Part shown: in pieces, positions 1 through 64,000 of the stretch | Position numbering within the stretch: the first letter of the stretch is position 1 | Layout of the letters: each line of letters begins with the position of its first letter | Origin: Deltaproteobacteria bacterium | GTDB taxonomy: Bacteria; Myxococcota; Myxococcia; Myxococcales; 40CM-4-68-19 | DNA length: 64,000 nt | Assembly (NCBI GenBank): GCA_005879315.1 | Contig: VBLC01000049.1 | Location: 24,683 to 88,682, forward strand | Direction of reading: 5' to 3' | Made by a program: the position numbers and the translations under genes | Notes under the pieces: generated by a model | The model's input: the letters and a program-made list of their open reading frames with translations, nothing else | What the model was told of the DNA's origin: nothing | Databases searched by the model: none

Positions 1-128
1 GGGTGGCGGGCGACCTGGTCTTCGTCGAGGTGGCGAGCAACGTCAAGCTGCGCGTGCTCAAAGCGCAGATCTCGGGCGCCTACAAGGCGGCCGAGCAGCC
101 CGCGGCCGAAGAGCCCGCCAAGAAGTAG
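1..128 (+). CDS. yajC: Preprotein translocase subunit YajC, C-terminal part (cut by window start)
   Basis: Only the last 41 codons are in the window, reading in frame from base 3 to a TAG at 126-128. The peptide has the end of a YajC fold, with the VEVASNVKLRVLKAQISG stretch, followed by a charged Ala/Glu/Lys tail ending in AKK. YajC is a small single-span inner-membrane protein that associates with SecDF. secD starts 8 bases downstream, and yajC-secD-secF is a classic gene order, which supports the call despite the short fragment. Confidence 0.82.
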   Translation, partial: VAGDLVFVEVASNVKLRVLKAQISGAYKAAEQPAAEEPAKK

Positions 129-136
129 AGGAGACT

Positions 137-1900
137 ATGGATCGCGCCTGGTACTGGAAGGCCGGCTTCATCGCGGCCGTCACCCTGCTCGCGCTCTGGG
201 CGCTGGTCCCGACCGTCGCCTATTTCCGCTTGCCGGCGAGCGAGCGCAACGAGACCAGCGTCTTCGAAAAGGCTCGCCCCAAGTGGGCGCCGGCCCGTCA
301 CCTGAACCTCGGCCTCGACCTGCAGGGCGGCATCCACCTGGTCATGGGAGTCGAGGTCGACCGCGCCGTGCGCGAGAAGGCCGTGCGCCGCGCCGAGGAG
401 CTGGCGGCCGAGATGGAGCGCAAGGGGATCAAGGGCGCCGACGTCCGCGGCGATCCCGACACCGGCTACGTCACCGTCACCGCGCCGGACCTGGCCAAGG
501 CGAGGGAGGTCCTCGCCGAGTACGGCGACATGTACGTGCGCAAGACCTCGGCCGACACAATCGAGTTGGCGATGAAGGACGACGCCGTCAAGCAGCTCAA
601 GGACAGCGCGGTCGATCAAGCGGTCAAGGCCATCCGCAACCGCGTCGACAAATGGGGCGTCTCCGAGCCGACCATCGCCAAGCGCGGCGACGCGTCGATC
701 CTGGTGCAGCTGCCGGGCTATTCGAATCCGGAGAAGGCCAAGGAGCTGATCGGCAAGACCGCCCAGCTCGAGTTCAGGATCGTCGACGACACCGACGCGA
801 CGGTGACGCAGCTGAAGGACCTCCCCGCCGGCATCACCCTCGACTGGGACCGCTACACGGGCGCCGGCGATGCCACCGTCTCCTCGCCCTTCTTGCGCAG
901 CAAGGACCGCGCGCTGCTCGAGCAGTACATCAAGGACAAGGCGCCGAAGGATCGCTTCTTCGCCATCGGCCGGATCGAGGAGCGCGCCAAGGGCGAGGCC
1001 TCCTACCGCAGCTACCTCCTCGACCGCCGCCAGGGGCTGACCGGCGAGTACATCACCGACGCGCGCGTCGCTTTCGACCAGTCGCCCGGCGAGGGCAACC
1101 GGCCCTACGTGCAGCTCACCTTCAACAAGACCGGCGCCGACCTCTTCGACAAGCTCACCAAGGAGAACGTGAAGAGGAGGATGGCCATCGTGCTCGACGA
1201 CACCGTCGACTCCGCGCCCATCATCCAGAGCGAGATCCCCGGAGGCGTCTGCTCCATCCACCTGGGTGGGCTCAAGCCGATCAACGAGATCCTCCAGGAG
1301 GCGAAGGACCTCGCGCTGGTCCTGAAGTCGGGGGCGCTGCCCGCGCCGGTGCGCATCCTCGAAGAGCGAAGCGTGGGCGCCTCGCTCGGGCCGGAGCTGA
1401 TCCGGCGCGGCTCCCTCGCCGCGCTCGTCGGGCTCTGCGCGGTGCTCGTCTTCATGGCCTTCTACTACCGGTTCTCCGGCGTGGTGGCCGACATCGCGCT
1501 GGTCTTGAACGGCCTGGTGGTGCTCGCCATCATGGCGGCCATCGACTCGACCCTGACCCTGCCGGGCATCGCCGGATTCGTCTTGACCCTGGGCATGGCC
1601 GTCGACGCCAACGTCCTCATCAACGAGCGCATCCGCGAGGAGCTGAAGACCGGCAAGGCCATCGGCGCGGCGGTGAAGACGGGCTACGAGAAGGTCTTCT
1701 GGACCATCTTCGACGGCCATGTCACCGCGCTGGTGGCCGGGTTCGTCATCCGCGCCTATGGATCGGGTCCGGTGCGCGGCTTCGCCACGACCCTGATCAT
1801 CGGACTGTTCGCTTCGATGTTCACCTCCATCGTGGTGACCCGAGCGATCGTGGAATGGTTCGTGGGACATGGCCGCCTCCACAAGGCCGTCAGCTTCTGA
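137..1900 (+). CDS. secD: Protein translocase subunit SecD
   Basis: SecD is an inner-membrane subunit that uses the proton gradient to help pull secreted proteins out of the SecYEG channel. The 587-residue product has an N-terminal membrane segment (about residues 10-32), a large periplasmic P1 region starting with the LNLGLDLQGGIHLVMGV motif, and a C-terminal block of five membrane segments with the SecD signature GMAVDANVLINERIREE. The usual residue after VLI is Phe; here it is Asn. A GAGGAGA ribosome site lies just before the ATG. secF follows after 12 bases. Length is normal for the family. Confidence 0.96.
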   Translation: MDRAWYWKAGFIAAVTLLALWALVPTVAYFRLPASERNETSVFEKARPKWAPARHLNLGLDLQGGIHLVMGVEVDRAVREKAVRRAEELAAEMERKGIKGADVRGDPDTGYVTVTAPDLAKAREVLAEYGDMYVRKTSADTIELAMKDDAVKQLKDSAVDQAVKAIRNRVDKWGVSEPTIAKRGDASILVQLPGYSNPEKAKELIGKTAQLEFRIVDDTDATVTQLKDLPAGITLDWDRYTGAGDATVSSPFLRSKDRALLEQYIKDKAPKDRFFAIGRIEERAKGEASYRSYLLDRRQGLTGEYITDARVAFDQSPGEGNRPYVQLTFNKTGADLFDKLTKENVKRRMAIVLDDTVDSAPIIQSEIPGGVCSIHLGGLKPINEILQEAKDLALVLKSGALPAPVRILEERSVGASLGPELIRRGSLAALVGLCAVLVFMAFYYRFSGVVADIALVLNGLVVLAIMAAIDSTLTLPGIAGFVLTLGMAVDANVLINERIREELKTGKAIGAAVKTGYEKVFWTIFDGHVTALVAGFVIRAYGSGPVRGFATTLIIGLFASMFTSIVVTRAIVEWFVGHGRLHKAVSF

Positions 1901-1912
1901 GGGGATCGCGCC

Positions 1913-3121
1913 ATGGAGATGAAATACTTCGAGCTGATCAAGTCCGGGACGAATCACGATTTCGTCCGCTACCGCGGCATCGCCGTCACCATCTCGGTGA
2001 TCCTCAATGCGCTGGTGCTCTTCGGCGCCATCGTCTGGCCCAAGCTCAACTACGGGGTCGACTTTGCCGGCGGCACCGAGCTGCAGATCCACTTCAAGAG
2101 GCCGGTCGACGTCGGGGAATTGCGCGACGAAGTGAGCAAGCTCGGCTTCGGCGAGCCCACCGTGCAGCGCTACGGCTCCGAGTCGGAGAACCAGTTCCTG
2201 GTGCGCGTCGAGCGCATCGCGCTCTTGACCAAGGAGAAGGCCGACGCCATCCAGGCCGACGTGCAGCAGTCGCTGACGGGGTTGAGCGCCTTCCGCTTCG
2301 ATCCCGAGGTCGGCGACAAGCTTGACTTCACCTTCAAGCAGCCGGTCGACGAGTCTGCGCTCAAGGGCGCCGTGGAGAAGGCCGGCGCGCAGGTCAAGGA
2401 GGTGCGCCTGCTCACGGCGCGCGAGGGCGCCGATCGCGAGTACACCGTCATCACCCAGGGGCCGGGCGACAAGATCGGCTCCGCGCTGCGGGCGAAGTAC
2501 GGCCAGGACCAGGTGGAGATCGTCCGCACCGAGTACGTCGGGCCGCAGGTGGGCAAGCAGCTGCGCGTCGACGGCATCCTCTCGGTGCTCTACGCGATGG
2601 CGATGATCCTCGTCTACGTCGGCTTCCGCTTCGACTTCCGCTTCTCGCCCGGCGTGGTCATCGCCCTCATCCACGACGCCATCATCACCCTGGGCTTCTT
2701 CGTCGTCAGCCGGCACGAGTTCAACCTCACCAGCGTGACGGTGATCCTCACGGTGGTGGGCTATTCGGTGAACGACACCATCGTCGTCTACGACCGCATC
2801 CGCGAGAATGCCAAGCGGCACAAGGGCAAGCCGCTGCGCGACCTGGTCAACCTCTCCATCAACGAGATGCTCGGCCGCACCATCCTGACCTCGGGCGCGA
2901 CCGCGCTCTCGCTGGTCGGCCTGCTCTTCTACGGGGTGGGCACCATCTGGGACTTCGCCGCCGCCATGGTGGTCGGGATCATCTCCGGCACCTATTCGAC
3001 CTGGTACATCGCCAGCCCGATGACCATCTGGCTCGAGGAGCACATGGCGCAGCGCAAGGCGCTGGAAGAAGCCAAGCCGAAGCCGAAGAAGCCGGACGCC
3101 CAGGCCGCAGCAGTGAGATAG
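1913..3121 (+). CDS. secF: Protein translocase subunit SecF
   Basis: SecF is the partner of SecD in the SecDF translocation motor. The 402-residue protein opens with a short cytoplasmic stretch and a first membrane span, then the LNYGVDFAGGTELQIHFKRP signature. It has a periplasmic region longer than that of E. coli SecF, and a C-terminal membrane block containing GYSVNDTIVVYDRIREN. It ends in a basic, Lys/Pro-rich cytoplasmic tail. It lies 12 bases after secD and is surely co-transcribed with it. A strong GC hairpin follows the stop. Confidence 0.96.
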   Translation: MEMKYFELIKSGTNHDFVRYRGIAVTISVILNALVLFGAIVWPKLNYGVDFAGGTELQIHFKRPVDVGELRDEVSKLGFGEPTVQRYGSESENQFLVRVERIALLTKEKADAIQADVQQSLTGLSAFRFDPEVGDKLDFTFKQPVDESALKGAVEKAGAQVKEVRLLTAREGADREYTVITQGPGDKIGSALRAKYGQDQVEIVRTEYVGPQVGKQLRVDGILSVLYAMAMILVYVGFRFDFRFSPGVVIALIHDAIITLGFFVVSRHEFNLTSVTVILTVVGYSVNDTIVVYDRIRENAKRHKGKPLRDLVNLSINEMLGRTILTSGATALSLVGLLFYGVGTIWDFAAAMVVGIISGTYSTWYIASPMTIWLEEHMAQRKALEEAKPKPKKPDAQAAAVR

Positions 3122-3130
3122 AGCAGGCCT

Positions 3131-3172
3131 GCGGCGGACGCGGGCCGCAACCGGGCGGACCGCGTCCACCGC
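3131..3172. terminator. GC-rich hairpin between convergent secF and the YHS gene
   Basis: GGACGCGG at 3136-3143 pairs with CCGCGTCC at 3160-3167. GCGG at 3131-3134 continues the stem with CCGC at 3169-3172 after one C-A mismatch. The structure fills the whole gap between two convergent stop codons, as expected for a bidirectional terminator. There is no T-run on either side, so it would be a non-canonical terminator or a 3' end stabiliser. Confidence 0.5.
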
Positions 3173-3403
3173 TCAGGCCAGCCCCCACCTCACCTTGCCG
3201 TGCGTGAAGAGCGCTCCGGCGCGGGCGGCCTCCTGCATGCGGATGCGCTCCGCGGCCCGCTCGAACTCGTGCTTGCATTTGTCCGAGCAGAAAAAATATC
3301 GGCGTTTCTTGTATTCGCTGCTGGGAGTTCTCTGGCCGCTCTCGACGCGGACCCCGCAGATCGGGTCGTACGAACGGCCGCCAGTCTTTTCGCCCGAGTT
3401 CAC
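3173..3403 (-). CDS. Small YHS-domain (metal-binding, TRASH-like) protein
   Basis: The 76-residue product is essentially one YHS domain. It has YDPICGVRVESG, then a basic stretch, then RRYFFCSDKCKHEFERAAERI, giving the CxxxV ... YFFCSxxCxxxF pattern of YHS/TRASH metal-binding modules. The GTG start at 3403 is chosen because a G-rich ribosome-site-like run (GGGGGGCGGGGG) lies 4 bases upstream and the recognisable domain begins 12 residues in; the frame stays open further upstream but with non-domain sequence. It lies 23 bases after the preceding exported-protein frame and may be co-transcribed with it. The specific metal and partner are unknown. Confidence 0.7.
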   Translation of the reverse strand: MNSGEKTGGRSYDPICGVRVESGQRTPSSEYKKRRYFFCSDKCKHEFERAAERIRMQEAARAGALFTHGKVRWGLA

Positions 3404-3426
3404 TTGCCCCCGCCCCCCAATTCCAA

Positions 3427-3741
3427 CTACCCAGCCTTGGGCTGGAAATTCGGTCCTGCAACGGCGACGCCCCGACGGCGCAGATGCCGGTTGCGCAATC
3501 GGTGCGTGAAGCCCTTCCTCGAATGGGAAATCCGCTTCCCATGCCGGACCAACGAAGACCTCTCGGTGCGGATGGCTCGAACCCGCGGCGCGGCCATCTC
3601 CGCCGGGCGGGTGCGGGGCGACTCCACCGCCACAGGCGCCGTTTCGGTCTCGGAGCGCAGCGCGGCCTGGGCGCGCATGAGAAGTCCCGCGCCGAGCAGC
3701 ATCGCGCAGGTGGTCTGGCCGGAGAGGAAGAAGCGCCGCAT
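3427..3741 (-). CDS. Putative small exported basic protein
   Basis: This 104-residue frame begins with a signal-peptide-like stretch: MRRFF, then a hydrophobic core (CAMLLGAGLLM), then an AQA cleavage-like site near residue 21. The rest is short and strongly basic, with repeated Arg/His/Lys in the last third. No domain is recognised. It is divergent from aspS, with 92 bases between starts, and ends just upstream of the YHS gene, so the two could be an operon. The ribosome site is weak. Support comes only from the signal peptide and position, so a chance frame is possible. Confidence 0.4.
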   Translation of the reverse strand: MRRFFLSGQTTCAMLLGAGLLMRAQAALRSETETAPVAVESPRTRPAEMAAPRVRAIRTERSSLVRHGKRISHSRKGFTHRLRNRHLRRRGVAVAGPNFQPKAG

Positions 3742-3833
3742 GCCCCGACATCGTGCAACCGCGGAGCCAATCGAGCGGCGCAAGGCGCCTGCCTGCTCGC
3801 TACTGCGGCATTTTCATGTTACCGGAGCGCGCC

Positions 3834-5654
3834 ATGGCTGAATTCATCCGCGAGCTGAAGCGGACGCACACTTGCGGCGAATTGACCGCGAAGGACATCG
3901 GCAAGGAAGTGGTGCTCTTCGGCTGGGTGCACAACCGGCGCGACCACGGCGGCGCCGTCTTCATCGATCTGCGCGACCGGGCCGGTCTCACCCAGGTGGT
4001 CTTCGAAGAGGACATCAGCGCGGAGCTGCAGGCGGCCGCGCACGAGCTGCGCTACGAGTTCTGCATCGGCGTGCGCGGCAAGGTCGTCTCGCGCGGCGCC
4101 AACCTCAATCCCAAGCTGCCCACCGGCGAGATCGAGGTGCACGCCATCCAGGGGACCATCTTCAACCGCAGCGAGACGCCGCCCTTCCTCATCGAGGACA
4201 AGATCGACACCGCGGAGGAGAAGCGGCTCCATTACCGCTACCTCGATCTGCGCCGGCCTTCGCTGCAGCGGGTGCTGATGGCGCGCAGCAAGATGAACGC
4301 GGTCACGCGGCACTCGCTCGAGTCACTCGGATTTCTCGAGCTGGAGACGCCCTTTCTCGTCAAGTACACGCCCGGCGGCGCGCGGAACTTCCTCGTGCCG
4401 GCGCGGCTCACCCCCGGCAAGTTCTATGCGCTGGCGGAGAGCCCGCAGCTCTTCAAGCAGCTCTTCATGGTGGCGGGCTTCGACAAGTATTTCCAGATCG
4501 TCAAGTGCTTCCGCGACGAGGACCTGCGGCTCGATCGGCAACTGGAGTTCACCCAGATCGATCTGGAGATGTCCTTCGTCACGCAGGAGGACGTCTTCGA
4601 GAGCGTCGAGGTGCTCATCGCCGCGCTCTGGCGCGAGCTGCTCGGAGTCGCCCTTCCGCGGCCCTTCCCGCGGATGAAGTTCGCCGATTCGATGCGCGAA
4701 TACGGCAACGACAAGCCCGACCTGCGCTTCGGAATGAAGCACGTCGACATCAGCGAGATCATCCGGTCGCACCAGGGCGGCGGCGTGCCGATGTGGCAGA
4801 GCTTCGGGCAGATCCTCAAGGCGCTGAAGATTCCCGCCAGCGCCAACTTCTCCCGCACCGAGACGGACAAGCTGGAGGAGATCGCCAAAGGCATGGGCGC
4901 CAAGGGGCTGGCCCGGGCGAAGGTCGGCGAGAACGGCGAGTGGACGCAGAGCCCGATGGCGAAGTCGATCACTCCCGAGGCGCGCGCGGCCATCAACGCC
5001 GCCTGCGAAGCGCGGCCGGGAGACATCCTGCTCTTCCAGTTCGGAAAGGAGAGCCTGGTCCACACGGTGCTGGCGAATCTCCGGGTCCATCTGGGCAAGC
5101 GGCTCGGGCTCATCCCCGAGTACGGAACCCGCGATCCAGAGAAGGCCGAGTCGTGGAGGTTCCTCTGGGTCGTCGACCCGCCGCTCTTCGAATACAACGA
5201 GGAGCTGCACCACTGGGTGGCGGCGCACCACGCCTTCACCCGGCCGCACGACGAGAGCGTGCAGTACCTCGACAAGGACCCCGGCAAGGTCCTCTGCCAT
5301 CGCTACGACCTGGTGCTCAACGGTTTCGAGATCGCCGGAGGATCGATCCGCCTGCACGACCCCGTGGTGCAGGAGAAGGTCTTCGCGGCGATGGGCATCT
5401 CGCACGAGGAGGCGGAGGAGAAGTTCGGCTTTCTCTTGCGGGCGCTCCGCTTCGGCGCGCCGCCCCACGGCGGCATCGCGCTCGGGATGGACCGGCTGGC
5501 GATGCTGCTCTCCGGCGCCGAGTCCCTGCGCGACGTCATCCCCTTTCCCAAGACGCAGAAGGGGACCGATCTGATGACCGAGGCGCCCGGGGACGCCGAC
5601 CCGAAGCACCTGGCCGAGCTGCACATCGCCAGCACCTACAAGCCTCCCGCGTGA
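3834..5654 (+). CDS. aspS: Aspartate--tRNA ligase (bacterial type)
   Basis: This class II synthetase charges tRNA-Asp with aspartate. The 606-residue protein has an N-terminal OB-fold anticodon-binding domain (GWVHNRRDHGG about 25 residues in), the catalytic core with FRDEDLRLDRQLEFTQIDLEMSF (motif 2 region), a GAD insertion domain typical of bacterial AspRS, and motif 3 (GIALGMDRLAMLL) near the C-terminus. The ATG at 3834 follows a GGAG ribosome site and fits the family N-terminus; the frame is open further upstream. The next gene overlaps its stop by four bases. Whether it also charges tRNA-Asn cannot be told from the window. Confidence 0.96.
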   Translation: MAEFIRELKRTHTCGELTAKDIGKEVVLFGWVHNRRDHGGAVFIDLRDRAGLTQVVFEEDISAELQAAAHELRYEFCIGVRGKVVSRGANLNPKLPTGEIEVHAIQGTIFNRSETPPFLIEDKIDTAEEKRLHYRYLDLRRPSLQRVLMARSKMNAVTRHSLESLGFLELETPFLVKYTPGGARNFLVPARLTPGKFYALAESPQLFKQLFMVAGFDKYFQIVKCFRDEDLRLDRQLEFTQIDLEMSFVTQEDVFESVEVLIAALWRELLGVALPRPFPRMKFADSMREYGNDKPDLRFGMKHVDISEIIRSHQGGGVPMWQSFGQILKALKIPASANFSRTETDKLEEIAKGMGAKGLARAKVGENGEWTQSPMAKSITPEARAAINAACEARPGDILLFQFGKESLVHTVLANLRVHLGKRLGLIPEYGTRDPEKAESWRFLWVVDPPLFEYNEELHHWVAAHHAFTRPHDESVQYLDKDPGKVLCHRYDLVLNGFEIAGGSIRLHDPVVQEKVFAAMGISHEEAEEKFGFLLRALRFGAPPHGGIALGMDRLAMLLSGAESLRDVIPFPKTQKGTDLMTEAPGDADPKHLAELHIASTYKPPA

Positions 5655-7216
5655 CGGCGCTCCCCTCCGCATCGCCGCGCGGCAAGGCGCTGCAGCACGA
5701 TCTCTCGCAGCTGGGCCTGGCGGCCTCCTGCGATCCGGCCGACTTGTGGGCGATGTCGCGAGACTGCTGGCCGCGCTCGCTGCTCTGGACGAAAGCAGGC
5801 CTCGCGCCCCATCCGCCCGACGTGGTTGCCTGGCCGGCCGACGTCGAGCAAGTCGCGGCCGCCCTCCGGTTCGCGGCCGAGCGGCAGGTCGCGGTGGTTC
5901 CCTTCGGCGGGGGCAGCGGCGTCTGCGGCGGCGCGATCCCGGTGCGCGGCGGCATCGCGCTCGACCTGAAGCGGATCACCGGCCCACTGCAGATCGATCT
6001 GCCGGCGCGCACCGCCAGCGTCGGCGCGGGAATGAACGGGCAGCGCTTCGAGGAGCTGCTCAACCAGGAGGGCGCGACGCTGGGACACTTTCCCTCCTCC
6101 ATCTACTGTTCCACCGTGGGCGGCTGGCTGGCGGCGCGCAGCGCGGGGCAGCTCTCCAGCCGCTACGGCAAGATCGAGGACATCGCCCTCTCGCTCGAGG
6201 CTGTCGACGGTACCGGCGCGCTGCTGCGCACTCTGGACGGGCCGAGCGCGGGCCCCGACCTCACCCAGCTCCTGCTCGGCAGCGAAGGCACGCTCGCGGT
6301 CATCACCTCCGCGCGGCTGCGCATCTGGCCGATGCCGAGGGCGCGCTGGCTGCGCGGGGTGAAGTTCCCCAGCGTGCAGGCCGGGCTGCGCGCGCTGCAG
6401 GCGATCATGCGTTCCGGGCTGCGACCCTCCGTGGCGCGCCTCTACGACCCGCTCGATACCATCCTCGCCGGCACCGGCGCGGGCTCGTTCAAAGTGCCGC
6501 AGCCGCTCCGCTGGGTGGCCGAGGCGACGCAGGCGGAAGCGCTCCGCCTGGCGCTGCGCGCGCCGGCCTTCGTCAATCGCCTGGCGGAGGCGCTGCCGGC
6601 GGCCTCACTGATGGTGATCGGATTCGAGGGCGATTCCGAGGACGACTGCGCCGAGGAGGGCGAGGCGGCGCTCATCCTCTGCCGGCCCTCGCGCGGCGAA
6701 GACCTCGGCCCCGCGCCGGGCGAGAAGTGGTTCGCCAACCGCTACAAGATCAACTACCGGCAGTCGCCCCTCTTCTCCGCCGGCGCCTTCGTCGACACCA
6801 TGGAAGTCGCGACGACCTGGGATCGGCTCGACGCGCTCTACGGACAGGTGCGGCGGGCAGTGCAAGGGCTGGCCTTCGTCCTCGCCCATTTCTCCCATGT
6901 GTATCTCGAGGGCTGCTCGATCTACTTCACCTTCGTCGGCATCGCCGGCGCGCCGGCCGAGCAGATCGCCCGCGGATCGCGCAGCGAAGCCGAGGAGGAC
7001 CTGGAGGGAGCCGAGTCGCGCTACGACGCCTGCTGGAAAGCGGCGCTCTCCGCCGCGGCCGACGCCGGCGCGACGCTCAGCCATCACCACGGCATCGGGC
7101 TCGCCAAGCAGATCTTCCTTCCGCGCGAGCACGGCGAAGGGATGCGGCAACTGCGCGCGCTGAAGAGAGCCTTCGATCCGCACGGCATCCTCAATCCCGG
7201 AAAGCTGCTTCTGTGA
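5651..7216 (+). CDS. FAD-linked oxidase, GlcD / alkyl-DHAP synthase-like
   Basis: The 521-residue protein carries a PCMH-type FAD-binding domain (VVPFGGGSGVCGG near residue 80) and a C-terminal FAD-oxidase cap. The cap has features of alkyldihydroxyacetonephosphate synthase (AGPS): a RYKINYR stretch, DTMEVATTWDRL, SHVYLEGCSIYFTF, and an active-site-like SHHHGIG near residue 475. Plain GlcD proteins usually lack the triple His. It starts with a GTG overlapping the aspS stop and overlaps the next oxidase gene in the same way. The two downstream genes look like GlcE and GlcF partners, so a multi-subunit 2-hydroxy-acid oxidase is the alternative to an ether-lipid role. Confidence 0.82.
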   Translation: MTALPSASPRGKALQHDLSQLGLAASCDPADLWAMSRDCWPRSLLWTKAGLAPHPPDVVAWPADVEQVAAALRFAAERQVAVVPFGGGSGVCGGAIPVRGGIALDLKRITGPLQIDLPARTASVGAGMNGQRFEELLNQEGATLGHFPSSIYCSTVGGWLAARSAGQLSSRYGKIEDIALSLEAVDGTGALLRTLDGPSAGPDLTQLLLGSEGTLAVITSARLRIWPMPRARWLRGVKFPSVQAGLRALQAIMRSGLRPSVARLYDPLDTILAGTGAGSFKVPQPLRWVAEATQAEALRLALRAPAFVNRLAEALPAASLMVIGFEGDSEDDCAEEGEAALILCRPSRGEDLGPAPGEKWFANRYKINYRQSPLFSAGAFVDTMEVATTWDRLDALYGQVRRAVQGLAFVLAHFSHVYLEGCSIYFTFVGIAGAPAEQIARGSRSEAEEDLEGAESRYDACWKAALSAAADAGATLSHHHGIGLAKQIFLPREHGEGMRQLRALKRAFDPHGILNPGKLLL

Positions 7217-8328
7217 CGCTGCGCCAGGACCTGATCGCAACCGGCGCGCTGGTCGTCGAAGAAGGCGCGGGATTTCGCGTCGCGCCGCCCAGCGTCGCCT
7301 CGCTCGGCCGCGCGGTCGCAGTCGTCCGCGCCTGGAAGCTGCCCTTGCGCGTGCGCGGCAGCGGCGATGCGCCGTCCGCTCCGACGGCGCGCGGGGCGCT
7401 GCTCGACCTCAGCTCGCTCGATCGCATCAACTCCGTCGACGGTCACACCGGCCTCGCGCGGGTCGAGGCGGGGTGCAGCGTGGCCGCGCTCGAGTCGGCC
7501 GCGCGCAGGGCGGAGTGCACGCTCGGGCCGCTCTTGCCTTCGGTGCGCGCCGGCTCGGTGGGTGCCTGGCTTTCGGGACCGACCCGCGGCGAGCGCGGCA
7601 TTCCGGGGGCGAGGCGCGAGACGGCAGCGCTCAGCGTCGCCGCCGTGCTCGCCGACGGGCACATCGCGGAGAGCCGCGCCGCGCCGCGCTCGGCCACAGG
7701 CCCGGACCTCGATCACCTCGCGCTCGGCGGAGGCGGCCGCCTCTGTGTGGTCGCTGCGGCGTGGATTCGCCTCTTTCCCGCCGCGCCGGCGCTGGCCTCG
7801 TCGTGGAGTTGCGGAGGAATCCCAGCTGCGGTCGCGGCCCTCGAACGTCTCTGCCAGGATCGTCTCGCGCCGGCGCGCGCGCGCCTGCTCGCCGGAGCAG
7901 AGGGGGCCCGCCTCGCTCTGACCTGGGAGGGGGCGCAGACGGCCGCCATCGAGCGCGAGCGCGCCGCGCGCACCCTGCGCGAGATGGGCTGCATCGCCGA
8001 GCCCGAGAGCGGCGCGCTGCACTGGGCTCGCGAGCGGATCGGCGGCGACGCCGTCGAGGTCGACGCGCGCTGGCCCGCGCTGCGCGGCTGGTCGCAGCAC
8101 GGCGAGATGCAGGTCCTGGGCATGCACGCCGGCGGTTCCTTCGCGGCGCTCGCTCTCCCCGAGGCGGGCAGCTCCGGGCAATGCGCAGCGCAAGCGCGCG
8201 GGGCCGGTGCGCGCGTCATCGCTCCACGCCGCCTGCGCGACGCCGGACCGGCCTGGGAGGCGATGGGGGCCGCGGGGCCCTGGCAACGGCTGATCGAGGC
8301 GCTCGGTGTCGAGGAGGCCGCGCCGTGA
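7213..8328 (+). CDS. FAD-binding oxidase subunit, GlcE-like
   Basis: The 371-residue product has a degenerate PCMH FAD-binding domain: LRVRGSGD, LLDLSSLDRI, then VEAGCSVAALESAARRAECTLGPLLPSVRAGSVGAWLS. These match the order seen in glycolate oxidase subunit GlcE, but the protein lacks the large C-terminal cap of GlcD. The GTG start overlaps the preceding stop, and its own stop overlaps the next GTG, so translation of the three genes is probably coupled. By analogy it would form a complex with the GlcD-like and iron-sulfur proteins. The substrate is unknown. Confidence 0.75.
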   Translation: MTLRQDLIATGALVVEEGAGFRVAPPSVASLGRAVAVVRAWKLPLRVRGSGDAPSAPTARGALLDLSSLDRINSVDGHTGLARVEAGCSVAALESAARRAECTLGPLLPSVRAGSVGAWLSGPTRGERGIPGARRETAALSVAAVLADGHIAESRAAPRSATGPDLDHLALGGGGRLCVVAAAWIRLFPAAPALASSWSCGGIPAAVAALERLCQDRLAPARARLLAGAEGARLALTWEGAQTAAIERERAARTLREMGCIAEPESGALHWARERIGGDAVEVDARWPALRGWSQHGEMQVLGMHAGGSFAALALPEAGSSGQCAAQARGAGARVIAPRRLRDAGPAWEAMGAAGPWQRLIEALGVEEAAP

Positions 8329-9380
8329 ACATCGCGGCGCTGCGGAAGGCGCAGGAGCTGTGCGAGTTCTGCCCGAAGATGTGCCGCTTTTCCTGCCCCG
8401 TCAGCGAAGCGACGGCCCGCGAATCGCTCACTCCCTGGGGAAAGGTGTCGCTCGCGGCACTCTCGCTGGGACGGCCGGAGGGCCCGGCGGCGATGGCCTT
8501 CGCCGGCTGCACCGGCTGCCACCGCTGCGCCGTCTACTGCGCCCACGACAACGACGTCCCGGCCATCCTCTACGCCGCGCGGGCCAGCGCGGTCCGCTCC
8601 GGCGTGGCGCCGGCGGCCTGGACGGAGCTGCCTGCGCGGTTCTCCCTGCGCGGCCACGGCGAGAAAGAAGATCTGGCGGCGATGCGCGCGTCGCTGCCCA
8701 AGTCGGAAGGCGCCGCGCTGCTCTTTGCCGGCTGCGATGCGCTGGCGCTGGACGGCGAGGAAGCTCGCGACGCGCTCTTCGTCGCGCGGCAGCTCGGCGC
8801 TCCCCTGGGCCTCGCGCCGGAGAATGCGCTCTGCTGCGGGCTCAAACTGCTCGAGGGCGGACATCCGGAACTGGCCGAAGCGCACGGCACTCGCGTCCGC
8901 TCGGCGATGGCGGGGCGCAAGCCGCTCCATCTTGTCTTCCTCCAGCCTGGCTGCGCCGGGTTCGTCCAGGAGCGATGGCCGCTGCCGCAGGGCAGCCAGG
9001 TGGAGCACATCACCAGCTACCTGGCGCGCGCGCTCGCGGCAGTCCCGGAACGCAGCCGGCCGCCGCCGCTCGAAGGGGGCGCGGTCTTCCACGACCCCTG
9101 CGCTCTCGCTCGCGACCTGCAAGAGCTGACCGCTCCGCGCGCGCTGCTCGCCGCGGCCCTGCGCGGCGAGGTTCGCGAGCCGCCGCGCTCCGGGCTCGAC
9201 ACCAGCTGCTGCGGCGCCGCCGGCCTGTTGCGGGAGACGATGCCCGAGGTCGCCCTCCAGCTCGCGCGCGAGCGGCGCGCCGAGCTGGGCGAAGAGATGG
9301 TCACCTCCAGTCCGGCCTGCGCCGCCGCCCTCGGCGCTGCTGAGGTAGTCTCGCTCCTCAAGCGATGGCTCGCGCAGTGA
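8325..9380 (+). CDS. Iron-sulfur oxidoreductase, GlcF-like (two [4Fe-4S] motifs plus two CCG domains)
   Basis: The 351-residue protein starts with two cysteine clusters, CEFCPKMCRFSCP and CTGCHRCAVYCAHD, typical of 2x[4Fe-4S] ferredoxin modules. It continues with two cysteine-rich CCG domains whose cores are CCGLKLLEGG and SCCGAAGLL. This is the architecture of GlcF and related electron-transfer subunits that pass electrons from an FAD partner to the quinone pool. The GTG overlaps the GlcE-like stop. Its last 16 bases overlap the following kinase gene, so all four genes are likely one operon with aspS. Confidence 0.82.
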   Translation: MNIAALRKAQELCEFCPKMCRFSCPVSEATARESLTPWGKVSLAALSLGRPEGPAAMAFAGCTGCHRCAVYCAHDNDVPAILYAARASAVRSGVAPAAWTELPARFSLRGHGEKEDLAAMRASLPKSEGAALLFAGCDALALDGEEARDALFVARQLGAPLGLAPENALCCGLKLLEGGHPELAEAHGTRVRSAMAGRKPLHLVFLQPGCAGFVQERWPLPQGSQVEHITSYLARALAAVPERSRPPPLEGGAVFHDPCALARDLQELTAPRALLAAALRGEVREPPRSGLDTSCCGAAGLLRETMPEVALQLARERRAELGEEMVTSSPACAAALGAAEVVSLLKRWLAQ

Positions 9381-10315
9381 AGCCATTCCTGGTGGTCAAC
9401 CCGCGCTCCGCTTCCGGCGGCACTGCGCGGCATTTCGACTCCATCGCTCGCGCCGTGCGCAATGCCCTGGGCGAGTGCGCGCACGCCTTCACCGAACGGC
9501 CGATGCACGCAGCGCAGCTCACCCGCACGGCGCTTTCGCAAGGACACGACCTGGTCATCGCAGTGGGCGGCGACGGCACCATCAACGAAGTCGTCAACGG
9601 CTTCTTCGAACCGCCGAAGCCCGGCGAGCCGCCGCGGCCTCTCAATCCCGACGCCGCTCTCGGCATCCTCCCACAGGGGACCGGCGGCGATCTGCGCCGC
9701 ACCATCGGGCTCGACGGCGACTTGCGCAGCTCCGCCCCGCGGCTGGTGGGCGAGCCGCACAAGATCGACGTCGGCCGCGTCGACTACCTGGACGAAAAGG
9801 GCCGGCCTGCCGCCCGCTATTTCATCAACGTCGCCGACGTGGGCGTGGGCGCGAAAGTGGTCGAGATCGCCAACCGCTCGAGCAAGCTCCTCGGCGGCAA
9901 GACGACGTTCATGCTCGCCTCGCTGCGCGCGCTCATCGGCTGGAAGGACCTCGCGGTGCGCGCTTCCTTCGACGGCCGACCGGCCGAAGAGCTGAGCGTC
10001 ACCAGCCTGGCCATCGCCAACGGCCGCTATTTCGGCGGCGGCATGATGGTCGCGCCGGAAGCGAAGCTCGAGGACGGCCTCTTCCACGTCACCATCTGGA
10101 GCGGTTACTCGCTGGCCGATTTCCTCCTCAAGAGCGGCTCGATGTACGACGGCTCGCACGTGCGCTGGAAAGGAACGCGCAGCTTGACGGCGCGGAGCGT
10201 GCGCCTGGAGGCGGGCGCTGCCGAGCAAGTGGGCCTCGAGGTGGACGGCGAGGGCATCGGCCGCGCGCCGGCCACCTTCACTCTCCTACCTGGAGCGATG
10301 CGCCTGGTGAGTTGA
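9365..10315 (+). CDS. Diacylglycerol/lipid kinase family protein (YegS/BmrU-like)
   Basis: The 316-residue product begins with a DAGK catalytic domain: FLVVNPRSASGGTA at the N-terminus, then the nucleotide-binding signature VIAVGGDGTINEVVNGFF around residue 65, and GILPQGTGGDLRRTIG. A second domain of the YegS/sphingosine-kinase fold follows, ending in the usual VDGEGIGRAPATFTLLPGAMRLV. The family phosphorylates diacylglycerol or related lipids at the membrane. Its start lies inside the end of the GlcF-like gene. Co-location with an AGPS-like enzyme hints at lipid metabolism, but this is inference. Confidence 0.88.
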   Translation: MARAVKPFLVVNPRSASGGTARHFDSIARAVRNALGECAHAFTERPMHAAQLTRTALSQGHDLVIAVGGDGTINEVVNGFFEPPKPGEPPRPLNPDAALGILPQGTGGDLRRTIGLDGDLRSSAPRLVGEPHKIDVGRVDYLDEKGRPAARYFINVADVGVGAKVVEIANRSSKLLGGKTTFMLASLRALIGWKDLAVRASFDGRPAEELSVTSLAIANGRYFGGGMMVAPEAKLEDGLFHVTIWSGYSLADFLLKSGSMYDGSHVRWKGTRSLTARSVRLEAGAAEQVGLEVDGEGIGRAPATFTLLPGAMRLVS

Positions 10316-10353
10316 CTGTTTGCGCCTCGCCGGTTGCCGTTTATGCTCCGGGA

Positions 10354-11202
10354 ATGCTGCTCATCGCACTCTTGCTCGCGGCCGCCCCCGACGAGGTGGC
10401 GCTCACCCAGGAATCACAGGTCAAGGAGCTGTGCGCCGCGCTGCGCGACATGGGCGGCGCTTTCGAGGGCGATCCCGCGGAGCTGGCCGCCGCGCGCAAG
10501 GCCGCGCAGGTCCGCCGCGAGGAGGCGCTGGCCAAGTGGTACCGGGTGGAGGTGCCTTCCAAGGGTTTCGTCTTCGGCCGCTACGAGGACAAGCGGCTCG
10601 AGCTGGACGGCGACCGGCCGCTGCGCTCGCTGGAGGGGGCCATCGCGCTCGATCTCGACGGCGTCGACGACGTCGCCTTCCCGGCGCGGCCCGAGCAGGT
10701 GTCGGCCTGGTCGAGGGAAAAGAAGGAAGGGACCCTCAAGCTGGTGGTGGTCTTCCGGCCCAACGGCGAGCGATGCGCCGGGAGCGCCGCCGCGCAGGCG
10801 TTCCGGCTCTCGGGCCGCGCCCGCTCCTGGCAGCTGGTCGACACCTCCGGCGTGGTTGCCTCGGCCAACGCCGACGGAGATCCGGTGGGCGTGGCGCCGC
10901 GATCGGTGAAGGTGGAGAAGGTCACGCTCGACTCCGACGACTCGCCGCCCCAGGACGATGGCCGCGCCCGTCTCTCTTCGGCGCAGGGTGCGCTGGAGCG
11001 CTGCGTGCAGGGCGCGCCGCGCCTGGGAACGATGGTGCTCTCCTTCGCGGTGCAGGACGGCCGCGTGCGCGACGCGCAGGTGATCCTCGATTCGCTGCGC
11101 GACGACAGGGTCTCGGCTTGCGTCGCGCGCGCCGTGGGCGGAGCGCACGTCGCCGGCGCGCCTCCCGACGGGCGCGGCACCGCCGCCATCTCGCTGGAGT
11201 AG
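10354..11202 (+). CDS. Exported protein with AgmX/PglI-like C-terminal domain
   Basis: The 282-residue protein has a short signal peptide (MLLIALLLAAAPDE). The mature part has an acidic, charged middle. The last 80 residues read LERCVQGAPRLGTMVLSFAVQDGRVRDAQVILDSLRDDRVSACVARAV; spaced cysteines around a TonB-C-like strand pattern are the hallmark of the AgmX/PglI C-terminal domain common in myxobacteria. A CGGGA stretch sits just before the ATG. It is convergent with the lipoprotein gene on the other strand, with only 7 bases between the stops. Role unknown. Confidence 0.7.
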   Translation: MLLIALLLAAAPDEVALTQESQVKELCAALRDMGGAFEGDPAELAAARKAAQVRREEALAKWYRVEVPSKGFVFGRYEDKRLELDGDRPLRSLEGAIALDLDGVDDVAFPARPEQVSAWSREKKEGTLKLVVVFRPNGERCAGSAAAQAFRLSGRARSWQLVDTSGVVASANADGDPVGVAPRSVKVEKVTLDSDDSPPQDDGRARLSSAQGALERCVQGAPRLGTMVLSFAVQDGRVRDAQVILDSLRDDRVSACVARAVGGAHVAGAPPDGRGTAAISLE

Positions 11203-11209
11203 CCCGCTC

Positions 11210-12001
11210 TCAGGTGTGGCAGGCGCCGGGGAAGCCGCCGTCGAGCAGGCCGCCGTCGGCGCCGCTGCAGCCGGCCGAGCTGAGGCAGTCTGCGTTGGTG
11301 TAACAGGGGTCGCCGGCCACGCCGTACTGGCATTTGCCGAGGACGGTGGGCGTGCCGAAGAAGCAGCGCGCGGTCTTCTCGCAGTCCCCGTCGATCATGC
11401 AGAAGCCGAAGAGGCAGATCTTCTGCTTGCCCGGCATGAGCAGGCCTCCGTCGGGATTGCGGCCGTCGTTGCAGATGCTGCCGTATCCGCCGGAGGGAGC
11501 CGCGGGGCATCCCCCAGTCTGGCCGCAGGCCGGCAGGCCCACGCAGGTGTTCCGGATCGTGCCGGTGGTGATCTGCAGCACGTAGCAGAGCGCGTCGGGG
11601 CCGCAGGCGTCATCGGGCTCGGAGTTGGGGATGCAAGGCTGGTAGCCGCCGTCGGCACGCAGCTCGACCGAAGAGCAGAGGCCGTTGAAGCACCCCTGCG
11701 GATTGGGGCAGTCGACGTTCTTGGTGCAGGCGATGGGCTGCACCGGTGCGCAAACGTCTCTTGGAGAAGGACCCTCGCAGTAGGTTCCTGTGGCGCAGAA
11801 GCCGCCGTCGCAACTCGGCGTGCAGATGCGGTTCACACAGGTCAGACCGACGTCGCAGGGCGGATAGGTCGCCGAGCCGGGAAGGGGGTCTCCTCCACAG
11901 ACCGGACCGCCGTCGGGCTGCAGGTTGATGGTGATGTGGCCGGTGGAGGGACAACCCCAGACCGCAGCGGCGAGTGCGAAGATCAGTGCGCTTCGGCCCA
12001 T
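11210..12001 (-). CDS. Cysteine-rich lipoprotein
   Basis: The 263-residue product starts MGRSALIFALAAAVWGC, a signal peptide ending in a lipobox-like Cys at position 17. The mature part is packed with cysteines spaced 5-12 residues apart, for example CDVGLTCVNRICTPSC, resembling the disulfide-knot repeats seen in many myxobacterial surface lipoproteins. Gly/Asp motifs (DGG) recur between them. The start overlaps the last 19 bases of polA, so it is probably translated from the polA message. No enzymatic domain was recognised. Confidence 0.75.
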   Translation of the reverse strand: MGRSALIFALAAAVWGCPSTGHITINLQPDGGPVCGGDPLPGSATYPPCDVGLTCVNRICTPSCDGGFCATGTYCEGPSPRDVCAPVQPIACTKNVDCPNPQGCFNGLCSSVELRADGGYQPCIPNSEPDDACGPDALCYVLQITTGTIRNTCVGLPACGQTGGCPAAPSGGYGSICNDGRNPDGGLLMPGKQKICLFGFCMIDGDCEKTARCFFGTPTVLGKCQYGVAGDPCYTNADCLSSAGCSGADGGLLDGGFPGACHT

Positions 12002-14658
12002 GTCTTTCCCTCTCCCATCTCGACTTCGAGCGGCACGGCCAATTCCGCAGCTCCGCGCATCTGCGCGACCACCAGCGGACCCACTTCGGCCACTTCGGAT
12101 GAAGGCACTTCGAGCACGAGCTCGTCGTGGACCTGCAGGAGCATGCGCGACTCGCGGCCGCGCAGCGCCGCATGGACGAGCAGCATGGCGCGCTTGACCA
12201 GGTCGGCGGCGGTCCCCTGGATGGGCGTGTTGACGGCGGTCCGCTCGGCGGCGCTGCGAGCGCTGGGGTTCTTGCTGTTGATGTCGGGCAGGTAGCGGCG
12301 GCGGCCGAAGAGCGTCTTGACCATTCCGCTGGTGCGGGCGGTGGCGACGGTGTCGTCGAGCCACTGCTTGACGTGCTTGTAGCGCGAGAAATAACGCTCG
12401 ATGATCTCGCCGGCCTCCTGCTTGGGCAGGCCCAGCCGATGGGCGAGCCCGAACGCCGAGAGCCCGTAGGCGATGCCGTAGTTGATCATCTTGGCGATGT
12501 CGCGCTGCTGCCGGGTGACCTCGGCCGGCGGAACGCCGAAGGTCTCGCCGGCGGTGCGCGCGTGCAGGTCCTCCCCGGACTCGAAGCTGGCGCGCAGCAC
12601 CGGGTCGCCGCTGATGTGCGCCAGGACGCGCAGCTCGATCTGCGAATAATCGGCGCTGAGCAATCTCCAGCCCGGCTGGGGAATGAAGGCCTCGCGGATC
12701 TTCGCCCCGAGCGCGGTGCGGATGGGGATGTTCTGCAGATTCGGATTGATCGAAGAGAGCCGCCCGGTCGCCGCCACCGCCTGGTCGAAGGTGGTGTGCA
12801 GCCGCCCGTCCTTCCCTAGCGCCAGCGGGAGCGCGTCGAGATAGGTGTTCTTCAGCTTCGTCAGCTGGCGGTGCTCGAGGACCTTGGCCGGCAACGGATG
12901 CTGCAGCGCCAGCTCTTCGAGCACTTCCTGATCCGTCGAGGGCCCGGTCTTGCCGCGCTTGAGCACCGGCAAGGCGAGCTTCTTGTAGAGGACCTCGGCC
13001 AATTGCTGCGTCGAGGCCGGCAAGAACTCGCCGCCGGCGATCTGGAAGATCTCCTGGAGGAGATGATCGATCTGCTTGTCGACTTCCGCGCCCAGCTGCC
13101 GCAGCCGCGCGACATCGAGGTTGATGCCGGCCAGCTCCAGGTCGGCCAGCACGCGCAAGAGCGGCAGCTCCAGCTCGCTGTAGAGCTTCCACAGCTCGAC
13201 GTCGGCGCGCAGGTCCTCCTCGAGCGCCTCCGACAACCGCCGCGCACCTTCCACCAGCGCGCAGGCGGCCGCGCTCACCTCGTCGACCGGCAGCTCGGGC
13301 AGAGGCGTCGCTTTCTTTCCCTTGCCGCTGCGCTCGCACAGCTCCTTGAGGATGGGCAGCTCGCAGGAGATCCGCTCGCGCGCGGTCTGCGCCAGCGAAT
13401 GGTCCCGGCCGGTCGGGTCGAGCAGGTAGCTGGCCAGGCGCGAGTCGAGGCCGAGCCCGCGCAGCTCCACGCCGGCCCGCCGCCAGGCGATCAGGTCTCG
13501 CTTCAGGTCATGGCCGACCTTGACCAGCGTCTCGTCCTCGAGCAGCGGCTTGAGCAGGGCCTTCGCTTTCGCGGAGGGCAGCTCGGCTGGAGCGAAGAGC
13601 TTGTTGCTCGAGCGATGTCCCAGCGGCACGTAGACGGATTCGTCGGGGAGCGAGATGGCCACCCCGAGCAGCTCGTCGCGCAGCGGCTCGTCCTCGCTGG
13701 TCAAGGTGAGAATGGCAAATCGCCCCGCCGCGCGCGCCTTCTCGACCAGCTTCTCGACGGCCGCGAGATCCGAAGCGAGAACTCGCGCGCCGCTGGGCGG
13801 CGTCGGCGCAGGCTTGGGCAGGTCGTTGATGAGCCGCACGAACTCCAGCTCGGTGAAGAGCTTGCGGGCGCGCGGCTCGTCGATCGGCCGCACGACGAGA
13901 TCTTCGAGCTCGACCGGCAGCGGCAGGTCCTCGTAGAGCGCGATCAGCTGCCGGCCCAGCCGCACCTTGTCGATCGAGGCGAGCAGGTTCTCGCGCAGCT
14001 TGGGCTTCTTCACCGCCGGCGCGTTCTGCAGCACGCCCTCGAGCGAGCCGAACTCCTTGAGCAGCGCAGCCGCGGTCTTCTCGCCGACCCCGGGCACTCC
14101 GGGGATGTTGTCGATCTTGTCCCCCGTCAGCGCCAGCAGATCCCCCACTTGCACCGGCGGCACGCCCCATTTCTCTTCCACCTCGGCGGGGCCGTACCAC
14201 TTCTCGTACATGGTGTCGTAGCTCTTGATGCCCTCGCCCACCAGCTGCATCAGATCCTTGTCGCCGGAGACGATGACCACTTCCCAGCCCTTCTGGCGCG
14301 CCCGCCGCGCCAGCGTGGCGATGACGTCGTCGGCCTCGTAGCCGGAAAAACCCACCGCGGGAATGCGCAGCGCCTCCAGCACCTTGCGGACGAGGGGAAA
14401 TTGCGGAGTCAAGTCCTCCGGCGGCGCGCCGCGCGTCGCCTTGTACTCGGCGTAGACCTCGCTGCGCTTGGCCTTGGCCTCCTCGTCGAAGGCGACGGCG
14501 AAGTGCGAGGGATTTCCCTCGCGGATGGCCTTGAGCAGCATGGTGGTGAAGCCGTAGACGGCGTTGGTGGGCACGCCCTGGCGGGTGGAGAGATGGGGCA
14601 GGGCGTGATAGGCGCGGAAGATGGCGTGCGACCCATCGACCAGCCAGAGCGAAGGCAT
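11983..14658 (-). CDS. polA: DNA polymerase I, with a degenerate 3'-5' exonuclease domain
   Basis: The 891-residue protein has a 5' nuclease domain (about 1-290, with VDGSHAIFRAYHAL and GYEADDVIATLARRA), an exonuclease-like domain (about 300-480) and a family A polymerase domain (DYSQIELRVLAHISGDP, then KMINYGIAYGLSAFGLA, and MLLQVHDELVLEVP). The proofreading site is broken: residues matching E. coli D355 and E357 are L317 and L319, and Y497/D501 correspond to S462/C466; only D388 (D424) remains. It should fill gaps and remove RNA primers but not proofread. The O-helix has Tyr where E. coli has F762. Confidence 0.95.
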   Translation of the reverse strand: MPSLWLVDGSHAIFRAYHALPHLSTRQGVPTNAVYGFTTMLLKAIREGNPSHFAVAFDEEAKAKRSEVYAEYKATRGAPPEDLTPQFPLVRKVLEALRIPAVGFSGYEADDVIATLARRARQKGWEVVIVSGDKDLMQLVGEGIKSYDTMYEKWYGPAEVEEKWGVPPVQVGDLLALTGDKIDNIPGVPGVGEKTAAALLKEFGSLEGVLQNAPAVKKPKLRENLLASIDKVRLGRQLIALYEDLPLPVELEDLVVRPIDEPRARKLFTELEFVRLINDLPKPAPTPPSGARVLASDLAAVEKLVEKARAAGRFAILTLTSEDEPLRDELLGVAISLPDESVYVPLGHRSSNKLFAPAELPSAKAKALLKPLLEDETLVKVGHDLKRDLIAWRRAGVELRGLGLDSRLASYLLDPTGRDHSLAQTARERISCELPILKELCERSGKGKKATPLPELPVDEVSAAACALVEGARRLSEALEEDLRADVELWKLYSELELPLLRVLADLELAGINLDVARLRQLGAEVDKQIDHLLQEIFQIAGGEFLPASTQQLAEVLYKKLALPVLKRGKTGPSTDQEVLEELALQHPLPAKVLEHRQLTKLKNTYLDALPLALGKDGRLHTTFDQAVAATGRLSSINPNLQNIPIRTALGAKIREAFIPQPGWRLLSADYSQIELRVLAHISGDPVLRASFESGEDLHARTAGETFGVPPAEVTRQQRDIAKMINYGIAYGLSAFGLAHRLGLPKQEAGEIIERYFSRYKHVKQWLDDTVATARTSGMVKTLFGRRRYLPDINSKNPSARSAAERTAVNTPIQGTAADLVKRAMLLVHAALRGRESRMLLQVHDELVLEVPSSEVAEVGPLVVAQMRGAAELAVPLEVEMGEGKTWAEAH

Positions 14659-14683
14659 CGGCGCGTTGTAACATCACCGCCGC

Positions 14684-16498
14684 TCAGCGGCAGCGTCTGA
14701 GCGCTTTACTGGCCGCCTCATGCGCCGGGCTGGGCGGGTCGCTGCGGGTGATGTGCGAGGCGACCGCGAGCTGATCGCAGCTCGCCCGCTGCGAGAGGAT
14801 GTTCTCGGCCACTTTTTCCAGCCGCGCCAGCTGGTCGAGGAGCTGCGGATCCTTCGGGCTCACGGCGAGACCCTTGCCCCATTCGTCGTAGGCAGAGGCG
14901 TACTGGCCGCGGGCGAAGCGCTCGTCGCCGCTCTTGCCGTGGGCGCGCGCCAGCGTGCTGCGCATCTGCCGGCCGAGAAAGCTCTCCACGCCGGCGGGCA
15001 TCAGCGCCGCATCGGCGGCGAGCGCCTCGCCCCAGAGCTGATCGGCCCGCTCCAGCGCATTGCCCAGGAGCGCCGTCTGTCCCTCGCGGAAGCGGCCCTC
15101 GACGATCTTGATCCGCTCCATCGCCTCGCCCGCGCCCCGCTGCCGCGAGAGCTTCTCCAGCGCGAAGGTCAACTCGCCGCGAGCGTAGAAGGCGATGGCC
15201 GAACGCAGGGAGGGGTCGGGATAGAGCGCCGCCAGCGCTTTCTCCTCGAGGACCCCGGTGTCGAGCGCCTCGCCTTCGTCGCGAAAGAGAGCGGCGAGCT
15301 GCGGCGGACAGGACCAGGGCACCCGCCGGGGCAGCTTTTTTTCCGCGGCGCGCAGCGCCTTGAGCATCGGGTCGTTGTCCGCCGGCGCCTTCTGGCACTT
15401 CACGTCGAGGGCCCGCGCGCACTCGTCGGCAACCTCCTGCGCGTTCTCGCGTGGCGCCGTCCGGCAGCTCGCGCCGTGCACGCGCAGCATGGCTTGCCCC
15501 AGGTCCTTGGCCTTGATGCGCGCGCGAGCGAAGAGGCGGCTCTGCGGCGGCACCTGGGCGAGGAGCCGGAGCGCCTCGTCCTCGCGGCCCAGCTGCGCCT
15601 TCGAGAGCGCCTCGGTCCAGGCCTTCTGGCTCTCCTGCTCTCGCCGCGCTTGCGCCAGCGACTTGCGCGGGCCGGGCGCGAGCGGGTCGATGTCGATCGC
15701 CTCCTGCGCGAGACGCGCGGCCTCTTCGAAGCGGTCGCTTTGCAGCGCTGCCTGCGACTGCTCGAGGAGCGCGGTCGCGGCCTGCGCGGCGTCGAGCTCT
15801 TCCGCCGCCCGCGGAGGCTGCCGGCGGACGAAATGGATGGCGAGAAGGAGCGCGAGGATCGCGGCCGCGATCGCGACCAGCATCTTCTTCTTCTGCCCGG
15901 GCAAAGGCGCTGGTTGCTTCGCGAATTGCAGCTCGACGTCGCCGAGCCGGAGCCGCGCGCCGTCGGAAACCAGCACCGCGTCTTTTCCGACCGGCTTGCC
16001 GTCGAGGAAGGTCCCGTTGGCCGACCCGAGATCGCGCAGGCGATAGAAGCCGCGCAGATCTCGCGCCAGCTCGGCATGCTCACGCGAGACCGATTCGTCG
16101 TCGAGGACGACGTCGCACTCCTCGCCGCGGCCCAGCTTCGCGCGCGCGGGCAGGCGGATCTCGCCCCCCTTGCCGCGCAACCGCGCTCCCGCGCCGACGC
16201 CCTCCGGCTCCACCGCAACGAGCGCCACTTTCACGCCGCCGATCTCGATCGGCGCCCCCGGCGCCACCTCGGAGGCCTGCTCGATGCGCGCGCCGCGCAC
16301 GTAGACGCCGTTCGCCGAGCCGAGATCCTCGACCACCGGCGCGCCCCCGCGGAGGAAGAATCGCGCGTGCCGCCGCGAGACGTCCTGCGAGTCGAGCACC
16401 ACGTCGCAGGCCGCGTCGCGCCCGACCAGGACCGGCCGCTCGCCGAGAGGATGGCGGCGCGGCTTCTTCCCTGGCTCGGTGAACGTCAGCGTGAACAA
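14684..16498 (-). CDS. Double-FHA membrane protein with TPR-like C-terminal region
   Basis: The 604-residue product has two forkhead-associated domains in tandem (about residues 1-100 and 105-195). Each has the phosphothreonine-binding pattern: VGRDAACDVVLD, SRRHARF, SANGVYV; then LGRGEECDVVLD, SREHAEL, SANGTFLDG. A single membrane span follows near residue 210-225 (MLVAIAAAILALLLAIHFV), then an Ala/Glu/Arg-rich helical region that looks like tetratricopeptide repeats. It follows the FHA-CpaF gene by four bases, so a role in phospho-regulation or scaffolding of that secretion system is likely, though not proven. Confidence 0.82.
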   Translation of the reverse strand: MFTLTFTEPGKKPRRHPLGERPVLVGRDAACDVVLDSQDVSRRHARFFLRGGAPVVEDLGSANGVYVRGARIEQASEVAPGAPIEIGGVKVALVAVEPEGVGAGARLRGKGGEIRLPARAKLGRGEECDVVLDDESVSREHAELARDLRGFYRLRDLGSANGTFLDGKPVGKDAVLVSDGARLRLGDVELQFAKQPAPLPGQKKKMLVAIAAAILALLLAIHFVRRQPPRAAEELDAAQAATALLEQSQAALQSDRFEEAARLAQEAIDIDPLAPGPRKSLAQARREQESQKAWTEALSKAQLGREDEALRLLAQVPPQSRLFARARIKAKDLGQAMLRVHGASCRTAPRENAQEVADECARALDVKCQKAPADNDPMLKALRAAEKKLPRRVPWSCPPQLAALFRDEGEALDTGVLEEKALAALYPDPSLRSAIAFYARGELTFALEKLSRQRGAGEAMERIKIVEGRFREGQTALLGNALERADQLWGEALAADAALMPAGVESFLGRQMRSTLARAHGKSGDERFARGQYASAYDEWGKGLAVSPKDPQLLDQLARLEKVAENILSQRASCDQLAVASHITRSDPPSPAHEAASKALRRCR

Positions 16499-16502
16499 CG
16501 GG

Positions 16503-18356
16503 TCACGCTTCTTCGCGGAAGATGTCCATGTTGACGGGGATGCCGCGCCGCTGCAGGTCGTCGTAGAACTTGGGGACGAAGCCGGTGGCGACGAAGCGGC
16601 CCACCACCTTGCCCTCGTTATCGAAGCCTTCCTGCTTGAAGTTGAAGATGTCCTGCATGGTGATGACGTCCATCTCCATGCCGGAGATCTCGCTGATGGC
16701 GATCACCTTGCGGGTGCCGTCGGCGAAGCGGGTCTGCTGGATGATCAGGTTGACGGCGCTGGCGATCTGATCGCGGATGGCCTTGATGGGCAGGTCCATT
16801 CCGCTCATCAGGACCATCGTCTCCAGCCGGCTCAGCGCATCGCGCGGGGTGTTGGCGTGCAGGGTGGTGAGCGAGCCGTCGTGGCCGGTGTTCATCGCCT
16901 GCAGCATGTCGAGCGCCTCGCCGCCGCGGCACTCGCCCACCACGATGCGGTCGGGCCGCATGCGCAGCGCATTGCGCACCAGATCGCGGATGGTGATCTG
17001 CCCCTTGCCTTCGATGTTGGAGGGCCGCGCCTCGAGCGAGACGACGTGCTCCTGCGGCAGCTGCAGCTCCGCTGCGTCCTCGATGGTGACGATCCGCTCG
17101 CGCTCGGGGATGTAGCTGCCTAATATATTCAGTAGAGTGGTCTTGCCGGAGCCGGTGCCGCCGGAGATGACCATGTTGCGCCGCACCTTCACGCAGGTGT
17201 CGAGGAACTCCGCCATCTGCGGCGTGAGCGTGCCGAACTCGACCAGGTTGTCCGCCGTGAGCAGGTCGCGCTTGAATTTGCGGATGGTGATGCAGGGGCC
17301 CTTCAAGGCGAGCGGCGGGATGATGGCGTTGACGCGGCTGCCGTCGGCGAGGCGCGCGTCGACCAGCGGGCTGGATTCGTCGATGTGCCGGCCGAGCGGC
17401 GCGACGATCCGCTCGATCACTCCGAGCACGGCTTGCGCCGAGCTGAAGGCTTTCTCCACCCGCTGCAGCTTCCCCTCGCGCTCGACGTACACCTGCGTCG
17501 GGCTGTTGACCATGATCTCGCTGACGCTGTCGTCCGCGAGATAGATCTCGAGCGGCCCCAGGCCGAGCGCCTCGTTGAGCACGTCCTGGACGAGCGACTC
17601 CCGGTCGAGATGCGCGTCGAGCTCGCCCGTCGAGTCCATCTTGGTGACGATCTGCCGGATGGTCCCCTCGGTCTTCGTCCACAGCTCGTCCGAGCCGATG
17701 GCGTCGAGGTCGAGCCGCCGCAGGTCGAGCGCCTCGATCAGCCGATCGTGGACGAGATTGAGGGTGACGCCGTACTCCTCGGCGACGCTCGCCGCGCTCG
17801 GCTTTTTTCGCGCGGAGGCGGGCCTGCCGGCAGCAGCCGCTGCAGCTTTGGCGGCTGCCAGCGGGCTTCGTCCCGGGGGCGAAGGAGTCGTCTTCGGGGC
17901 CGAGGTCGCTCGCGGGGGCGTTGCAGCCGCCCTGCCGCTGGGCTCCATCGTCGGCCCGCCGTCCTCGGCAGGCTCCTCGGGCTGCGCGGAGTCAAATGCG
18001 GCCTGCTCGCCGTTGCCGAAGTCCTTTGGCTCGGGCGCGAGCATCTGGTCGATCTGGTCCAACTCGGGCGGCTCGACGTTGAGGATGAAGTCGCCGATGT
18101 AGACCTTGTCGGCGGCCGAGATGACCTGCGGCCCCGCCAGCTTCTTGCCGTTCACGTAGGTGCCGTTGGTCGACTTCAGATCGAGGACGATGATCTTCCC
18201 GTCCTTGACGACGATCTTGGTGTGCTTCTTGGAGATGTTGCCCTTGGGCAGGCAGATGTCGTTCTCGTCGACGCGCCCGATGGTGATCTCTTCCGCGTCG
18301 AAGTCGAGGCGCTGGGTGGCTCCGCCCTTCTCGGTGAGGATGACGCTGAAGCTCAT
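16503..18356 (-). CDS. cpaF: CpaF/TadA-family secretion ATPase with N-terminal FHA domain
   Basis: The 617-residue protein begins with an FHA domain (residues 1-95: [34 protein letters not shown]), then a Pro/Ala-rich linker (about 110-190). The CpaF/TadA ATPase follows, with the P-loop [16 protein letters not shown], the acidic box ([21 protein letters not shown]), and [22 protein letters not shown]. The ATPase powers type II/IV-pilus-like (Tad) secretion at the inner membrane. The FHA fusion should let Thr-phosphorylated partners control it. The P-loop region contains an odd AT-rich codon run (ATA, TTA) near 17119-17137. Confidence 0.92.
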
Positions 18357-18368
18357 CTTGGCCCCATC

Positions 18369-19814
18369 CTAGTCGAAGATGGAGAAGGACACCGAATCCC
18401 CCGCGTCCTTGTAGAGCTTGCGCGCGTCCTGGATCAGCTCCTTCACGCGATCGCTTCCCGGCACGACGATGTGCGGGGTGACGTAGATGGCCAGCTCGGT
18501 CTTGCTGTCGACGAAGTTCCTGCTCTTGAAGAGCTCGCCGATGATGGGGATGTGCCCGAGCAGCGGCACCTTGGAGACTTCCTTGTCCTCGTTGTAGTTG
18601 AAGAGCCCGGAGAGGATGACCGTCTCGCCGTCCTTGACGGTGACGTTGGTCTTCACGTCGCGCAGGCGGAAGCCGGGCACCTCGAATCCGTTGGCGCGGA
18701 TGGAGAGCGCGCGGTCCACGTCGGAAACCTCGGCGTAGATCTCGGTGCCGATGTTGCCGCTCCGGTCCGCGGTGGGCGTGACGTGGAGGACGATGCCGAA
18801 CTTCTTGAACTCGACCGCGAACTGGTTCTGCGTCACGATCAAGAGCGGGATCTCGCCGCCCGCCACGAACTCCGCCTTCTCGCCGCTGGCGCAGACCAGC
18901 TTGGGCTGGCTGAGGACGCGGACGAAGCCATAGTCGAAGCGCGCGCCGATGGAAAAATCCGTGGTGGCGCCGAGGGTGGCGCTGACGGAGCCCAGGTTCT
19001 GCGTCTGGCCGCTGTCGAGGCCGGGGATGGCCCGGACGATCTGCACGGTGGCGCCCGACCCCTCGGTGGACTGGATGTGCAGGGGCGGCTTGATCCCCAC
19101 CAGCTTGTTGTCGTTGAAGGAGACCTCGACGAAGTCCACCTCGACCAGCACCATCTTCTTCACGCCGACCGTGACCAGGCTCTCGGCGTGCTCGCCCACC
19201 GCCTTGGTGACCATGTCGAGCTTCTTCAGGTCGTCCTGCGAGTCGACCCAGCCCTCGAGGAAGAGAGTGCTGCCCACCACCTTCGCCTCCACTCCCCGGA
19301 GGTTGTTCTTCTGGTAGGCGCGGTTGAGCGCCTCGGCAGCGAGCCGCTTGGCGTTGGCGCTGGGGCGCACGAAGGACTTGACGCTGGGATAGAGCGCGGT
19401 CACCTGCTGCACGCGCTCGTAATCGTCGGTGGTGATGGTCTCGCCGTCGAGATAGACGCGGTCGCCGACGATGCGGATCCGGATCCCCTCGCGATCGCCG
19501 AGGAGCGAGCGGACTTCGCTGACCACTTCCTTGGGATCCTGCTTGCGCACGACGACGAGGTAGCTGATGCGCGTCTCGTTGTGGCGCCAGACGAGGAGGG
19601 AAGTGCGGCCCTCGCCGACGCCGGTGATGAGCAGCTCGTTGCCACCGCCCACCTGCTTGACGTCGGCCACGTCGGGCTCGCCGATGGCCACGCGAGCGAC
19701 GTTGCTGACCTGGATGACCTTCTGCTGGCCGACGCCGAGGCTGATGGTGCCTCCCTCAGCCTGTGCGAAGGCGGGTGCAGCGGCGAGCAGCAACAGGAGC
19801 ACAAGGGGGCGCAT
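18369..19814 (-). CDS. cpaC: Type II/III secretion system secretin (CpaC/RcpA-like)
   Basis: The protein (481 residues from the ATG at 19814) has a Sec signal peptide (MRPLVLLLLLAAAPAFA), an N-terminal pilus-assembly domain (LGVGQQKVIQVSNVARVAIGEP), a BON-like region and a C-terminal secretin domain: VRVLSQPKLVCASGEKAEFVAGGEIP, then VPLLGHIPIIGELFKS. It would form the outer-membrane gate of a Tad-type system. A TTG at 19835 has a better-spaced GAGG ribosome site and would add seven residues; the ATG is preferred because it gives a clean signal peptide. It lies 12 bases upstream of the FHA-CpaF gene. Confidence 0.9.
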   Translation of the reverse strand: MRPLVLLLLLAAAPAFAQAEGGTISLGVGQQKVIQVSNVARVAIGEPDVADVKQVGGGNELLITGVGEGRTSLLVWRHNETRISYLVVVRKQDPKEVVSEVRSLLGDREGIRIRIVGDRVYLDGETITTDDYERVQQVTALYPSVKSFVRPSANAKRLAAEALNRAYQKNNLRGVEAKVVGSTLFLEGWVDSQDDLKKLDMVTKAVGEHAESLVTVGVKKMVLVEVDFVEVSFNDNKLVGIKPPLHIQSTEGSGATVQIVRAIPGLDSGQTQNLGSVSATLGATTDFSIGARFDYGFVRVLSQPKLVCASGEKAEFVAGGEIPLLIVTQNQFAVEFKKFGIVLHVTPTADRSGNIGTEIYAEVSDVDRALSIRANGFEVPGFRLRDVKTNVTVKDGETVILSGLFNYNEDKEVSKVPLLGHIPIIGELFKSRNFVDSKTELAIYVTPHIVVPGSDRVKELIQDARKLYKDAGDSVSFSIFD

Positions 19815-19866
19815 GAGTGGCGCCACATTAAGCAAAAGTCCTCAGGAGCGAAAGCGCGCCGGTCGG

Positions 19867-20328
19867 TCAGAAGAGCTGGTCGCCCCAGAAGAAGGCCGCC
19901 GCCGTCCCTACCGCGATGGCCAGGCCGTAGGGGACGTACTTTGGCCGCTCCTCGCCGCGCAGGCGGGCCGCGAGGATCCAGAGCAATGCCTGGACCCCGC
20001 CCGCCACGCTAACCAGCAGCAGGACGGCGGCAGCGGCCGGCCAGCCGGAGGCAGCTCCCGCCACCGCCATGAGCTTGACGTCCCCTGCGCCCATCCAGCC
20101 TTTCCAGGAGGCCAAGAGGAGCGGCAAGGCGCAGATGGCAAGGCCGATCAGGCAATTGAAGAGCTGCTCGACGCCGCCGACCCAGAAGAAGCAGATCAGC
20201 ACCACAGCCAGGGCCGGCAGGGTGACGGCATTGAGGATGAGCCGCGACCGCAGATCGGTGACCACGGAGACGAGCAGCGCCAGAGCGAGGGCGGCATCGG
20301 CGACCTGGACCTGCCAGGGGAGGTCCAC
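19867..20328 (-). CDS. cpaA: Prepilin peptidase (A24 family, CpaA/TadV-like)
   Basis: The 153-residue, strongly hydrophobic protein has the two aspartates of GxGD-type aspartic prepilin peptidases: D25 in VVTDLRSRLILN and D83 in GAGDVKLM. About four to five membrane segments are evident. It lacks the N-terminal methylase domain of PilD, as CpaA/TadV enzymes do. It cleaves the leader of Flp-type prepilins at the inner membrane. It sits between the FHA gene (its stop abuts that gene) and the secretin. No prepilin gene is visible in the window. Confidence 0.88.
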   Translation of the reverse strand: MDLPWQVQVADAALALALLVSVVTDLRSRLILNAVTLPALAVVLICFFWVGGVEQLFNCLIGLAICALPLLLASWKGWMGAGDVKLMAVAGAASGWPAAAAVLLLVSVAGGVQALLWILAARLRGEERPKYVPYGLAIAVGTAAAFFWGDQLF

Positions 20329-21045
20329 TCAGCGGAACACGCAGCTCAGCTTCTCGGCGCAGATGAAGTACTCGTCTCCGTCCTGGATCTGTCGCCGGGT
20401 GATGCGCCGCTTGTCGAACCAGGTGCCGTTGGACGAGCCGAGGTCCTCGATGAAGTAGTTGTCCCCCTCGCGGGTGATGGCGGCGTGCTCGCGGCTCACC
20501 TTGCCGGAGTTGATGATCAGGTCGCAGTGCTTGCCGCGGCCGATGAGGAAGCGGTCCTTCACCACCTGGTCCAGCTCGCGGCCGTCGGCGAAGAGGACCA
20601 GGGTACGACCGGAAGCGTCCTGCCCCGCATCGCCGTCGTCGGAGATCTGTTCCGTGCGATTCGCGCTCATCGCCGGCCGGGAGGCGGGTTGGCCCATCGC
20701 GGCGAGATTGGGCAGATCCATGCTGGTGGCGTTGGCCTTCTCCCCCAGCGGTTCGTCGACCATCTCGTCCGGGGGCGGCTCTTCGGTCGGCGGCGGAGGC
20801 GCCATCGCCGCCGATGCCGGAACGGGCGGCGCCGGCATCGACCGCGGCCGCTTCCCGTCGGCAGGCCCCGCCATGTTGCGCAGGTCTGTCGGCAGCAAGA
20901 AGCCGTTCAGGCGCGCAAAAGTGTAGAGCGCCTGGTTGATGAGCGCTTCCCGGTCGCTGCCCATCTCCACCGCCATGCCGGCGAAGGCCTCCCAGAGATG
21001 GTCGGCGATGAGCAGCGTGCGCGGGGTCTTGTCGTCGACGTCCAC
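20329..21045 (-). CDS. FHA-domain protein with N-terminal ribbon-helix-helix-like segment
   Basis: The 238-residue protein starts with a 55-residue segment (PRTLLIADHLWEAFAGMAV ... REALINQALYTFARLNGFL) whose strand-helix-helix pattern resembles small DNA-binding modules. A Pro/Ala-rich linker (about 60-140) follows, then an FHA domain: FLIGRGKHCDLIINSGKVSREHAAI, SSNGTWFDKRRI. The GTG start has a GGGGAG ribosome site. It heads the prepilin-peptidase/secretin/CpaF/FHA run. It could report phosphorylation to that system; the DNA-binding idea is weak and based on pattern only. Confidence 0.8.
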   Translation of the reverse strand: MDVDDKTPRTLLIADHLWEAFAGMAVEMGSDREALINQALYTFARLNGFLLPTDLRNMAGPADGKRPRSMPAPPVPASAAMAPPPPTEEPPPDEMVDEPLGEKANATSMDLPNLAAMGQPASRPAMSANRTEQISDDGDAGQDASGRTLVLFADGRELDQVVKDRFLIGRGKHCDLIINSGKVSREHAAITREGDNYFIEDLGSSNGTWFDKRRITRRQIQDGDEYFICAEKLSCVFR

Positions 21046-21097
21046 GGCGCTCCCCAGCTTATGCGAGGACCTGCGCGCGTTCCAGCGGCGTGCATCC

Positions 21098-23239
21098 CTA
21101 GTGATAGGAGAGCACGCCGCCCTTGACTGGGAGCAGGTCGGGGGCGGCTTGGATCAGGGCATTCGCGCCCGTCAGCGTCGCGAAGAGAAGATTCGTCACC
21201 TTCGGCGAGCTGTACTCGATCACCTGCGACGCGAGCCCCTGGGGCGAATTCGCGTCGCGCACCAGCGTGGGGAGCTGCCCCGAGGTCATGGTGAAGGTCC
21301 ACTGCGTGTTGGCGATGGTGGGCTCGGTGCCGCTCAAGGTGAACGCGATGGCGATGTCGGTCGATGCCAGCGGCGGCAGCTTGGGATCGTAATCGAGCGG
21401 ATAGTCGTTGCGCGGCTCGAGGGCGACGAACATCTCCCCGGTCTTGGCGCGGCCGCGCGTATCCGCGTTCTCCAGCACGAGCCAGGGATGGTCGCCGGCC
21501 GTGCGCACCTCGGCCACGACGCCGAACTTCGGACAGGTGGGGTTGAAGCCCTTCACCGAGGGCGTGTCGGGCAGCGTGGCGAGCTCGAGCGCGCTGCCGT
21601 CGGCGGCGATGGAGACGATGGGCAGCTCGAACCGCGCCGAAGTCTCGCTGGCGACGTCGTCGCAGCCGCTCGCCGGCGGATAATAGGTCGTGAAGGTGAC
21701 CACGTCGCCCGGGCCCAGATGCAGGAGCGGGTCGGTCGCCCACAGCGTCAGATCAGCCGGCTGGGTGGAGAAGAGGAGCGTGCCCGTCGCGGTATGGGTC
21801 ATGGTGCCGCCGCGTCGCTCGAGCCCGGGAACGTCGGCATGCCAGATGGCGCGCCAGCGGGTGGCGCGGGTGACCCCGGGGTTGACCCAGCCGAGGTTCT
21901 GCCGGCCCGCCGTGGTCGCGTCGGCGGGAGCAAGCGTGAGCGCCGGCGGATTGCTGGTGACGGTCGAGACGGGACTCAGGATCGGCGCGATGCTGAGGAC
22001 GGGAACGAGCGCGCCCTGGTTGCTGAAGTAGTTCTCGTTCACCAGTCGCCGGTTGAGCACATCGAGAAAGTAGAGGCCGCCGTCGGTGCTGGCGATGGCC
22101 GCGAGCAGGTTGAACCTCTGCAGCTTGCCGTTGACGGAATCGCCCACCCAGAGGGGCGTGCAGGGCGCAGTTGCGCAGGCGGCGCCGGGTCGGATGGCGC
22201 GGAGGAAGCTCGCGTCCCGCGCCACGCCGCCGACGAGGACGGGCTCCATCGTCTGCGGCCCGGAGCTGCGGTAGTCGAAGGGCGGCGTGGGGATGATCTG
22301 CCCGTCGCTCGTGCGCGCGATGACGACGCCGCCCGTCTGCAGCGTCATCACAGCCAGCTCGCCGGCGGGATGATCGGGCTGGTTCGCTTCGAACCATTGC
22401 GGGCTGAGCGCGAGCGAGCGAAGCGGTCCCCCCGCCGGCAGGCGGGTGATGGCGCAGGCCTGGGGCGCCTGGTCGATGGTGGGAATGCTCGCCGTCGAGA
22501 TGCGCACCGCTCCGTCCCCGGCGCTGTCTGCGACGTAGACGAGGTCATCGCGGCCCGGAACGAGCGCGAGCCGCGCCGGCACCACCGCGCCCAGGCTGCA
22601 GCGCTGCAGAACGGTTGGCGCCTGCGCATTGCCGGAGGAGTCGAGGTGCACGTCGAGCACCAGGAGCTGGCCGCCGCGCGTCGCCAGGAAAGCCTTCACC
22701 GCGGGCACGGTGGCGTCGATGTTCGTGGCGGTATCGATCGAAGTCGCCGCGACGACATCGACGACCGGCGTGCTGAGCTGGAGCAAGATCGGCGCCCGCG
22801 CAGGCGAGATGTGGTTCATCGCCTCGACGATGTTGCGCGCGTCGACCACCGCCAGGGAGCTGTCCGCGCCCGCGACCAGCGCAACTCCGCCCTTGCCGCC
22901 GTCGGGGCGCAACAGGCGCGTGCCGGCGATGCGCGCGGGCCGATCGCCGGTCGGCACCGTGGCCGGAAAGAGCCGCATCGGCGCGGGAACGAACTGATAG
23001 TCCTCCTTGGTCGAGCAGGTGCTGGAGGAATCGACGCCTCCGTCGGCGAGGGGCGGAGTCGTGCAGATCTGCAGGGCGCGCAGCTCGTCGGTGGCGGTGC
23101 TGGTGACGAAGAGCAGATCGCGGTCGCCCGCCTGCGCGACCGCGAGGCCGGTCGGGCCGACGAAGTCGCCGCTCGAAGGAGAAACGACCGTGCTGCTGCA
23201 GGCGGCCAGGGCCGCGCTGAGCGCAAGCAGCCGCTTCAT
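21098..23239 (-). CDS. Large lipoprotein, beta-propeller-like
   Basis: The 713-residue product begins MKRLLALSAALAACSS, a lipoprotein signal with the acylated Cys at position 14. The ATG at 23239 has a GGGAG ribosome site. The mature chain begins VGPTGLAVAQAGDRDLLFVTSTATDELRAL, which matches the pattern at the start of its neighbour (FFPTGMAVTGDGGLLVANGN). Repeats of hydrophobic strands with LAVV/LLVLD-type patterns suggest a propeller. Its start overlaps the neighbour's stop by 4 bases. It is probably a surface protein; no catalytic motif was seen. Confidence 0.75.
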   Translation of the reverse strand: MKRLLALSAALAACSSTVVSPSSGDFVGPTGLAVAQAGDRDLLFVTSTATDELRALQICTTPPLADGGVDSSSTCSTKEDYQFVPAPMRLFPATVPTGDRPARIAGTRLLRPDGGKGGVALVAGADSSLAVVDARNIVEAMNHISPARAPILLQLSTPVVDVVAATSIDTATNIDATVPAVKAFLATRGGQLLVLDVHLDSSGNAQAPTVLQRCSLGAVVPARLALVPGRDDLVYVADSAGDGAVRISTASIPTIDQAPQACAITRLPAGGPLRSLALSPQWFEANQPDHPAGELAVMTLQTGGVVIARTSDGQIIPTPPFDYRSSGPQTMEPVLVGGVARDASFLRAIRPGAACATAPCTPLWVGDSVNGKLQRFNLLAAIASTDGGLYFLDVLNRRLVNENYFSNQGALVPVLSIAPILSPVSTVTSNPPALTLAPADATTAGRQNLGWVNPGVTRATRWRAIWHADVPGLERRGGTMTHTATGTLLFSTQPADLTLWATDPLLHLGPGDVVTFTTYYPPASGCDDVASETSARFELPIVSIAADGSALELATLPDTPSVKGFNPTCPKFGVVAEVRTAGDHPWLVLENADTRGRAKTGEMFVALEPRNDYPLDYDPKLPPLASTDIAIAFTLSGTEPTIANTQWTFTMTSGQLPTLVRDANSPQGLASQVIEYSSPKVTNLLFATLTGANALIQAAPDLLPVKGGVLSYH

Positions 23240-24639
23240 GGACAGCTCCCGGCGCGCCCGCGCAGCGCTGCCAGCCAAGGCTGGTCGATCGGCACCTCGA
23301 CGAAAGCCACCCTGCAGTCGCCGAAGACGCTCACCGCCAGCCTCGCCGTCCCGGCCGGCGCGGGCAAGAGCTTGAGGGTGAAGGGCACATCCCCGAGCCG
23401 CTCCAGCTGCGCCACCACCGCGCGCGCACCGGTGTCGTAGATGACCAAGGCGCCCAGCCGCGAGGCGACCACCGCGATCAAGTCCGAACCGCCCGGCCGG
23501 GGAATGCGCACCAGGTCCGCCGGCGAGACCGGCAGGGAAGTCGTCTGCCGGATCGCCGGAGCCGTCGAGGGAGTTACCGGCAGATCCATCTCGATGAGCG
23601 CATCGGGATTGCGCACGCTCGCCCAGAGCGTATCGGCCGGCTTGCCGCTGGCCGGGTCGCCGCCGCCGAGCAAGAGGCCCGAGGTGCTGCCGGTCGAGGG
23701 ATTGATCGACATGTCGTAGATGCGCACCTGCGCGGACGCGCCGGCGTCGACGTCGAGCACGCGCAGGATGTTGGAGCTGAGCGAGCTGCAGCGGCCGCTG
23801 CTCGGGCTGCCGGCGCCGCCCAGGTAGCGCTGGAAACAGCCGCTCATGAAGAGCTGCCGCCTTACCGGCTCGAAGACCATCGGCCCGACGCCGATGCCGC
23901 TTGCGAAAAAGGCGCTGCTTGCCAGCATGCTGAAGACCACCTGCGTGGGGTCGTTCATGTCCAGGGCGGCGACGGTGGCGCTGGTGTAGAGCGTGCCGCT
24001 CTGGATCTGGTCGACGTGGGGAATGAGCGCGGCGACGTAGAGCACGCGCGCGTCGGTGTCGCTGCCCGGTAGGCGGCCCACGCCGGGGACGATGGCGTAG
24101 GGGCCTTCGAGGAGAGCGGCGGCGTTGAGATCGATCACGCCTTTGCGGCAGTCGATGTCGGAGCTGCCGCCTCCGTGGCAGTAGAGGCCGCCGTTGGGCA
24201 AGAGCGAGACGCCGTTGAGGATGTTGGTGTCGCGCGAGCCGGTGTAGGCGCTGGTGCCGGCGTCGTCGAGCGTGAGGGGCCCGGCGTAGTTTCCGATCAT
24301 GGCGATGCCCCGGAAGGCAGCCGTCGGGATCGGGTCGTCGCAGCCCGCGGCGAACTGCGCCGGCAAGCCGTTGTTGATCGGCTTCTCGCAGCGGAGCCCG
24401 CGCGCGTAGAGAGAGTTGATCCAGGCGGGATCGAGCGAGACCATCGTGCCCGCTTCGAAGGCGTGGTTGTAGTTGCCGTTCGCGACCAGGAGCCCGCCGT
24501 CGCCGGTCACCGCCATGCCGGTGGGGAAGAAGAGCCTCGGCGTCTGATCGCCCACCTGGCCGAAAGGCGGCGGCAGGACCAAAGGCGGAGCGCCGCAGCC
24601 CAGGAAGAGGAGGGCGAAGAGAGCGGGGGCCAACTTCAT
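23236..24639 (-). CDS. Lipoprotein, beta-propeller-like, paired with the downstream gene
   Basis: The 467-residue protein starts MKLAPALFALLFLGCGAPP, a lipobox with the Cys at residue 15. An AGGAAGG ribosome site precedes the ATG at 24639. The mature part has repeats of the form GMAVTGDGGLLVANGNY and LVVYDTG-like strands, and several Cys residues that may form disulfides (ARGLRCEKP, AGCDDP). It overlaps the next lipoprotein by four bases, so the two form an operon. They are likely paralogues of one surface family. No homologue with a known function was recognised. Confidence 0.75.
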   Translation of the reverse strand: MKLAPALFALLFLGCGAPPLVLPPPFGQVGDQTPRLFFPTGMAVTGDGGLLVANGNYNHAFEAGTMVSLDPAWINSLYARGLRCEKPINNGLPAQFAAGCDDPIPTAAFRGIAMIGNYAGPLTLDDAGTSAYTGSRDTNILNGVSLLPNGGLYCHGGGSSDIDCRKGVIDLNAAALLEGPYAIVPGVGRLPGSDTDARVLYVAALIPHVDQIQSGTLYTSATVAALDMNDPTQVVFSMLASSAFFASGIGVGPMVFEPVRRQLFMSGCFQRYLGGAGSPSSGRCSSLSSNILRVLDVDAGASAQVRIYDMSINPSTGSTSGLLLGGGDPASGKPADTLWASVRNPDALIEMDLPVTPSTAPAIRQTTSLPVSPADLVRIPRPGGSDLIAVVASRLGALVIYDTGARAVVAQLERLGDVPFTLKLLPAPAGTARLAVSVFGDCRVAFVEVPIDQPWLAALRGRAGSCP

Positions 24640-24674
24640 GCGAACGGCCTTCCTAGGGCCGCTTCCGCCCTGGG

Positions 24675-26761
24675 TCAAGACGATTTCTCCACCTGCAGCC
24701 GGGCGAAATCCGCCAGCGGAGCGAAGACTTCGTGCAGGGCGCGCAGGAGCGCGAGCCGGTTGTCGCGGAGCGCCGGATCCTTGTCCATCACCAGCACCTT
24801 CTCGAAGAACTCGTCGAGCACCGGGCGCAGCTCGGCGAGCACGGAATAGGCGCCGAGATAATCCTCGCGCTCGTCGATGGCCGCCTGGACGCGCTCGCGG
24901 CTGCGCTGCAACGCCGCCGCCAGCTCCTTTTCGCCAGGCTCCCGGACGCGGCCGGGCACGAAGCCCATCGGCGCGATGCCCTTCTCCTGCGCCTGGGCGA
25001 GGATGTTGGCGATGCGCTTGAAGGCGACCGCGGAGGCCTCGAACTGCGCCCGGCTCTTCTCGCGCACCGTCTGCAGCGCGACCAGCCGCTTCTCCAGCGC
25101 GACGACGTCCTTCGAGCCGGTGTGGAGGGCGGCCTGGATGGAGTCGGGCTGCCCTTTCTCGCGCAGGAGCACCTCGAGACGGCCGAGGAGGAACTGCCAG
25201 ACCTTCTCGGGCGCGCGGGAGTCGCCCTTGTCCAGCGGCGCCCCGGCGCCAGCGGTGCGCATTTTGTACAAATTGTCCGCGTAACGCAGGGCCTCGCCCA
25301 TGTCGAAGCGGTAGCCGCGGGCGAGCGTGACGCGGAGCAGGCCGAGGGCGGCGCGGCGGAGGCCGAACGGATCGGCGGTGCCGGTCGGCTCCTTGCCCAG
25401 GCCGAAGATGCCGACCAGCTGATCGATGCGGTCGGCCATGCCGAGCAGGGCGCCGGCGTCGCTCTGCGGCAGGCGATCCTCGGCGCCGCGAGGGAGGTAG
25501 TGATCGAAGATGGCCTCAGCGACCTCCTTCGCAACGCCGTCGTGGAGCGCGTAGACGCGGCCCATCACGCCCTGCAGCTCGGGGAATTCGCCCACCATGG
25601 CGGTGGCGAGGTCGCACTTGCACAGCTCGGCGGCCTCGCTCAGCTGGCGCGCCTCGCCCCGGCCGGTGGCGCCGTGCAGCCAGAGGGCGAGGTCGCGCAG
25701 CCTCTGCACCCGCTCGAGCTCGGTCCCCAGGCCCTGCATGAAAGTGCGCCGCCCCAATTTTTCCAGCCGAGAGCGGAGCGGCGACTTGCGGTCCTCGTCG
25801 AAGAAGAACTTTCCGTCGGAGAGTCGCGCGCGCAGGACGCGCTCGTATCCCTTCCGGCTCACCGCCGGGTCGCGCACCTTGGTGTTGGAGACGGCGACGA
25901 ACGCGGGCAGGAGCTGGCCGCGTTCGTCCTGCACGGCGAAGTATTTCTGGTGGCCGCGCATCTCGCTCACCAGGACCTCGGGAGGGAGCTGGAGGAATTC
26001 CTCCTCGAAGCGGCCGAGGACCGCGTGCGGCTCTTCCACGAGGCCGGTCACCGTCTCGAGCAATTCCTCGTCGGGCCGCGGCACGCCCTTGGTCTCGCGA
26101 GCGGCGCGCGCGACTTCCTCCTCGATGCGCTTTCGCCGCTCGGACCAGTCGGCGAGCACATGGGCCTTGCGCAGCAGCTCGGCGTAATTCTTCGCCGTGG
26201 GCTGCAGCGGGTCAGGGGCGAGAAAGCGGTGGCCGCGCGTCTGCAGTCCGCTCTTCACGTCGGCGAAGGAGACGGGCAACAGCTTGCCCTCGAGCGATGC
26301 GACGATCCAGTGGACCGGCCGGGCGAACGGATCGCTCTCGAGAGCGTCCCAGCGCATCGATTTCTTGAAGGGGATCCCGCGGACCATCCGCTCGAGAATG
26401 CCGGGCAACACCTCCGCAGTCTTGGCGCCAGGGACCACGATGGTTGCAACCATCCGCCCGTTCTTGTTCTCCCGAAGCGACTCAACCGGCACGCCCATTT
26501 TCTTGGCGAAACCTTCGATCGCCTTGCCGCCCGCTTTCGCAGGGGGCCCCTCCCGTTCCTGCGTTTCGTCGTGGTAGCCCTCCGGCAGCTTGGTGGCGAT
26601 GAAAGCCAGCCGTCGTGGTGTGGCGAACGGCTGCCAGGTTTGCGCGCCCGTCAGGCCGTGCTTCGCCATCTCCTGATCGAAGAACGACTTCATCCACTCC
26701 AGCGCCGGCTTCTGGAAGGAGGCGGGCAGCTCTTCGGTGCCGATTTCGAAGACCAGGTCCA

Positions 26762-26762
<1 letters not shown>
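24675..26762 (-). CDS. glyS: Glycine--tRNA ligase beta subunit
   Basis: The 695-residue product is the beta subunit of the bacterial alpha2-beta2 glycyl-tRNA synthetase, which binds tRNA and helps charge it with glycine. It begins MDLVFEIGTEELPA, contains FATPRRLAFIATKLP and the ARLSDGKFFFDEDRK region, and ends with the DALR-type anticodon-binding region (VLVMDKDPALRDNRLALLR). The ATG at 26762 shares one base with the glyQ stop (TGATG), so the subunits are translationally coupled. The length is normal. The coding strand holds an AT-rich 16-base run at 25260-25275 that recurs elsewhere in the window. Confidence 0.96.
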
Positions 26763-27703
<941 letters not shown>

Positions 27704-27756
27704 GGCGGCGGCGCAAGCTAGCAGATCTGCGCTGCGCGGGGCAGGCGAGGGCGCTT

Positions 27757-28290
27757 CTACTTCTTCTTGCTCACGGGAGGCGCGAGGAAGCTGACGTTGT
27801 CGCCCGCGGCCGGAACCGGAGGCGGCTCGCTCGCCTGCTGGTCGGCGCGGATGTGATCGAGCACCGACCTGTGCTGCTCGAGCATCGCCGAGAGCGACTG
27901 CATGAAGCTCTGCCGGGCGCGCTTCAGCTCGTCGATCTCGGTGATCAGCTGCATCCGCTTGGCCTGCGCGTTGGCGATGATCTTCTCCGCCTGCAGCTCC
28001 GCGTCGGAGAGGACGATGTCGGCCTCCTTGCGGGTGTTGGCCTTCATCTCCTCGGCCAGCTTCTGCGCCGTGGTCAGCGTCTGCTGCAACAATTGCTCGC
28101 GATCCTTGAACTCGTTGATGCGCGCCTCGCGCCGGCGGAGCTCTTCGTCCTGCCGGTCGAGCTTGCGCCTCATCTCCTCCAGCTCGCGCGCCACCAGATC
28201 GAGGTACTGGCGCACTTCTTTCTCGTCGACGCCGCTCCACCGCACGCTGCGGAAGGTCTTCTGCTGCAGATCGATGGGGGTGAGCTTCAT
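27757..28290 (-). CDS. DivIVA-domain protein
   Basis: The 177-residue protein opens with the DivIVA signature ([13 protein letters not shown] ... [16 protein letters not shown]). A long heptad-patterned coiled coil runs from about 35 to 145 ([51 protein letters not shown]), and a Pro-rich, Lys-ending tail follows. DivIVA proteins polymerise at curved membrane and organise pole or septum functions. It is downstream of the GGDEF gene (4-base overlap) and upstream of glyQ. The exact role here is not known. Confidence 0.85.
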
Positions 28291-29387
28291 GGCTGCTCGG
28301 AAGATACACCGGCGGTCAAGGATACATTCCGCGGCTCTTGCGGGAGCGCCGCCAGCACCCCGCCGCGGCTGTCGGCCTTGACCCGGTACATGGCCTCGTC
28401 GGCGCGGCGGATCAGGTCGTCGGGGCTGCGGGCGTCGTCGGGGAAGGAGGCCACGCCCATGCTGGCGGTGAGCTTGATGGGCCCGACGCTCTGCTCGGCG
28501 AGGAAAGGCTCGCGGGCGATCTCGCCGCCGATGCGCCGGGCCGCTTCGATCGCCTGGTCCTTGCTGGTCTCGGGCAGGAGGATGACGAACTCGTCGCCTC
28601 CGTAGCGCACCGGCACGTCGGTCGAGCGGAGCGTTCGCAGGAGAAGCCGGCCCACTTCGTGGAGCACGCGCGAGCCGGCCTGGTGGCCATGGCTGTCGTT
28701 GACCAGCTTGAAGTGATCGAGGTCGAAGAAGATGAGGCTGACCGGGTGTCCGAAGCGCGTGGCGCGCACCACTTCCTGCTCGAGCTGCCGCTTGAGATGG
28801 CGCGAGTTGAAGAGCCCGGTGTGGTCGTCGAGGACAGTCAGCTCCTCCACCTTGTGGTAGTTGCGCGCGTTCTCGATGGCGATGGCGCTGAACTCGGCCA
28901 CGGTGCTGAGGATGCGCAGGTCTTCCTCGGAGAAGGTCCCGTCGCCCTGTCCGTTGACCAGCTCGATGACGCCGAGCATGCGCCCCTTGAAGGCGAGCGG
29001 CACGCAGAGGATCGACTGGGTGTGGAAGCGCGAGGCCTTGTCGAATCGGCCGGCGAAGCGCGGGTCCTTGTGCACGTTGGGGACGAGCAGCGGCGCGTTG
29101 TGCTCGGCCACCCAGCCGGCGATGCCTTCGCCCGGCCGGATGCGCAGGCCGAGCAGCTTTTCCGAGCCGGCGCCGACGGCGGTCTGGAAGAAGAGCTCGC
29201 CGGTCTTCTCGTCCTTGAGGAGGAGCGACCAGTTGCGCGGCTTGAGCAGCTCCGACACCTTGGCGAGGATGACGTGCATCACCTCGGTGATGTCGAGAGA
29301 CGACGTCAGCGCCTTGCCGATCTCGTTGAGGACGGCAAGTTCGTCGACTGTGCGCTGCAACTCCCGGAGGAGATCCTTCCCCCGCAT
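28287..29387 (-). CDS. GAF-GGDEF diguanylate cyclase
   Basis: The 366-residue protein has a short helical start, a GAF domain (about residues 25-170: [17 protein letters not shown] ... [19 protein letters not shown]) and a GGDEF domain (about 190-345). The catalytic YGGDEFVI is intact, and an RxxD I-site (RSTD, five residues before the motif) is present, predicting product inhibition by c-di-GMP. The [10 protein letters not shown] stretch is the metal-binding half. It should make c-di-GMP in response to a GAF ligand. The start is only about 8 bases after a -10-like box, so the message may be leaderless. Confidence 0.92.
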
Positions 29388-29394
29388 TCTGTAG

Positions 29395-29424
29395 AGTGTA
29401 TGCTCGGTTGTCGCGGCGCGCCAA
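29395..29424 (-). promoter_or_regulatory. Putative sigma-70-type promoter for the GGDEF gene
   Basis: Read on the minus strand, TTGGCG (29424-29419) is followed after 18 bases by TACACT (29400-29395), a fair match to the -35/-10 consensus. The ATG at 29387 lies only seven bases beyond the -10 box and has no ribosome site, so a transcript starting here would be nearly leaderless. The site sits in the 56-base gap divergent from maf. Confidence 0.35.
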
Positions 29425-29443
29425 ATTCGCTACAGCGCTGGGG

Positions 29444-30001
29444 ATGAAGCTTTTGCTCTGCTCTGCCTCGCCGCGCCGGCGCGAGTTTCTCGAGCGGCTG
29501 GGCCTGACCTTCGAGGTCGCTCCGGCGCAGATCGATGAGCGGCGCGGCCGCGCGGAGGCAGCCCTCGTCTATGTGGCGAGAATGGCGCGAGAAAAATCGC
29601 AGTCGTGCGCTCGGCCGGGGCATGTTGCGCTGGGGGCGGACACCATCGTCGTCGTGGGCGAGGATGTCCTGGGAAAGCCGCGCGACCGGGTAGACGCAGA
29701 GCGCATGCTGTGGTTGCTCTCGGGGATCGAGCACCGGGTCGTCACGGCCGTGGCCGTCGGCGCGGAGTCCGCGGTCGTCTCCACCTCAGTGAGGTTCAGC
29801 AAGCTCTCGCGCGAGCAGATCAGCTGGCTGGTCGACTCCGGCGACGGCGACGACAAGGCCGGCGCCTATGCCGCGCAGGGGCTGGCGGGCGTCTTCATCG
29901 AGCGCATCGAAGGGAGCTTCAGCAACGTCGTCGGCCTGCCGCTCCTGGAGACGGTACGGCTTCTGGAGAAGGCCGGGGTGGAGCTGCCGTGGAAGGCCTG
30001 A
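29444..30001 (+). CDS. maf: Maf-family nucleotide pyrophosphatase
   Basis: The 185-residue product has the Maf signatures: SASPRRREFLERLGL at the N-terminus, GADTIVVVGEDVLGKPRD, and GDDKAGAYAAQGLAGVFIERIEGSFSNVVGLPL. Family members hydrolyse dTTP, UTP or CTP derivatives and modified nucleotides, acting as house-cleaning enzymes. The ATG at 29444 after GGGG is preferred to upstream starts because the family N-terminus begins there. The following yggS overlaps its last 13 bases. Confidence 0.9.
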   Translation: MKLLLCSASPRRREFLERLGLTFEVAPAQIDERRGRAEAALVYVARMAREKSQSCARPGHVALGADTIVVVGEDVLGKPRDRVDAERMLWLLSGIEHRVVTAVAVGAESAVVSTSVRFSKLSREQISWLVDSGDGDDKAGAYAAQGLAGVFIERIEGSFSNVVGLPLLETVRLLEKAGVELPWKA

Positions 30002-30627
30002 AGAAGGTGCGCGAGCGCATCGCCCAGGCCTGCGCCCGGGCGGGCCGGGCGCAAGGCTCCGTGACGCTCGCTGCGGTGAGCAAGGGCCAGCCGATGGAAA
30101 AGATCCGCGAGGCTTTCGCGGCGGGGCAGACCCTCTTCGCGGAGAACTACGCGCAGGAGCTGCGGGAGAAGTCCTCGGCCCTGCCGGATGCGGAGTGGCA
30201 CTTCATCGGGGCGCTGCAGAGCAACAAGGCGCGGATGGTGGTGGGGCGGGCTGCGCTCATCCACACCTGCGATCGGATCTCCTTGGCCCGGGAGCTGGCC
30301 AAGCGGGCGGAAGGCGCGCAGCGCGTGCTTCTGGAAGTGAACATCGGCCGCGAGCCGCAGAAGAGCGGTGTGCTTCCCGAAGAAGCGCCCGGTCTGCTCG
30401 ACGCTGTCCGCGCGCTGCCGCAGCTCCGCTGCGAGGGGCTGATGTGCATTCCTCCCGCCGAGGGCGATCCGCGGCCTCACTTTCGCGCCCTGCGCGAGCT
30501 CGGGGAGAAGCTCGGCCTTCGCGAGCTGTCGATGGGCATGAGCGCCGACTACGAGGCCGCCATCGAGGAGGGCGCGACCATCGTCAGGGTCGGCACCGCG
30601 ATTTTCGGCGAGCGCATCCGCCGTTGA
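29989..30627 (+). CDS. yggS: YggS-family pyridoxal-phosphate homeostasis protein
   Basis: The 212-residue protein is a PLP-binding alanine-racemase-fold (PROSC) protein: the PLP lysine sits in LAAVSKGQP, followed by FAENYAQELREKS and WHFIGALQSNKARMVV. It also has LEVNIGREPQKSGV and ELSMGMSADYEAAIEEGATIVRVGTAIFG. It helps keep cellular PLP in balance. The GTG at 29989 gives a family-like start and has GGTGGAG upstream. It overlaps maf and is convergent with the P5C dehydrogenase gene, leaving only 6 bases between the stops. Confidence 0.92.
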   Translation: MEGLKKVRERIAQACARAGRAQGSVTLAAVSKGQPMEKIREAFAAGQTLFAENYAQELREKSSALPDAEWHFIGALQSNKARMVVGRAALIHTCDRISLARELAKRAEGAQRVLLEVNIGREPQKSGVLPEEAPGLLDAVRALPQLRCEGLMCIPPAEGDPRPHFRALRELGEKLGLRELSMGMSADYEAAIEEGATIVRVGTAIFGERIRR

Positions 30628-30633
30628 CGCCCC

Positions 30634-32271
<1,638 letters not shown>

Positions 32272-32338
32272 CGAGCGCCTCCAATCGCCAGTCGCGCGGA
32301 GCATAACGCGCCATGCCCGTGATATTCACCCATTCGCC

Positions 32339-33645
32339 TTGGACCGGGACGGCCCGCAGACGATCCGCATCTCGCTCGACGGTCAGGCGATCGACGCGCA
32401 GAGGGGCGACACCGTCGCGGCCGCGCTTTTGCGCGCGGGCATCACCACTTTCACGCGGTCGATCAAGTACCACCGGCCGCGCGGGCCTTTCTGCCTGCAG
32501 GGGAGCTGCGGGCAATGCCTGATGCGCATCGACGGCGCGCCCAGCCTCCTCGCCTGCCGGGTGCTGGCGGAAGAGGGGATGATCTGCCAGCGGCAGAACG
32601 CGCCGCTCGGCGCCGAGAAGGACATCTTTCGCGCCGCCGATTTTCTTTTTCCCGAGGGGCTCGACCACCATCACTTGATGACCGGCTCGCGGCTGCTCGG
32701 GCGCGTCGCGCTGGAGGTGGCGCGGCGGCTGGCGGGACTGGGCGAGCTGCCCGACAAGCCGCGTGCGCCGGTCGAGGCCGAGCTGCGAAAGGCGCGGCTG
32801 GTCATCGTCGGCGCAGGGCCGGCGGGCCTGGCAGCGGCGCGGGCTGCGGGCGACGCTCTCCGCGCGGCGGAAGGCGGCGTTCTCTTGCTCGAGCGCGAGC
32901 CGCGGCCGGGCGGCGGCGCGCTTCTCGCCATCGATCCAGCGCTGCCCGACCGCGACCAGATCGCGCAGATGGCGCTCGCGCTGCAGGGCGAGGTGATGCT
33001 CGACTCCGAGTGCGTCGGCCTGTACGCCAACGACACGGCGCTCCCCGGCAATGCGCTGGTGGCGGTGCGGCAGCGCGGCCGGCTCTTGCTCCTCATCGCA
33101 GAGCGCGTGCTGGTCGCGGTCGGCGGCGCCTCCCAGCCGCTGCCCTTCGCCGGCGTCGATCGCCCAGGCGTCCATGCGGCGCGCGGCCTCGTGGCGCTGC
33201 CGGCGATGGTGGGCGAGAGGCTCGTCGTGGTCGGCGAAGGCAAGGAGCTGGTCGACTGCGCGCGCGCCCTGCGCCGCAAGGGATACCTGCTCGAGCGCGT
33301 GATCGCGCTCGGCAAGAGCTGGCCCGCAGCGGCGGATCTGCCCATCGAGGAGAATCAGCCGCGGCGCGCGCTCGGCAATCCCGTGCGCGCCCTGCAGGTC
33401 GGCGACTCTCGCATCCACTGCGACGCGGTGGCCATCGCCATGAATCCCGCGCCGCTGCACGAGCTGGCCAGCTCGGTTGGCGCGCACGCGCGCTGGGTCG
33501 CCGAGGTGGGCGGCTTTCCCATCCAGGTCGATGGCGAGGGCCGCACCAGCGTTCCCTGGCTCTTCGCTGCCGGCCGCTGCGCGGGGCTGGGCGGATCTGC
33601 CGCCCTCAATTCGGGCGAGGCGGCCGGAAGAGCGGCGGGCCGCGG

Positions 33646-33649
<4 letters not shown>
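32339..33649 (+). CDS. [2Fe-2S]/FAD dehydrogenase subunit (HcnA+HcnB / sarcosine-oxidase-alpha-like)
   Basis: The 436-residue product starts with a Fer2_4-like [2Fe-2S] domain (about 1-100): GDTVAAALLRAGITTFTRSI, KYHRPRGPFC, GSCGQC, then LLACR, giving four Cys ligands. A pyridine-nucleotide-disulfide-type FAD domain follows (LVIVGAGPAGLAAARAA, then VVVGEGKELVDCA, and FAAGRCAGLGGSAALNSGEAAGRAA). The start is uncertain: TTG at 32339 is used because the codons before it lose the strong third-position GC. An ATG at 32249 with a better ribosome site would overlap the divergent gene. The stop overlaps the partner gene. Confidence 0.78.
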
Positions 33650-35135
<1,486 letters not shown>

Positions 35136-35139
<4 letters not shown>

Positions 35140-35225
35140 AAACGCGGCTTCCGGAGAACCCACCCGGCGACAGCGACAATGAGCTCCGGGGCTAGGTCCT
35201 TGAGGACGGCCATGAAGAAGTGCAT
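35136..35225 (-). CDS. Candidate 29-residue small hydrophobic protein
   Basis: The frame runs from an ATG at 35225 to a TAA at 35136, overlapping the convergent dehydrogenase by four bases. The peptide starts MHFFMAVLKDLAPELIVAV and continues to a basic end (RKPRF), giving an amphipathic/hydrophobic helix. About 24 of 29 codons end in G or C, like real genes here. The ribosome site is poor (ACGGA close to the start). It may be a true micropeptide or chance. Confidence 0.22.
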
Positions 35226-35257
35226 TCCGTCATTGTAATCATTGCGGCGCGCGGGGG

Positions 35258-35335
35258 GCGTTGCGGGGGGTGCCAAACCCCCCGCACAAGCGGAGCGGCC
35301 GAAGGCCGCGGAGCGCCCCAAAAAAAAGGCAACGC
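35258..35335. repeat. Nested palindromic element upstream of proC
   Basis: The element contains a 10-bp perfect stem (TGCGGGGGGT at 35262-35271 with ACCCCCCGCA at 35277-35286, loop GCCAA) and a second 6-bp stem (GCGGCC at 35295-35300 with GGCCGC at 35304-35309, loop GAA). An outer pairing, GCGTTGC at 35258-35264 with GCAACGC at 35329-35335, encloses both. An A8 run (35320-35327) lies inside. The shape resembles a small cruciform/REP-type repeat or structured leader rather than a simple terminator. Confidence 0.6.
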
Positions 35336-35355
35336 ACTCTGCTACAAACTTGGTC

Positions 35356-36183
35356 ATGGTCACCGACAAGAAGCTCGGGTTCATCGGCGCCGGCAACATG
35401 GGCGAGGCGCTGCTCAAGGGGCTGCTCAGCACTCGCGCGGCGAAGCCCGAGCAGGTCTTCGTCAGCGCGAGGCGCGCCGAGCGGGTGCAGGAGCTACAGA
35501 AGACGTACGGCATCAAGGGCGGCAGCAATGCGGAAGTGGCGCGGCAGAGCGAGGTGATCGTGCTGGCGGTCAAGCCGCAGATCCTCGACCAGGTGCTGCG
35601 CGATATCGCGTCCGACATCTCGCGCGAGAAGCTGATCATCAGCGTGGCGGCGGGAGTGCCCATTGCCGCCATCGAGCGCCGGCTGCATCCGCCCATGCGC
35701 GTCATCCGGGCCATGCCGAACACGCCGGCCACGGTGGGCGCGGCAGCGACTGCGCTGGCGCGCGGCGAGCACGCGACCGACGCAGATCTGATGACGGCGC
35801 AGACCATCTTCGACTCGGTGGGGTTGACCGTGGTGCTCGAGGAGGCGCAGCTCGACGCGGTCACCGGGCTCTCGGGCAGCGGGCCCGCGTATCTTTTCCT
35901 CATCATCGAGGCGCTCGCCGATGCGGGAGTGAAAGTGGGGCTCTCGCGCCGCGCCTCGCTGCAGCTGGCGGCGCAGACGGTGCTCGGCAGCGCCAAATTG
36001 CTCATCGAGAGCGGACAGCATCCCGGCATGCTCAAGGACGGCGTCACCAGCCCGGGCGGCACGGCCATCGCAGGGCTGCACACGCTGGAGGCGGGCGGCC
36101 TGCGCAACGTCCTGATGAACGCAGTTGAAGCGGCGACACGCCGCTCGCGCGAGCTGGGCGAAGAATTCCTCAGGAAGCTATAG
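35356..36183 (+). CDS. proC: Pyrroline-5-carboxylate reductase
   Basis: This 275-residue NAD(P)H enzyme makes proline from pyrroline-5-carboxylate. The N-terminal Rossmann motif is GFIGAGNMGEALLKGLL. Family signatures follow: VIVLAVKPQILDQVL, VIRAMPNTPATVGAAATAL, and the C-terminal LSGSGPAYLFLIIEALADAGVKVGL and TSPGGTAIAGLHTLE. The ATG at 35356 fits the family; an in-frame upstream extension is low-complexity and unlikely. No clear ribosome site is visible. A palindromic element lies just upstream. Confidence 0.94.
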   Translation: MVTDKKLGFIGAGNMGEALLKGLLSTRAAKPEQVFVSARRAERVQELQKTYGIKGGSNAEVARQSEVIVLAVKPQILDQVLRDIASDISREKLIISVAAGVPIAAIERRLHPPMRVIRAMPNTPATVGAAATALARGEHATDADLMTAQTIFDSVGLTVVLEEAQLDAVTGLSGSGPAYLFLIIEALADAGVKVGLSRRASLQLAAQTVLGSAKLLIESGQHPGMLKDGVTSPGGTAIAGLHTLEAGGLRNVLMNAVEAATRRSRELGEEFLRKL

Positions 36184-36190
36184 GCGCGCC

Positions 36191-36571
36191 ATGGACCTCT
36201 CCGGAATGAAGCTCGCCCCCGAGGGCGCCGACCCGAAGCTGCTCGATCAGCTCGGCCTGCCGGCCGATCTCCGCGCCTTCCTGGCGAAGAACAACGGCGG
36301 CCGCGGCACCATCGGCGCGCGCAAGCGGCCGCTTCTCCTCTGGAGCGCCGAGCAGATCGAAAGCGAGGCCGACGAACAGGAGGTGACGCGCTCGACACCC
36401 GGCCTGCTGCTCTTCGGAACCGACGGCGGCGCCGAGGGTTACGGTTATCTGCCGCGGCTGAGGCGCGGAAAGTACGGGCGCATCTCGCTGCTCGCGGCCG
36501 GGCCGCACGAGTTCGAGCCGCTCGGCGATTCTCTCGAGGAGCTGCTCACCGCGCTGGCCGAGGGGCGCTGA
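36191..36571 (+). CDS. SMI1/KNR4 (SUKH)-like protein
   Basis: The 126-residue protein has the SUKH pattern: LGLPADLRAFLAKNNGGRG at the front, LLLFGTDGGAEGYGYLPR in the middle, then FEPLGDSLEELLTALAEG. SUKH proteins occur as immunity proteins or phosphate-signalling adaptors. The ATG at 36191 follows proC by 7 bases, so it is probably co-transcribed. Its 3' end overlaps that of the convergent kinase-WD40 gene by 26 bases. Assignment is from pattern only. Confidence 0.6.
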   Translation: MDLSGMKLAPEGADPKLLDQLGLPADLRAFLAKNNGGRGTIGARKRPLLLWSAEQIESEADEQEVTRSTPGLLLFGTDGGAEGYGYLPRLRRGKYGRISLLAAGPHEFEPLGDSLEELLTALAEGR

Positions 36572-39500
36572 TCGCGCCCATCCCCGGCTCGTGCGTCGGC
36601 GCCGCAGCCCCGGGCGCGGCGAGGTCGAGGTCCATCGCGTTCATCACCAGGCCGTGCTCGGCGAGCGCGCGCTGCAGATGCTCCTCCGGCGGCGGCAGCT
36701 TTTCGGGATGGCCGAGGGAGACCGTGTGCAGCCCGTTCGACCAGCGCTGGCTGCCGCCGGCGAGGAAGAGCAGCACCGATCCGTCAGGCGAGAAGGAGAG
36801 GCCGAAGCTGGAGCTGACTTCCGGAGCGGCGGCGCCGGCGAGCGGAGCAAAGCTGATCGCGTCCCAGAAGCGGATGGTGCCGTCCAGCTCGGAAGTGGCG
36901 AGGACGCGACCGTCCGGCGAGAAAGCGAGGTCGCTGAAGGACGAGCCAGGCTGGTGCGGGCCGCTGCGCACTGCCCCGGTCTGCACCTCGAGCAGCCGGA
37001 CGCGATCGCCATGCCGGACCGCCACGCTGCGGCCGTCGGGAACGAGCTCGAGGGAGGAGCTCTCGTCCGCGTCCACTCGCAGCGGAGGCAGCGGGGCGCG
37101 GCCGCGCGGATCGAGGTGCGCCAAGGTTCCGTCGCCTTGGTTCGCGAGCAGCGTGCCGTCGGGCAGGAAGAGCAGCGCATGCGCGCGCAGCGGGAAGGAG
37201 GCGAGCTGATTCGCGCGCGGCAGCTCGTAGGCGCGGACGCCCGCCTCCGATGCGATGGCGAATGTGCTCGGACCGACGGCGAGCGCGAAGGTCGCCTCTT
37301 GCCGGATCGACGCCCGCTCCTTGCCGCTGGCCGCGTCGAGCAGCAGCACGCCGTCGGGCACGCGGGCGATCAACAGCCCGCCGTCGCGCGACCAGGCGAC
37401 GGAAGCCACTCTCCTTCTCGCATCGATGCGCGAAAGCTGGCGGCCGCTGGCGGCGTCCCAGAGGCGGACCGTGCCGTCGTCGGAGGCGGAGGCGATGCGC
37501 TTGCCGTCCGGCGAGAAGGCTGCCGCGTTGACGCGCTTCTCGTGCCCTTGAAATCGGGCGGACAAATCCCAGAGCACCAGCGCCGTCTGCCGCTCGCCGA
37601 TGGCCACGCGCGAGCCGTCGGGCGAGAACGCCAGCGCGTACGGGGGCCGCGGCCGGTCGAGCACCGCCACCATCCGGCGCGCCGGGACGTCCCAGATGCG
37701 AACGCTCCGGTCGTCGGGCGAGCCCGACGCCAGCATCTTTCCGTCTGGCGAGAATGCGAGCAGTCCGACGATGCCGAGATGTCCTTGCAGCTGCCCCGCC
37801 TCCTTCCAGGTCCGCGTGGACCAGAGGTGCACCAGGTGATCGTGGCCGCCGGTCGCGAGCAGCTCGCCGTCCGGCGAGAAGGCAAGGGCCGAGACGCGCG
37901 CGCTGTCGGCCGGGAAACGGCGCTTCTCCTCGAAGGACGGCGCCTGCCAGAGCACGACCGACTTCTCTTCCGCCGAGGCGAGCAGCGATCCGTCCGGCGA
38001 AAACGCCACCGATCCGCCCGCGCGCTCGCCGGGCAGCGGCCGGAGCGCGCGTTCTTCGAGGGAAAAGAGAGTCAGTCTCGAGCCTGACCCGACTGCCAGC
38101 AGCTTGCCGTCGGGCGACCAGGCAGAGCGGGACGCGCCGGCCGGGAGACGCGCGCGCGCGACCTCGGCGAAATTTCCAGCGTCGCGGACGACGAGATCCT
38201 CGCCGCGATCGGTGCGCAGCCCGAGGGCGATCCGCCGTCCGTCGCGGGAGAGAGACGCGCCCGACCCGAGCGGGGCCGGCTCGCTGATTCGCGCCAGCTC
38301 GCGGCCGCTCTCCACTTCCCAGCGGCGCAGCGTTCCGTCCCAGCTGGTGGCGAGCACGGAGTTGCCGTCGGCGGAGAAGAAGACTCCGGAGATCCATCCC
38401 GCCGCGCCGGGAAAGCGCTCCACCGGCGCGAGGTCCTGCCAGTCCAGCGCCGCGCCCCAGCGCGCGTCGGCGCGGTCCTCCTGCATGCGGGCGGCGGCAT
38501 AGAAGACCTCGGCGCGGTGCCAGAAGAAATCGCTCTCGGCCTTGTGCGCTTTCTCCACGTAGGCCTGCGCCAGATTGCGGCGGGCCTCCGCGAGCGCGGC
38601 GCGAGCGCGCGCGGCCTCGTCGCGGATCACCAGCAGCGCCGCGATCAGGAGCAAGAGGGCGAGCCCGCTCACCGCGGAGAGCGCGCGATGGCGTTGCACG
38701 AAGCGGCGCAAGAGCTCCCACGAGCTGTACCGGTAGGCGCGGACGTTGCCGCCGCTCTGGTACGCCTCGATCTCCTGGGCGACCTCCTCGGCGCTCTCGT
38801 AGCGCTGCGAGCTCTCGCGGCTCAGGCATTTATCGGCGACCGCGGCCAATTCCGGCGGGGCGTCGCGCAGGACCAGGCGCACCCGAGGGGGCGGCTCGTC
38901 GATCACCTTGCGGATCACCGAATACGCCGTCTCGCCGTCGAAGGGCGGGCGGCCGGTGAGGATCTCGAAGAGGATCGCGCCGAGGCTCCAGACGTCGCTG
39001 CGCTCGTCGATGGCCTCGAGCTCGCCGCGCGCCTGCTCGGGGCTCATGTACGAAGGCGTGCCCAGCGCGTGTCCGGCGACAGTGGCGTCGGGCGAGCGCA
39101 TCAACTGCGATTCCTGCGCGATCTCCCGGGCGCGCATGTCCTTCTGGCCTCGCGCCTTGGCCAGGCCCCAGTCGAGCACGACCGTCTCGCCGAATTCGCC
39201 CACCATGACGTTCTCGGGCTTGAGGTCCCGGTGCACCACTCCGCGGGCGTGGGCGTACGCGACCGCATGGCAGATGTCGGCGAAATGGCTGAGCAGCTTG
39301 AGCCGTTCGGCGGCGGTGCTCGCCTGCGCCAGCACCTTCTTCAAGGTGACGCCGCGGACGAGCTTCTGCGTGTAGTAGTACGTGCCGTCCGGGTGCTGGC
39401 CCAGCTCGTAGACGGGCACGATGTTGGGATGGTCGAGCTGCCCCGTGATGCGCGCCTCGCGCAAGAAACGCGCCGAGGCCGACTGCGAGGCCGAGCGCGG

Positions 39501-39722
39501 CGTGCCGTCCGGGCCAGGTTCGGGGAGAAGCTCCTTGAGCGCGATCTCGCGGCCGATGTGCCCGTCGAAGGCGAGCAGCACCCGCGACTGCCCGCCGCGG
39601 CCGTATTCGCTGCGCACCGCATAGCGGCCCGGCACCTCGGGAGTGACGGGACCTTCCTCGCTCGTGCCCACGGTGCGCACCACCGTGGATTCTTCGCGGA
39701 CGAGAGTGTCTTCTTCGGTCAC
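36546..39722 (-). CDS. Membrane Ser/Thr protein kinase with WD40-repeat C-terminal region
   Basis: The 1058-residue protein has an N-terminal kinase domain (about 34-320) with a glycine-rich loop (YGRGGQSRVLLA), K63 in IALKEL, and VVHRDLKPENVMV. Its DFG is DWG (VVLDWGLAKA, D184), a variant common in myxobacterial kinases, and it has GTPSYMSPEQARG. A single membrane span lies near 347-366. A long C-terminal part has repeated FSPDG/WSPDG units, about ten or more WD40-type blades. It likely senses or scaffolds outside or at the membrane. It starts with GTG and overlaps the SUKH gene tail-to-tail. Confidence 0.92.
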   Translation of the reverse strand: MTEEDTLVREESTVVRTVGTSEEGPVTPEVPGRYAVRSEYGRGGQSRVLLAFDGHIGREIALKELLPEPGPDGTPRSASQSASARFLREARITGQLDHPNIVPVYELGQHPDGTYYYTQKLVRGVTLKKVLAQASTAAERLKLLSHFADICHAVAYAHARGVVHRDLKPENVMVGEFGETVVLDWGLAKARGQKDMRAREIAQESQLMRSPDATVAGHALGTPSYMSPEQARGELEAIDERSDVWSLGAILFEILTGRPPFDGETAYSVIRKVIDEPPPRVRLVLRDAPPELAAVADKCLSRESSQRYESAEEVAQEIEAYQSGGNVRAYRYSSWELLRRFVQRHRALSAVSGLALLLLIAALLVIRDEAARARAALAEARRNLAQAYVEKAHKAESDFFWHRAEVFYAAARMQEDRADARWGAALDWQDLAPVERFPGAAGWISGVFFSADGNSVLATSWDGTLRRWEVESGRELARISEPAPLGSGASLSRDGRRIALGLRTDRGEDLVVRDAGNFAEVARARLPAGASRSAWSPDGKLLAVGSGSRLTLFSLEERALRPLPGERAGGSVAFSPDGSLLASAEEKSVVLWQAPSFEEKRRFPADSARVSALAFSPDGELLATGGHDHLVHLWSTRTWKEAGQLQGHLGIVGLLAFSPDGKMLASGSPDDRSVRIWDVPARRMVAVLDRPRPPYALAFSPDGSRVAIGERQTALVLWDLSARFQGHEKRVNAAAFSPDGKRIASASDDGTVRLWDAASGRQLSRIDARRRVASVAWSRDGGLLIARVPDGVLLLDAASGKERASIRQEATFALAVGPSTFAIASEAGVRAYELPRANQLASFPLRAHALLFLPDGTLLANQGDGTLAHLDPRGRAPLPPLRVDADESSSLELVPDGRSVAVRHGDRVRLLEVQTGAVRSGPHQPGSSFSDLAFSPDGRVLATSELDGTIRFWDAISFAPLAGAAAPEVSSSFGLSFSPDGSVLLFLAGGSQRWSNGLHTVSLGHPEKLPPPEEHLQRALAEHGLVMNAMDLDLAAPGAAAPTHEPGMGAISAPRPAR

Positions 39723-39737
39723 CCGATCGACTCTACT

Positions 39738-41342
39738 TCAGTCCTCGGGGCTGTAAGCTTCGTGCGCGGCGCCTGCCTCGTAGGAGAGCACGATCTCGTT
39801 CTCGACGATGGTCGCTTTCTTCCGCAGCTGCTCGATCCAGGCGGAGTAGAGCTCGCGCTGCTTCTGCTCCGTCAGCCGCTCGCGCAGCGTCTTCTTCTCC
39901 GCCTCGTCGAGCTTGGAGAGGTCGGCCCGCTCGCGCGACTTGAGCTTGAAGACGTACCAGGTGTCGCCCTCCTCGACCGGCGCGGAGGGCAGGGCAGAAG
40001 GCGCGGTGAGCGCGAAGACCGCCGCGGAGAGCTTGGGCACCTGGCCGATGCCGGGGAGGTAGCCTCCCATCGGATGGAAGGCCTCCGTCTCCGCCGTCTG
40101 GGGCGTGGTGAAGGAAGAGAAGTCGAACTGCCCCGGGTCCGTCTTCTTGGCGGGGAAGAGGTCTCGAAGCTCCTTCCCCGAGCGGAGCTGCGCCAGCGTC
40201 TGTTCCGCCTTGTCCCTGGCGAGCGCTTTGGCTCTCTCCCCCTTGAGGAGATCGAGCGCGATCTGCTTGCGCGCTTCTTCGAGCGGCTGCGCGCGCGCCG
40301 GCCGTTCCTCTTCCGCCTTGAGCACATGGTACCCGCTGCGGTCCTTGAACACCTCGCTGATCTGACCCGGCTTGAGCCTGAGCGCCTCGTCCTCCAGCGT
40401 CTTGCCGTAGGCCGACCCGCCGCGCGAGACGAAGCCGAGGTCGCCGCCCTTCGTCTTCGTCGCCTGGTCCTCGCTCTTCTCCTTGGCCACCTCGGCGAAA
40501 TCCTTCCCCTCCTTCACTTCCTTGTAGGCCGCGTCGATGCGCGCGCGCGCCGCCTTCTCCTGCTCGGGCGTGGCATCCGGCGGCACCGGCACGGTGATGG
40601 CCCGGACCTTCATCGCCGCGGGCTGCGTCCAGCGCGTCGTCAGCTCGTCTTGATATTTCTTCTCGATCTCGGCGGCGTGCTCCTTGGCGTACGCCTCCGC
40701 CTCCGCGTCGCTGGCCGCCGCCTTGTCGCGGAACATGAAGGCATTGAACTTCACGTAGCGGATCGCGGCCGACTCGTGCTGCGACTGGTAATAGGCCTTG
40801 ACCTCGTCGTCGGAGACATTGGCGCCGGTGAGGACCGCCTGCACCACCTTGGCGCGGAGCATGTCGCGCCGCCAGGCATTCTCGAAACGCGGCACGCTCA
40901 TGCCGTATCCGTTCTCGACGAGCCGCTTGTAATAGTCGAAGTCGAACTTGCCCTCCTGCTGGAACTGGGGGCTCTTGGCGATGGCGTCCGCCACCTCGCC
41001 GTCGCTGACCACGATGCCGAGCTCGCCCGCCTGCTCCGCGACCAGCTCCTGATCGACCAGGCCCTTGAGCGTCTCCTTCTTGAGGTTGTCCTGCTTGGCG
41101 TTGTCGGTCGTGTACTTGCCGCCGCGCATCGCGGCCATCTGGCGGAACCGGCTCGAGTAGGCCTGGGCGAAGTCGCTGGCGGTGATGAGGTCGCCGTTCA
41201 CCCGCGCCGCCCAGGTCTCCGGGGTGCGGGTGCGAAATCCCGAGGAGCCGCGACCGAAGGAGAAGATGAAGGTGATGATGATGGCGCCGAAGATGATGGC
41301 GATGAGCGAGGACTTGGCGTTCGACCGCATCACGTCGAGCAT
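39738..41342 (-). CDS. PpiD-like membrane-anchored peptidyl-prolyl isomerase / SurA_N-domain chaperone
   Basis: The 534-residue protein starts with one membrane span (SLIAIIFGAIIITFIFSF), then a SurA_N-like domain (WAARVNGDLITASDFAQAYS ... LVDQELVAEQAGELG). A parvulin-type region follows (FAEVAKEKSEDQATKTKGGDLGFVSRG, then GQISEVFKDRSGYHVLKAEE) and a second C-terminal half. It is probably a periplasmic folding factor for outer-membrane proteins. A GGAG ribosome site precedes the ATG at 41342. It is 15 bases upstream of the kinase start and divergent from mreC. Confidence 0.85.
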   Translation of the reverse strand: MLDVMRSNAKSSLIAIIFGAIIITFIFSFGRGSSGFRTRTPETWAARVNGDLITASDFAQAYSSRFRQMAAMRGGKYTTDNAKQDNLKKETLKGLVDQELVAEQAGELGIVVSDGEVADAIAKSPQFQQEGKFDFDYYKRLVENGYGMSVPRFENAWRRDMLRAKVVQAVLTGANVSDDEVKAYYQSQHESAAIRYVKFNAFMFRDKAAASDAEAEAYAKEHAAEIEKKYQDELTTRWTQPAAMKVRAITVPVPPDATPEQEKAARARIDAAYKEVKEGKDFAEVAKEKSEDQATKTKGGDLGFVSRGGSAYGKTLEDEALRLKPGQISEVFKDRSGYHVLKAEEERPARAQPLEEARKQIALDLLKGERAKALARDKAEQTLAQLRSGKELRDLFPAKKTDPGQFDFSSFTTPQTAETEAFHPMGGYLPGIGQVPKLSAAVFALTAPSALPSAPVEEGDTWYVFKLKSRERADLSKLDEAEKKTLRERLTEQKQRELYSAWIEQLRKKATIVENEIVLSYEAGAAHEAYSPED

Positions 41343-41465
41343 GTTTCAGGCTCCAGAACCCAGCTTTCAGGCCTCAGGAATCGGTCTCCTGCCGAGGCCC
41401 GAAGTCTGATGCCCGAGGCCTCGCCGTCAAGCGCAAACTGCCGTGCCGGCGGGCGCTTGGAAAGC

Positions 41466-41495
41466 TTGACACCCTAGAGAGTCCGGGCGACAGAT
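41466..41495 (+). promoter_or_regulatory. Possible promoter for mreC operon
   Basis: A perfect -35 box TTGACA lies at 41466-41471. Weak -10-like sequences (GACAGA 17 bases on, or ACAGAT 18 bases on) follow, and the mreC GTG is about 55 bases further. The 207-base gap to the divergent PpiD-like gene holds no other recognisable feature. Confidence 0.3.
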
Positions 41496-41549
41496 GCAAG
41501 AGGAAAAACCGGGAAGTAGCGCGCTGCGGCCCGGGTTTTCCAAGTCGCC

Positions 41550-42425
41550 GTGCGTTCCCTGCTCAAGCGCTACCGCGAGCTGATCTTCGTGGTCGCCCTC
41601 CTGGCGATCCCGTTCTCCGTTTTCTTCGTCAAAGCGAAGAAGGCGCGGGAGATGACCTTCCTCGACCGCGCGGTGGTGGCGCTGATCGCGCCGGTCGAGA
41701 GGATCCTCACCGGGATCGCTTTCGTCGGCATCGACGCCTGGCAAAGCTACCTCGCGCTCCGCCGCGTGCGGGAGGAGAACGTCGCGCTGCGCCGGGAGAA
41801 CTTGCGCGCCAGCACCACCCTGCAGCAGGCGGCCGAGCTGCGGCTGGAGAACGAGCGGCTCAGGCGCTTGCTCGATTTCGAGGACAAGCAGTCGGGCCTG
41901 CGCCTGCTGGTCGCTCGCATCGTCGCGGTGGGCGCTTCTCCCCACAGCCACACCCTGCGGATCGCGCGGGGGTCGGATGACGGCATCGTCAAGGGCTCGC
42001 CGGTGATCGCCCCCGAGGGCGTCGTCGGCATGGTCTCGCAGCTGACCGGCAGCTACGCCGACGTGCAGCTCATCGTCGCGCCGCTCAGCTACGTCCCCGC
42101 CCTCAGCCAGCGCACCCGGAGCCGCAGCACCGTGCACGGGACCGGCGACATCTCGCGCTGCAAGCTCGAGTACGCGCTGCGCAACGACGACCTGCACGAG
42201 GGCGACGTGCTGGTGACGGCCGGTGCGCCCAACTCCTTTCCGCCCGGGCTGCGCCTGGGCCATGTCACCAACGTGCAGCGAAAGCCGGTCGGGCTCTTCA
42301 CCGCGGCGGAAGTGATCCCGGCGGTGGACTTCTCGCGCCTGGATGAGGTCGCCGTGATCGTCCAGCCAGCCGCCAAGCCACCCGCCGACGGCATCGCGGA
42401 GGCTCCCGCGGGAGCAACTCCGTGA
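41550..42425 (+). CDS. mreC: Rod shape-determining protein MreC
   Basis: MreC is a periplasmic-facing scaffold of the elongasome. The 291-residue protein has an N-terminal membrane span (LIFVVALLAIPFSVFFV), a coiled coil (about 70-115: RVREENVALRRENLRASTT ... LENERLRRLLDF), and a beta-rich domain with GSDDGIVKGSPVIAPEGVVGMVSQ and VLVTAGAPNSFPPGLRLGHV. A Pro/Ala tail ends it. The GTG start at 41550 is the first good one after the promoter-like site. mreD overlaps its stop. Confidence 0.93.
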   Translation: MRSLLKRYRELIFVVALLAIPFSVFFVKAKKAREMTFLDRAVVALIAPVERILTGIAFVGIDAWQSYLALRRVREENVALRRENLRASTTLQQAAELRLENERLRRLLDFEDKQSGLRLLVARIVAVGASPHSHTLRIARGSDDGIVKGSPVIAPEGVVGMVSQLTGSYADVQLIVAPLSYVPALSQRTRSRSTVHGTGDISRCKLEYALRNDDLHEGDVLVTAGAPNSFPPGLRLGHVTNVQRKPVGLFTAAEVIPAVDFSRLDEVAVIVQPAAKPPADGIAEAPAGATP

Positions 42426-42937
42426 AGCTGCGCATCTTCCTCGTCGTTCTCGTCTGCATGGCGCTGGCGGTGCTGGAGTCGGTGATCCCCTTTCTCCTCC
42501 ACCTCCGCGCGGCGCGCGCCGATCTCCTCCTCTCGGTGGTGCTCTACCTGGCGCTGCATGACGACATCGTCCAGGGCGCGGCCCTCAGCGCCGCCGCCGG
42601 CTATCTCTCCGATCTCACCTCCGCGACGCCGGCCTTCCTCTACACCTTCCTCGCCGTGCTCACCTTCGTGGTGGTCCGCATGGCGGGCAGCGCCCTCAAG
42701 ACCGAAGGCGGCGTGCAGTCGGCCGCCATCGCTTTCGGCGCCAGCGTGATTCACTCCATCGTCGCCTCGATGCTCTTCGGCTTCGTCCTGGGAGTGGGAT
42801 TCCACCTCGAGCTGGCCCCCTTGCTCTGGTCCGCTTTCGGCACCGCGCTGGCGGCGCCCTTCGTCTTCGCCATCCTCGGCAGGCTCGACTCCGGCTTCCC
42901 CAAGGCCGAGGGGGCGGTCCAGGGTAGGATCCGCTGA
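42422..42937 (+). CDS. mreD: Rod shape-determining protein MreD
   Basis: The 171-residue product is almost entirely membrane segments (about five). It has MreD-like spacing: LLLSVVLYLALHDDIVQGAALSAAAGYLSDLTSATPAFLY, with the Asp/Gly-rich loop between spans. It lies between mreC and the PBP2 gene, with overlapping starts and stops on both sides. MreD couples cell-wall synthesis to the cytoskeleton. Sequence conservation in this family is weak, so context carries much of the call. Confidence 0.85.
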   Translation: MKLRIFLVVLVCMALAVLESVIPFLLHLRAARADLLLSVVLYLALHDDIVQGAALSAAAGYLSDLTSATPAFLYTFLAVLTFVVVRMAGSALKTEGGVQSAAIAFGASVIHSIVASMLFGFVLGVGFHLELAPLLWSAFGTALAAPFVFAILGRLDSGFPKAEGAVQGRIR

Positions 42938-44883
42938 TGCTCGTTCGCCGCGACGCCGACGACATCCGCGAAATCCGCCCCCGCGCCGCGCTCGGTGCGC
43001 TGGTCTGCATCTGCGCCCTCCTGGTGATCGTCGTGCGGCTCTACCAGCTGCAGATCCTCCGCGGCGACGACTACGTCACCCAGTCGATCGCGAACTTCCG
43101 CAAGTCGCTGCCGGTGCCCGCCGACCGCGGCCTGATCAAGGACCGGGTGGGCCGCACGCTGGTGGAGAACCGCCCCTCCTTCGACGTCTTCATGACCCCC
43201 GCCTTCTGCAAGGGCAAGGAGCGCGACGAGGTCATCGCCAAGCTGAAGGAGTATCTCAAGCTCAGCAACGAGGACGTCGAGCGGATCAAGACCGACTACC
43301 AGAAGAGCTGGTTGAGCAAGGACAAGCTGGAGCGCTTCAGGCCCTTCCTCGTCGATCTCGACATCGACCGCGATCTGGTCGACGTGCTCGAGTCGCACCA
43401 GACGGAGATGTCCTGCATCGACCTGCGGCCGGTGCCGCACCGGCTCTACCGCGCCCATCCCTCGCTCGGCCACGTGGTCGGCTACATGAGCGAGGTCACG
43501 CCCGAGGAGATGGACGACCATCCCGAGTATCGGCGCGGCCAGACCATCGGCCGGCGCGGGCTGGAGAGGCGCTGGGAGCGCGACCTGCGCGGCGACGACG
43601 GCAAGGAGACCTTCGTGGTCGACGCCAAGGGCCGCGAGCTGGACCAGGTCACGCGCGAGAATCTCATCCCCGAGAATGAACGGCTGGTTGCGGCCAAGCC
43701 GGGAAACAATCTCGTGCTCTCCATCGACGCGCGGCTGCAGGAAGCCGCCGACGCAGCGTTCCCGGGGCGGGCCGGCGCCGTCGTCGTCATGGAGGCGAAG
43801 ACCGGCTTCATCCTGGCGATGGTCTCGCGGCCCTCCTTCGACGCGAACAAGATGTCGGGTCGCATCTCGCGCGGCGAGCTCTTGCAGGTGAACAACGATC
43901 CCTTGAAGCCGATGCTCAACCGGGTGATGAACGAGAACTACCATCCGGGATCGACGTTCAAGGTGGTCACCTCCCTCGCCGGCCTCGAGGCGGGGTTGAT
44001 CGGTCCGGGCGGCACGCTCTTCTGCGGCGGCGGCTACACCTTGGGCAACCACCGCTGGCGCTGCGACAAGCCCGAGGGCCACGGCGCGCTCAACATGGCG
44101 AACGCCCTGCGCGTCTCCTGCGACGTCTTCTACTACGCGCTCGGCGACAAGACCGGCCTCGACGCCATCTCCGCCATGGCCCACCGGCTCGGCTACGGCC
44201 AGCCCACCGGCCTCGACCTGGGCCGCGAGATCCCCGGCATCATCCCCGACTCGGCCAACCTCGCGCCCGAGGCCGGCTCGGCCCGCGCGCAGGCGATCAA
44301 CGCCGCCATCGGGCAGGGAGAAGTCAACGTCACCCCGCTGCAAGAGGCGGTCGCCTACGCAGCCATCGCCAACGGCGGCATGGTCTGGACGCCTCAAGTC
44401 GTTCTGCGCATCGAATCGCCCGACGGGCGCGTGCTCCGCGAGTTCCAGCCGCAGCTCGACGTCGCCAACGGCAACGGCGGGAAGCTCGGCGTCAAGGAGA
44501 GCTCGCTCGCGGTGGTGCGCGCCGGCCTTTTGGCGGTGGTCAACGAGCTGGGCGGCACGGCCTATCGCTCGCGGCTGTCGGACGTGAAGCTCGCCGGCAA
44601 GACGGGCACGGCGCAGGTGATGAAGCTGGGCCAGAAGCAGAAGCTCGACCCGACCACGCAGGAGTACTTCTCGCGCGACCACGCCTGGTTCGCCTCTTTT
44701 GCGCCGGCGGAGGATCCGGAGATCGTCGTGGTCGTCCTCAACGAGCACGGTGGCTGGGGCGCGGACGCCGCTGCGCCCGCCGCGGCCAGGGTCGTCGCCG
44801 CTTATTACCGGTTCAAGCGGGAGGAGGCGGCCGCCGCCCTGCAGACGCCGCCCCCCGTCGCGGCCAGCGCGGTGGTGCAATAG
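42937..44883 (+). CDS. mrdA: Penicillin-binding protein 2 (elongation transpeptidase)
   Basis: The 648-residue class B PBP crosslinks peptidoglycan during elongation. It has an N-terminal membrane span, a pedestal domain (VPADRGLIKDRVGRTLVEN, LYRAHPSLGHVVGYMSEVT) and a transpeptidase domain: active-site S339 in STFK, the SxD-type second motif SCD, and K555 in the KTG motif (LAGKTGTAQV). The ATG at 42937 shares one base with the mreD stop (TGATG). rodA follows 2 bases after its stop. Confidence 0.95.
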   Translation: MLVRRDADDIREIRPRAALGALVCICALLVIVVRLYQLQILRGDDYVTQSIANFRKSLPVPADRGLIKDRVGRTLVENRPSFDVFMTPAFCKGKERDEVIAKLKEYLKLSNEDVERIKTDYQKSWLSKDKLERFRPFLVDLDIDRDLVDVLESHQTEMSCIDLRPVPHRLYRAHPSLGHVVGYMSEVTPEEMDDHPEYRRGQTIGRRGLERRWERDLRGDDGKETFVVDAKGRELDQVTRENLIPENERLVAAKPGNNLVLSIDARLQEAADAAFPGRAGAVVVMEAKTGFILAMVSRPSFDANKMSGRISRGELLQVNNDPLKPMLNRVMNENYHPGSTFKVVTSLAGLEAGLIGPGGTLFCGGGYTLGNHRWRCDKPEGHGALNMANALRVSCDVFYYALGDKTGLDAISAMAHRLGYGQPTGLDLGREIPGIIPDSANLAPEAGSARAQAINAAIGQGEVNVTPLQEAVAYAAIANGGMVWTPQVVLRIESPDGRVLREFQPQLDVANGNGGKLGVKESSLAVVRAGLLAVVNELGGTAYRSRLSDVKLAGKTGTAQVMKLGQKQKLDPTTQEYFSRDHAWFASFAPAEDPEIVVVVLNEHGGWGADAAAPAAARVVAAYYRFKREEAAAALQTPPPVAASAVVQ

Positions 44884-44885
44884 CG

Positions 44886-45995
44886 ATGGCGATCTCCTTC
44901 ACGGAAAAGAAGCTCGACAACCTGCACTGGCCGCTGGTCCTCTGCACGCTGATCATCTGCTCTTTGGGGCTGTGGAACCTTGCCTCGGCGACCAAGAACG
45001 CGCCGGTCGTCATGGTCAAGCTGCAGTTCTGGTGGATGATCGTCGGGATCGTCGCGGTCGGCATCTGGCTCTTCATCGACTACCGCTGGTTGCAGACGCT
45101 GGCCTGGCCCGGCTATGTCGCCGCGCTCGGTTTGCTCACGGGGGTCGCCTTCGCCGGCAAGAAGGTGCTGGGGGCGCGCCGCTGGCTCTCCTTCGCGGGG
45201 ATGCAGATCCAGCCGAGCGAGTTCGTCAAGCTCGCGGTCATCGTCATCCTGGCGCGCTTCTTCACCGAGGACGAGACCGGGATCCGCAAAGGGCAGTACG
45301 GGATCTTCGATCTCTGGAAGCCTTTCCTGCTCATCCTCGTGCCCGTGGCGCTGGTGATGAAGCAGCCCGACCTGGGCACGGCGCTGGTCACTTTCGCCAT
45401 CGCCATGACGATGGTGATGTTCGCCAAGGTGAAGTGGCGCGACCTGATCATCATGCTCGCGACGGGGATGGCGGGCGCTTACCTCGCCTGGCACCGCTTT
45501 CTCAAGGACTATCAAAAGCAACGCATCCTCACCTTCCTCAATCCCGAGGCTTACGCGAAGGGGGCCGGCTACCACGCCATCCAGAGCGTCATCGCGGTGG
45601 GCAGCGGACAGTGGAGCGGGAAGGGATGGGGCGAAGGGACGCAGAACCAGCTCGCCTTCCTCCCCGAGCAGCACACCGACTTCATCTTCTCGGTCTGGGC
45701 CGAGGAGCATGGATTTCTCGGCGGGCTGCTGCTGATCGCGCTCTATGCCTTTCTCGTGCTGGCGGCGCTGGACGTGGCCGCCAACGCGCGGGACAAATTC
45801 GGCAGCTTTCTCGCGCTCGGCATCGCGGCGCTGTTCTTCTGGCACGCCTTCATCAACATGGGCATGGTCACCGGCGTGCTCCCCGTCGTCGGCGTGCCGC
45901 TGCCTCTCTTCTCCTACGGCGGCTCGAGCGTCGTCGCCGACATGCTCGGCATCGGCATCCTGCTGAATGTGTCCCTGCGCCGCTTCATGTTCTGA
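44886..45995 (+). CDS. rodA: Peptidoglycan polymerase RodA (SEDS family)
   Basis: The 369-residue membrane protein belongs to the SEDS glycosyltransferases that polymerise glycan strands with PBP2. Visible motifs are RRWLSFAGMQIQPSEFVKLAVIV, KQPDLGTALV, IAVGSGQWSGKGWGEGTQNQLAFLPEQHTDFIFSVWAEE, and VLPVVGVPLPLFSYGGSS near the C-terminus. About nine to ten spans are predicted by eye. It is the last gene of the mreC-mreD-mrdA-rodA run, and convergent with trxA 54 bases away. Confidence 0.95.
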   Translation: MAISFTEKKLDNLHWPLVLCTLIICSLGLWNLASATKNAPVVMVKLQFWWMIVGIVAVGIWLFIDYRWLQTLAWPGYVAALGLLTGVAFAGKKVLGARRWLSFAGMQIQPSEFVKLAVIVILARFFTEDETGIRKGQYGIFDLWKPFLLILVPVALVMKQPDLGTALVTFAIAMTMVMFAKVKWRDLIIMLATGMAGAYLAWHRFLKDYQKQRILTFLNPEAYAKGAGYHAIQSVIAVGSGQWSGKGWGEGTQNQLAFLPEQHTDFIFSVWAEEHGFLGGLLLIALYAFLVLAALDVAANARDKFGSFLALGIAALFFWHAFINMGMVTGVLPVVGVPLPLFSYGGSSVVADMLGIGILLNVSLRRFMF

Positions 45996-46049
45996 GCGGC
46001 GCAGACCGGCGACGGCGAGAGAGCCGCAATTAGAGGGCGAAGCTCGAGT

Positions 46050-46379
46050 CTAGACGGCGCGCTTGACCATCGCGTCGAGCTTCGACTTGGGCACGGCTCC
46101 GACGATCTGGTCGGCGACCTGGCCATCCTTGAAGAGCAGGAGCGTCGGGATGCTCATGATCCCGTACTTCTGCGGGACATTCTGGTGCGCGTCGATGTCC
46201 ATCTTCCCGACTTTCAGCTTGCCCTTGTATTCCCCGGCGAGCTGCTCGACCAAAGGCGCGATGGCGCGGCAGGGCCCGCACCAGGCGGCCCAGAAATCGA
46301 CCAGGACGGGCTCCTTGGAGCCGAGCACTTCATTCTGGAAGTTGTCGTCGGTGATGATGAGAATGTCCGCGCTCGCCAT
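46050..46379 (-). CDS. trxA: Thioredoxin
   Basis: The 109-residue protein has the classic active site at positions 33-37 (WCGPC) in VLVDFWAAWCGPCRAIAPL, and the cis-Pro motif in YGIMSIPTLLLFKDG. It reduces cytoplasmic disulfides. The ATG at 46379 has a GGAG ribosome site. A TTGACG/CAGATT promoter-like pair lies about 30-60 bases upstream. It is convergent with rodA. The closest alternative is a thioredoxin-like chaperone, but the motifs are canonical. Confidence 0.95.
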   Translation of the reverse strand: MASADILIITDDNFQNEVLGSKEPVLVDFWAAWCGPCRAIAPLVEQLAGEYKGKLKVGKMDIDAHQNVPQKYGIMSIPTLLLFKDGQVADQIVGAVPKSKLDAMVKRAV

Positions 46380-46407
46380 TTCGCTCCGCTCCTCGGAAAT
46401 TCGGCCC

Positions 46408-46436
46408 AATCTGCCGATCGCCTGCCAGCCCGTCAA
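46408..46436 (-). promoter_or_regulatory. Putative sigma-70-type promoter for trxA
   Basis: On the minus strand, TTGACG (46436-46431) is followed after 17 bases by CAGATT (46413-46408), and the trxA ATG is 29 bases further. A direct repeat of GTCAACTGC (plus strand, 46432-46449) gives a second TTGACG-like box just upstream, so the start site may be flexible. Pattern match only. Confidence 0.35.
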
Positions 46437-46563
46437 CTGCGTCAACTGCATTGCGCTCACTCGGTCCCGCTGGTATCACCGAGAAGGTCCTCGATAGATG
46501 CTCGCCGGGCGCCGAGGATGCTCCGCAACGCGCCGGAGCCGGAAGGCCGAGGCAGTCAAACCG

Positions 46564-47001
46564 ATGGCCGACTACGACCTTTTCGTACCCCAGAGCGTGC
46601 TCGCCAAGTGGTCGGAGCAAGGCCGCATCTCGGTGGTCGGCAACCTCCTCACCATTCTCGGCGAGAACAAGAATTTCGCCCTGACCAGCGCGGTCCGGTT
46701 CCTCAAGATGGAAGCAGGCGAGGATGTCGCCGGCCTCCTCCAGAAGGTGAAGACGATCGATGCCCTCAAGCAGATGGGCGCCGAGCACTACATGGAGTCG
46801 GTGATCCTCGGCGAGAGCGCCTACCAGGTGCAGCAGGGCTTCCTCGCCGAGGCGAATGCCCTTCGCCGCGCCGCGGCCGCATCGCAGGCGGCGAGCAAGC
46901 CGGCGGCCAAGCCCGGAGCGCCCGCCTCTTCTGCCGCCGAGGGCGAGAAGAACGCCGAGCCGGACTTGCTCGCGCAATTCCTCCTCGACAACCTCCCCTA
47001 G
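46564..47001 (+). CDS. Conserved-looking protein of unknown function
   Basis: The 145-residue product starts MADYDLFVPQSVLAKWSEQ. It has a helical N-terminal two-thirds (GRISVVGNLLTILGENKNFALTSAVRFLKMEAGEDVAGLLQKVKTIDAL) and an Ala/Pro-rich linker near 100-125, ending LLAQFLLDNLP. The pattern, with a folded domain plus a short C-terminal helix that could dock to a partner, is reminiscent of scaffold adaptors. It is 2 bases upstream of the hemX-hemA fusion, so it is probably in the heme operon. I do not recognise the family. Confidence 0.7.
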   Translation: MADYDLFVPQSVLAKWSEQGRISVVGNLLTILGENKNFALTSAVRFLKMEAGEDVAGLLQKVKTIDALKQMGAEHYMESVILGESAYQVQQGFLAEANALRRAAAASQAASKPAAKPGAPASSAAEGEKNAEPDLLAQFLLDNLP

Positions 47002-47003
47002 CC

Positions 47004-49130
47004 ATGGCGACGCTGCTGGTCCACATCGCGTTGCTCGCGTACGCGGCGGGAGCGGCCGCTTTTCTCATCTGGCTGGTGCGCCCCGGCCGCCGTTTCGTCC
47101 AGTGGGGCCGCGCGCTCCTCGGCGGCGGCGTGCTGGTGCACTTCGCTGCGCTCGCCGCCGGCGTGGGCGTCGCGTCGCTCGGCCTCGGCGCGGGCGCGTG
47201 GAAGGGCGGGCAGCTCTTCAGCCTCCTCGCCGCCATCACCGTGGCGGGGTACCTGCTGCTCGATCTCAAGTACGACCTGCCGGTGGCCGGCGCCTTCGTG
47301 GCGCCCTTCACGGTGGCGGTGATGGTGCCGGCGCACCTCGTGCCCTCGACTTCGCGCGCGGTCGCGCCGCAGCTTTCCCATTCGCTGGTGCTCTTCCTCC
47401 ACGTCGGCGCGGCCGCTCTCGGCACCGCTGTGCTGGCTCTCGCCTTCGGCCTCGCGCTCCTCTATCTCGCCAGCGAGAGGCAGATGAAGAGCAAGCGGCC
47501 GGGGCGGCTCTTCGCGCGGCTGCCCTCGCTCGATCTGATCGATCGCGCGGGCTACCGCCTCGCCGTCTGGGGTTTCGTCTTCCTCTCGCTCGCGATCGCG
47601 ACCGGTTCCTTCGTCTCGCGCGAGGCGACCGGCACGACGCTGCCGTTCGCCCCCAAGCAAGGCTTCGCTCTTCTCGCCTGGGCGCTCTTCGCCTCGCTCA
47701 TCCAGGCGCGGCTGGTCGCGGGCTGGCGAGGGCGGCGGGTGGCGCTTCTGGTCGTGACGGGCTTCGTGCTGCTCGCGGGCGTCTATGTCGGTCTGCTCTC
47801 CGCAGCGCCAGCGCTGCACGGCGCGACCGCCGCCACCTTCCTCTGCGTGGGAATCTCGCATCGCGAGGCGGCCATCGACGTGCGCGAGCAGCTGGCGGTG
47901 CCCACGGGGGAGCTGGCAGCGCGCCTTCTCAAGCTCAAGTCGTTGCCCGGCGTGCGCGAGGCGGCGCTGCTCTCCACCTGCAACCGCCTGGAGATCTACG
48001 CGGTCGGCGAGGGCAGCGCGGCGGCCGAGGAGATCCTCGAGGAGCTGGGCCCGCTCGCTGCGCCGCTCGCGGTCTGCCGCTTCGAGGAGGAGGCGCTCCG
48101 TCATCTCTTCCGCGTCTCCGCCAGCCTGGAGTCGATGGTGATCGGCGAGGCGCAGATCCTCGGCCAGGTGAAGGAGGCGGCGGCGCTGGCGCAAGGAGCG
48201 GGCGCCATCGGACCCGAGCTGGGCAAGGCCTTCGCCCGCGCGCTCACCGCTGCCAAGCGCGTGCGCACCGAGACGGAGATCGCCCGCGGCGCCGTCTCGC
48301 TCTCCAGCGTCGCCGTCAAGCTGGCGCACAAGCTGCTCGGCTCGCTCGAGGGCCGCTGCATGCTCCTGCTCGGCGCCGGCGAGATGGCCCAGCTCGCTGC
48401 GCGCGAGCTGCGCAGCGAAGGCGCGCGTGAGCTGCTCGTCGCCAACCGCAGCTCGGCCCGCGCCGAGGAGCTCGCCAGGGAGCAGGGCGGCGTGCCGGTC
48501 TCCCTCGCCGAGCTGCCGGCGCTGCTCGAGCGCGCCGACGTCGCCATCTGCTCCACCGCCGCCGTGGGTTACGTGGTCACCCGCGAGATGATGGCCAAGG
48601 CGCTCAAGGCGCGCCGCTACCAGCCCATCTTCCTCGTCGACCTCGCGCTGCCCCGCAACGTCGAACCGAGCACCAACGAATTGGAGAACGTCTACGTCTA
48701 CGACCTCGACGACCTCGACCGCGCCGCGGCGCAGAACCGCGAGCTGCGCGCGGGGGAGATGAGCAAGGCGGAAGCGATCGTCGAGGAGGAGCTGCGCGCG
48801 TTCACCTCTGCGGCCCGGGAGCGCGCGGCGCTGCCGGTCCTCGCCCGGCTGCGCGCGCATGCCGAGTCGCTGGCGCAGGCCGAGGCGGAGAAGACCCTGG
48901 CGGCGCTGCGCGGCCTCGACGAGCGGGCGCAAAAAAGCGTGCGGGCGATGGCGAGCGCCATCGTCAACAAGCTCTTGCACAACGCCACCCTCAAGCTGCG
49001 CTCCGACGGCGAACGGCTAGGCGACGCAGCCGCGGAGCTGTTCGCGCTCGAGTTGGCGCCGCAGCCGCCGCCCGACCCGGCGCCCGAGCCGGAAAAGGAC
49101 CCGGCGGTGGTGCCCTTGAGGAAGGTGTAG
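47004..49130 (+). CDS. hemA: HemX/CcsA-like membrane domain fused to glutamyl-tRNA reductase
   Basis: One unbroken frame of 708 residues joins two proteins usually encoded separately. Residues 1 to about 275 are a seven/eight-span CcsA/HemX-like domain (HSLVLFLHVGAAALG, ATGSFVSREAT), with the cytochrome-c-assembly WD motif and last His degenerate. From about 278 a full HemA follows: LCVGISHREAAIDVREQL, nucleophile C326 in LLSTCNRLEIYAV, NADPH motif LLGAGEMAQLAARELR and a C-terminal dimerisation helix. No ATG/GTG/TTG suits a separate HemA start, and no stop lies between. hemC starts at the next base. Fused HemX could tune 5-aminolevulinate supply. Confidence 0.88.
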   Translation: MATLLVHIALLAYAAGAAAFLIWLVRPGRRFVQWGRALLGGGVLVHFAALAAGVGVASLGLGAGAWKGGQLFSLLAAITVAGYLLLDLKYDLPVAGAFVAPFTVAVMVPAHLVPSTSRAVAPQLSHSLVLFLHVGAAALGTAVLALAFGLALLYLASERQMKSKRPGRLFARLPSLDLIDRAGYRLAVWGFVFLSLAIATGSFVSREATGTTLPFAPKQGFALLAWALFASLIQARLVAGWRGRRVALLVVTGFVLLAGVYVGLLSAAPALHGATAATFLCVGISHREAAIDVREQLAVPTGELAARLLKLKSLPGVREAALLSTCNRLEIYAVGEGSAAAEEILEELGPLAAPLAVCRFEEEALRHLFRVSASLESMVIGEAQILGQVKEAAALAQGAGAIGPELGKAFARALTAAKRVRTETEIARGAVSLSSVAVKLAHKLLGSLEGRCMLLLGAGEMAQLAARELRSEGARELLVANRSSARAEELAREQGGVPVSLAELPALLERADVAICSTAAVGYVVTREMMAKALKARRYQPIFLVDLALPRNVEPSTNELENVYVYDLDDLDRAAAQNRELRAGEMSKAEAIVEEELRAFTSAARERAALPVLARLRAHAESLAQAEAEKTLAALRGLDERAQKSVRAMASAIVNKLLHNATLKLRSDGERLGDAAAELFALELAPQPPPDPAPEPEKDPAVVPLRKV

Positions 49131-50024
49131 ATGCTTCGCATCGCCACGCGGAAGAGCGCGCTGGCGCTCTGGCAGGCGGAGCGGATCAAGTCCCTGTTGG
49201 CGGAACCGGCCGAGCTGGTTCCGATGAGCACCGAAGGCGATCGCATCCCCGATCGCTCGCTGGCGGAGGCCGGCGGCAAGGGCCTCTTCGTCAAGGAGCT
49301 GGAGCAGGCGCTCTTCGAGGGCCGCGCCGATCTGGCGGTGCACAGCGCCAAGGACGTGCCCTTCGCGCTGCCCGAGCGGCTCTCGCTCTGCGCCTTTCCT
49401 GCGCGCGAGGACGCTCGCGACGCGCTGGTCGCGCCGGCCGCGAAGACCTTCGCGCGGCTGCCCCGCGGGGCGCGCGTCGGCACCAGCTCGCTGCGGCGCG
49501 CGGTGCAGCTGCGGGCGGAGCGGCCGGATCTGGAGATCGTCCCTCTGCGCGGCAACGTCCCGACCCGCGTCGCCAGAAGCGAGGGCCTCGACGCCGTCGT
49601 GCTCGCGCTCGCGGGCTTGCGGCGGCTGGGGCTTGCGGACAAGGCCACCGAGATCCTGCCGGTCGAGCTTTCACTCCCGGCGGCCGGCCAAGGAGCGCTG
49701 GCGGTCGAGGTGGTCCGCGGCTCGCGCGGGGAGATGGCGGCCTCGCCGCTCGACGATGCGGCCACCTCGCGCTGCGTGCGCGCCGAGCGTGCGGTGCTGG
49801 CGCGGCTTGCGGGCGGATGCACCCTGCCGATCGCAGCCTATGCGGTCCAAGAGGGCCAGCTTCTCTGGCTGCGCGCGGTGCTGGGCGGCCCCGACGGCCG
49901 CGGCGGCGTGACGGTCCTCCGCGCCGAGGCGCGCGGCGGCGATCCGGATCAACTCGGCCGCGCGGTGGCCGAGGCGCTGCTCGAGAAGGGCGGCGCGGCG
50001 CTCCTCGCCGCGGCCAAGGCATGA
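49131..50024 (+). CDS. hemC: Porphobilinogen deaminase (hydroxymethylbilane synthase)
   Basis: The 297-residue enzyme builds hydroxymethylbilane from four porphobilinogens. Signatures are ATRKSALALWQAERIK, GGKGLFVKELEQALFEGRADLAVHSAKDVP, VGTSSLRRAVQLRAERPDLEI with RGNVPTR, and the dipyrromethane-binding C230 in LAGGCTLPIAAYA. The start ATG touches the hemA stop, and hemD overlaps its end. The C-terminal domain is a little short but complete. It is a cytosolic step of heme and vitamin B12 synthesis. Confidence 0.95.
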   Translation: MLRIATRKSALALWQAERIKSLLAEPAELVPMSTEGDRIPDRSLAEAGGKGLFVKELEQALFEGRADLAVHSAKDVPFALPERLSLCAFPAREDARDALVAPAAKTFARLPRGARVGTSSLRRAVQLRAERPDLEIVPLRGNVPTRVARSEGLDAVVLALAGLRRLGLADKATEILPVELSLPAAGQGALAVEVVRGSRGEMAASPLDDAATSRCVRAERAVLARLAGGCTLPIAAYAVQEGQLLWLRAVLGGPDGRGGVTVLRAEARGGDPDQLGRAVAEALLEKGGAALLAAAKA

Positions 50025-50731
50025 GCTTGCAAGGCAAGCGCGTGCTGGTGACTCGCGCCGCGGAGGAGGCGCCCGAGCTGGAGGACCTTCTCCGCCAGCG
50101 CGGCGCCGTGCCGGTGCGCTTTCCCTGCATCGAGTTCGAGGATGGGCGCGATCTGGAAGAGATCGTCCTCGCGCTCGAGAAGCGTCCGGACCTGGTCGTC
50201 GTCTCCTCGCCGCACGCCGCGCGCCGGTTGAAGGAGCTTTCGACGAGCGAAGATCAGATCTTCGCCGCGGTCGGGGCTGCGACCGCCGCGCTTTTGCCCG
50301 GCAAGGCGATCACTCCCAGCCGCGGCGCCGGCGCCCAGGCCCTGGTCGAGGAGCTGAGAGCGAGGGTGCGCGGCAAGCGCGTGCTCGTGCCGCGCGCCGA
50401 GGGCGGCACCAGAGAGCTGGTCGATGGATTGCGCAGCGCGGGCGCCAACGTCGAGGCGCTGACCCTCTACCGCACGGTGACGCCCAGGAGCGCCGATCTC
50501 TCGCTCCTGCGCGCTCTCGACGCCATCTCCTTTGCCAGCGGCAGCGCAGTCCGCGGCTTCGTCGCGCTCGCCGGCGCGCAGGCGGCGCGGCGCTGTGCCG
50601 TGGCGTGCATCGGCGCCGCCACCGCCGCCGCCGCAAGAGATGCGGGCATCCGCGTCGATGCGCAGGGCGACGAAGGCATGATCGGACTCTGCGACGCGCT
50701 CGCTCTCGCGCTGGTGCGCCGCAACGGTTAG
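50021..50731 (+). CDS. hemD: Uroporphyrinogen-III synthase
   Basis: The 236-residue protein has the two-domain HemD pattern: GKRVLVTRAAEEAPELEDLLRQRGA at the start, VVSSPHAARRL, then the hinge into GKRVLVPRAEGGTRELVDGL and ANVEALTLYRTV. It ends with ISFASGSAVRGF and CIGAATAAAARDAGIRVD. It closes the linear tetrapyrrole to uroporphyrinogen III. HemD is poorly conserved, so position after hemC (ATGA overlap) is important support. A receiver gene follows after 12 bases. Confidence 0.9.
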   Translation: MSLQGKRVLVTRAAEEAPELEDLLRQRGAVPVRFPCIEFEDGRDLEEIVLALEKRPDLVVVSSPHAARRLKELSTSEDQIFAAVGAATAALLPGKAITPSRGAGAQALVEELRARVRGKRVLVPRAEGGTRELVDGLRSAGANVEALTLYRTVTPRSADLSLLRALDAISFASGSAVRGFVALAGAQAARRCAVACIGAATAAAARDAGIRVDAQGDEGMIGLCDALALALVRRNG

Positions 50732-50743
50732 TCTTCCGGCCGC

Positions 50744-51115
50744 GTGAGCGAAAAGCCGGAAATCCTCATCGTCGAAGACGACGACGACTGCCGCGCGGTG
50801 CTCCAGGACCTGCTCGAGCTCTCCGGCTACCGGGTCCTCACTGCGGCCGACGCGCAGCGCGCTCTCGCCGCAGCCCGCGCCGCTCCTCCGGCGTTGATGC
50901 TCGTCGACTACCTGATGCCCGACGCCGACGGCGGCTGGCTGGTGCGGCAGCTGCGCGAGGCGGGCGGCGCGCTGGCGCGCGTTCCGGTGATCGTCACCAC
51001 CGGCTCGAGCACGGGCCGCGAGATCGCCGAGGGCCTGGGGGTGCAGTCGCTGGAGAAGCCCTTCGACATGAACCGGCTCCTCGAGCTGGTGCAATCGCTG
51101 GTGCCCAAAGCATGA
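50744..51115 (+). CDS. Single-domain response regulator (receiver)
   Basis: The 123-residue protein is one CheY-type receiver: acidic pocket VEDDDDC near residues 10-16, phospho-acceptor D55 in LMLVDYLMPDADGG, the switch Thr in IVTTGSS, and the conserved Lys in QSLEKPF. There is no output domain, so it should act by protein interaction or phosphotransfer. It starts with GTG and its stop overlaps the next gene by four bases. No histidine kinase is nearby. Confidence 0.9.
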   Translation: MSEKPEILIVEDDDDCRAVLQDLLELSGYRVLTAADAQRALAAARAAPPALMLVDYLMPDADGGWLVRQLREAGGALARVPVIVTTGSSTGREIAEGLGVQSLEKPFDMNRLLELVQSLVPKA

Positions 51116-51594
51116 TCAAGCGGCCGGCCGGTCTCGAAGCGATCATTTTGTACAAATTGATCAAGGCGGGACTGGAGGTGGCTCTCGGTGTCCTTGCGGT
51201 CTATTTCCTGGTGCGCGGCGCCGAGGCGGGCGCGGCCACGCTGGCACAAGTGCTTCTCGAGCATTTCGCGGGCGGCTGGGCGCTGCAGCTCGCGACGCTG
51301 ATCGTGGTCGGCGCCACCACGGGACACGTCAAGTTCATCGCCGCCGCCTCCTTTGCCGACGCCGCGCTCTCCGCCGTCGAGGGCCTCGCGCTCGCCGCCG
51401 GCAAGTGGTGGGCGCCCTGGCTCGTGGTCCTGGCCACCGGCGCCCTCTTGCCTTGGGAGATCTTCGAGACCATCCGCCATCCCGGATGGGGCAGGGCGCT
51501 CCTGCTCGCCGTCAACCTCGCGGTCGTCATGTACCTCTTGCTCACGGTTCTGCGCGAGCACCGCGCGATCGACAGGCAGACGCTCCGTTCCTAG
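51112..51594 (+). CDS. DUF2127-type small membrane protein
   Basis: The 160-residue product has about four hydrophobic segments (ALGVLAVYFLV, LATLIVVGATTGHVKFIAA, WLVVLATGALLPWEIFE, ALLLAVNLAVVMYLLL). GLEAIILYKLIKAGLE at the front and LAAGKWWAPW in the middle recall the DUF2127 family of unknown function. The ATG overlaps the receiver stop, hinting at a joint role. The coding strand contains an AT-rich 16-mer at 51144-51159 that also occurs at 25260-25275. It is convergent with the sdhC-like gene, overlapping by 4 bases. Confidence 0.7.
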   Translation: MIKRPAGLEAIILYKLIKAGLEVALGVLAVYFLVRGAEAGAATLAQVLLEHFAGGWALQLATLIVVGATTGHVKFIAAASFADAALSAVEGLALAAGKWWAPWLVVLATGALLPWEIFETIRHPGWGRALLLAVNLAVVMYLLLTVLREHRAIDRQTLRS

Positions 51595-52265
51595 CCGCCC
51601 GCCCGGTACAGACCGTAGATCGCCGCCCAGCCGATCGCGAGCAGCGCGAAGAAGAAGAGCAGCGAGACCCGCTCCATCCAGGCGATACCGCTCTTGCTCA
51701 CGGTCACCCCCCACCCCATCGAGAGGAACGACCAGAGCCCGTTGGCGAGGTGATAGGCGATGCCGAGGATTCCGAGGACGTAGACCGCCAGCGTGGGGGT
51801 ATGAAAGCGCATCTCGTGGGCGATCTCGGCGAACGGCTCGGGCGCTCCTTCGACGAAGCGAGGACGGAACCAGGCGAGCCACAGATGCGCGCCGAGGAAG
51901 AGCAGCAGCCCGAGGGCCGAGAGCCGCTGGAGGACGTAGCGCAGGTTGGAGAACCAGCCGATGCGCACGGTGGGCCGCGAGCGGACCATGCGGATGATGC
52001 CCCAGAGGGTGTGCCAGAGCAGCGGCAAGAGGACCAGGGTGAACGCCAGCGCTGCTCCGGCGTTGCTGCGGTGGCCGGTGACCGACTCCTGCCAGGCCTG
52101 TGGCGAGGTGTACGCCGCCAGCTGGTTCCAGAGATGCACCGTGGTCCAGACGCCCACCGGCACGAGCGCGAAGAGCGACCCGAGCCGCGCGAGAAGGAAG
52201 TCGCGCGCGATCGATCGCGCGGCCGGTTCGGCGCTGGCATTGGGCTCGGTGAGGGGCAGCGCCAT
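51591..52265 (-). CDS. Succinate dehydrogenase/fumarate reductase cytochrome b subunit-like
   Basis: The 224-residue protein has five membrane segments and histidines positioned for heme in the di-heme SdhC/FrdC type: VHLWNQL, LLPLLWHTLWG, GLLLFLGAHLWLAW, and GIAYHLANGLWSFLSMGWGVTVS. It would anchor the flavin/iron-sulfur subunits and pass electrons to quinone. No sdhA or sdhB is adjacent, so it is an orphan copy or belongs to a split locus. The ATG at 52265 is clear. The stop overlaps that of the convergent DUF2127-like gene. Confidence 0.82.
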   Translation of the reverse strand: MALPLTEPNASAEPAARSIARDFLLARLGSLFALVPVGVWTTVHLWNQLAAYTSPQAWQESVTGHRSNAGAALAFTLVLLPLLWHTLWGIIRMVRSRPTVRIGWFSNLRYVLQRLSALGLLLFLGAHLWLAWFRPRFVEGAPEPFAEIAHEMRFHTPTLAVYVLGILGIAYHLANGLWSFLSMGWGVTVSKSGIAWMERVSLLFFFALLAIGWAAIYGLYRAGG

Positions 52266-52299
52266 GCGGCGGCTTGCGTAGAGCCTGCCTGCGCCGCTG

Positions 52300-52863
52300 T
52301 CAAGGCATGGCGATGATCACGTTGGCGAGCGCGTCGCACGAGCCGGTCTTGAAGCGGCCGTAGAATTCATGCACCTGCGAGAAGGAGTCGACGACGGCGA
52401 TGTCGAAGCTGCCGCGCGCGTTGCCGCCGGTGCCGGACAGGTCGCTGTCGGCGATGTACGTGTTGGGAAAGTTGACGGCCGGGTAGCGGGTCGCGGGCTT
52501 CACCCCTTTGGCGGCGGGGATGACGAGCGCGGCGACCGGGTCGCGGCCGAAATAGAAGAAACCGACCTGGTCGAGCGGCGTGAGCAGGATCAGGGCCACG
52601 TAATCCTGCGGCGGGTTCTGGAAGTAGTCGGGGCTCGAGCCGAGCTGGGTGCAAAGCCCGCTGGTGTTGGTGAGGATGATGGCGACCTTTTGCCCGATCC
52701 GGTTTCCGTTCGCGTCGTTCAGGGTGACGATGCCGGAGATGGCGCTGCGCACGTTGTCGATGGACGCGACCGGAATGGTGGCGGTGGCGCTGATGCCGCC
52801 CAGGACGAGATTGTCGGGATTGCCGCAGGCCGCGGCGAGGACCAACAGAGCAGACAAACGCAT
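52300..52863 (-). CDS. Small lipoprotein of unknown function
   Basis: The 187-residue product begins MRLSALLVLAAACGNPD, a lipobox with the Cys at residue 13. An ATG four codons upstream (52875) is an alternative start. The mature chain is beta-rich, with paired Cys residues (GLCTQL, GSCDALANV). It lies 34 bases upstream of the sdhC-like gene on the same strand and divergent from holB. No domain was recognised. Confidence 0.7.
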   Translation of the reverse strand: MRLSALLVLAAACGNPDNLVLGGISATATIPVASIDNVRSAISGIVTLNDANGNRIGQKVAIILTNTSGLCTQLGSSPDYFQNPPQDYVALILLTPLDQVGFFYFGRDPVAALVIPAAKGVKPATRYPAVNFPNTYIADSDLSGTGGNARGSFDIAVVDSFSQVHEFYGRFKTGSCDALANVIIAMP

Positions 52864-52935
52864 GCGGCGCACCATAGCAGGCGCAAGTCGATTGGCATTG
52901 CGCGCTCCTTCGACGCCTTGTAGGAACGCAGATTC

Positions 52936-53778
52936 ATGCGCTGGGAGGAGATCGCCGGACAAGAGCGGGCGCTGCGGATCCTGCGCACGGCGCTGGAGCG
53001 CGAGCAGACGCATCACGCCTACCTGCTCGCGGGGCCGGCGGGCGCCGGCAAGGAGAAGGCCGCCCTGGTCTTTGCGCAGGCGGCGAACTGTCTCGGCCAG
53101 GCGCGGCCCTGCCAGGTCTGCGAGCACTGCACGGCCATCGCGCGGGGGAACTTTCCCGACGTCTCCTGGCAGATGCCGCTGGCCGAGCTGCTCGCGCGCG
53201 GCCGCATCAGCCGGGCCGATCTCGACGGCGCGCCCTCCAAGGAGATCCGGGTCGACGAGATCCGCGCGCTGGCGCGGCGGCTTTCGCTCGCGCCGCTGCG
53301 CGGGCGGCGCAAGGTCGCGATCCTCGTCCCTGCCGATGCGATGAACGAGCGGTCGCAGAACACGTTGCTCAAGACCCTGGAGGAGCCGCCTCCGGCCACG
53401 ACGTTCCTGCTCCTCTCCGCGCACCCCGACTCACTGCTCCCGACGGTGCGCTCCCGCTGCGTGCGGGTGCAGTTCGCGCCGCCGCCTGGGGCCGAGGCGC
53501 CGCCCGATCCGGATCTGGTGCGCGAATTCGATCGCGCCCTCGGAGCGGAGGACGAGCTGCCGGCGCTCGATCTGGCCGAGGCGCGCCGCGACGAGGCGCT
53601 CGCGGTGGCCCTCGTCTTCCACCACTGGACGCGCGACCGGCTGGTGTCGCAGCCGGGGGAGCCGCTGCGGCTGTTGCGCCAGGCCGAGCTGTGCGGCGAG
53701 GTGATCGAGGCGCTGGAGCAGAACGGCAACGGTCGGCTGCAGCTGGAGCGGCTGCTCCTCGGTGCGCGCGATGCATGA
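52936..53778 (+). CDS. holB: DNA polymerase III delta' subunit (clamp loader)
   Basis: The 280-residue protein has the clamp-loader ATPase fold: GQERALRILRTALERE, Walker A-like GPAGAGKEK (a Glu replaces the usual Ser/Thr), zinc Cys cluster CQVCEHCTAI, and NTLLKTLEEPPPATTFLLLSAHPDSLLPTVRSRC. The degenerate Walker A is common in delta'. It helps load the sliding clamp. The next gene (delta) overlaps it by eight bases, and the pair would be co-translated. Confidence 0.9.
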   Translation: MRWEEIAGQERALRILRTALEREQTHHAYLLAGPAGAGKEKAALVFAQAANCLGQARPCQVCEHCTAIARGNFPDVSWQMPLAELLARGRISRADLDGAPSKEIRVDEIRALARRLSLAPLRGRRKVAILVPADAMNERSQNTLLKTLEEPPPATTFLLLSAHPDSLLPTVRSRCVRVQFAPPPGAEAPPDPDLVREFDRALGAEDELPALDLAEARRDEALAVALVFHHWTRDRLVSQPGEPLRLLRQAELCGEVIEALEQNGNGRLQLERLLLGARDA

Positions 53779-55093
53779 GCTGATCGAAGAGGCGCTCAAA
53801 GGCTCGGCGAAGCCCGTCTATCTCATCGAGGGCGACGAGTACCTGGCGCGCGCCTCGGCGCGAGAGCTGGCGGAGGCGCTGGTGCCTCTCAACGAGCGGG
53901 CGCTCAACCTGATCGTTCTCGACGCCAGCGCGGGCGCGCGGGAGATCGTCTCGCACCTCGCCACCGTGGCGATGTTCCCCTCGCCGAAGGCGGTCATCGT
54001 CGAGGGAGCCGAGTCGTTCGCCGAGGAGGTCGACGCCGCCGCCGAGCTCGCCCGCGCGCGCGATCTCTGGCAGGCGAAACGGCCGCGAGACGCCGCGCGC
54101 CGGCTCTTGAAGCTGGTCCGTTCCGCCGGCTGGGGGGCGCTCGAGCTCGCGTTCGGCGGAAAGAGCGGACCTTCCGCCGCGAAGTGGCGCAAGGAGATCG
54201 GCGCCGCGCCGGAGGAGAGCGACAAGAGCTGGCTGCAGGAGCTCTCCTCCTCGGCGGTGGCGCAGAACCTGAGCGCTCCGCCGGAGGACCTGCAGGCGCT
54301 GCTCGATCTGTTCGAGCGCGGCTTGCCGCCCAAGACGCATCTGATTCTCGTCGCCGAGCTCTTGCCGCCGCGGCATCCGCTGGTCCGGCTCGCGCAGGAG
54401 AGAGGCGCTCACCTCAAGCGGCGCGCCGAGCGGCGCGGGCGCGGCATCGAGACGCTCGACATCTCCGCCGTGGTCGAGCAGGAGCTGGGACCGCTGAAGA
54501 AGCGGCTTGCCCGCGACGCCGAGCAGGAGCTCTTGCAGCGGCTGGGCGGCGATCTGCGCCTGATCGCGGCCGAGCTGCAGAAGCTCGCTGCCTACGTCGG
54601 CGAGAAGGCGGCCATCGCGCGCGCGGACGTGGAGGCCATCGTGGCGCCGGTGCGCGAGGAGGAGTTCTTCGCGCTCGGCGAGGCCGTCGGCGAGGGGGAC
54701 ATCCCCAAGGCGCTGCAGCTCCTCTCGGACGAGCTGCGGCGCAAGGCCAACGCCTCGGCGGTGGCGCTCCCTTTCCTCGGCGGCGTGGCCGGCGCGGTCC
54801 GACGCGCGCTCGCCGACAGCGCGCGGTATGCGAGCCTCCCCGAGCGGGAGCTGGGTTACAACGAATTCCAGAGCAAGATCTTTCCCTCGCTCGAGGAAGA
54901 GCTGTCGGCAAAGGGCCAGAAAGTGCCGCATCCTTTCGGCGCCTGGCTCTCCTACAAGCGCTCTCGCCGCAAGCCGCGCGAGTTCTGGCGGCGCGCGCTG
55001 GTCCGCTGCGCCGAGGCCGACTTCGATCTGAAGAACGGCGCCGATCCGCGATTGTTGATGGAGCGCCTGCTCGTCGAGGTGTGCGCCGGCTGA
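53771..55093 (+). CDS. holA: DNA polymerase III delta subunit (clamp loader)
   Basis: The 440-residue product is longer than E. coli HolA (about 340). The N-terminus (KPVYLIEGDEYLARASARELAEAL) and the C-terminal helical part (LGGDLRLIAAELQKLAAYVGE, then EEEFFALGEAVGEGDIPKALQLLSDEL) match the family. An extra region of roughly 90 residues (about 95-190, rich in Arg/Ala/Ser) sits between them. It opens the beta clamp during loading. The ATG at 53771 lies within the end of holB. Confidence 0.88.
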   Translation: MHELIEEALKGSAKPVYLIEGDEYLARASARELAEALVPLNERALNLIVLDASAGAREIVSHLATVAMFPSPKAVIVEGAESFAEEVDAAAELARARDLWQAKRPRDAARRLLKLVRSAGWGALELAFGGKSGPSAAKWRKEIGAAPEESDKSWLQELSSSAVAQNLSAPPEDLQALLDLFERGLPPKTHLILVAELLPPRHPLVRLAQERGAHLKRRAERRGRGIETLDISAVVEQELGPLKKRLARDAEQELLQRLGGDLRLIAAELQKLAAYVGEKAAIARADVEAIVAPVREEEFFALGEAVGEGDIPKALQLLSDELRRKANASAVALPFLGGVAGAVRRALADSARYASLPERELGYNEFQSKIFPSLEEELSAKGQKVPHPFGAWLSYKRSRRKPREFWRRALVRCAEADFDLKNGADPRLLMERLLVEVCAG

Positions 55094-55115
55094 TTTGTGT
55101 TATTTCCGGCGGACC

Positions 55116-57098
55116 ATGGCCTCGCGGATGGTCGTCACGCACGCCCTGACTTACGCCAACGGCAGGATCCACCTCGGACATCTGGTCGAGGCGGTGCAGA
55201 CCGACATCTTCGTGCGGGCCATGAACGCGCTCGGCCGCGAGGCGCTCTTCATCTCCGCCGACGACACGCACGGCACGCCCATCGAGATCAGCGCGGCCAA
55301 GGCCGGCGTGCGTCCGGAGGAATGGATCGAGGCCATCCACCGCGAGCACGTCGAGGACTACAAGGCATTCGAGATCGAATACGACCTCTATTACACGACG
55401 CATTCGGCGGAGAACGAGCGCCACTCGGTGCGCATCTTCGAGGCGCTCCAGGCCGACGGCGCCATCGAGAAGCGCGGTGTCGAGCAGATGTATTGCCCCA
55501 CCGACAAGCGCTTCCTGCCCGACCGTTTCATCCGCGGGACCTGCCCGGTGTGCGGCACGGCCGATCAATACGGCGACTCCTGCGAGAACTGCGGCAGCAC
55601 CTATCAGCCGACCGAGCTGAAGAATCCCCGCTGCGCCATCGACGGAAACACCGCCCTCGAGCGGCGCGTTTCCATGCATTACTTCGTCCGCTTGTCGAAG
55701 TATCAGGACTTTCTCCGCCAGTGGACCGCGACGCCCGGGCGGCTGCAGCCGGAGATCCTCAAGTCGCTGGAGAAGTGGCTGGCCGAGCCGCTGCGCGACT
55801 GGGACATCTCCCGCGACGCGCCTTACTTCGGATTCAGGATCCCCGGCGAGAAGGACAAGTACTTCTACGTCTGGCTCGATGCGCCCATCGGCTATCTGAG
55901 CAGCACCGACCACTGGTGCCAGGAGCACGGCCGCCGCGTCGAGGACTTCTGGAAGAGCGCCGACTGCGACGTGATCCATTTCATCGGAAAGGACATCGTC
56001 TATTTCCATGCGCTCTTCTGGCCGGCGATGCTCAAGGCCAGCGGCTGGAGCGTCCCCGCGCGGGTCCACGTGCACGGCATGCTCACCGTCGAGGGCGCGA
56101 AGATGAGCAAATCGCGCGGGACCTCTCTCGATGCGCGCGAGTATCTCGAGGCCGGTCTCGATCCCGAATGGCTGCGATACTTCTACGCGGCGAATCTCGG
56201 GTCGGGAGCGACCGACATCGATCTCTCGCTCCAGGAATTGAAGAACCGGGTCAATGGCGAGCTGCTCGCCAACGTCGGCAATCTCGCCAACCGCGCGCTC
56301 TCTCTCATCTGGAAGAACGGCGGACGGCTGACCCGCGCCGCGATGCCGGAGCGAGCGCAGGAGATCGAGCGCGAGCTGGCCGAGCTCTACACCCGCTGCG
56401 ATACCCGCGCGGTGGTGCAGAAGGTGCTCGACTTCTCTTCGCTCGCCAACCAGCGTCTGCAGGCGGCGAAGCCTTGGGAGAAATTGAAGAGCGAGCGCGA
56501 GGCTGCGCTCTCCGAGCTGACCTATGCAGTGAACGTGGCGCGCCTCTGCGCGAGGTGGCTCGGTCCGATCGCACCGAAGTTCGCGCGCGGCGTGGAGGAG
56601 CAGAGCGGCGCCGCATCGAGTTGGGGCGACTTCAAGCCGCTCGAGGATGCGCCCATTCGCGAGCCGCGCCCGCTCGTACGCAAGGTGGAGGACGCGGACA
56701 TCGAGAAGCTCGCCAGCAAGTTCGTCGCAGACAAGGAAAAGGAGCCGCCCGCCGCTGCGCAGCCGGCCGCGATCACCATCGACGAATTCGGCAAGCTCGA
56801 CCTGCGCGCCGGCAAGGTGCTGGCCGCCGAGCGCGTTCCCAAGAAAGACAAATTATTGAAATTATCGATCGACCTCGGCGAAGGCGCGCCGCGCACCATC
56901 GTCAGCGGCGTGGCCAAATCCTATGCGCCGGAAGAGCTGGTGGGAAAGAACGTCGCGGTCGTCGCCAACCTGCCGCCCCGCGATTTCGGCAAGGGCCTCG
57001 TCTCCCACGGCATGATCCTCTTCGCCGGCGGCGGCGCGCGCGAGCACACCGCGGTCGAGCTGCCTGCCGAGGTCGCGCCCGGCTCGAAGGTGAAGTGA
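55116..57098 (+). CDS. metG: Methionine--tRNA ligase with C-terminal tRNA-binding domain
   Basis: The 660-residue class I synthetase has the HIGH-type motif HLGHLV in ANGRIHLGHLVEAVQTD, a zinc-binding CPVCGTADQYGDSCENCG, and KMSKSRGT. A C-terminal tRNA-binding EMAP-like domain (FGKLDLRAGKVLAAERVP) follows after a Pro/Ala linker, so it is the long dimeric form. It charges tRNA-Met with methionine. The ATG at 55116 is chosen; another Met lies four codons on. A patch of AT-rich codons with two TTA Leu codons (near 56850) is unusual for this genome. Confidence 0.95.
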   Translation: MASRMVVTHALTYANGRIHLGHLVEAVQTDIFVRAMNALGREALFISADDTHGTPIEISAAKAGVRPEEWIEAIHREHVEDYKAFEIEYDLYYTTHSAENERHSVRIFEALQADGAIEKRGVEQMYCPTDKRFLPDRFIRGTCPVCGTADQYGDSCENCGSTYQPTELKNPRCAIDGNTALERRVSMHYFVRLSKYQDFLRQWTATPGRLQPEILKSLEKWLAEPLRDWDISRDAPYFGFRIPGEKDKYFYVWLDAPIGYLSSTDHWCQEHGRRVEDFWKSADCDVIHFIGKDIVYFHALFWPAMLKASGWSVPARVHVHGMLTVEGAKMSKSRGTSLDAREYLEAGLDPEWLRYFYAANLGSGATDIDLSLQELKNRVNGELLANVGNLANRALSLIWKNGGRLTRAAMPERAQEIERELAELYTRCDTRAVVQKVLDFSSLANQRLQAAKPWEKLKSEREAALSELTYAVNVARLCARWLGPIAPKFARGVEEQSGAASSWGDFKPLEDAPIREPRPLVRKVEDADIEKLASKFVADKEKEPPAAAQPAAITIDEFGKLDLRAGKVLAAERVPKKDKLLKLSIDLGEGAPRTIVSGVAKSYAPEELVGKNVAVVANLPPRDFGKGLVSHGMILFAGGGAREHTAVELPAEVAPGSKVK

Positions 57099-58138
57099 TG
57101 GGCCTCTTCAGCTGGCTGGGCGGAGGCTCGCGCAAGGAGGCGGAAGCAGAGCCGCAGGCGGAGGAAGCAGTCTCCCTGGAGGAGCTCGCGGCCGCGCTCG
57201 AGTCCCCGGTGGGAGCGCTGCGCGTCGATGCCACCCGCGCGCTGCTCGAACGCTGGCGCAGCGGCGATGCGCAGGCAGCGGAGATCCTCGCGCCGCGCCT
57301 GCCGCAGCTGCTCGAGGACGAGGAGCCGCTGGCGCGCGCGGCGGCGCTGTCCGGCGTGCGCCTTTTGCGCCAGCCTGCGAGTCTCGAGCGCAACGCCAGC
57401 GCGGTCCTGGCGCTCCTTGCGGATCCGGTGCCGCAAGTGCGAACCGCCGCCATCTGGTCCGCGCTGCGCTTGCCGGGCGAGGTCGCGCGCGAGCAGGTGC
57501 GCGCTCTGCTCTCGTCGACCGAAGAGCCGATGCGCTTCGCCGCGGCTTGCGCGCTCTCCGATGTTCACGATGCCGCGGCGCTGCCCGAGCTGGTCGCGGC
57601 GCTGCGCGAGGAGCACCGGCGGCAGGAGGCGCTCTCCGCGCTGATGTCGCTCGGGGAGGCGGGCGCGCTCCCGCAGATCGCCGAGCTGTTCGAGGAGGAG
57701 TCGCTGGGCGAATTCGACAAGACCCTGGTGGCCGCGGCCATGGCCCGCTTCGGCGATGTTCGCGGGGCTGCGCATCTGGTCGAGCGCATCGAGGCCGACG
57801 CCGACGACCGGCCTGTCGCCGCGGAGTGGGCGGGGCGCCTCGGCGTGCAGCAGGCGATCGGAGCGCTCGAGGCGCTCGCGGAAGAGGAGGGCGATCCGGC
57901 GCAGGGCGCCGCCATGCGAGCTCTCGGCCGGCTGCACGCGCCGGGCGCCGAGGAGCGCCTCCTGCGCGTCGCCAGCGACGCGAGCGCGGCAGAAGATCTA
58001 AAGATGGACGCGGCGGAAGGTCTGGCCGAGCTCGGCACTCCGGCGGCGCTGGAGCTGCTCGGCAAGCTCGCCTCTTCGCAGGAAGAGGAGCTCTCGCAGC
58101 TCTGCCGCGAGCTGCTCGTCGAAGTCTCCGAGAAGTAG
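57098..58138 (+). CDS. HEAT-repeat protein
   Basis: The 346-residue protein starts MGLFSWLGGGSRKEAEAE, an unstructured acidic head, then a run of about eight short helical-pair repeats of HEAT/PBS-lyase type, with Leu/Ala-rich units such as PQVRTAAIWSALRLPG, EPMRFAAACALSDV and AALPELVAALREE. Such proteins are usually protein-interaction scaffolds. The ATG overlaps the metG stop and it is followed directly by tatD, so it belongs to the same operon. Partner unknown. Confidence 0.8.
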   Translation: MGLFSWLGGGSRKEAEAEPQAEEAVSLEELAAALESPVGALRVDATRALLERWRSGDAQAAEILAPRLPQLLEDEEPLARAAALSGVRLLRQPASLERNASAVLALLADPVPQVRTAAIWSALRLPGEVAREQVRALLSSTEEPMRFAAACALSDVHDAAALPELVAALREEHRRQEALSALMSLGEAGALPQIAELFEEESLGEFDKTLVAAAMARFGDVRGAAHLVERIEADADDRPVAAEWAGRLGVQQAIGALEALAEEEGDPAQGAAMRALGRLHAPGAEERLLRVASDASAAEDLKMDAAEGLAELGTPAALELLGKLASSQEEELSQLCRELLVEVSEK

Positions 58139-58906
58139 ATGCTGATCGATTGCCACGCGCACCTCGACGACTACGGCGCCGAGCTGGATGAAGTGATCGC
58201 GCGCGCCAGGGCCGCGGGCCTCGTGCACGTGGTCGCCATCGGGCAATGGCCGATGGCCAAGGCGCGCGCCACGGTCGACCTCGCCAGGCGCGATCGATCG
58301 CTCCTCTCGGCGACCGCCGGAATCCATCCGCACGACGCCGCGCAGGCGACCGAGGACGACTTCGCCGAACTGGAGCGGCTCTGCGCCGGGCCTGACGTGG
58401 TCGCGGTGGGCGAGTGCGGTCTCGACTTCCACTACGACCGCTCGCCGCGCGACGTGCAGCGCAAGGTCTTCCGCCGGCAGCTGCAGCTGGCGAAAAAGCT
58501 GCGCAGGCCGGCCATGGTGCACACCCGCGAGGCAGATCTCGAGACGGCCGCCATCCTCTCCGAGGAGCTGGGACCCGACGGCGGCGTCATCCACTGCTTC
58601 ACCAGCGATTGGACCGCGGCGCAGCGCTATCTGGCGCTGGGGATGTTCCTCAGCTTCTCGGGCGTCCTGACCTTCAAGAATGCCGATCCGGTGCGCGAGG
58701 CGGCAGAGAAGGCGCCGCTCGATCGCCTCCTGGTGGAAACCGACTCTCCTTTTCTCGCGCCGGTCCCGCACCGCGGAAAGCGCAACGAGCCGGCGCTCGT
58801 TGCGGTGACGGCCGCCCGGCTGGCCGAGCTGCGGAAGCTGCCGCTCGCGGAGCTGGAACGAGCCACGACTGCCAATGCCCGAGCGGCCCTGCGCCTGCCC
58901 GGCTGA
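58139..58906 (+). CDS. tatD: TatD-family metal-dependent hydrolase
   Basis: The 255-residue TIM-barrel protein has the metal-binding HxH (LIDCHAHLDD) and AVGECGLDFHYD, RPAMVHTREAD, VIHCFTSDWTAAQRYL, and the final DRLLVETDSPFLAPVPHRGKRNEPA. TatD proteins act as 3'-5' DNA/RNA exonucleases or deoxyribonucleases. It starts immediately after the HEAT gene stop. All expected metal ligands are present. Confidence 0.92.
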   Translation: MLIDCHAHLDDYGAELDEVIARARAAGLVHVVAIGQWPMAKARATVDLARRDRSLLSATAGIHPHDAAQATEDDFAELERLCAGPDVVAVGECGLDFHYDRSPRDVQRKVFRRQLQLAKKLRRPAMVHTREADLETAAILSEELGPDGGVIHCFTSDWTAAQRYLALGMFLSFSGVLTFKNADPVREAAEKAPLDRLLVETDSPFLAPVPHRGKRNEPALVAVTAARLAELRKLPLAELERATTANARAALRLPG

Positions 58907-58959
58907 TACCATTGAATCCGCAGCTCCTCGCCGGAGTCCAAGGGAGCAAGGAGACGTCC

Positions 58960-59229
58960 ATGAAGAAGGTGATCGCCGGATTCTTGCTTGCCGCGGGCCT
59001 TTCCACCGCCGCCCTCGCCGCCGAGAAGACCGAGACCATCCAGGTGTCCGGCTGGCACTGCGGAGGCTGCGCCGCGAAAACCGAGTCCGCGCTCAAGGAC
59101 GTGAAGGGCGTGACCACGGTCCTGGCGGACAGGAACAAGAAGTCGGTCACGGTGACGTACGACGACAGCAAGGTGAAGCGCGCAGATCTGGAGAAGGCGA
59201 TCACTGACTCCGGCTTCAGCGCCAACTAG
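58960..59229 (+). CDS. Exported HMA-domain (heavy-metal-binding) protein
   Basis: The 89-residue product has a Sec signal peptide (MKKVIAGFLLAAGLSTAALA) and one HMA domain with the metal-binding CxxC in SGWHCGGCAAKTESALKDVKGV. It resembles periplasmic MerP-type chaperones for copper or mercury, but no transporter gene is nearby. An AGGAGA ribosome site precedes the ATG. It is convergent with the HAD gene, overlapping by four bases. Confidence 0.85.
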   Translation: MKKVIAGFLLAAGLSTAALAAEKTETIQVSGWHCGGCAAKTESALKDVKGVTTVLADRNKKSVTVTYDDSKVKRADLEKAITDSGFSAN

Positions 59230-59954
59230 CCTTCCCAGCTCAACCACTCCTCGCCGAGCTGTTCCTCGCTCAGGTCCGTCTTCCAGCGGCCTTTCCACTC
59301 GACGACTTCCCAACCGCGCCGCACCGCCTCGCTGCGGAAGGCTGGCTTGGGATTGACCACGATGGGATGGCCGACCTCCTCGAAGAGCGGAGTGTCGGCG
59401 ACGCTGTCCGAGTAGAGGTAGCAGCGGCCGACGTCGATGCCGTGGCGCGCCAGCACTTCCTTGACGCGCTCCCGCTTGCCCTCGCGAAAGACGATGGGCG
59501 AGATCAGCTCGTCGGAGGAGACGCCCTGCTTGATCATCGCGCGCGTCCCGACCGCCTCGTGCGCGTGAAGGAAGCTGCCCAGCTCGTCGATGATGAACTG
59601 CGGCGAACCGGAGGCGACCAGCACCATGTGCCCCATCAACAGATGGCGCCGCACGGTTCGCAGGCCCTGCTGCGTGACCCGCTTCTTGATGTGCCGCTCG
59701 AAGCAGCGCCGCGCCAGCTCGCGCAGCCGATCGGCGCGGATGCCTTGCTGGCAGCGGCTCCCCAGCGCGACCATGTCTGCCTCCGAGAGGCGCTTGCGCG
59801 CATATTCGTAGAGCGCGCGAGGAACCTGGCTGCGCACTCCCGAGGCCATCTCCCGGTTCGAATAGAGGAACCAGGTGAAGATGGTGCCGGCGTTCCCGTC
59901 GAGGAGCGAGTCGTCGATGTCGAAGACGGCGGCGGTGCGCTGGAAGGGCTGCAT
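59226..59954 (-). CDS. HAD-family phosphatase (SerB/HAD-IB-like)
   Basis: The 242-residue protein has the HAD motifs: I at AAVFDIDDSLLDG (DxD nucleophile), II with VLVASGSPQFI, III at REGKRERVKE, and IV at YLYSDSVADTPLFEEVG. The spacing resembles the HAD-IB subfamily (PSPase-like, cap of helices). Substrate unknown. It is followed by no gene on its strand; a small basic-acidic protein lies 12 bases upstream. Confidence 0.9.
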   Translation of the reverse strand: MQPFQRTAAVFDIDDSLLDGNAGTIFTWFLYSNREMASGVRSQVPRALYEYARKRLSEADMVALGSRCQQGIRADRLRELARRCFERHIKKRVTQQGLRTVRRHLLMGHMVLVASGSPQFIIDELGSFLHAHEAVGTRAMIKQGVSSDELISPIVFREGKRERVKEVLARHGIDVGRCYLYSDSVADTPLFEEVGHPIVVNPKPAFRSEAVRRGWEVVEWKGRWKTDLSEEQLGEEWLSWEG

Positions 59955-59966
59955 CGGGCCTCGATC

Positions 59967-60305
59967 TTATTCGGCCTCTTCCTCTTCCGCTGCGGCCTTG
60001 GCGCCGACGACTCTGCTTGCGGCCCGCCGCGCCTTCTCCGCTGCCTCGGCGGCGATCTCCTCGGCGGGCCGCGGCTCGATGCTGTAGTCGGAGATCTTGC
60101 CCTGCGCCTTGAGCGTGCGCAGGCCGGCGTCGAGCGCCAGCCAGCGCGAATTTGCTCGCAGCTTGATGATGATGGGCGCGGCGGGGCGCTTGATCAGGCT
60201 GACCGGGTCGTACTCGCCGGAGAGAATGCTCACCGACCAGTTCGCTTCCAGGTCGGAGTCGACGCGCACGTCGCACTCCCTGCCCTCCCAGGTCGCCTTC
60301 GCCAT
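59967..60305 (-). CDS. Small protein of unknown function
   Basis: The 112-residue product starts MAKATWEGRECDVRVDSDLEANWSV and has a compact beta-like first half. Its second half is very charged with an Ala/Glu/Lys-rich end (EEEEAE), probably unstructured. No domain was recognised. It is 12 bases upstream of the HAD gene on the same strand and 20 bases downstream of the next gene, so the three form a likely operon. Confidence 0.65.
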   Translation of the reverse strand: MAKATWEGRECDVRVDSDLEANWSVSILSGEYDPVSLIKRPAAPIIIKLRANSRWLALDAGLRTLKAQGKISDYSIEPRPAEEIAAEAAEKARRAASRVVGAKAAAEEEEAE

Positions 60306-60325
60306 GCCGGTTTCTCTACCACAGC

Positions 60326-60655
60326 TCAGCGAGCCGGCACCGCGCGGACGGCGCCCGGCGGCAGTGCGCCTGTCTTGCGCGCGACCACGCCGGCGTGCGT
60401 CTGGATGAACATCACGCCGATCAGGCCGAGGATCATCATCGCCACCACGATCCAGAGGAGCCGCTTGTTGTCGCGCCTGCGTTCGACCGACATGCCGCGG
60501 ATCCAGGGGAGCTCGCCGACGCGCACCCAGCGCTCGCCGCGCAAGACCAGGTCGTCGAAGGCGATCACTCCCCGCTGATAGAGGAGGAGGAACTCCTTCT
60601 GGCTCTGGACAGTCAGCTCCTCGGAGCTGCCTGCCTGCTTGATCTGCAGCTTCAT
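60326..60655 (-). CDS. Small single-span membrane protein with GYF_2-like N-terminus
   Basis: The 109-residue product has a cytoplasmic-type first half (EFLLLYQRGVIAFDDLVLRGERWVRVGELPWIRG) that resembles the GYF_2/DUF4339 pattern in which a bulky aromatic surface binds a partner. One membrane span follows near residues 68-86 (LLWIVVAMMILGLIGVMF). The ATG at 60655 gives this layout. It is the first gene of a minus-strand run with the two genes after it. The domain idea is inference. Confidence 0.6.
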   Translation of the reverse strand: MKLQIKQAGSSEELTVQSQKEFLLLYQRGVIAFDDLVLRGERWVRVGELPWIRGMSVERRRDNKRLLWIVVAMMILGLIGVMFIQTHAGVVARKTGALPPGAVRAVPAR

Positions 60656-60952
60656 CGCGCCGGGCAGCTTAGGGGCCGCCCGGAAGGGGGACAACCGGCC
60701 GGCCGGCGAAAAAAAATAATTTTTTTTTGCCGCAGGGCTGGAAAGGGGGCGACGCGGCGCGGTGCGAATGGAATTACGCGGATTTGACCCCCAGGTCCCG
60801 GTCATCGCGTGGGCTCCTTCGCACCGCAGCGTGTCAGATGCCGCTCCGCGTCTTGCAAGTCATTGAAATGTCTGGAATCACCCATTCGGCAAACGAGTTG
60901 CACAGAATCGGGCATTGCCCGCCCCGATCTGTCGCAAAACCGAGGTCCCCCG
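60656..60952. other. Divergent intergenic region without a recognised gene
   Basis: This 297-base gap separates the GYF_2-like gene (minus) and the small protein at 60953 (plus). It holds an AT-rich palindrome at 60704-60732 and nothing else I can name. Frames through it lose the high third-position GC of the flanking genes. Confidence 0.6.
60704..60732. repeat. AT-rich inverted repeat (GC clamp plus A8/T9 stem)
   Basis: CGGC at 60704-60707, a G, and eight A residues (60709-60716) pair with T-runs and GCCG at 60729-60732, around the loop TAA (60717-60719). With one G-T pair this is a 13-bp stem. Its A/T tract is exceptional in this 70% GC window. Located between divergent promoters, it might be a regulatory or DNA-bending site; it lacks the order of a normal terminator for either gene. 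Confidence 0.55.
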
Positions 60953-61171
60953 ATGTCTGAAAAGTTCGCCGCACAGCCTGCCACGACTGCCAACGAGACT
61001 GCGTCGATCGCTTCCCTCGACCGCTCCGCGGGCGCGCGCATCCTGGCGCGTTCCTTCTACAAGGAGCTCCGGTCGAGCGGCTACACCGCCAAGCAGCTCC
61101 TGGCCCTCTCGACGGAATTGATCGAGCTGATCACGCTCGACCTGCAGAACGAGCGCAAGGGCGCAGCGTAG
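60953..61171 (+). CDS. Small protein of unknown function
   Basis: The 72-residue product begins MSEKFAAQPATTANETAS, then a helical, conserved-looking core (ARILARSFYKELRSSGYTAKQLLALSTELIELITLDL), ending in a short basic tail. The GAGG ribosome site upstream and normal codon use support translation. It precedes gap by 80 bases, which include a good promoter, so it is probably separately expressed. No family was recognised. Confidence 0.7.
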   Translation: MSEKFAAQPATTANETASIASLDRSAGARILARSFYKELRSSGYTAKQLLALSTELIELITLDLQNERKGAA

Positions 61172-61196
61172 AGCGCCTTCCCCAGTTCTTCCGGCC

Positions 61197-61225
61197 TTGA
61201 CGATCTGATCCGGGGAAACTATGTG
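61197..61225 (+). promoter_or_regulatory. Sigma-70-type promoter of the gap-pgk-tpiA operon
   Basis: TTGACG (61197-61202) is followed after exactly 17 bases by TATGTG (61220-61225), close to consensus. The gap ATG at 61252 is 26 bases on, with an AGGAGG ribosome site at 61238-61243. This is the best promoter-like sequence in the window. Confidence 0.6.
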
Positions 61226-61251
61226 TGCCTCCCTTCCAGGAGGCGCACGAC

Positions 61252-62259
61252 ATGGCCCGCTTCGCCATCAACGGGTTCGGACGCATCGGCCGCAACATCC
61301 TGCGCGCTGCCATCAAGCGCGGGGCGAACCTCGAGGTGGCCCTGCTCAACGACGTCGACAAGCCGGCGACGCTCGCGCACCTCTTCAAGTACGACTCGGT
61401 CCACGGCATCTTCGACGGCAAGGTCGAGGCCACCGAGGACGCGGTGGTCATCAACGGCAAGCGCATCGCCGTCTCGGCCAAGCGCGATCCCGGCGAGCTG
61501 GCCCACCGCGAGCACCGCATCGACGTCGTGCTCGAGTGCTCGGGCCGCTTCACCAAGAAGGAGGACGCGGAGAGGCACATCAAGGCGGGCGCCAAGAAGG
61601 TGATCATCTCCGCGCCCGGCAAGGGCCAGGACCTCACGCTCTGCTACGGCATCAACCACGAGAAGTACGATCCGGCCAGGCACCACATCATCTCCAACGC
61701 CTCCTGCACCACCAACTGCCTCGCGCCGCTCGCCAAGGTGCTGACGGAGAGCTTCGGCCTCGAGCGCGGCCTGATGACCACCATCCACTCCTACACCAAC
61801 GACCAGCGCATCCTCGATCTCCCGCACGAGGACCTGCGCCGCGCGCGCGCAGCGGCCCTCAGCATGATCCCCACCTCGACCGGCGCCGCGAAGATGATCG
61901 GCGAGGTCATCCCCGAGCTGAAGGGCAAGCTCAACGGCATCTCCATCCGCGTCCCGACTCCGAACGTCTCCTTGGTCGATCTCACCGCCGAGCTGTCGCG
62001 CAAGACCACCGCCGAGGAGATCAACGCTGCCTTCAAGTCGGCCGCGGAAGGAAAGCTGAAGGGGATCCTCACCTACAACACCGAGCAGACGGTGAGCGTG
62101 GACTACAACGGCAATCCGGCCTCCTCGATCTTCGACTCGACGCAGACCATGGTGGGCGACGACGGCAAGTTCGTGAAGGTCTTCGCCTGGTACGACAACG
62201 AGTGGGGCTTCTCCAACCGCATGGTCGACGTCGCGCTGATGGTGGCGGGAAGGCTGTGA
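61252..62259 (+). CDS. gap: Glyceraldehyde-3-phosphate dehydrogenase (type I)
   Basis: The 335-residue enzyme oxidises glyceraldehyde-3-phosphate with NAD in glycolysis. It has the Rossmann start [16 protein letters not shown], the catalytic C152 in [16 protein letters not shown], the [17 protein letters not shown] region, and [14 protein letters not shown] at the end. The Asp in LLNDVDKP favours NAD over NADP. A perfect AGGAGG precedes the ATG. pgk overlaps its stop by four bases. Confidence 0.97.
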
Positions 62260-63473
62260 TCCGCTCGATCGAAGAGCTGCCCATCGAGGGCAAGCGGCTC
62301 TTCGTGCGCGTCGACTTCAACGTCCCGCTCGACAAGAACGGCAATGTAAAGGACGACGCCCGCATTCGCGCGGCGCTGCCCACCATCGTGCATGCGGTGC
62401 GGCGCGGCGCCAAGGTCATCCTCGCCTCTCACCTGGGTCGGCCCGACGGCAAGCGCGTTCCGGCGCTGTCCCTCGAGCCGGCCGGCGCCCGGCTCAGCCA
62501 GCTCCTGGGAAAGGACGTCATCTTCGCCGACGACTGCGTGGGCGACGGCGTGCGCAAGCTGGTGGCGGAGATGAAGGAGGGGCAGGTGCTCCTCCTCGAG
62601 AACCTCCGCTTCCGTCCCGAGGAGGAGGCGAACGACGACGACTTCTCCCGCCAGCTCGCTTCTCTCGCCGACGTCTATGTCGACGACGCCTTCGGCACCG
62701 TCCATCGCGCGCACGCCAGCACGGTGGGGATGGTCAAGTACGTGGCGCAGAAGGGCGCGGGCTTTCTCGTCGCAACCGAGCTGAAGCATCTGCAGCCTCT
62801 CCTCAAGGGCGCGGCGAAGCCGTATCTCGCCATCCTCGGCGGCGCGAAGGTGAGCGACAAGATCAAGGTGATCGATCAGCTTCTCTCCCGCGTCGATGGG
62901 CTGCTCATCGGGGGCGCGATGGCCTACACCTTTCTTTCCGCGCGCGGCGTTCCGGTCGGCGCCTCGCGCGTGGAGAAGGACAAGATCGAGACGGCGAGAA
63001 GGATTCTGGAGAGGAGCAAGGTCGAGGTGTCGCTGCCCATCGACCACGTCGTCGCGCGCGAGCCCAAGGGCGGCGTGCCGGTCGAGACGGTCGCGCAGAT
63101 CCCGGAAGGCATGCTTGGCCTCGACATCGGCCCGCGGACGCGGGCGCTCTACCGGGAGAAGATCGTCGGGGCGAAGACCATTTTCTGGAACGGCCCGATG
63201 GGCTTGTTCGAAGTGCAAGAATATGCGGCGGGCACGCGGGAAGTGGCCGAGGCCCTGGCCGAGGCGACCCGGCGCGGCGCGCGCACGGTGGTGGGCGGCG
63301 GCGACTCGGCCGCGGCCATCGCCGAGATGGGCCTCGCCGACAAAGTGACGCACGTCTCGACCGGCGGCGGCGCCTCGCTGGAATTTCTCGAAGGCCGTGA
63401 GCTCCCCGGCTTGAAGGTCCTGCAAGAGACGGCTTCCCCGCCAGCCGCGGAGCCGAGAAGGCGGAGCCCGTGA
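62256..63473 (+). CDS. pgk: Phosphoglycerate kinase
   Basis: The 405-residue enzyme makes ATP from 1,3-bisphosphoglycerate. It has the start [13 protein letters not shown], substrate-binding [38 protein letters not shown], the nucleotide domain [15 protein letters not shown], and [11 protein letters not shown] with [16 protein letters not shown] at the end. It starts with a GTG overlapping the gap stop, and shares one base with the tpiA start. A short Pro/Arg tail extends the usual end. Confidence 0.97.
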
Positions 63474-64000
63474 TGCCGCGGCGCAAGTTCATCTGCGGCA
63501 ACTGGAAGATGCACAAGACCACCGGCGAGGCGGTGCAGTTGGTGCGCGAGCTGCGCCAGCGGATCGAGACGAAGGCGCAGCTCGCGGTTGCGCCGCCCTT
63601 CACCGCCCTGAGCAGGGTGAAGGAGGCGCTGGTGGGGAGCCCCATCCAGCTCTTCGCCCAGAACTGCCACCACGAGAAGCAGGGCGCCTTCACCGGCGAG
63701 GTGAGCGCGCCGATGCTCAAGGAGCTGGGCTGCGACGGAGTGATCCTCGGCCACAGCGAGCGCCGCCAATATTTCGGTGAGACCGACGAGGGCGTGAACC
63801 GCAAGCTGAAGGCTGTGATCGAGGCTGGGCTTCACCCCATCGTCTGCGTCGGCGAGACCTTGCAGGAGCGTGAGGCCAACCGGACCTGGGAAGTGGTCTC
63901 GCGCCAGGTGCGCCAAGCGCTGGCCGGCATCTCCGCCGAGCAGGTCGGCCGCTGCACTCTCGCCTACGAGCCCGTCTGGGCCATCGGCACGGGCAAGACC
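63473..64000 (+). CDS. tpiA: Triose-phosphate isomerase (cut by window end)
   Basis: The first 176 codons are present. The protein begins [13 protein letters not shown] with the catalytic Lys, and has [25 protein letters not shown], the catalytic His in [14 protein letters not shown], and [12 protein letters not shown]. The visible end, [14 protein letters not shown], contains the catalytic Glu and the flexible loop. It interconverts DHAP and glyceraldehyde-3-phosphate. It is the third gene of the gap-pgk-tpiA operon. Confidence 0.97.

Follow-up and report, generated by a model that had tools for sequence, protein, structure and literature searches.

An in-frame fusion of the membrane protein HemX and glutamyl-tRNA reductase (HemA) in a myxobacterial genome and a few close relatives

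Introduction

How can glutamyl-tRNA reductase (HemA), a cytoplasmic enzyme, be encoded in one frame with the membrane protein HemX, attached to the very end of HemX that is predicted to lie outside the cytoplasm? The question is raised by a single gene in a 64000-nucleotide stretch of myxobacterial DNA (hereafter the window; contig VBLC01000049.1 of assembly GCA_005879315.1). HemX and HemA are a known pair; here, and in a small number of closely related bacteria, a single gene encodes both.

HemX belongs to PF01578 and has eight helices; its gene adjoins gtrR in 106 of 113 surveyed genomes, and it lowers HemA abundance in Staphylococcus aureus and Bacillus subtilis (PMC5801465). At the time of that paper, the action of HemX on HemA was undefined and no HemX partner had been identified. 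In B. subtilis and S. aureus the same two proteins, HemX and GtrR/HemA, are made from two genes as two proteins, whereas in the window one frame encodes both, hemX first, with HemA on the HemX C-terminus that is predicted to lie outside. Our literature search, which had most subscription papers outside its reach, found no report of a HemX–HemA fusion among the titles and abstract openings listed, and nor did the portion of PMC5801465 used here contain one.

Results and discussion

The fusion gene and its neighbours

The features of the locus are as follows.

46498..47001, forward strand, upstream open reading frame of 167 amino acids; no Pfam match; ends two bases before the ATG of the fusion
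47004..49130, forward strand, hemX–hemA fusion gene; ATG at 47004, stop TAG at 49128–49130; 708 codons plus TAG
47004..47819, forward strand, HemX-type membrane domain, residues 1–272, from the PF01578 match and the structure model
47400..47402, forward strand, codon for His133, kept in all aligned HemX rows
47799..47834, forward strand, junction (end of the last HemX helix plus linker), residues 266–277; no stop and no usable start
47817..47819, forward strand, codon for His272 (the late histidine), kept in all four fused proteins
47835..49127, forward strand, HemA (glutamyl-tRNA reductase) domain, residues 278–708; STCNR nucleophile Cys326 and GAGEM nucleotide-binding motif
49131..50024, forward strand, hemC (porphobilinogen deaminase); ATG directly after the TAG of the fusion
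50021..50731, forward strand, hemD (uroporphyrinogen III synthase); PF02602; ATG placed from the frame of the 49817–50731 open reading frame, overlapping the hemC stop

HemA proteins are recognized by a nucleophilic cysteine residue in STCNR and by a GxGxM nucleotide motif. In the 708-residue product of the fusion gene, Pfam matches, all above cut-off, were found to PF01578 (residues 80–259), PF05201 (282–424), PF01488 (439–573) and PF00745 (588–682), with all three HemA domains (GlutR_N, NADPH-binding and dimerization) present. The PF01578 match scored 81 bits against a cut-off of 29.9 and the NCBIfam hemA model TIGR01035 scored 389 bits against 209.55, and both STC326NR and GAGEM align with their counterparts in the structures 4n7r and 1gpj. 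In the structure model the HemX domain has eight predicted transmembrane helices (residues 2–25, 29–53, 68–90, 93–112, 128–163, 176–209, 217–239 and 244–270), so that the PF01578 match, the eight helices and the linkage to hemA expected of a HemX are all present, the last of them as a fusion. These data bear out the preliminary description of a single 708-codon frame running from HemX into HemA, the coordinates of which are exact, with both domains complete and no dividing stop. The fusion gene heads an operon-like hemXA–hemC–hemD row; the spacing of the 167-amino-acid frame at 46498–47001 is such that it is possibly co-translated with the fusion.

Authenticity and distribution of the fusion

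An assembly or sequencing error is one explanation of such a frame, as the 125-contig assembly that contains the window is a draft and frameshift mosaics that mimic this fusion exist in the databases (P0022, P0032, P0035, P0038 and P0055); an error near 47800 concealing two separate frames had been considered in the preliminary description. Of the other two frames, one has its nearest stops at codon indices 250 and 378 and the second at 474. A single-base indel at the junction would therefore not restore a HemX stop together with a HemA start, and GC3 is 0.85–0.94 across the junction. The only in-frame ATG, GTG or TTG codons within residues 236–290 are GTG246, GTG251 and GTG255, which lie within the last HemX helix, and GTG282, which lies within the first HemA strand and as a start would drop residues 278–281; GTG293 and GTG299 are deeper in HemA. 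With every candidate either in a helix or inside HemA, the earlier statement that no such codon suits a separate HemA start is upheld.

We then searched a protein database with the HemX part, with only proteins of more than approximately 390 residues as candidates. Both Pfam families occur in four of the 17 proteins returned, namely P0002, which differs from the window's protein by one residue, and P0003, P0004 and P0005, which are 77–81% identical to it and lie on other contigs. P0005 is a partial record, with the N-terminus absent, on a 2235-base contig, and P0004 represents five sequences, which come from four sources and lie on four contigs of as much as 245 kb. The search for other HemX-plus-HemA proteins proposed at the outset has thus yielded three distinct ones in addition to the near-identical P0002. 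The junctions read LHG-ATAA-TFLCVG in the window and LHG-GAAA-TFLCVG, LHG-VAA-TLICVG and LHG-SAAA-TFLCVG in the three other fused proteins, the length of the linker varying by no more than one residue across the four. On the strength of these clean records, the stop-free other frames and the absence of a hidden start, we rejected an assembly or sequencing error, which is barely conceivable here; the in-frame HemX–HemA fusion is real.

A second search, with the HemA part of a 981-residue frame and a length limit that excluded ordinary HemA, returned 29 proteins from 7995 scored candidates. PF01578 and PF05201 were found together in nine of these, four being P0002–P0005. We rejected as independent fusions P0022, P0032 and P0035, in which the HemX end is out of frame, P0038, in which the second half of HemA is out of frame, and P0055, a mosaic that came up among 35 proteins (3871 candidates) when the query was the HemX part of a Nitrospirota locus; P0006, a mosaic in which HemA begins from its own methionine residue, was rejected as a fusion. 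The first five are frameshift mosaics easily taken for genuine HemX–HemA fusions. A further record, P0031 (687 amino acids, a single record on a 3125-base contig), looks clean and retains the HemA methionine residue, and is a possible separate fusion outside the group. From these protein database searches, which reach relatives sharing short exact words with the query, we claim no independent fusion outside the window's group.

The main hemX–hemA pair is separate in all six same-genus genomes (G001–G006), the two genes having a four-base overlap that is ATGA in five and GTGA in one. HemX and HemA matches lie close together in 62 of 112 loci scanned, with a HemX model that was built from three close sequences and may miss distant HemX in the other 50, and a single stop-free frame containing both occurs only in two loci (L002 and L003), both of which are the window's own locus. 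Across the phylum, 167 of 195 genomes gave a match; in the list of matches, which reaches down to approximately E 1e-75, only the window's own spans both domains without a stop, and four (G067, G139, G019 and G192) span both with one in-frame stop. On present data, therefore, the fusion is rare and restricted to one small group.

Origin of the fusion

Trees were built from HemA (18 rows) and from HemX plus HemA (13 rows). The window's protein (P0001), P0003 and P0005 cluster with support of 93/95 and 83/84 respectively, and P0004 takes an unresolved place beside an unfused group in both trees. In the best trees, which imply two changes, the fused proteins are not all grouped together; their union in one clade is nonetheless not rejected (p-AU 0.33).

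A four-base stop/start overlap is the usual sign of translational coupling. The window's junction DNA reads GGC GCG ACC GCC GCC ACC TTC, and in four same-genus loci (L004, L005, L006 and L009) the corresponding ACx TTC/CTG codons come immediately after an ATG or GTG. Judging from these relatives, the fusion would have arisen at an ancestral overlap of this kind, ATGA or GTGA, whose bases serve both to end hemX and to begin hemA: a small out-of-frame indel at this point (loss of two bases or gain of one) would remove stop and start together and join the frames, and ribosomes already coupled from hemX to hemA would read straight on.

The window's assembly has no second hemA. Three of the six same-genus genomes do have one, so that hemA may have been redundant at the time of the fusion, a point that we count against the reading of the product favoured below. 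The second copies of G002 and G005 (L113, reverse complement, approximately 391–435; L115, approximately 1466–1510) have no hemX alongside them. In its place each has a 14-codon frame, MEMLLVHIALLGWS or METVLVHIALLGWE, that looks like the beginning of HemX and runs into the start of hemA through an ATGA overlap, and hemX here seems to have shrunk to a leader that preserves translational coupling.

Function of the fused HemA

In the whole assembly, which comprises 125 contigs and is 97.55% complete, PF05201 has one match. The assembly also encodes HemL (563.7 bits, cut-off 527.3), and the ALA synthase model gave four weaker matches in the assembly, none of them above cut-off. With a single HemA, a HemL and no ALA synthase above cut-off, the fused HemA should be working and should be the only entry to ALA. 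In comparisons of the window with six unfused relatives, dN/dS was 0.27–0.38 for HemA (0.16–0.31 for unfused pairs) and 0.16–0.25 for HemX (0.09–0.27 among the unfused). Both halves are under purifying selection; the window's HemA, which has a longer branch on the HemA tree, is evolving somewhat faster yet is constrained. We count this faster evolution, too, against the reading favoured below.

The proline residue of the SHKxAP motif, at window residue 290 (47871–47873) and 12 residues past the start of HemA, is lost in all four fused proteins, where it is replaced by Ala, Val, Ala and Ser. Of 115 unfused HemA rows, 97 have this proline residue, as do 15 of the 17 nearest (Fisher p 0.0009, with kinship ignored), and its loss may reflect an altered HemA N-terminus. 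In addition, the fused and near rows share no residue at two C-terminal HemA positions (662 and 705, in a numbering two below the residue number).

A conflict of topology

The substrates of HemA, glutamyl-tRNA and NADPH, are cytoplasmic. To judge on which side of the membrane the HemX C-terminus lies, we counted lysine and arginine residues in its loops, using helix limits set by hand from the model and leaving out the C-terminal tail: they favour the would-be inside (odd) loops in 32 of 32 HemX rows, with means of 12.75 and 3.6, which places both ends outside. The charge pattern is alike in fused and unfused rows. In the window's protein no other helix is as hydrophobic as the last one (244–270), which is about equally hydrophobic in the unfused relatives.

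The published prediction for HemX homologues is likewise of eight spans with both termini extracytoplasmic (PMC5801465). By fold comparison, the HemX domain superposes on residues 626–906 of CcsBA; when the HemX part alone was searched against solved structures, one chance-level match (E 2.3) was obtained. The large periplasmic region of CcsBA comprises residues 98–633 and two periplasmic histidine residues flank its external WWD site (PMC6299221), and V889 and N890 mark the outer end of TM13 (PMC10663686). The superposed segment thus starts at the end of the periplasmic region and stops beyond the outer end of TM13, with both of its ends outside.

The charge rule and the fold therefore agree with the prediction that both ends of HemX are outside, but the cytoplasmic enzyme fused to one of them argues against this. 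Given a C-terminus predicted outside and substrates that are cytoplasmic, simple tethering is at odds with the predicted topology and would require a further step. Either the last helix does not end up spanning the membrane, or HemA is set free or has a start of its own, or HemX does not follow the prediction. The preliminary description had HemA tethered to the membrane by the fusion; the in-frame fusion behind that proposal is true, but it made no mention of the predicted outside C-terminus, with which simple tethering clashes. The fusion forces a test of the published topology, as it places a cytoplasmic enzyme after a C-terminus that the charge rule, the fold and the published prediction all put outside.

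Taken at face value, the charge and structure evidence would favour a HemX that keeps its predicted topology and carries an exported, inactive HemA, with another source of ALA feeding the cell; the second hemA of three same-genus genomes also fits. This is very improbable in view of the single PF05201 match (a second copy could sit in the missing 2–3% of the genome), the lack of an ALA synthase over cut-off, the presence of HemL and the purifying selection on HemA.

The product of the fusion gene

The reading that we favour, at a probability of approximately 0.5, is one tethered chain, in which HemA would work inside the cytoplasm at the membrane and the last helix would not remain across it. 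We infer a single uncut product with HemA on the inner face, and helix 244–270 would then not stay a normal inside-to-outside span, for example if HemA folds before export and holds the helix back. One chain is favoured because the fused proteins share no alternative start and a coupled ribosome would read on, and the topology is what holds our confidence at this level. Residue 270 is Ala, Val, Asn and Val at the four fused junctions, and the stretch 266–282 has just two residues that could be starts in all four, Leu271 (encoded by CTG in the window) and Val282. Both are also present in unfused proteins, so that the protein sequences of the four junctions have no new start position in common. 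The Shine–Dalgarno-like energies were −6.9, −6.1 and −2.9 kcal/mol for GTG246, GTG251 and GTG255 and zero for CTG271 and GTG282. The best of these, −6.9 kcal/mol, is within background (5% point −7.8), and the measure is a weak one, with accepted starts in the window ranging from 0 (the fusion's own ATG) to −8.5 (hemC).

The same codons bear on the possibility that HemA is also started internally within the hemX frame, the long frame then being an in-frame nested pair of which the HemX-linked copy is a by-product: a start at CTG271 or GTG282 would give a soluble HemA, and one at GTG246, 251 or 255 a HemA anchored by the last helix. Internal starting would remove the topology conflict. GTG246 has GAGGG six bases upstream and an energy like that of several real starts in the window, P0031, outside the group, retains a methionine residue at the HemA start, and the SirC–HemX record P0052 has one at its HemX start. 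We nevertheless consider it unlikely, as the four junctions have no new start position in common at the protein level, the energies fall inside the background, GTG282 would remove residues 278–281 of the first strand, and HemX without HemA would still be impossible, since no frame stops near the junction.

P0052 (493 amino acids) has a precorrin-2 dehydrogenase-type domain (TIGR01470, 155.9 bits) ahead of an intact HemX-like protein. If real, it has a cytoplasmic enzyme joined to the opposite end of HemX, which is likewise predicted to lie outside. We give SirC–HemX fusions little weight as a further reporter of topology: P0052 is one record, and a stop lies between the genes in both candidate loci.

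Alternatively, the chain could be made whole and then cut near the linker (approximately residues 266–277), freeing a soluble HemA. Residues 267–275 are modelled with low confidence (pLDDT <50) and are probably flexible, and CcsBA, a fold relative of HemX, undergoes natural cleavage on expression in E. coli, although there the cut falls in the periplasmic region (PMC6299221). Cleavage would leave the topology problem in place unless the linker were inside, and by eye no protease motif is common to the four linkers; we regard it as improbable.

Returning to the single tethered chain, the HemX domain would likely act as a built-in brake on HemA, by analogy with B. subtilis and S. aureus, where HemX affects HemA abundance; here the control would be exerted in cis. 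Much more speculatively, and with considerable doubt, the last HemX helix could be a movable gate, HemA being cytoplasmic and the accepted outside C-terminus either wrong or heme-dependent. Sensor helix and enzyme would in that case form one molecule, a cis feedback switch in which HemX-bound heme sets the position or lifetime of HemA.

Partner control of this enzyme has a parallel in plants, where FLU and the GluTR-binding protein, partners that bind the reductase or are associated with the membrane, determine where it is located and how stable it is. The likeness is confined to partner control of the reductase, as FLU and the GluTR-binding protein are unrelated to HemX and act in trans. In Salmonella, the amount of HemA is controlled through its N-terminus, which carries a degron for ClpAP/Lon (PMC5801465), whereas the N-terminus of the window's HemA is not free, being joined to a membrane helix that precedes it. 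That HemX and HemA can work as a single gene product is suggested by the existence of a natural one-to-one fusion, which also offers a ready reagent for asking whether a HemX-joined HemA is active.

Heme-binding features of the HemX domain

The WWD motif, between helices 6 and 7, is replaced by TGTTLPFAPKQGFALLAW in the window and is degenerate in all 13 aligned rows of the window's family (four fused, nine unfused), and WGxxWxWDP is kept in several distant HemX proteins. By its position and the motif of these proteins, we take His133 to be the first outer heme-ligand histidine (P-His1) of CcsA-type proteins. A heme-ligand role for the P-His1 residue is described for CcsBA (PMC6299221 and PMC10663686). 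His272 is replaced in three of the six unfused same-genus proteins (by Gln, Ser and Arg). The preliminary description of a degenerate WD motif and late histidine is right in outline, but the loss of the motif is common to unfused relatives and so is not a consequence of the fusion.

Unlike the CcsBA/CcsA cytochrome c synthase of Helicobacter hepaticus (7s9y), the window's protein has a degenerate WWD and scores below the cut-off of the cytochrome c synthase model TIGR03144 (95.0 bits compared with 187.6). The doubt expressed earlier about heme export is therefore justified, and extends to the unfused relatives. Another PF01578 protein (148.6 bits), on a different contig of the genome, is the likelier cytochrome c synthase. 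In one same-genus genome, for which 5% contamination is given, a second hemX–hemA–hemC row (L114, G003:C647), either a paralogue or a contaminant, adjoins a WWD-containing cytochrome c assembly frame.
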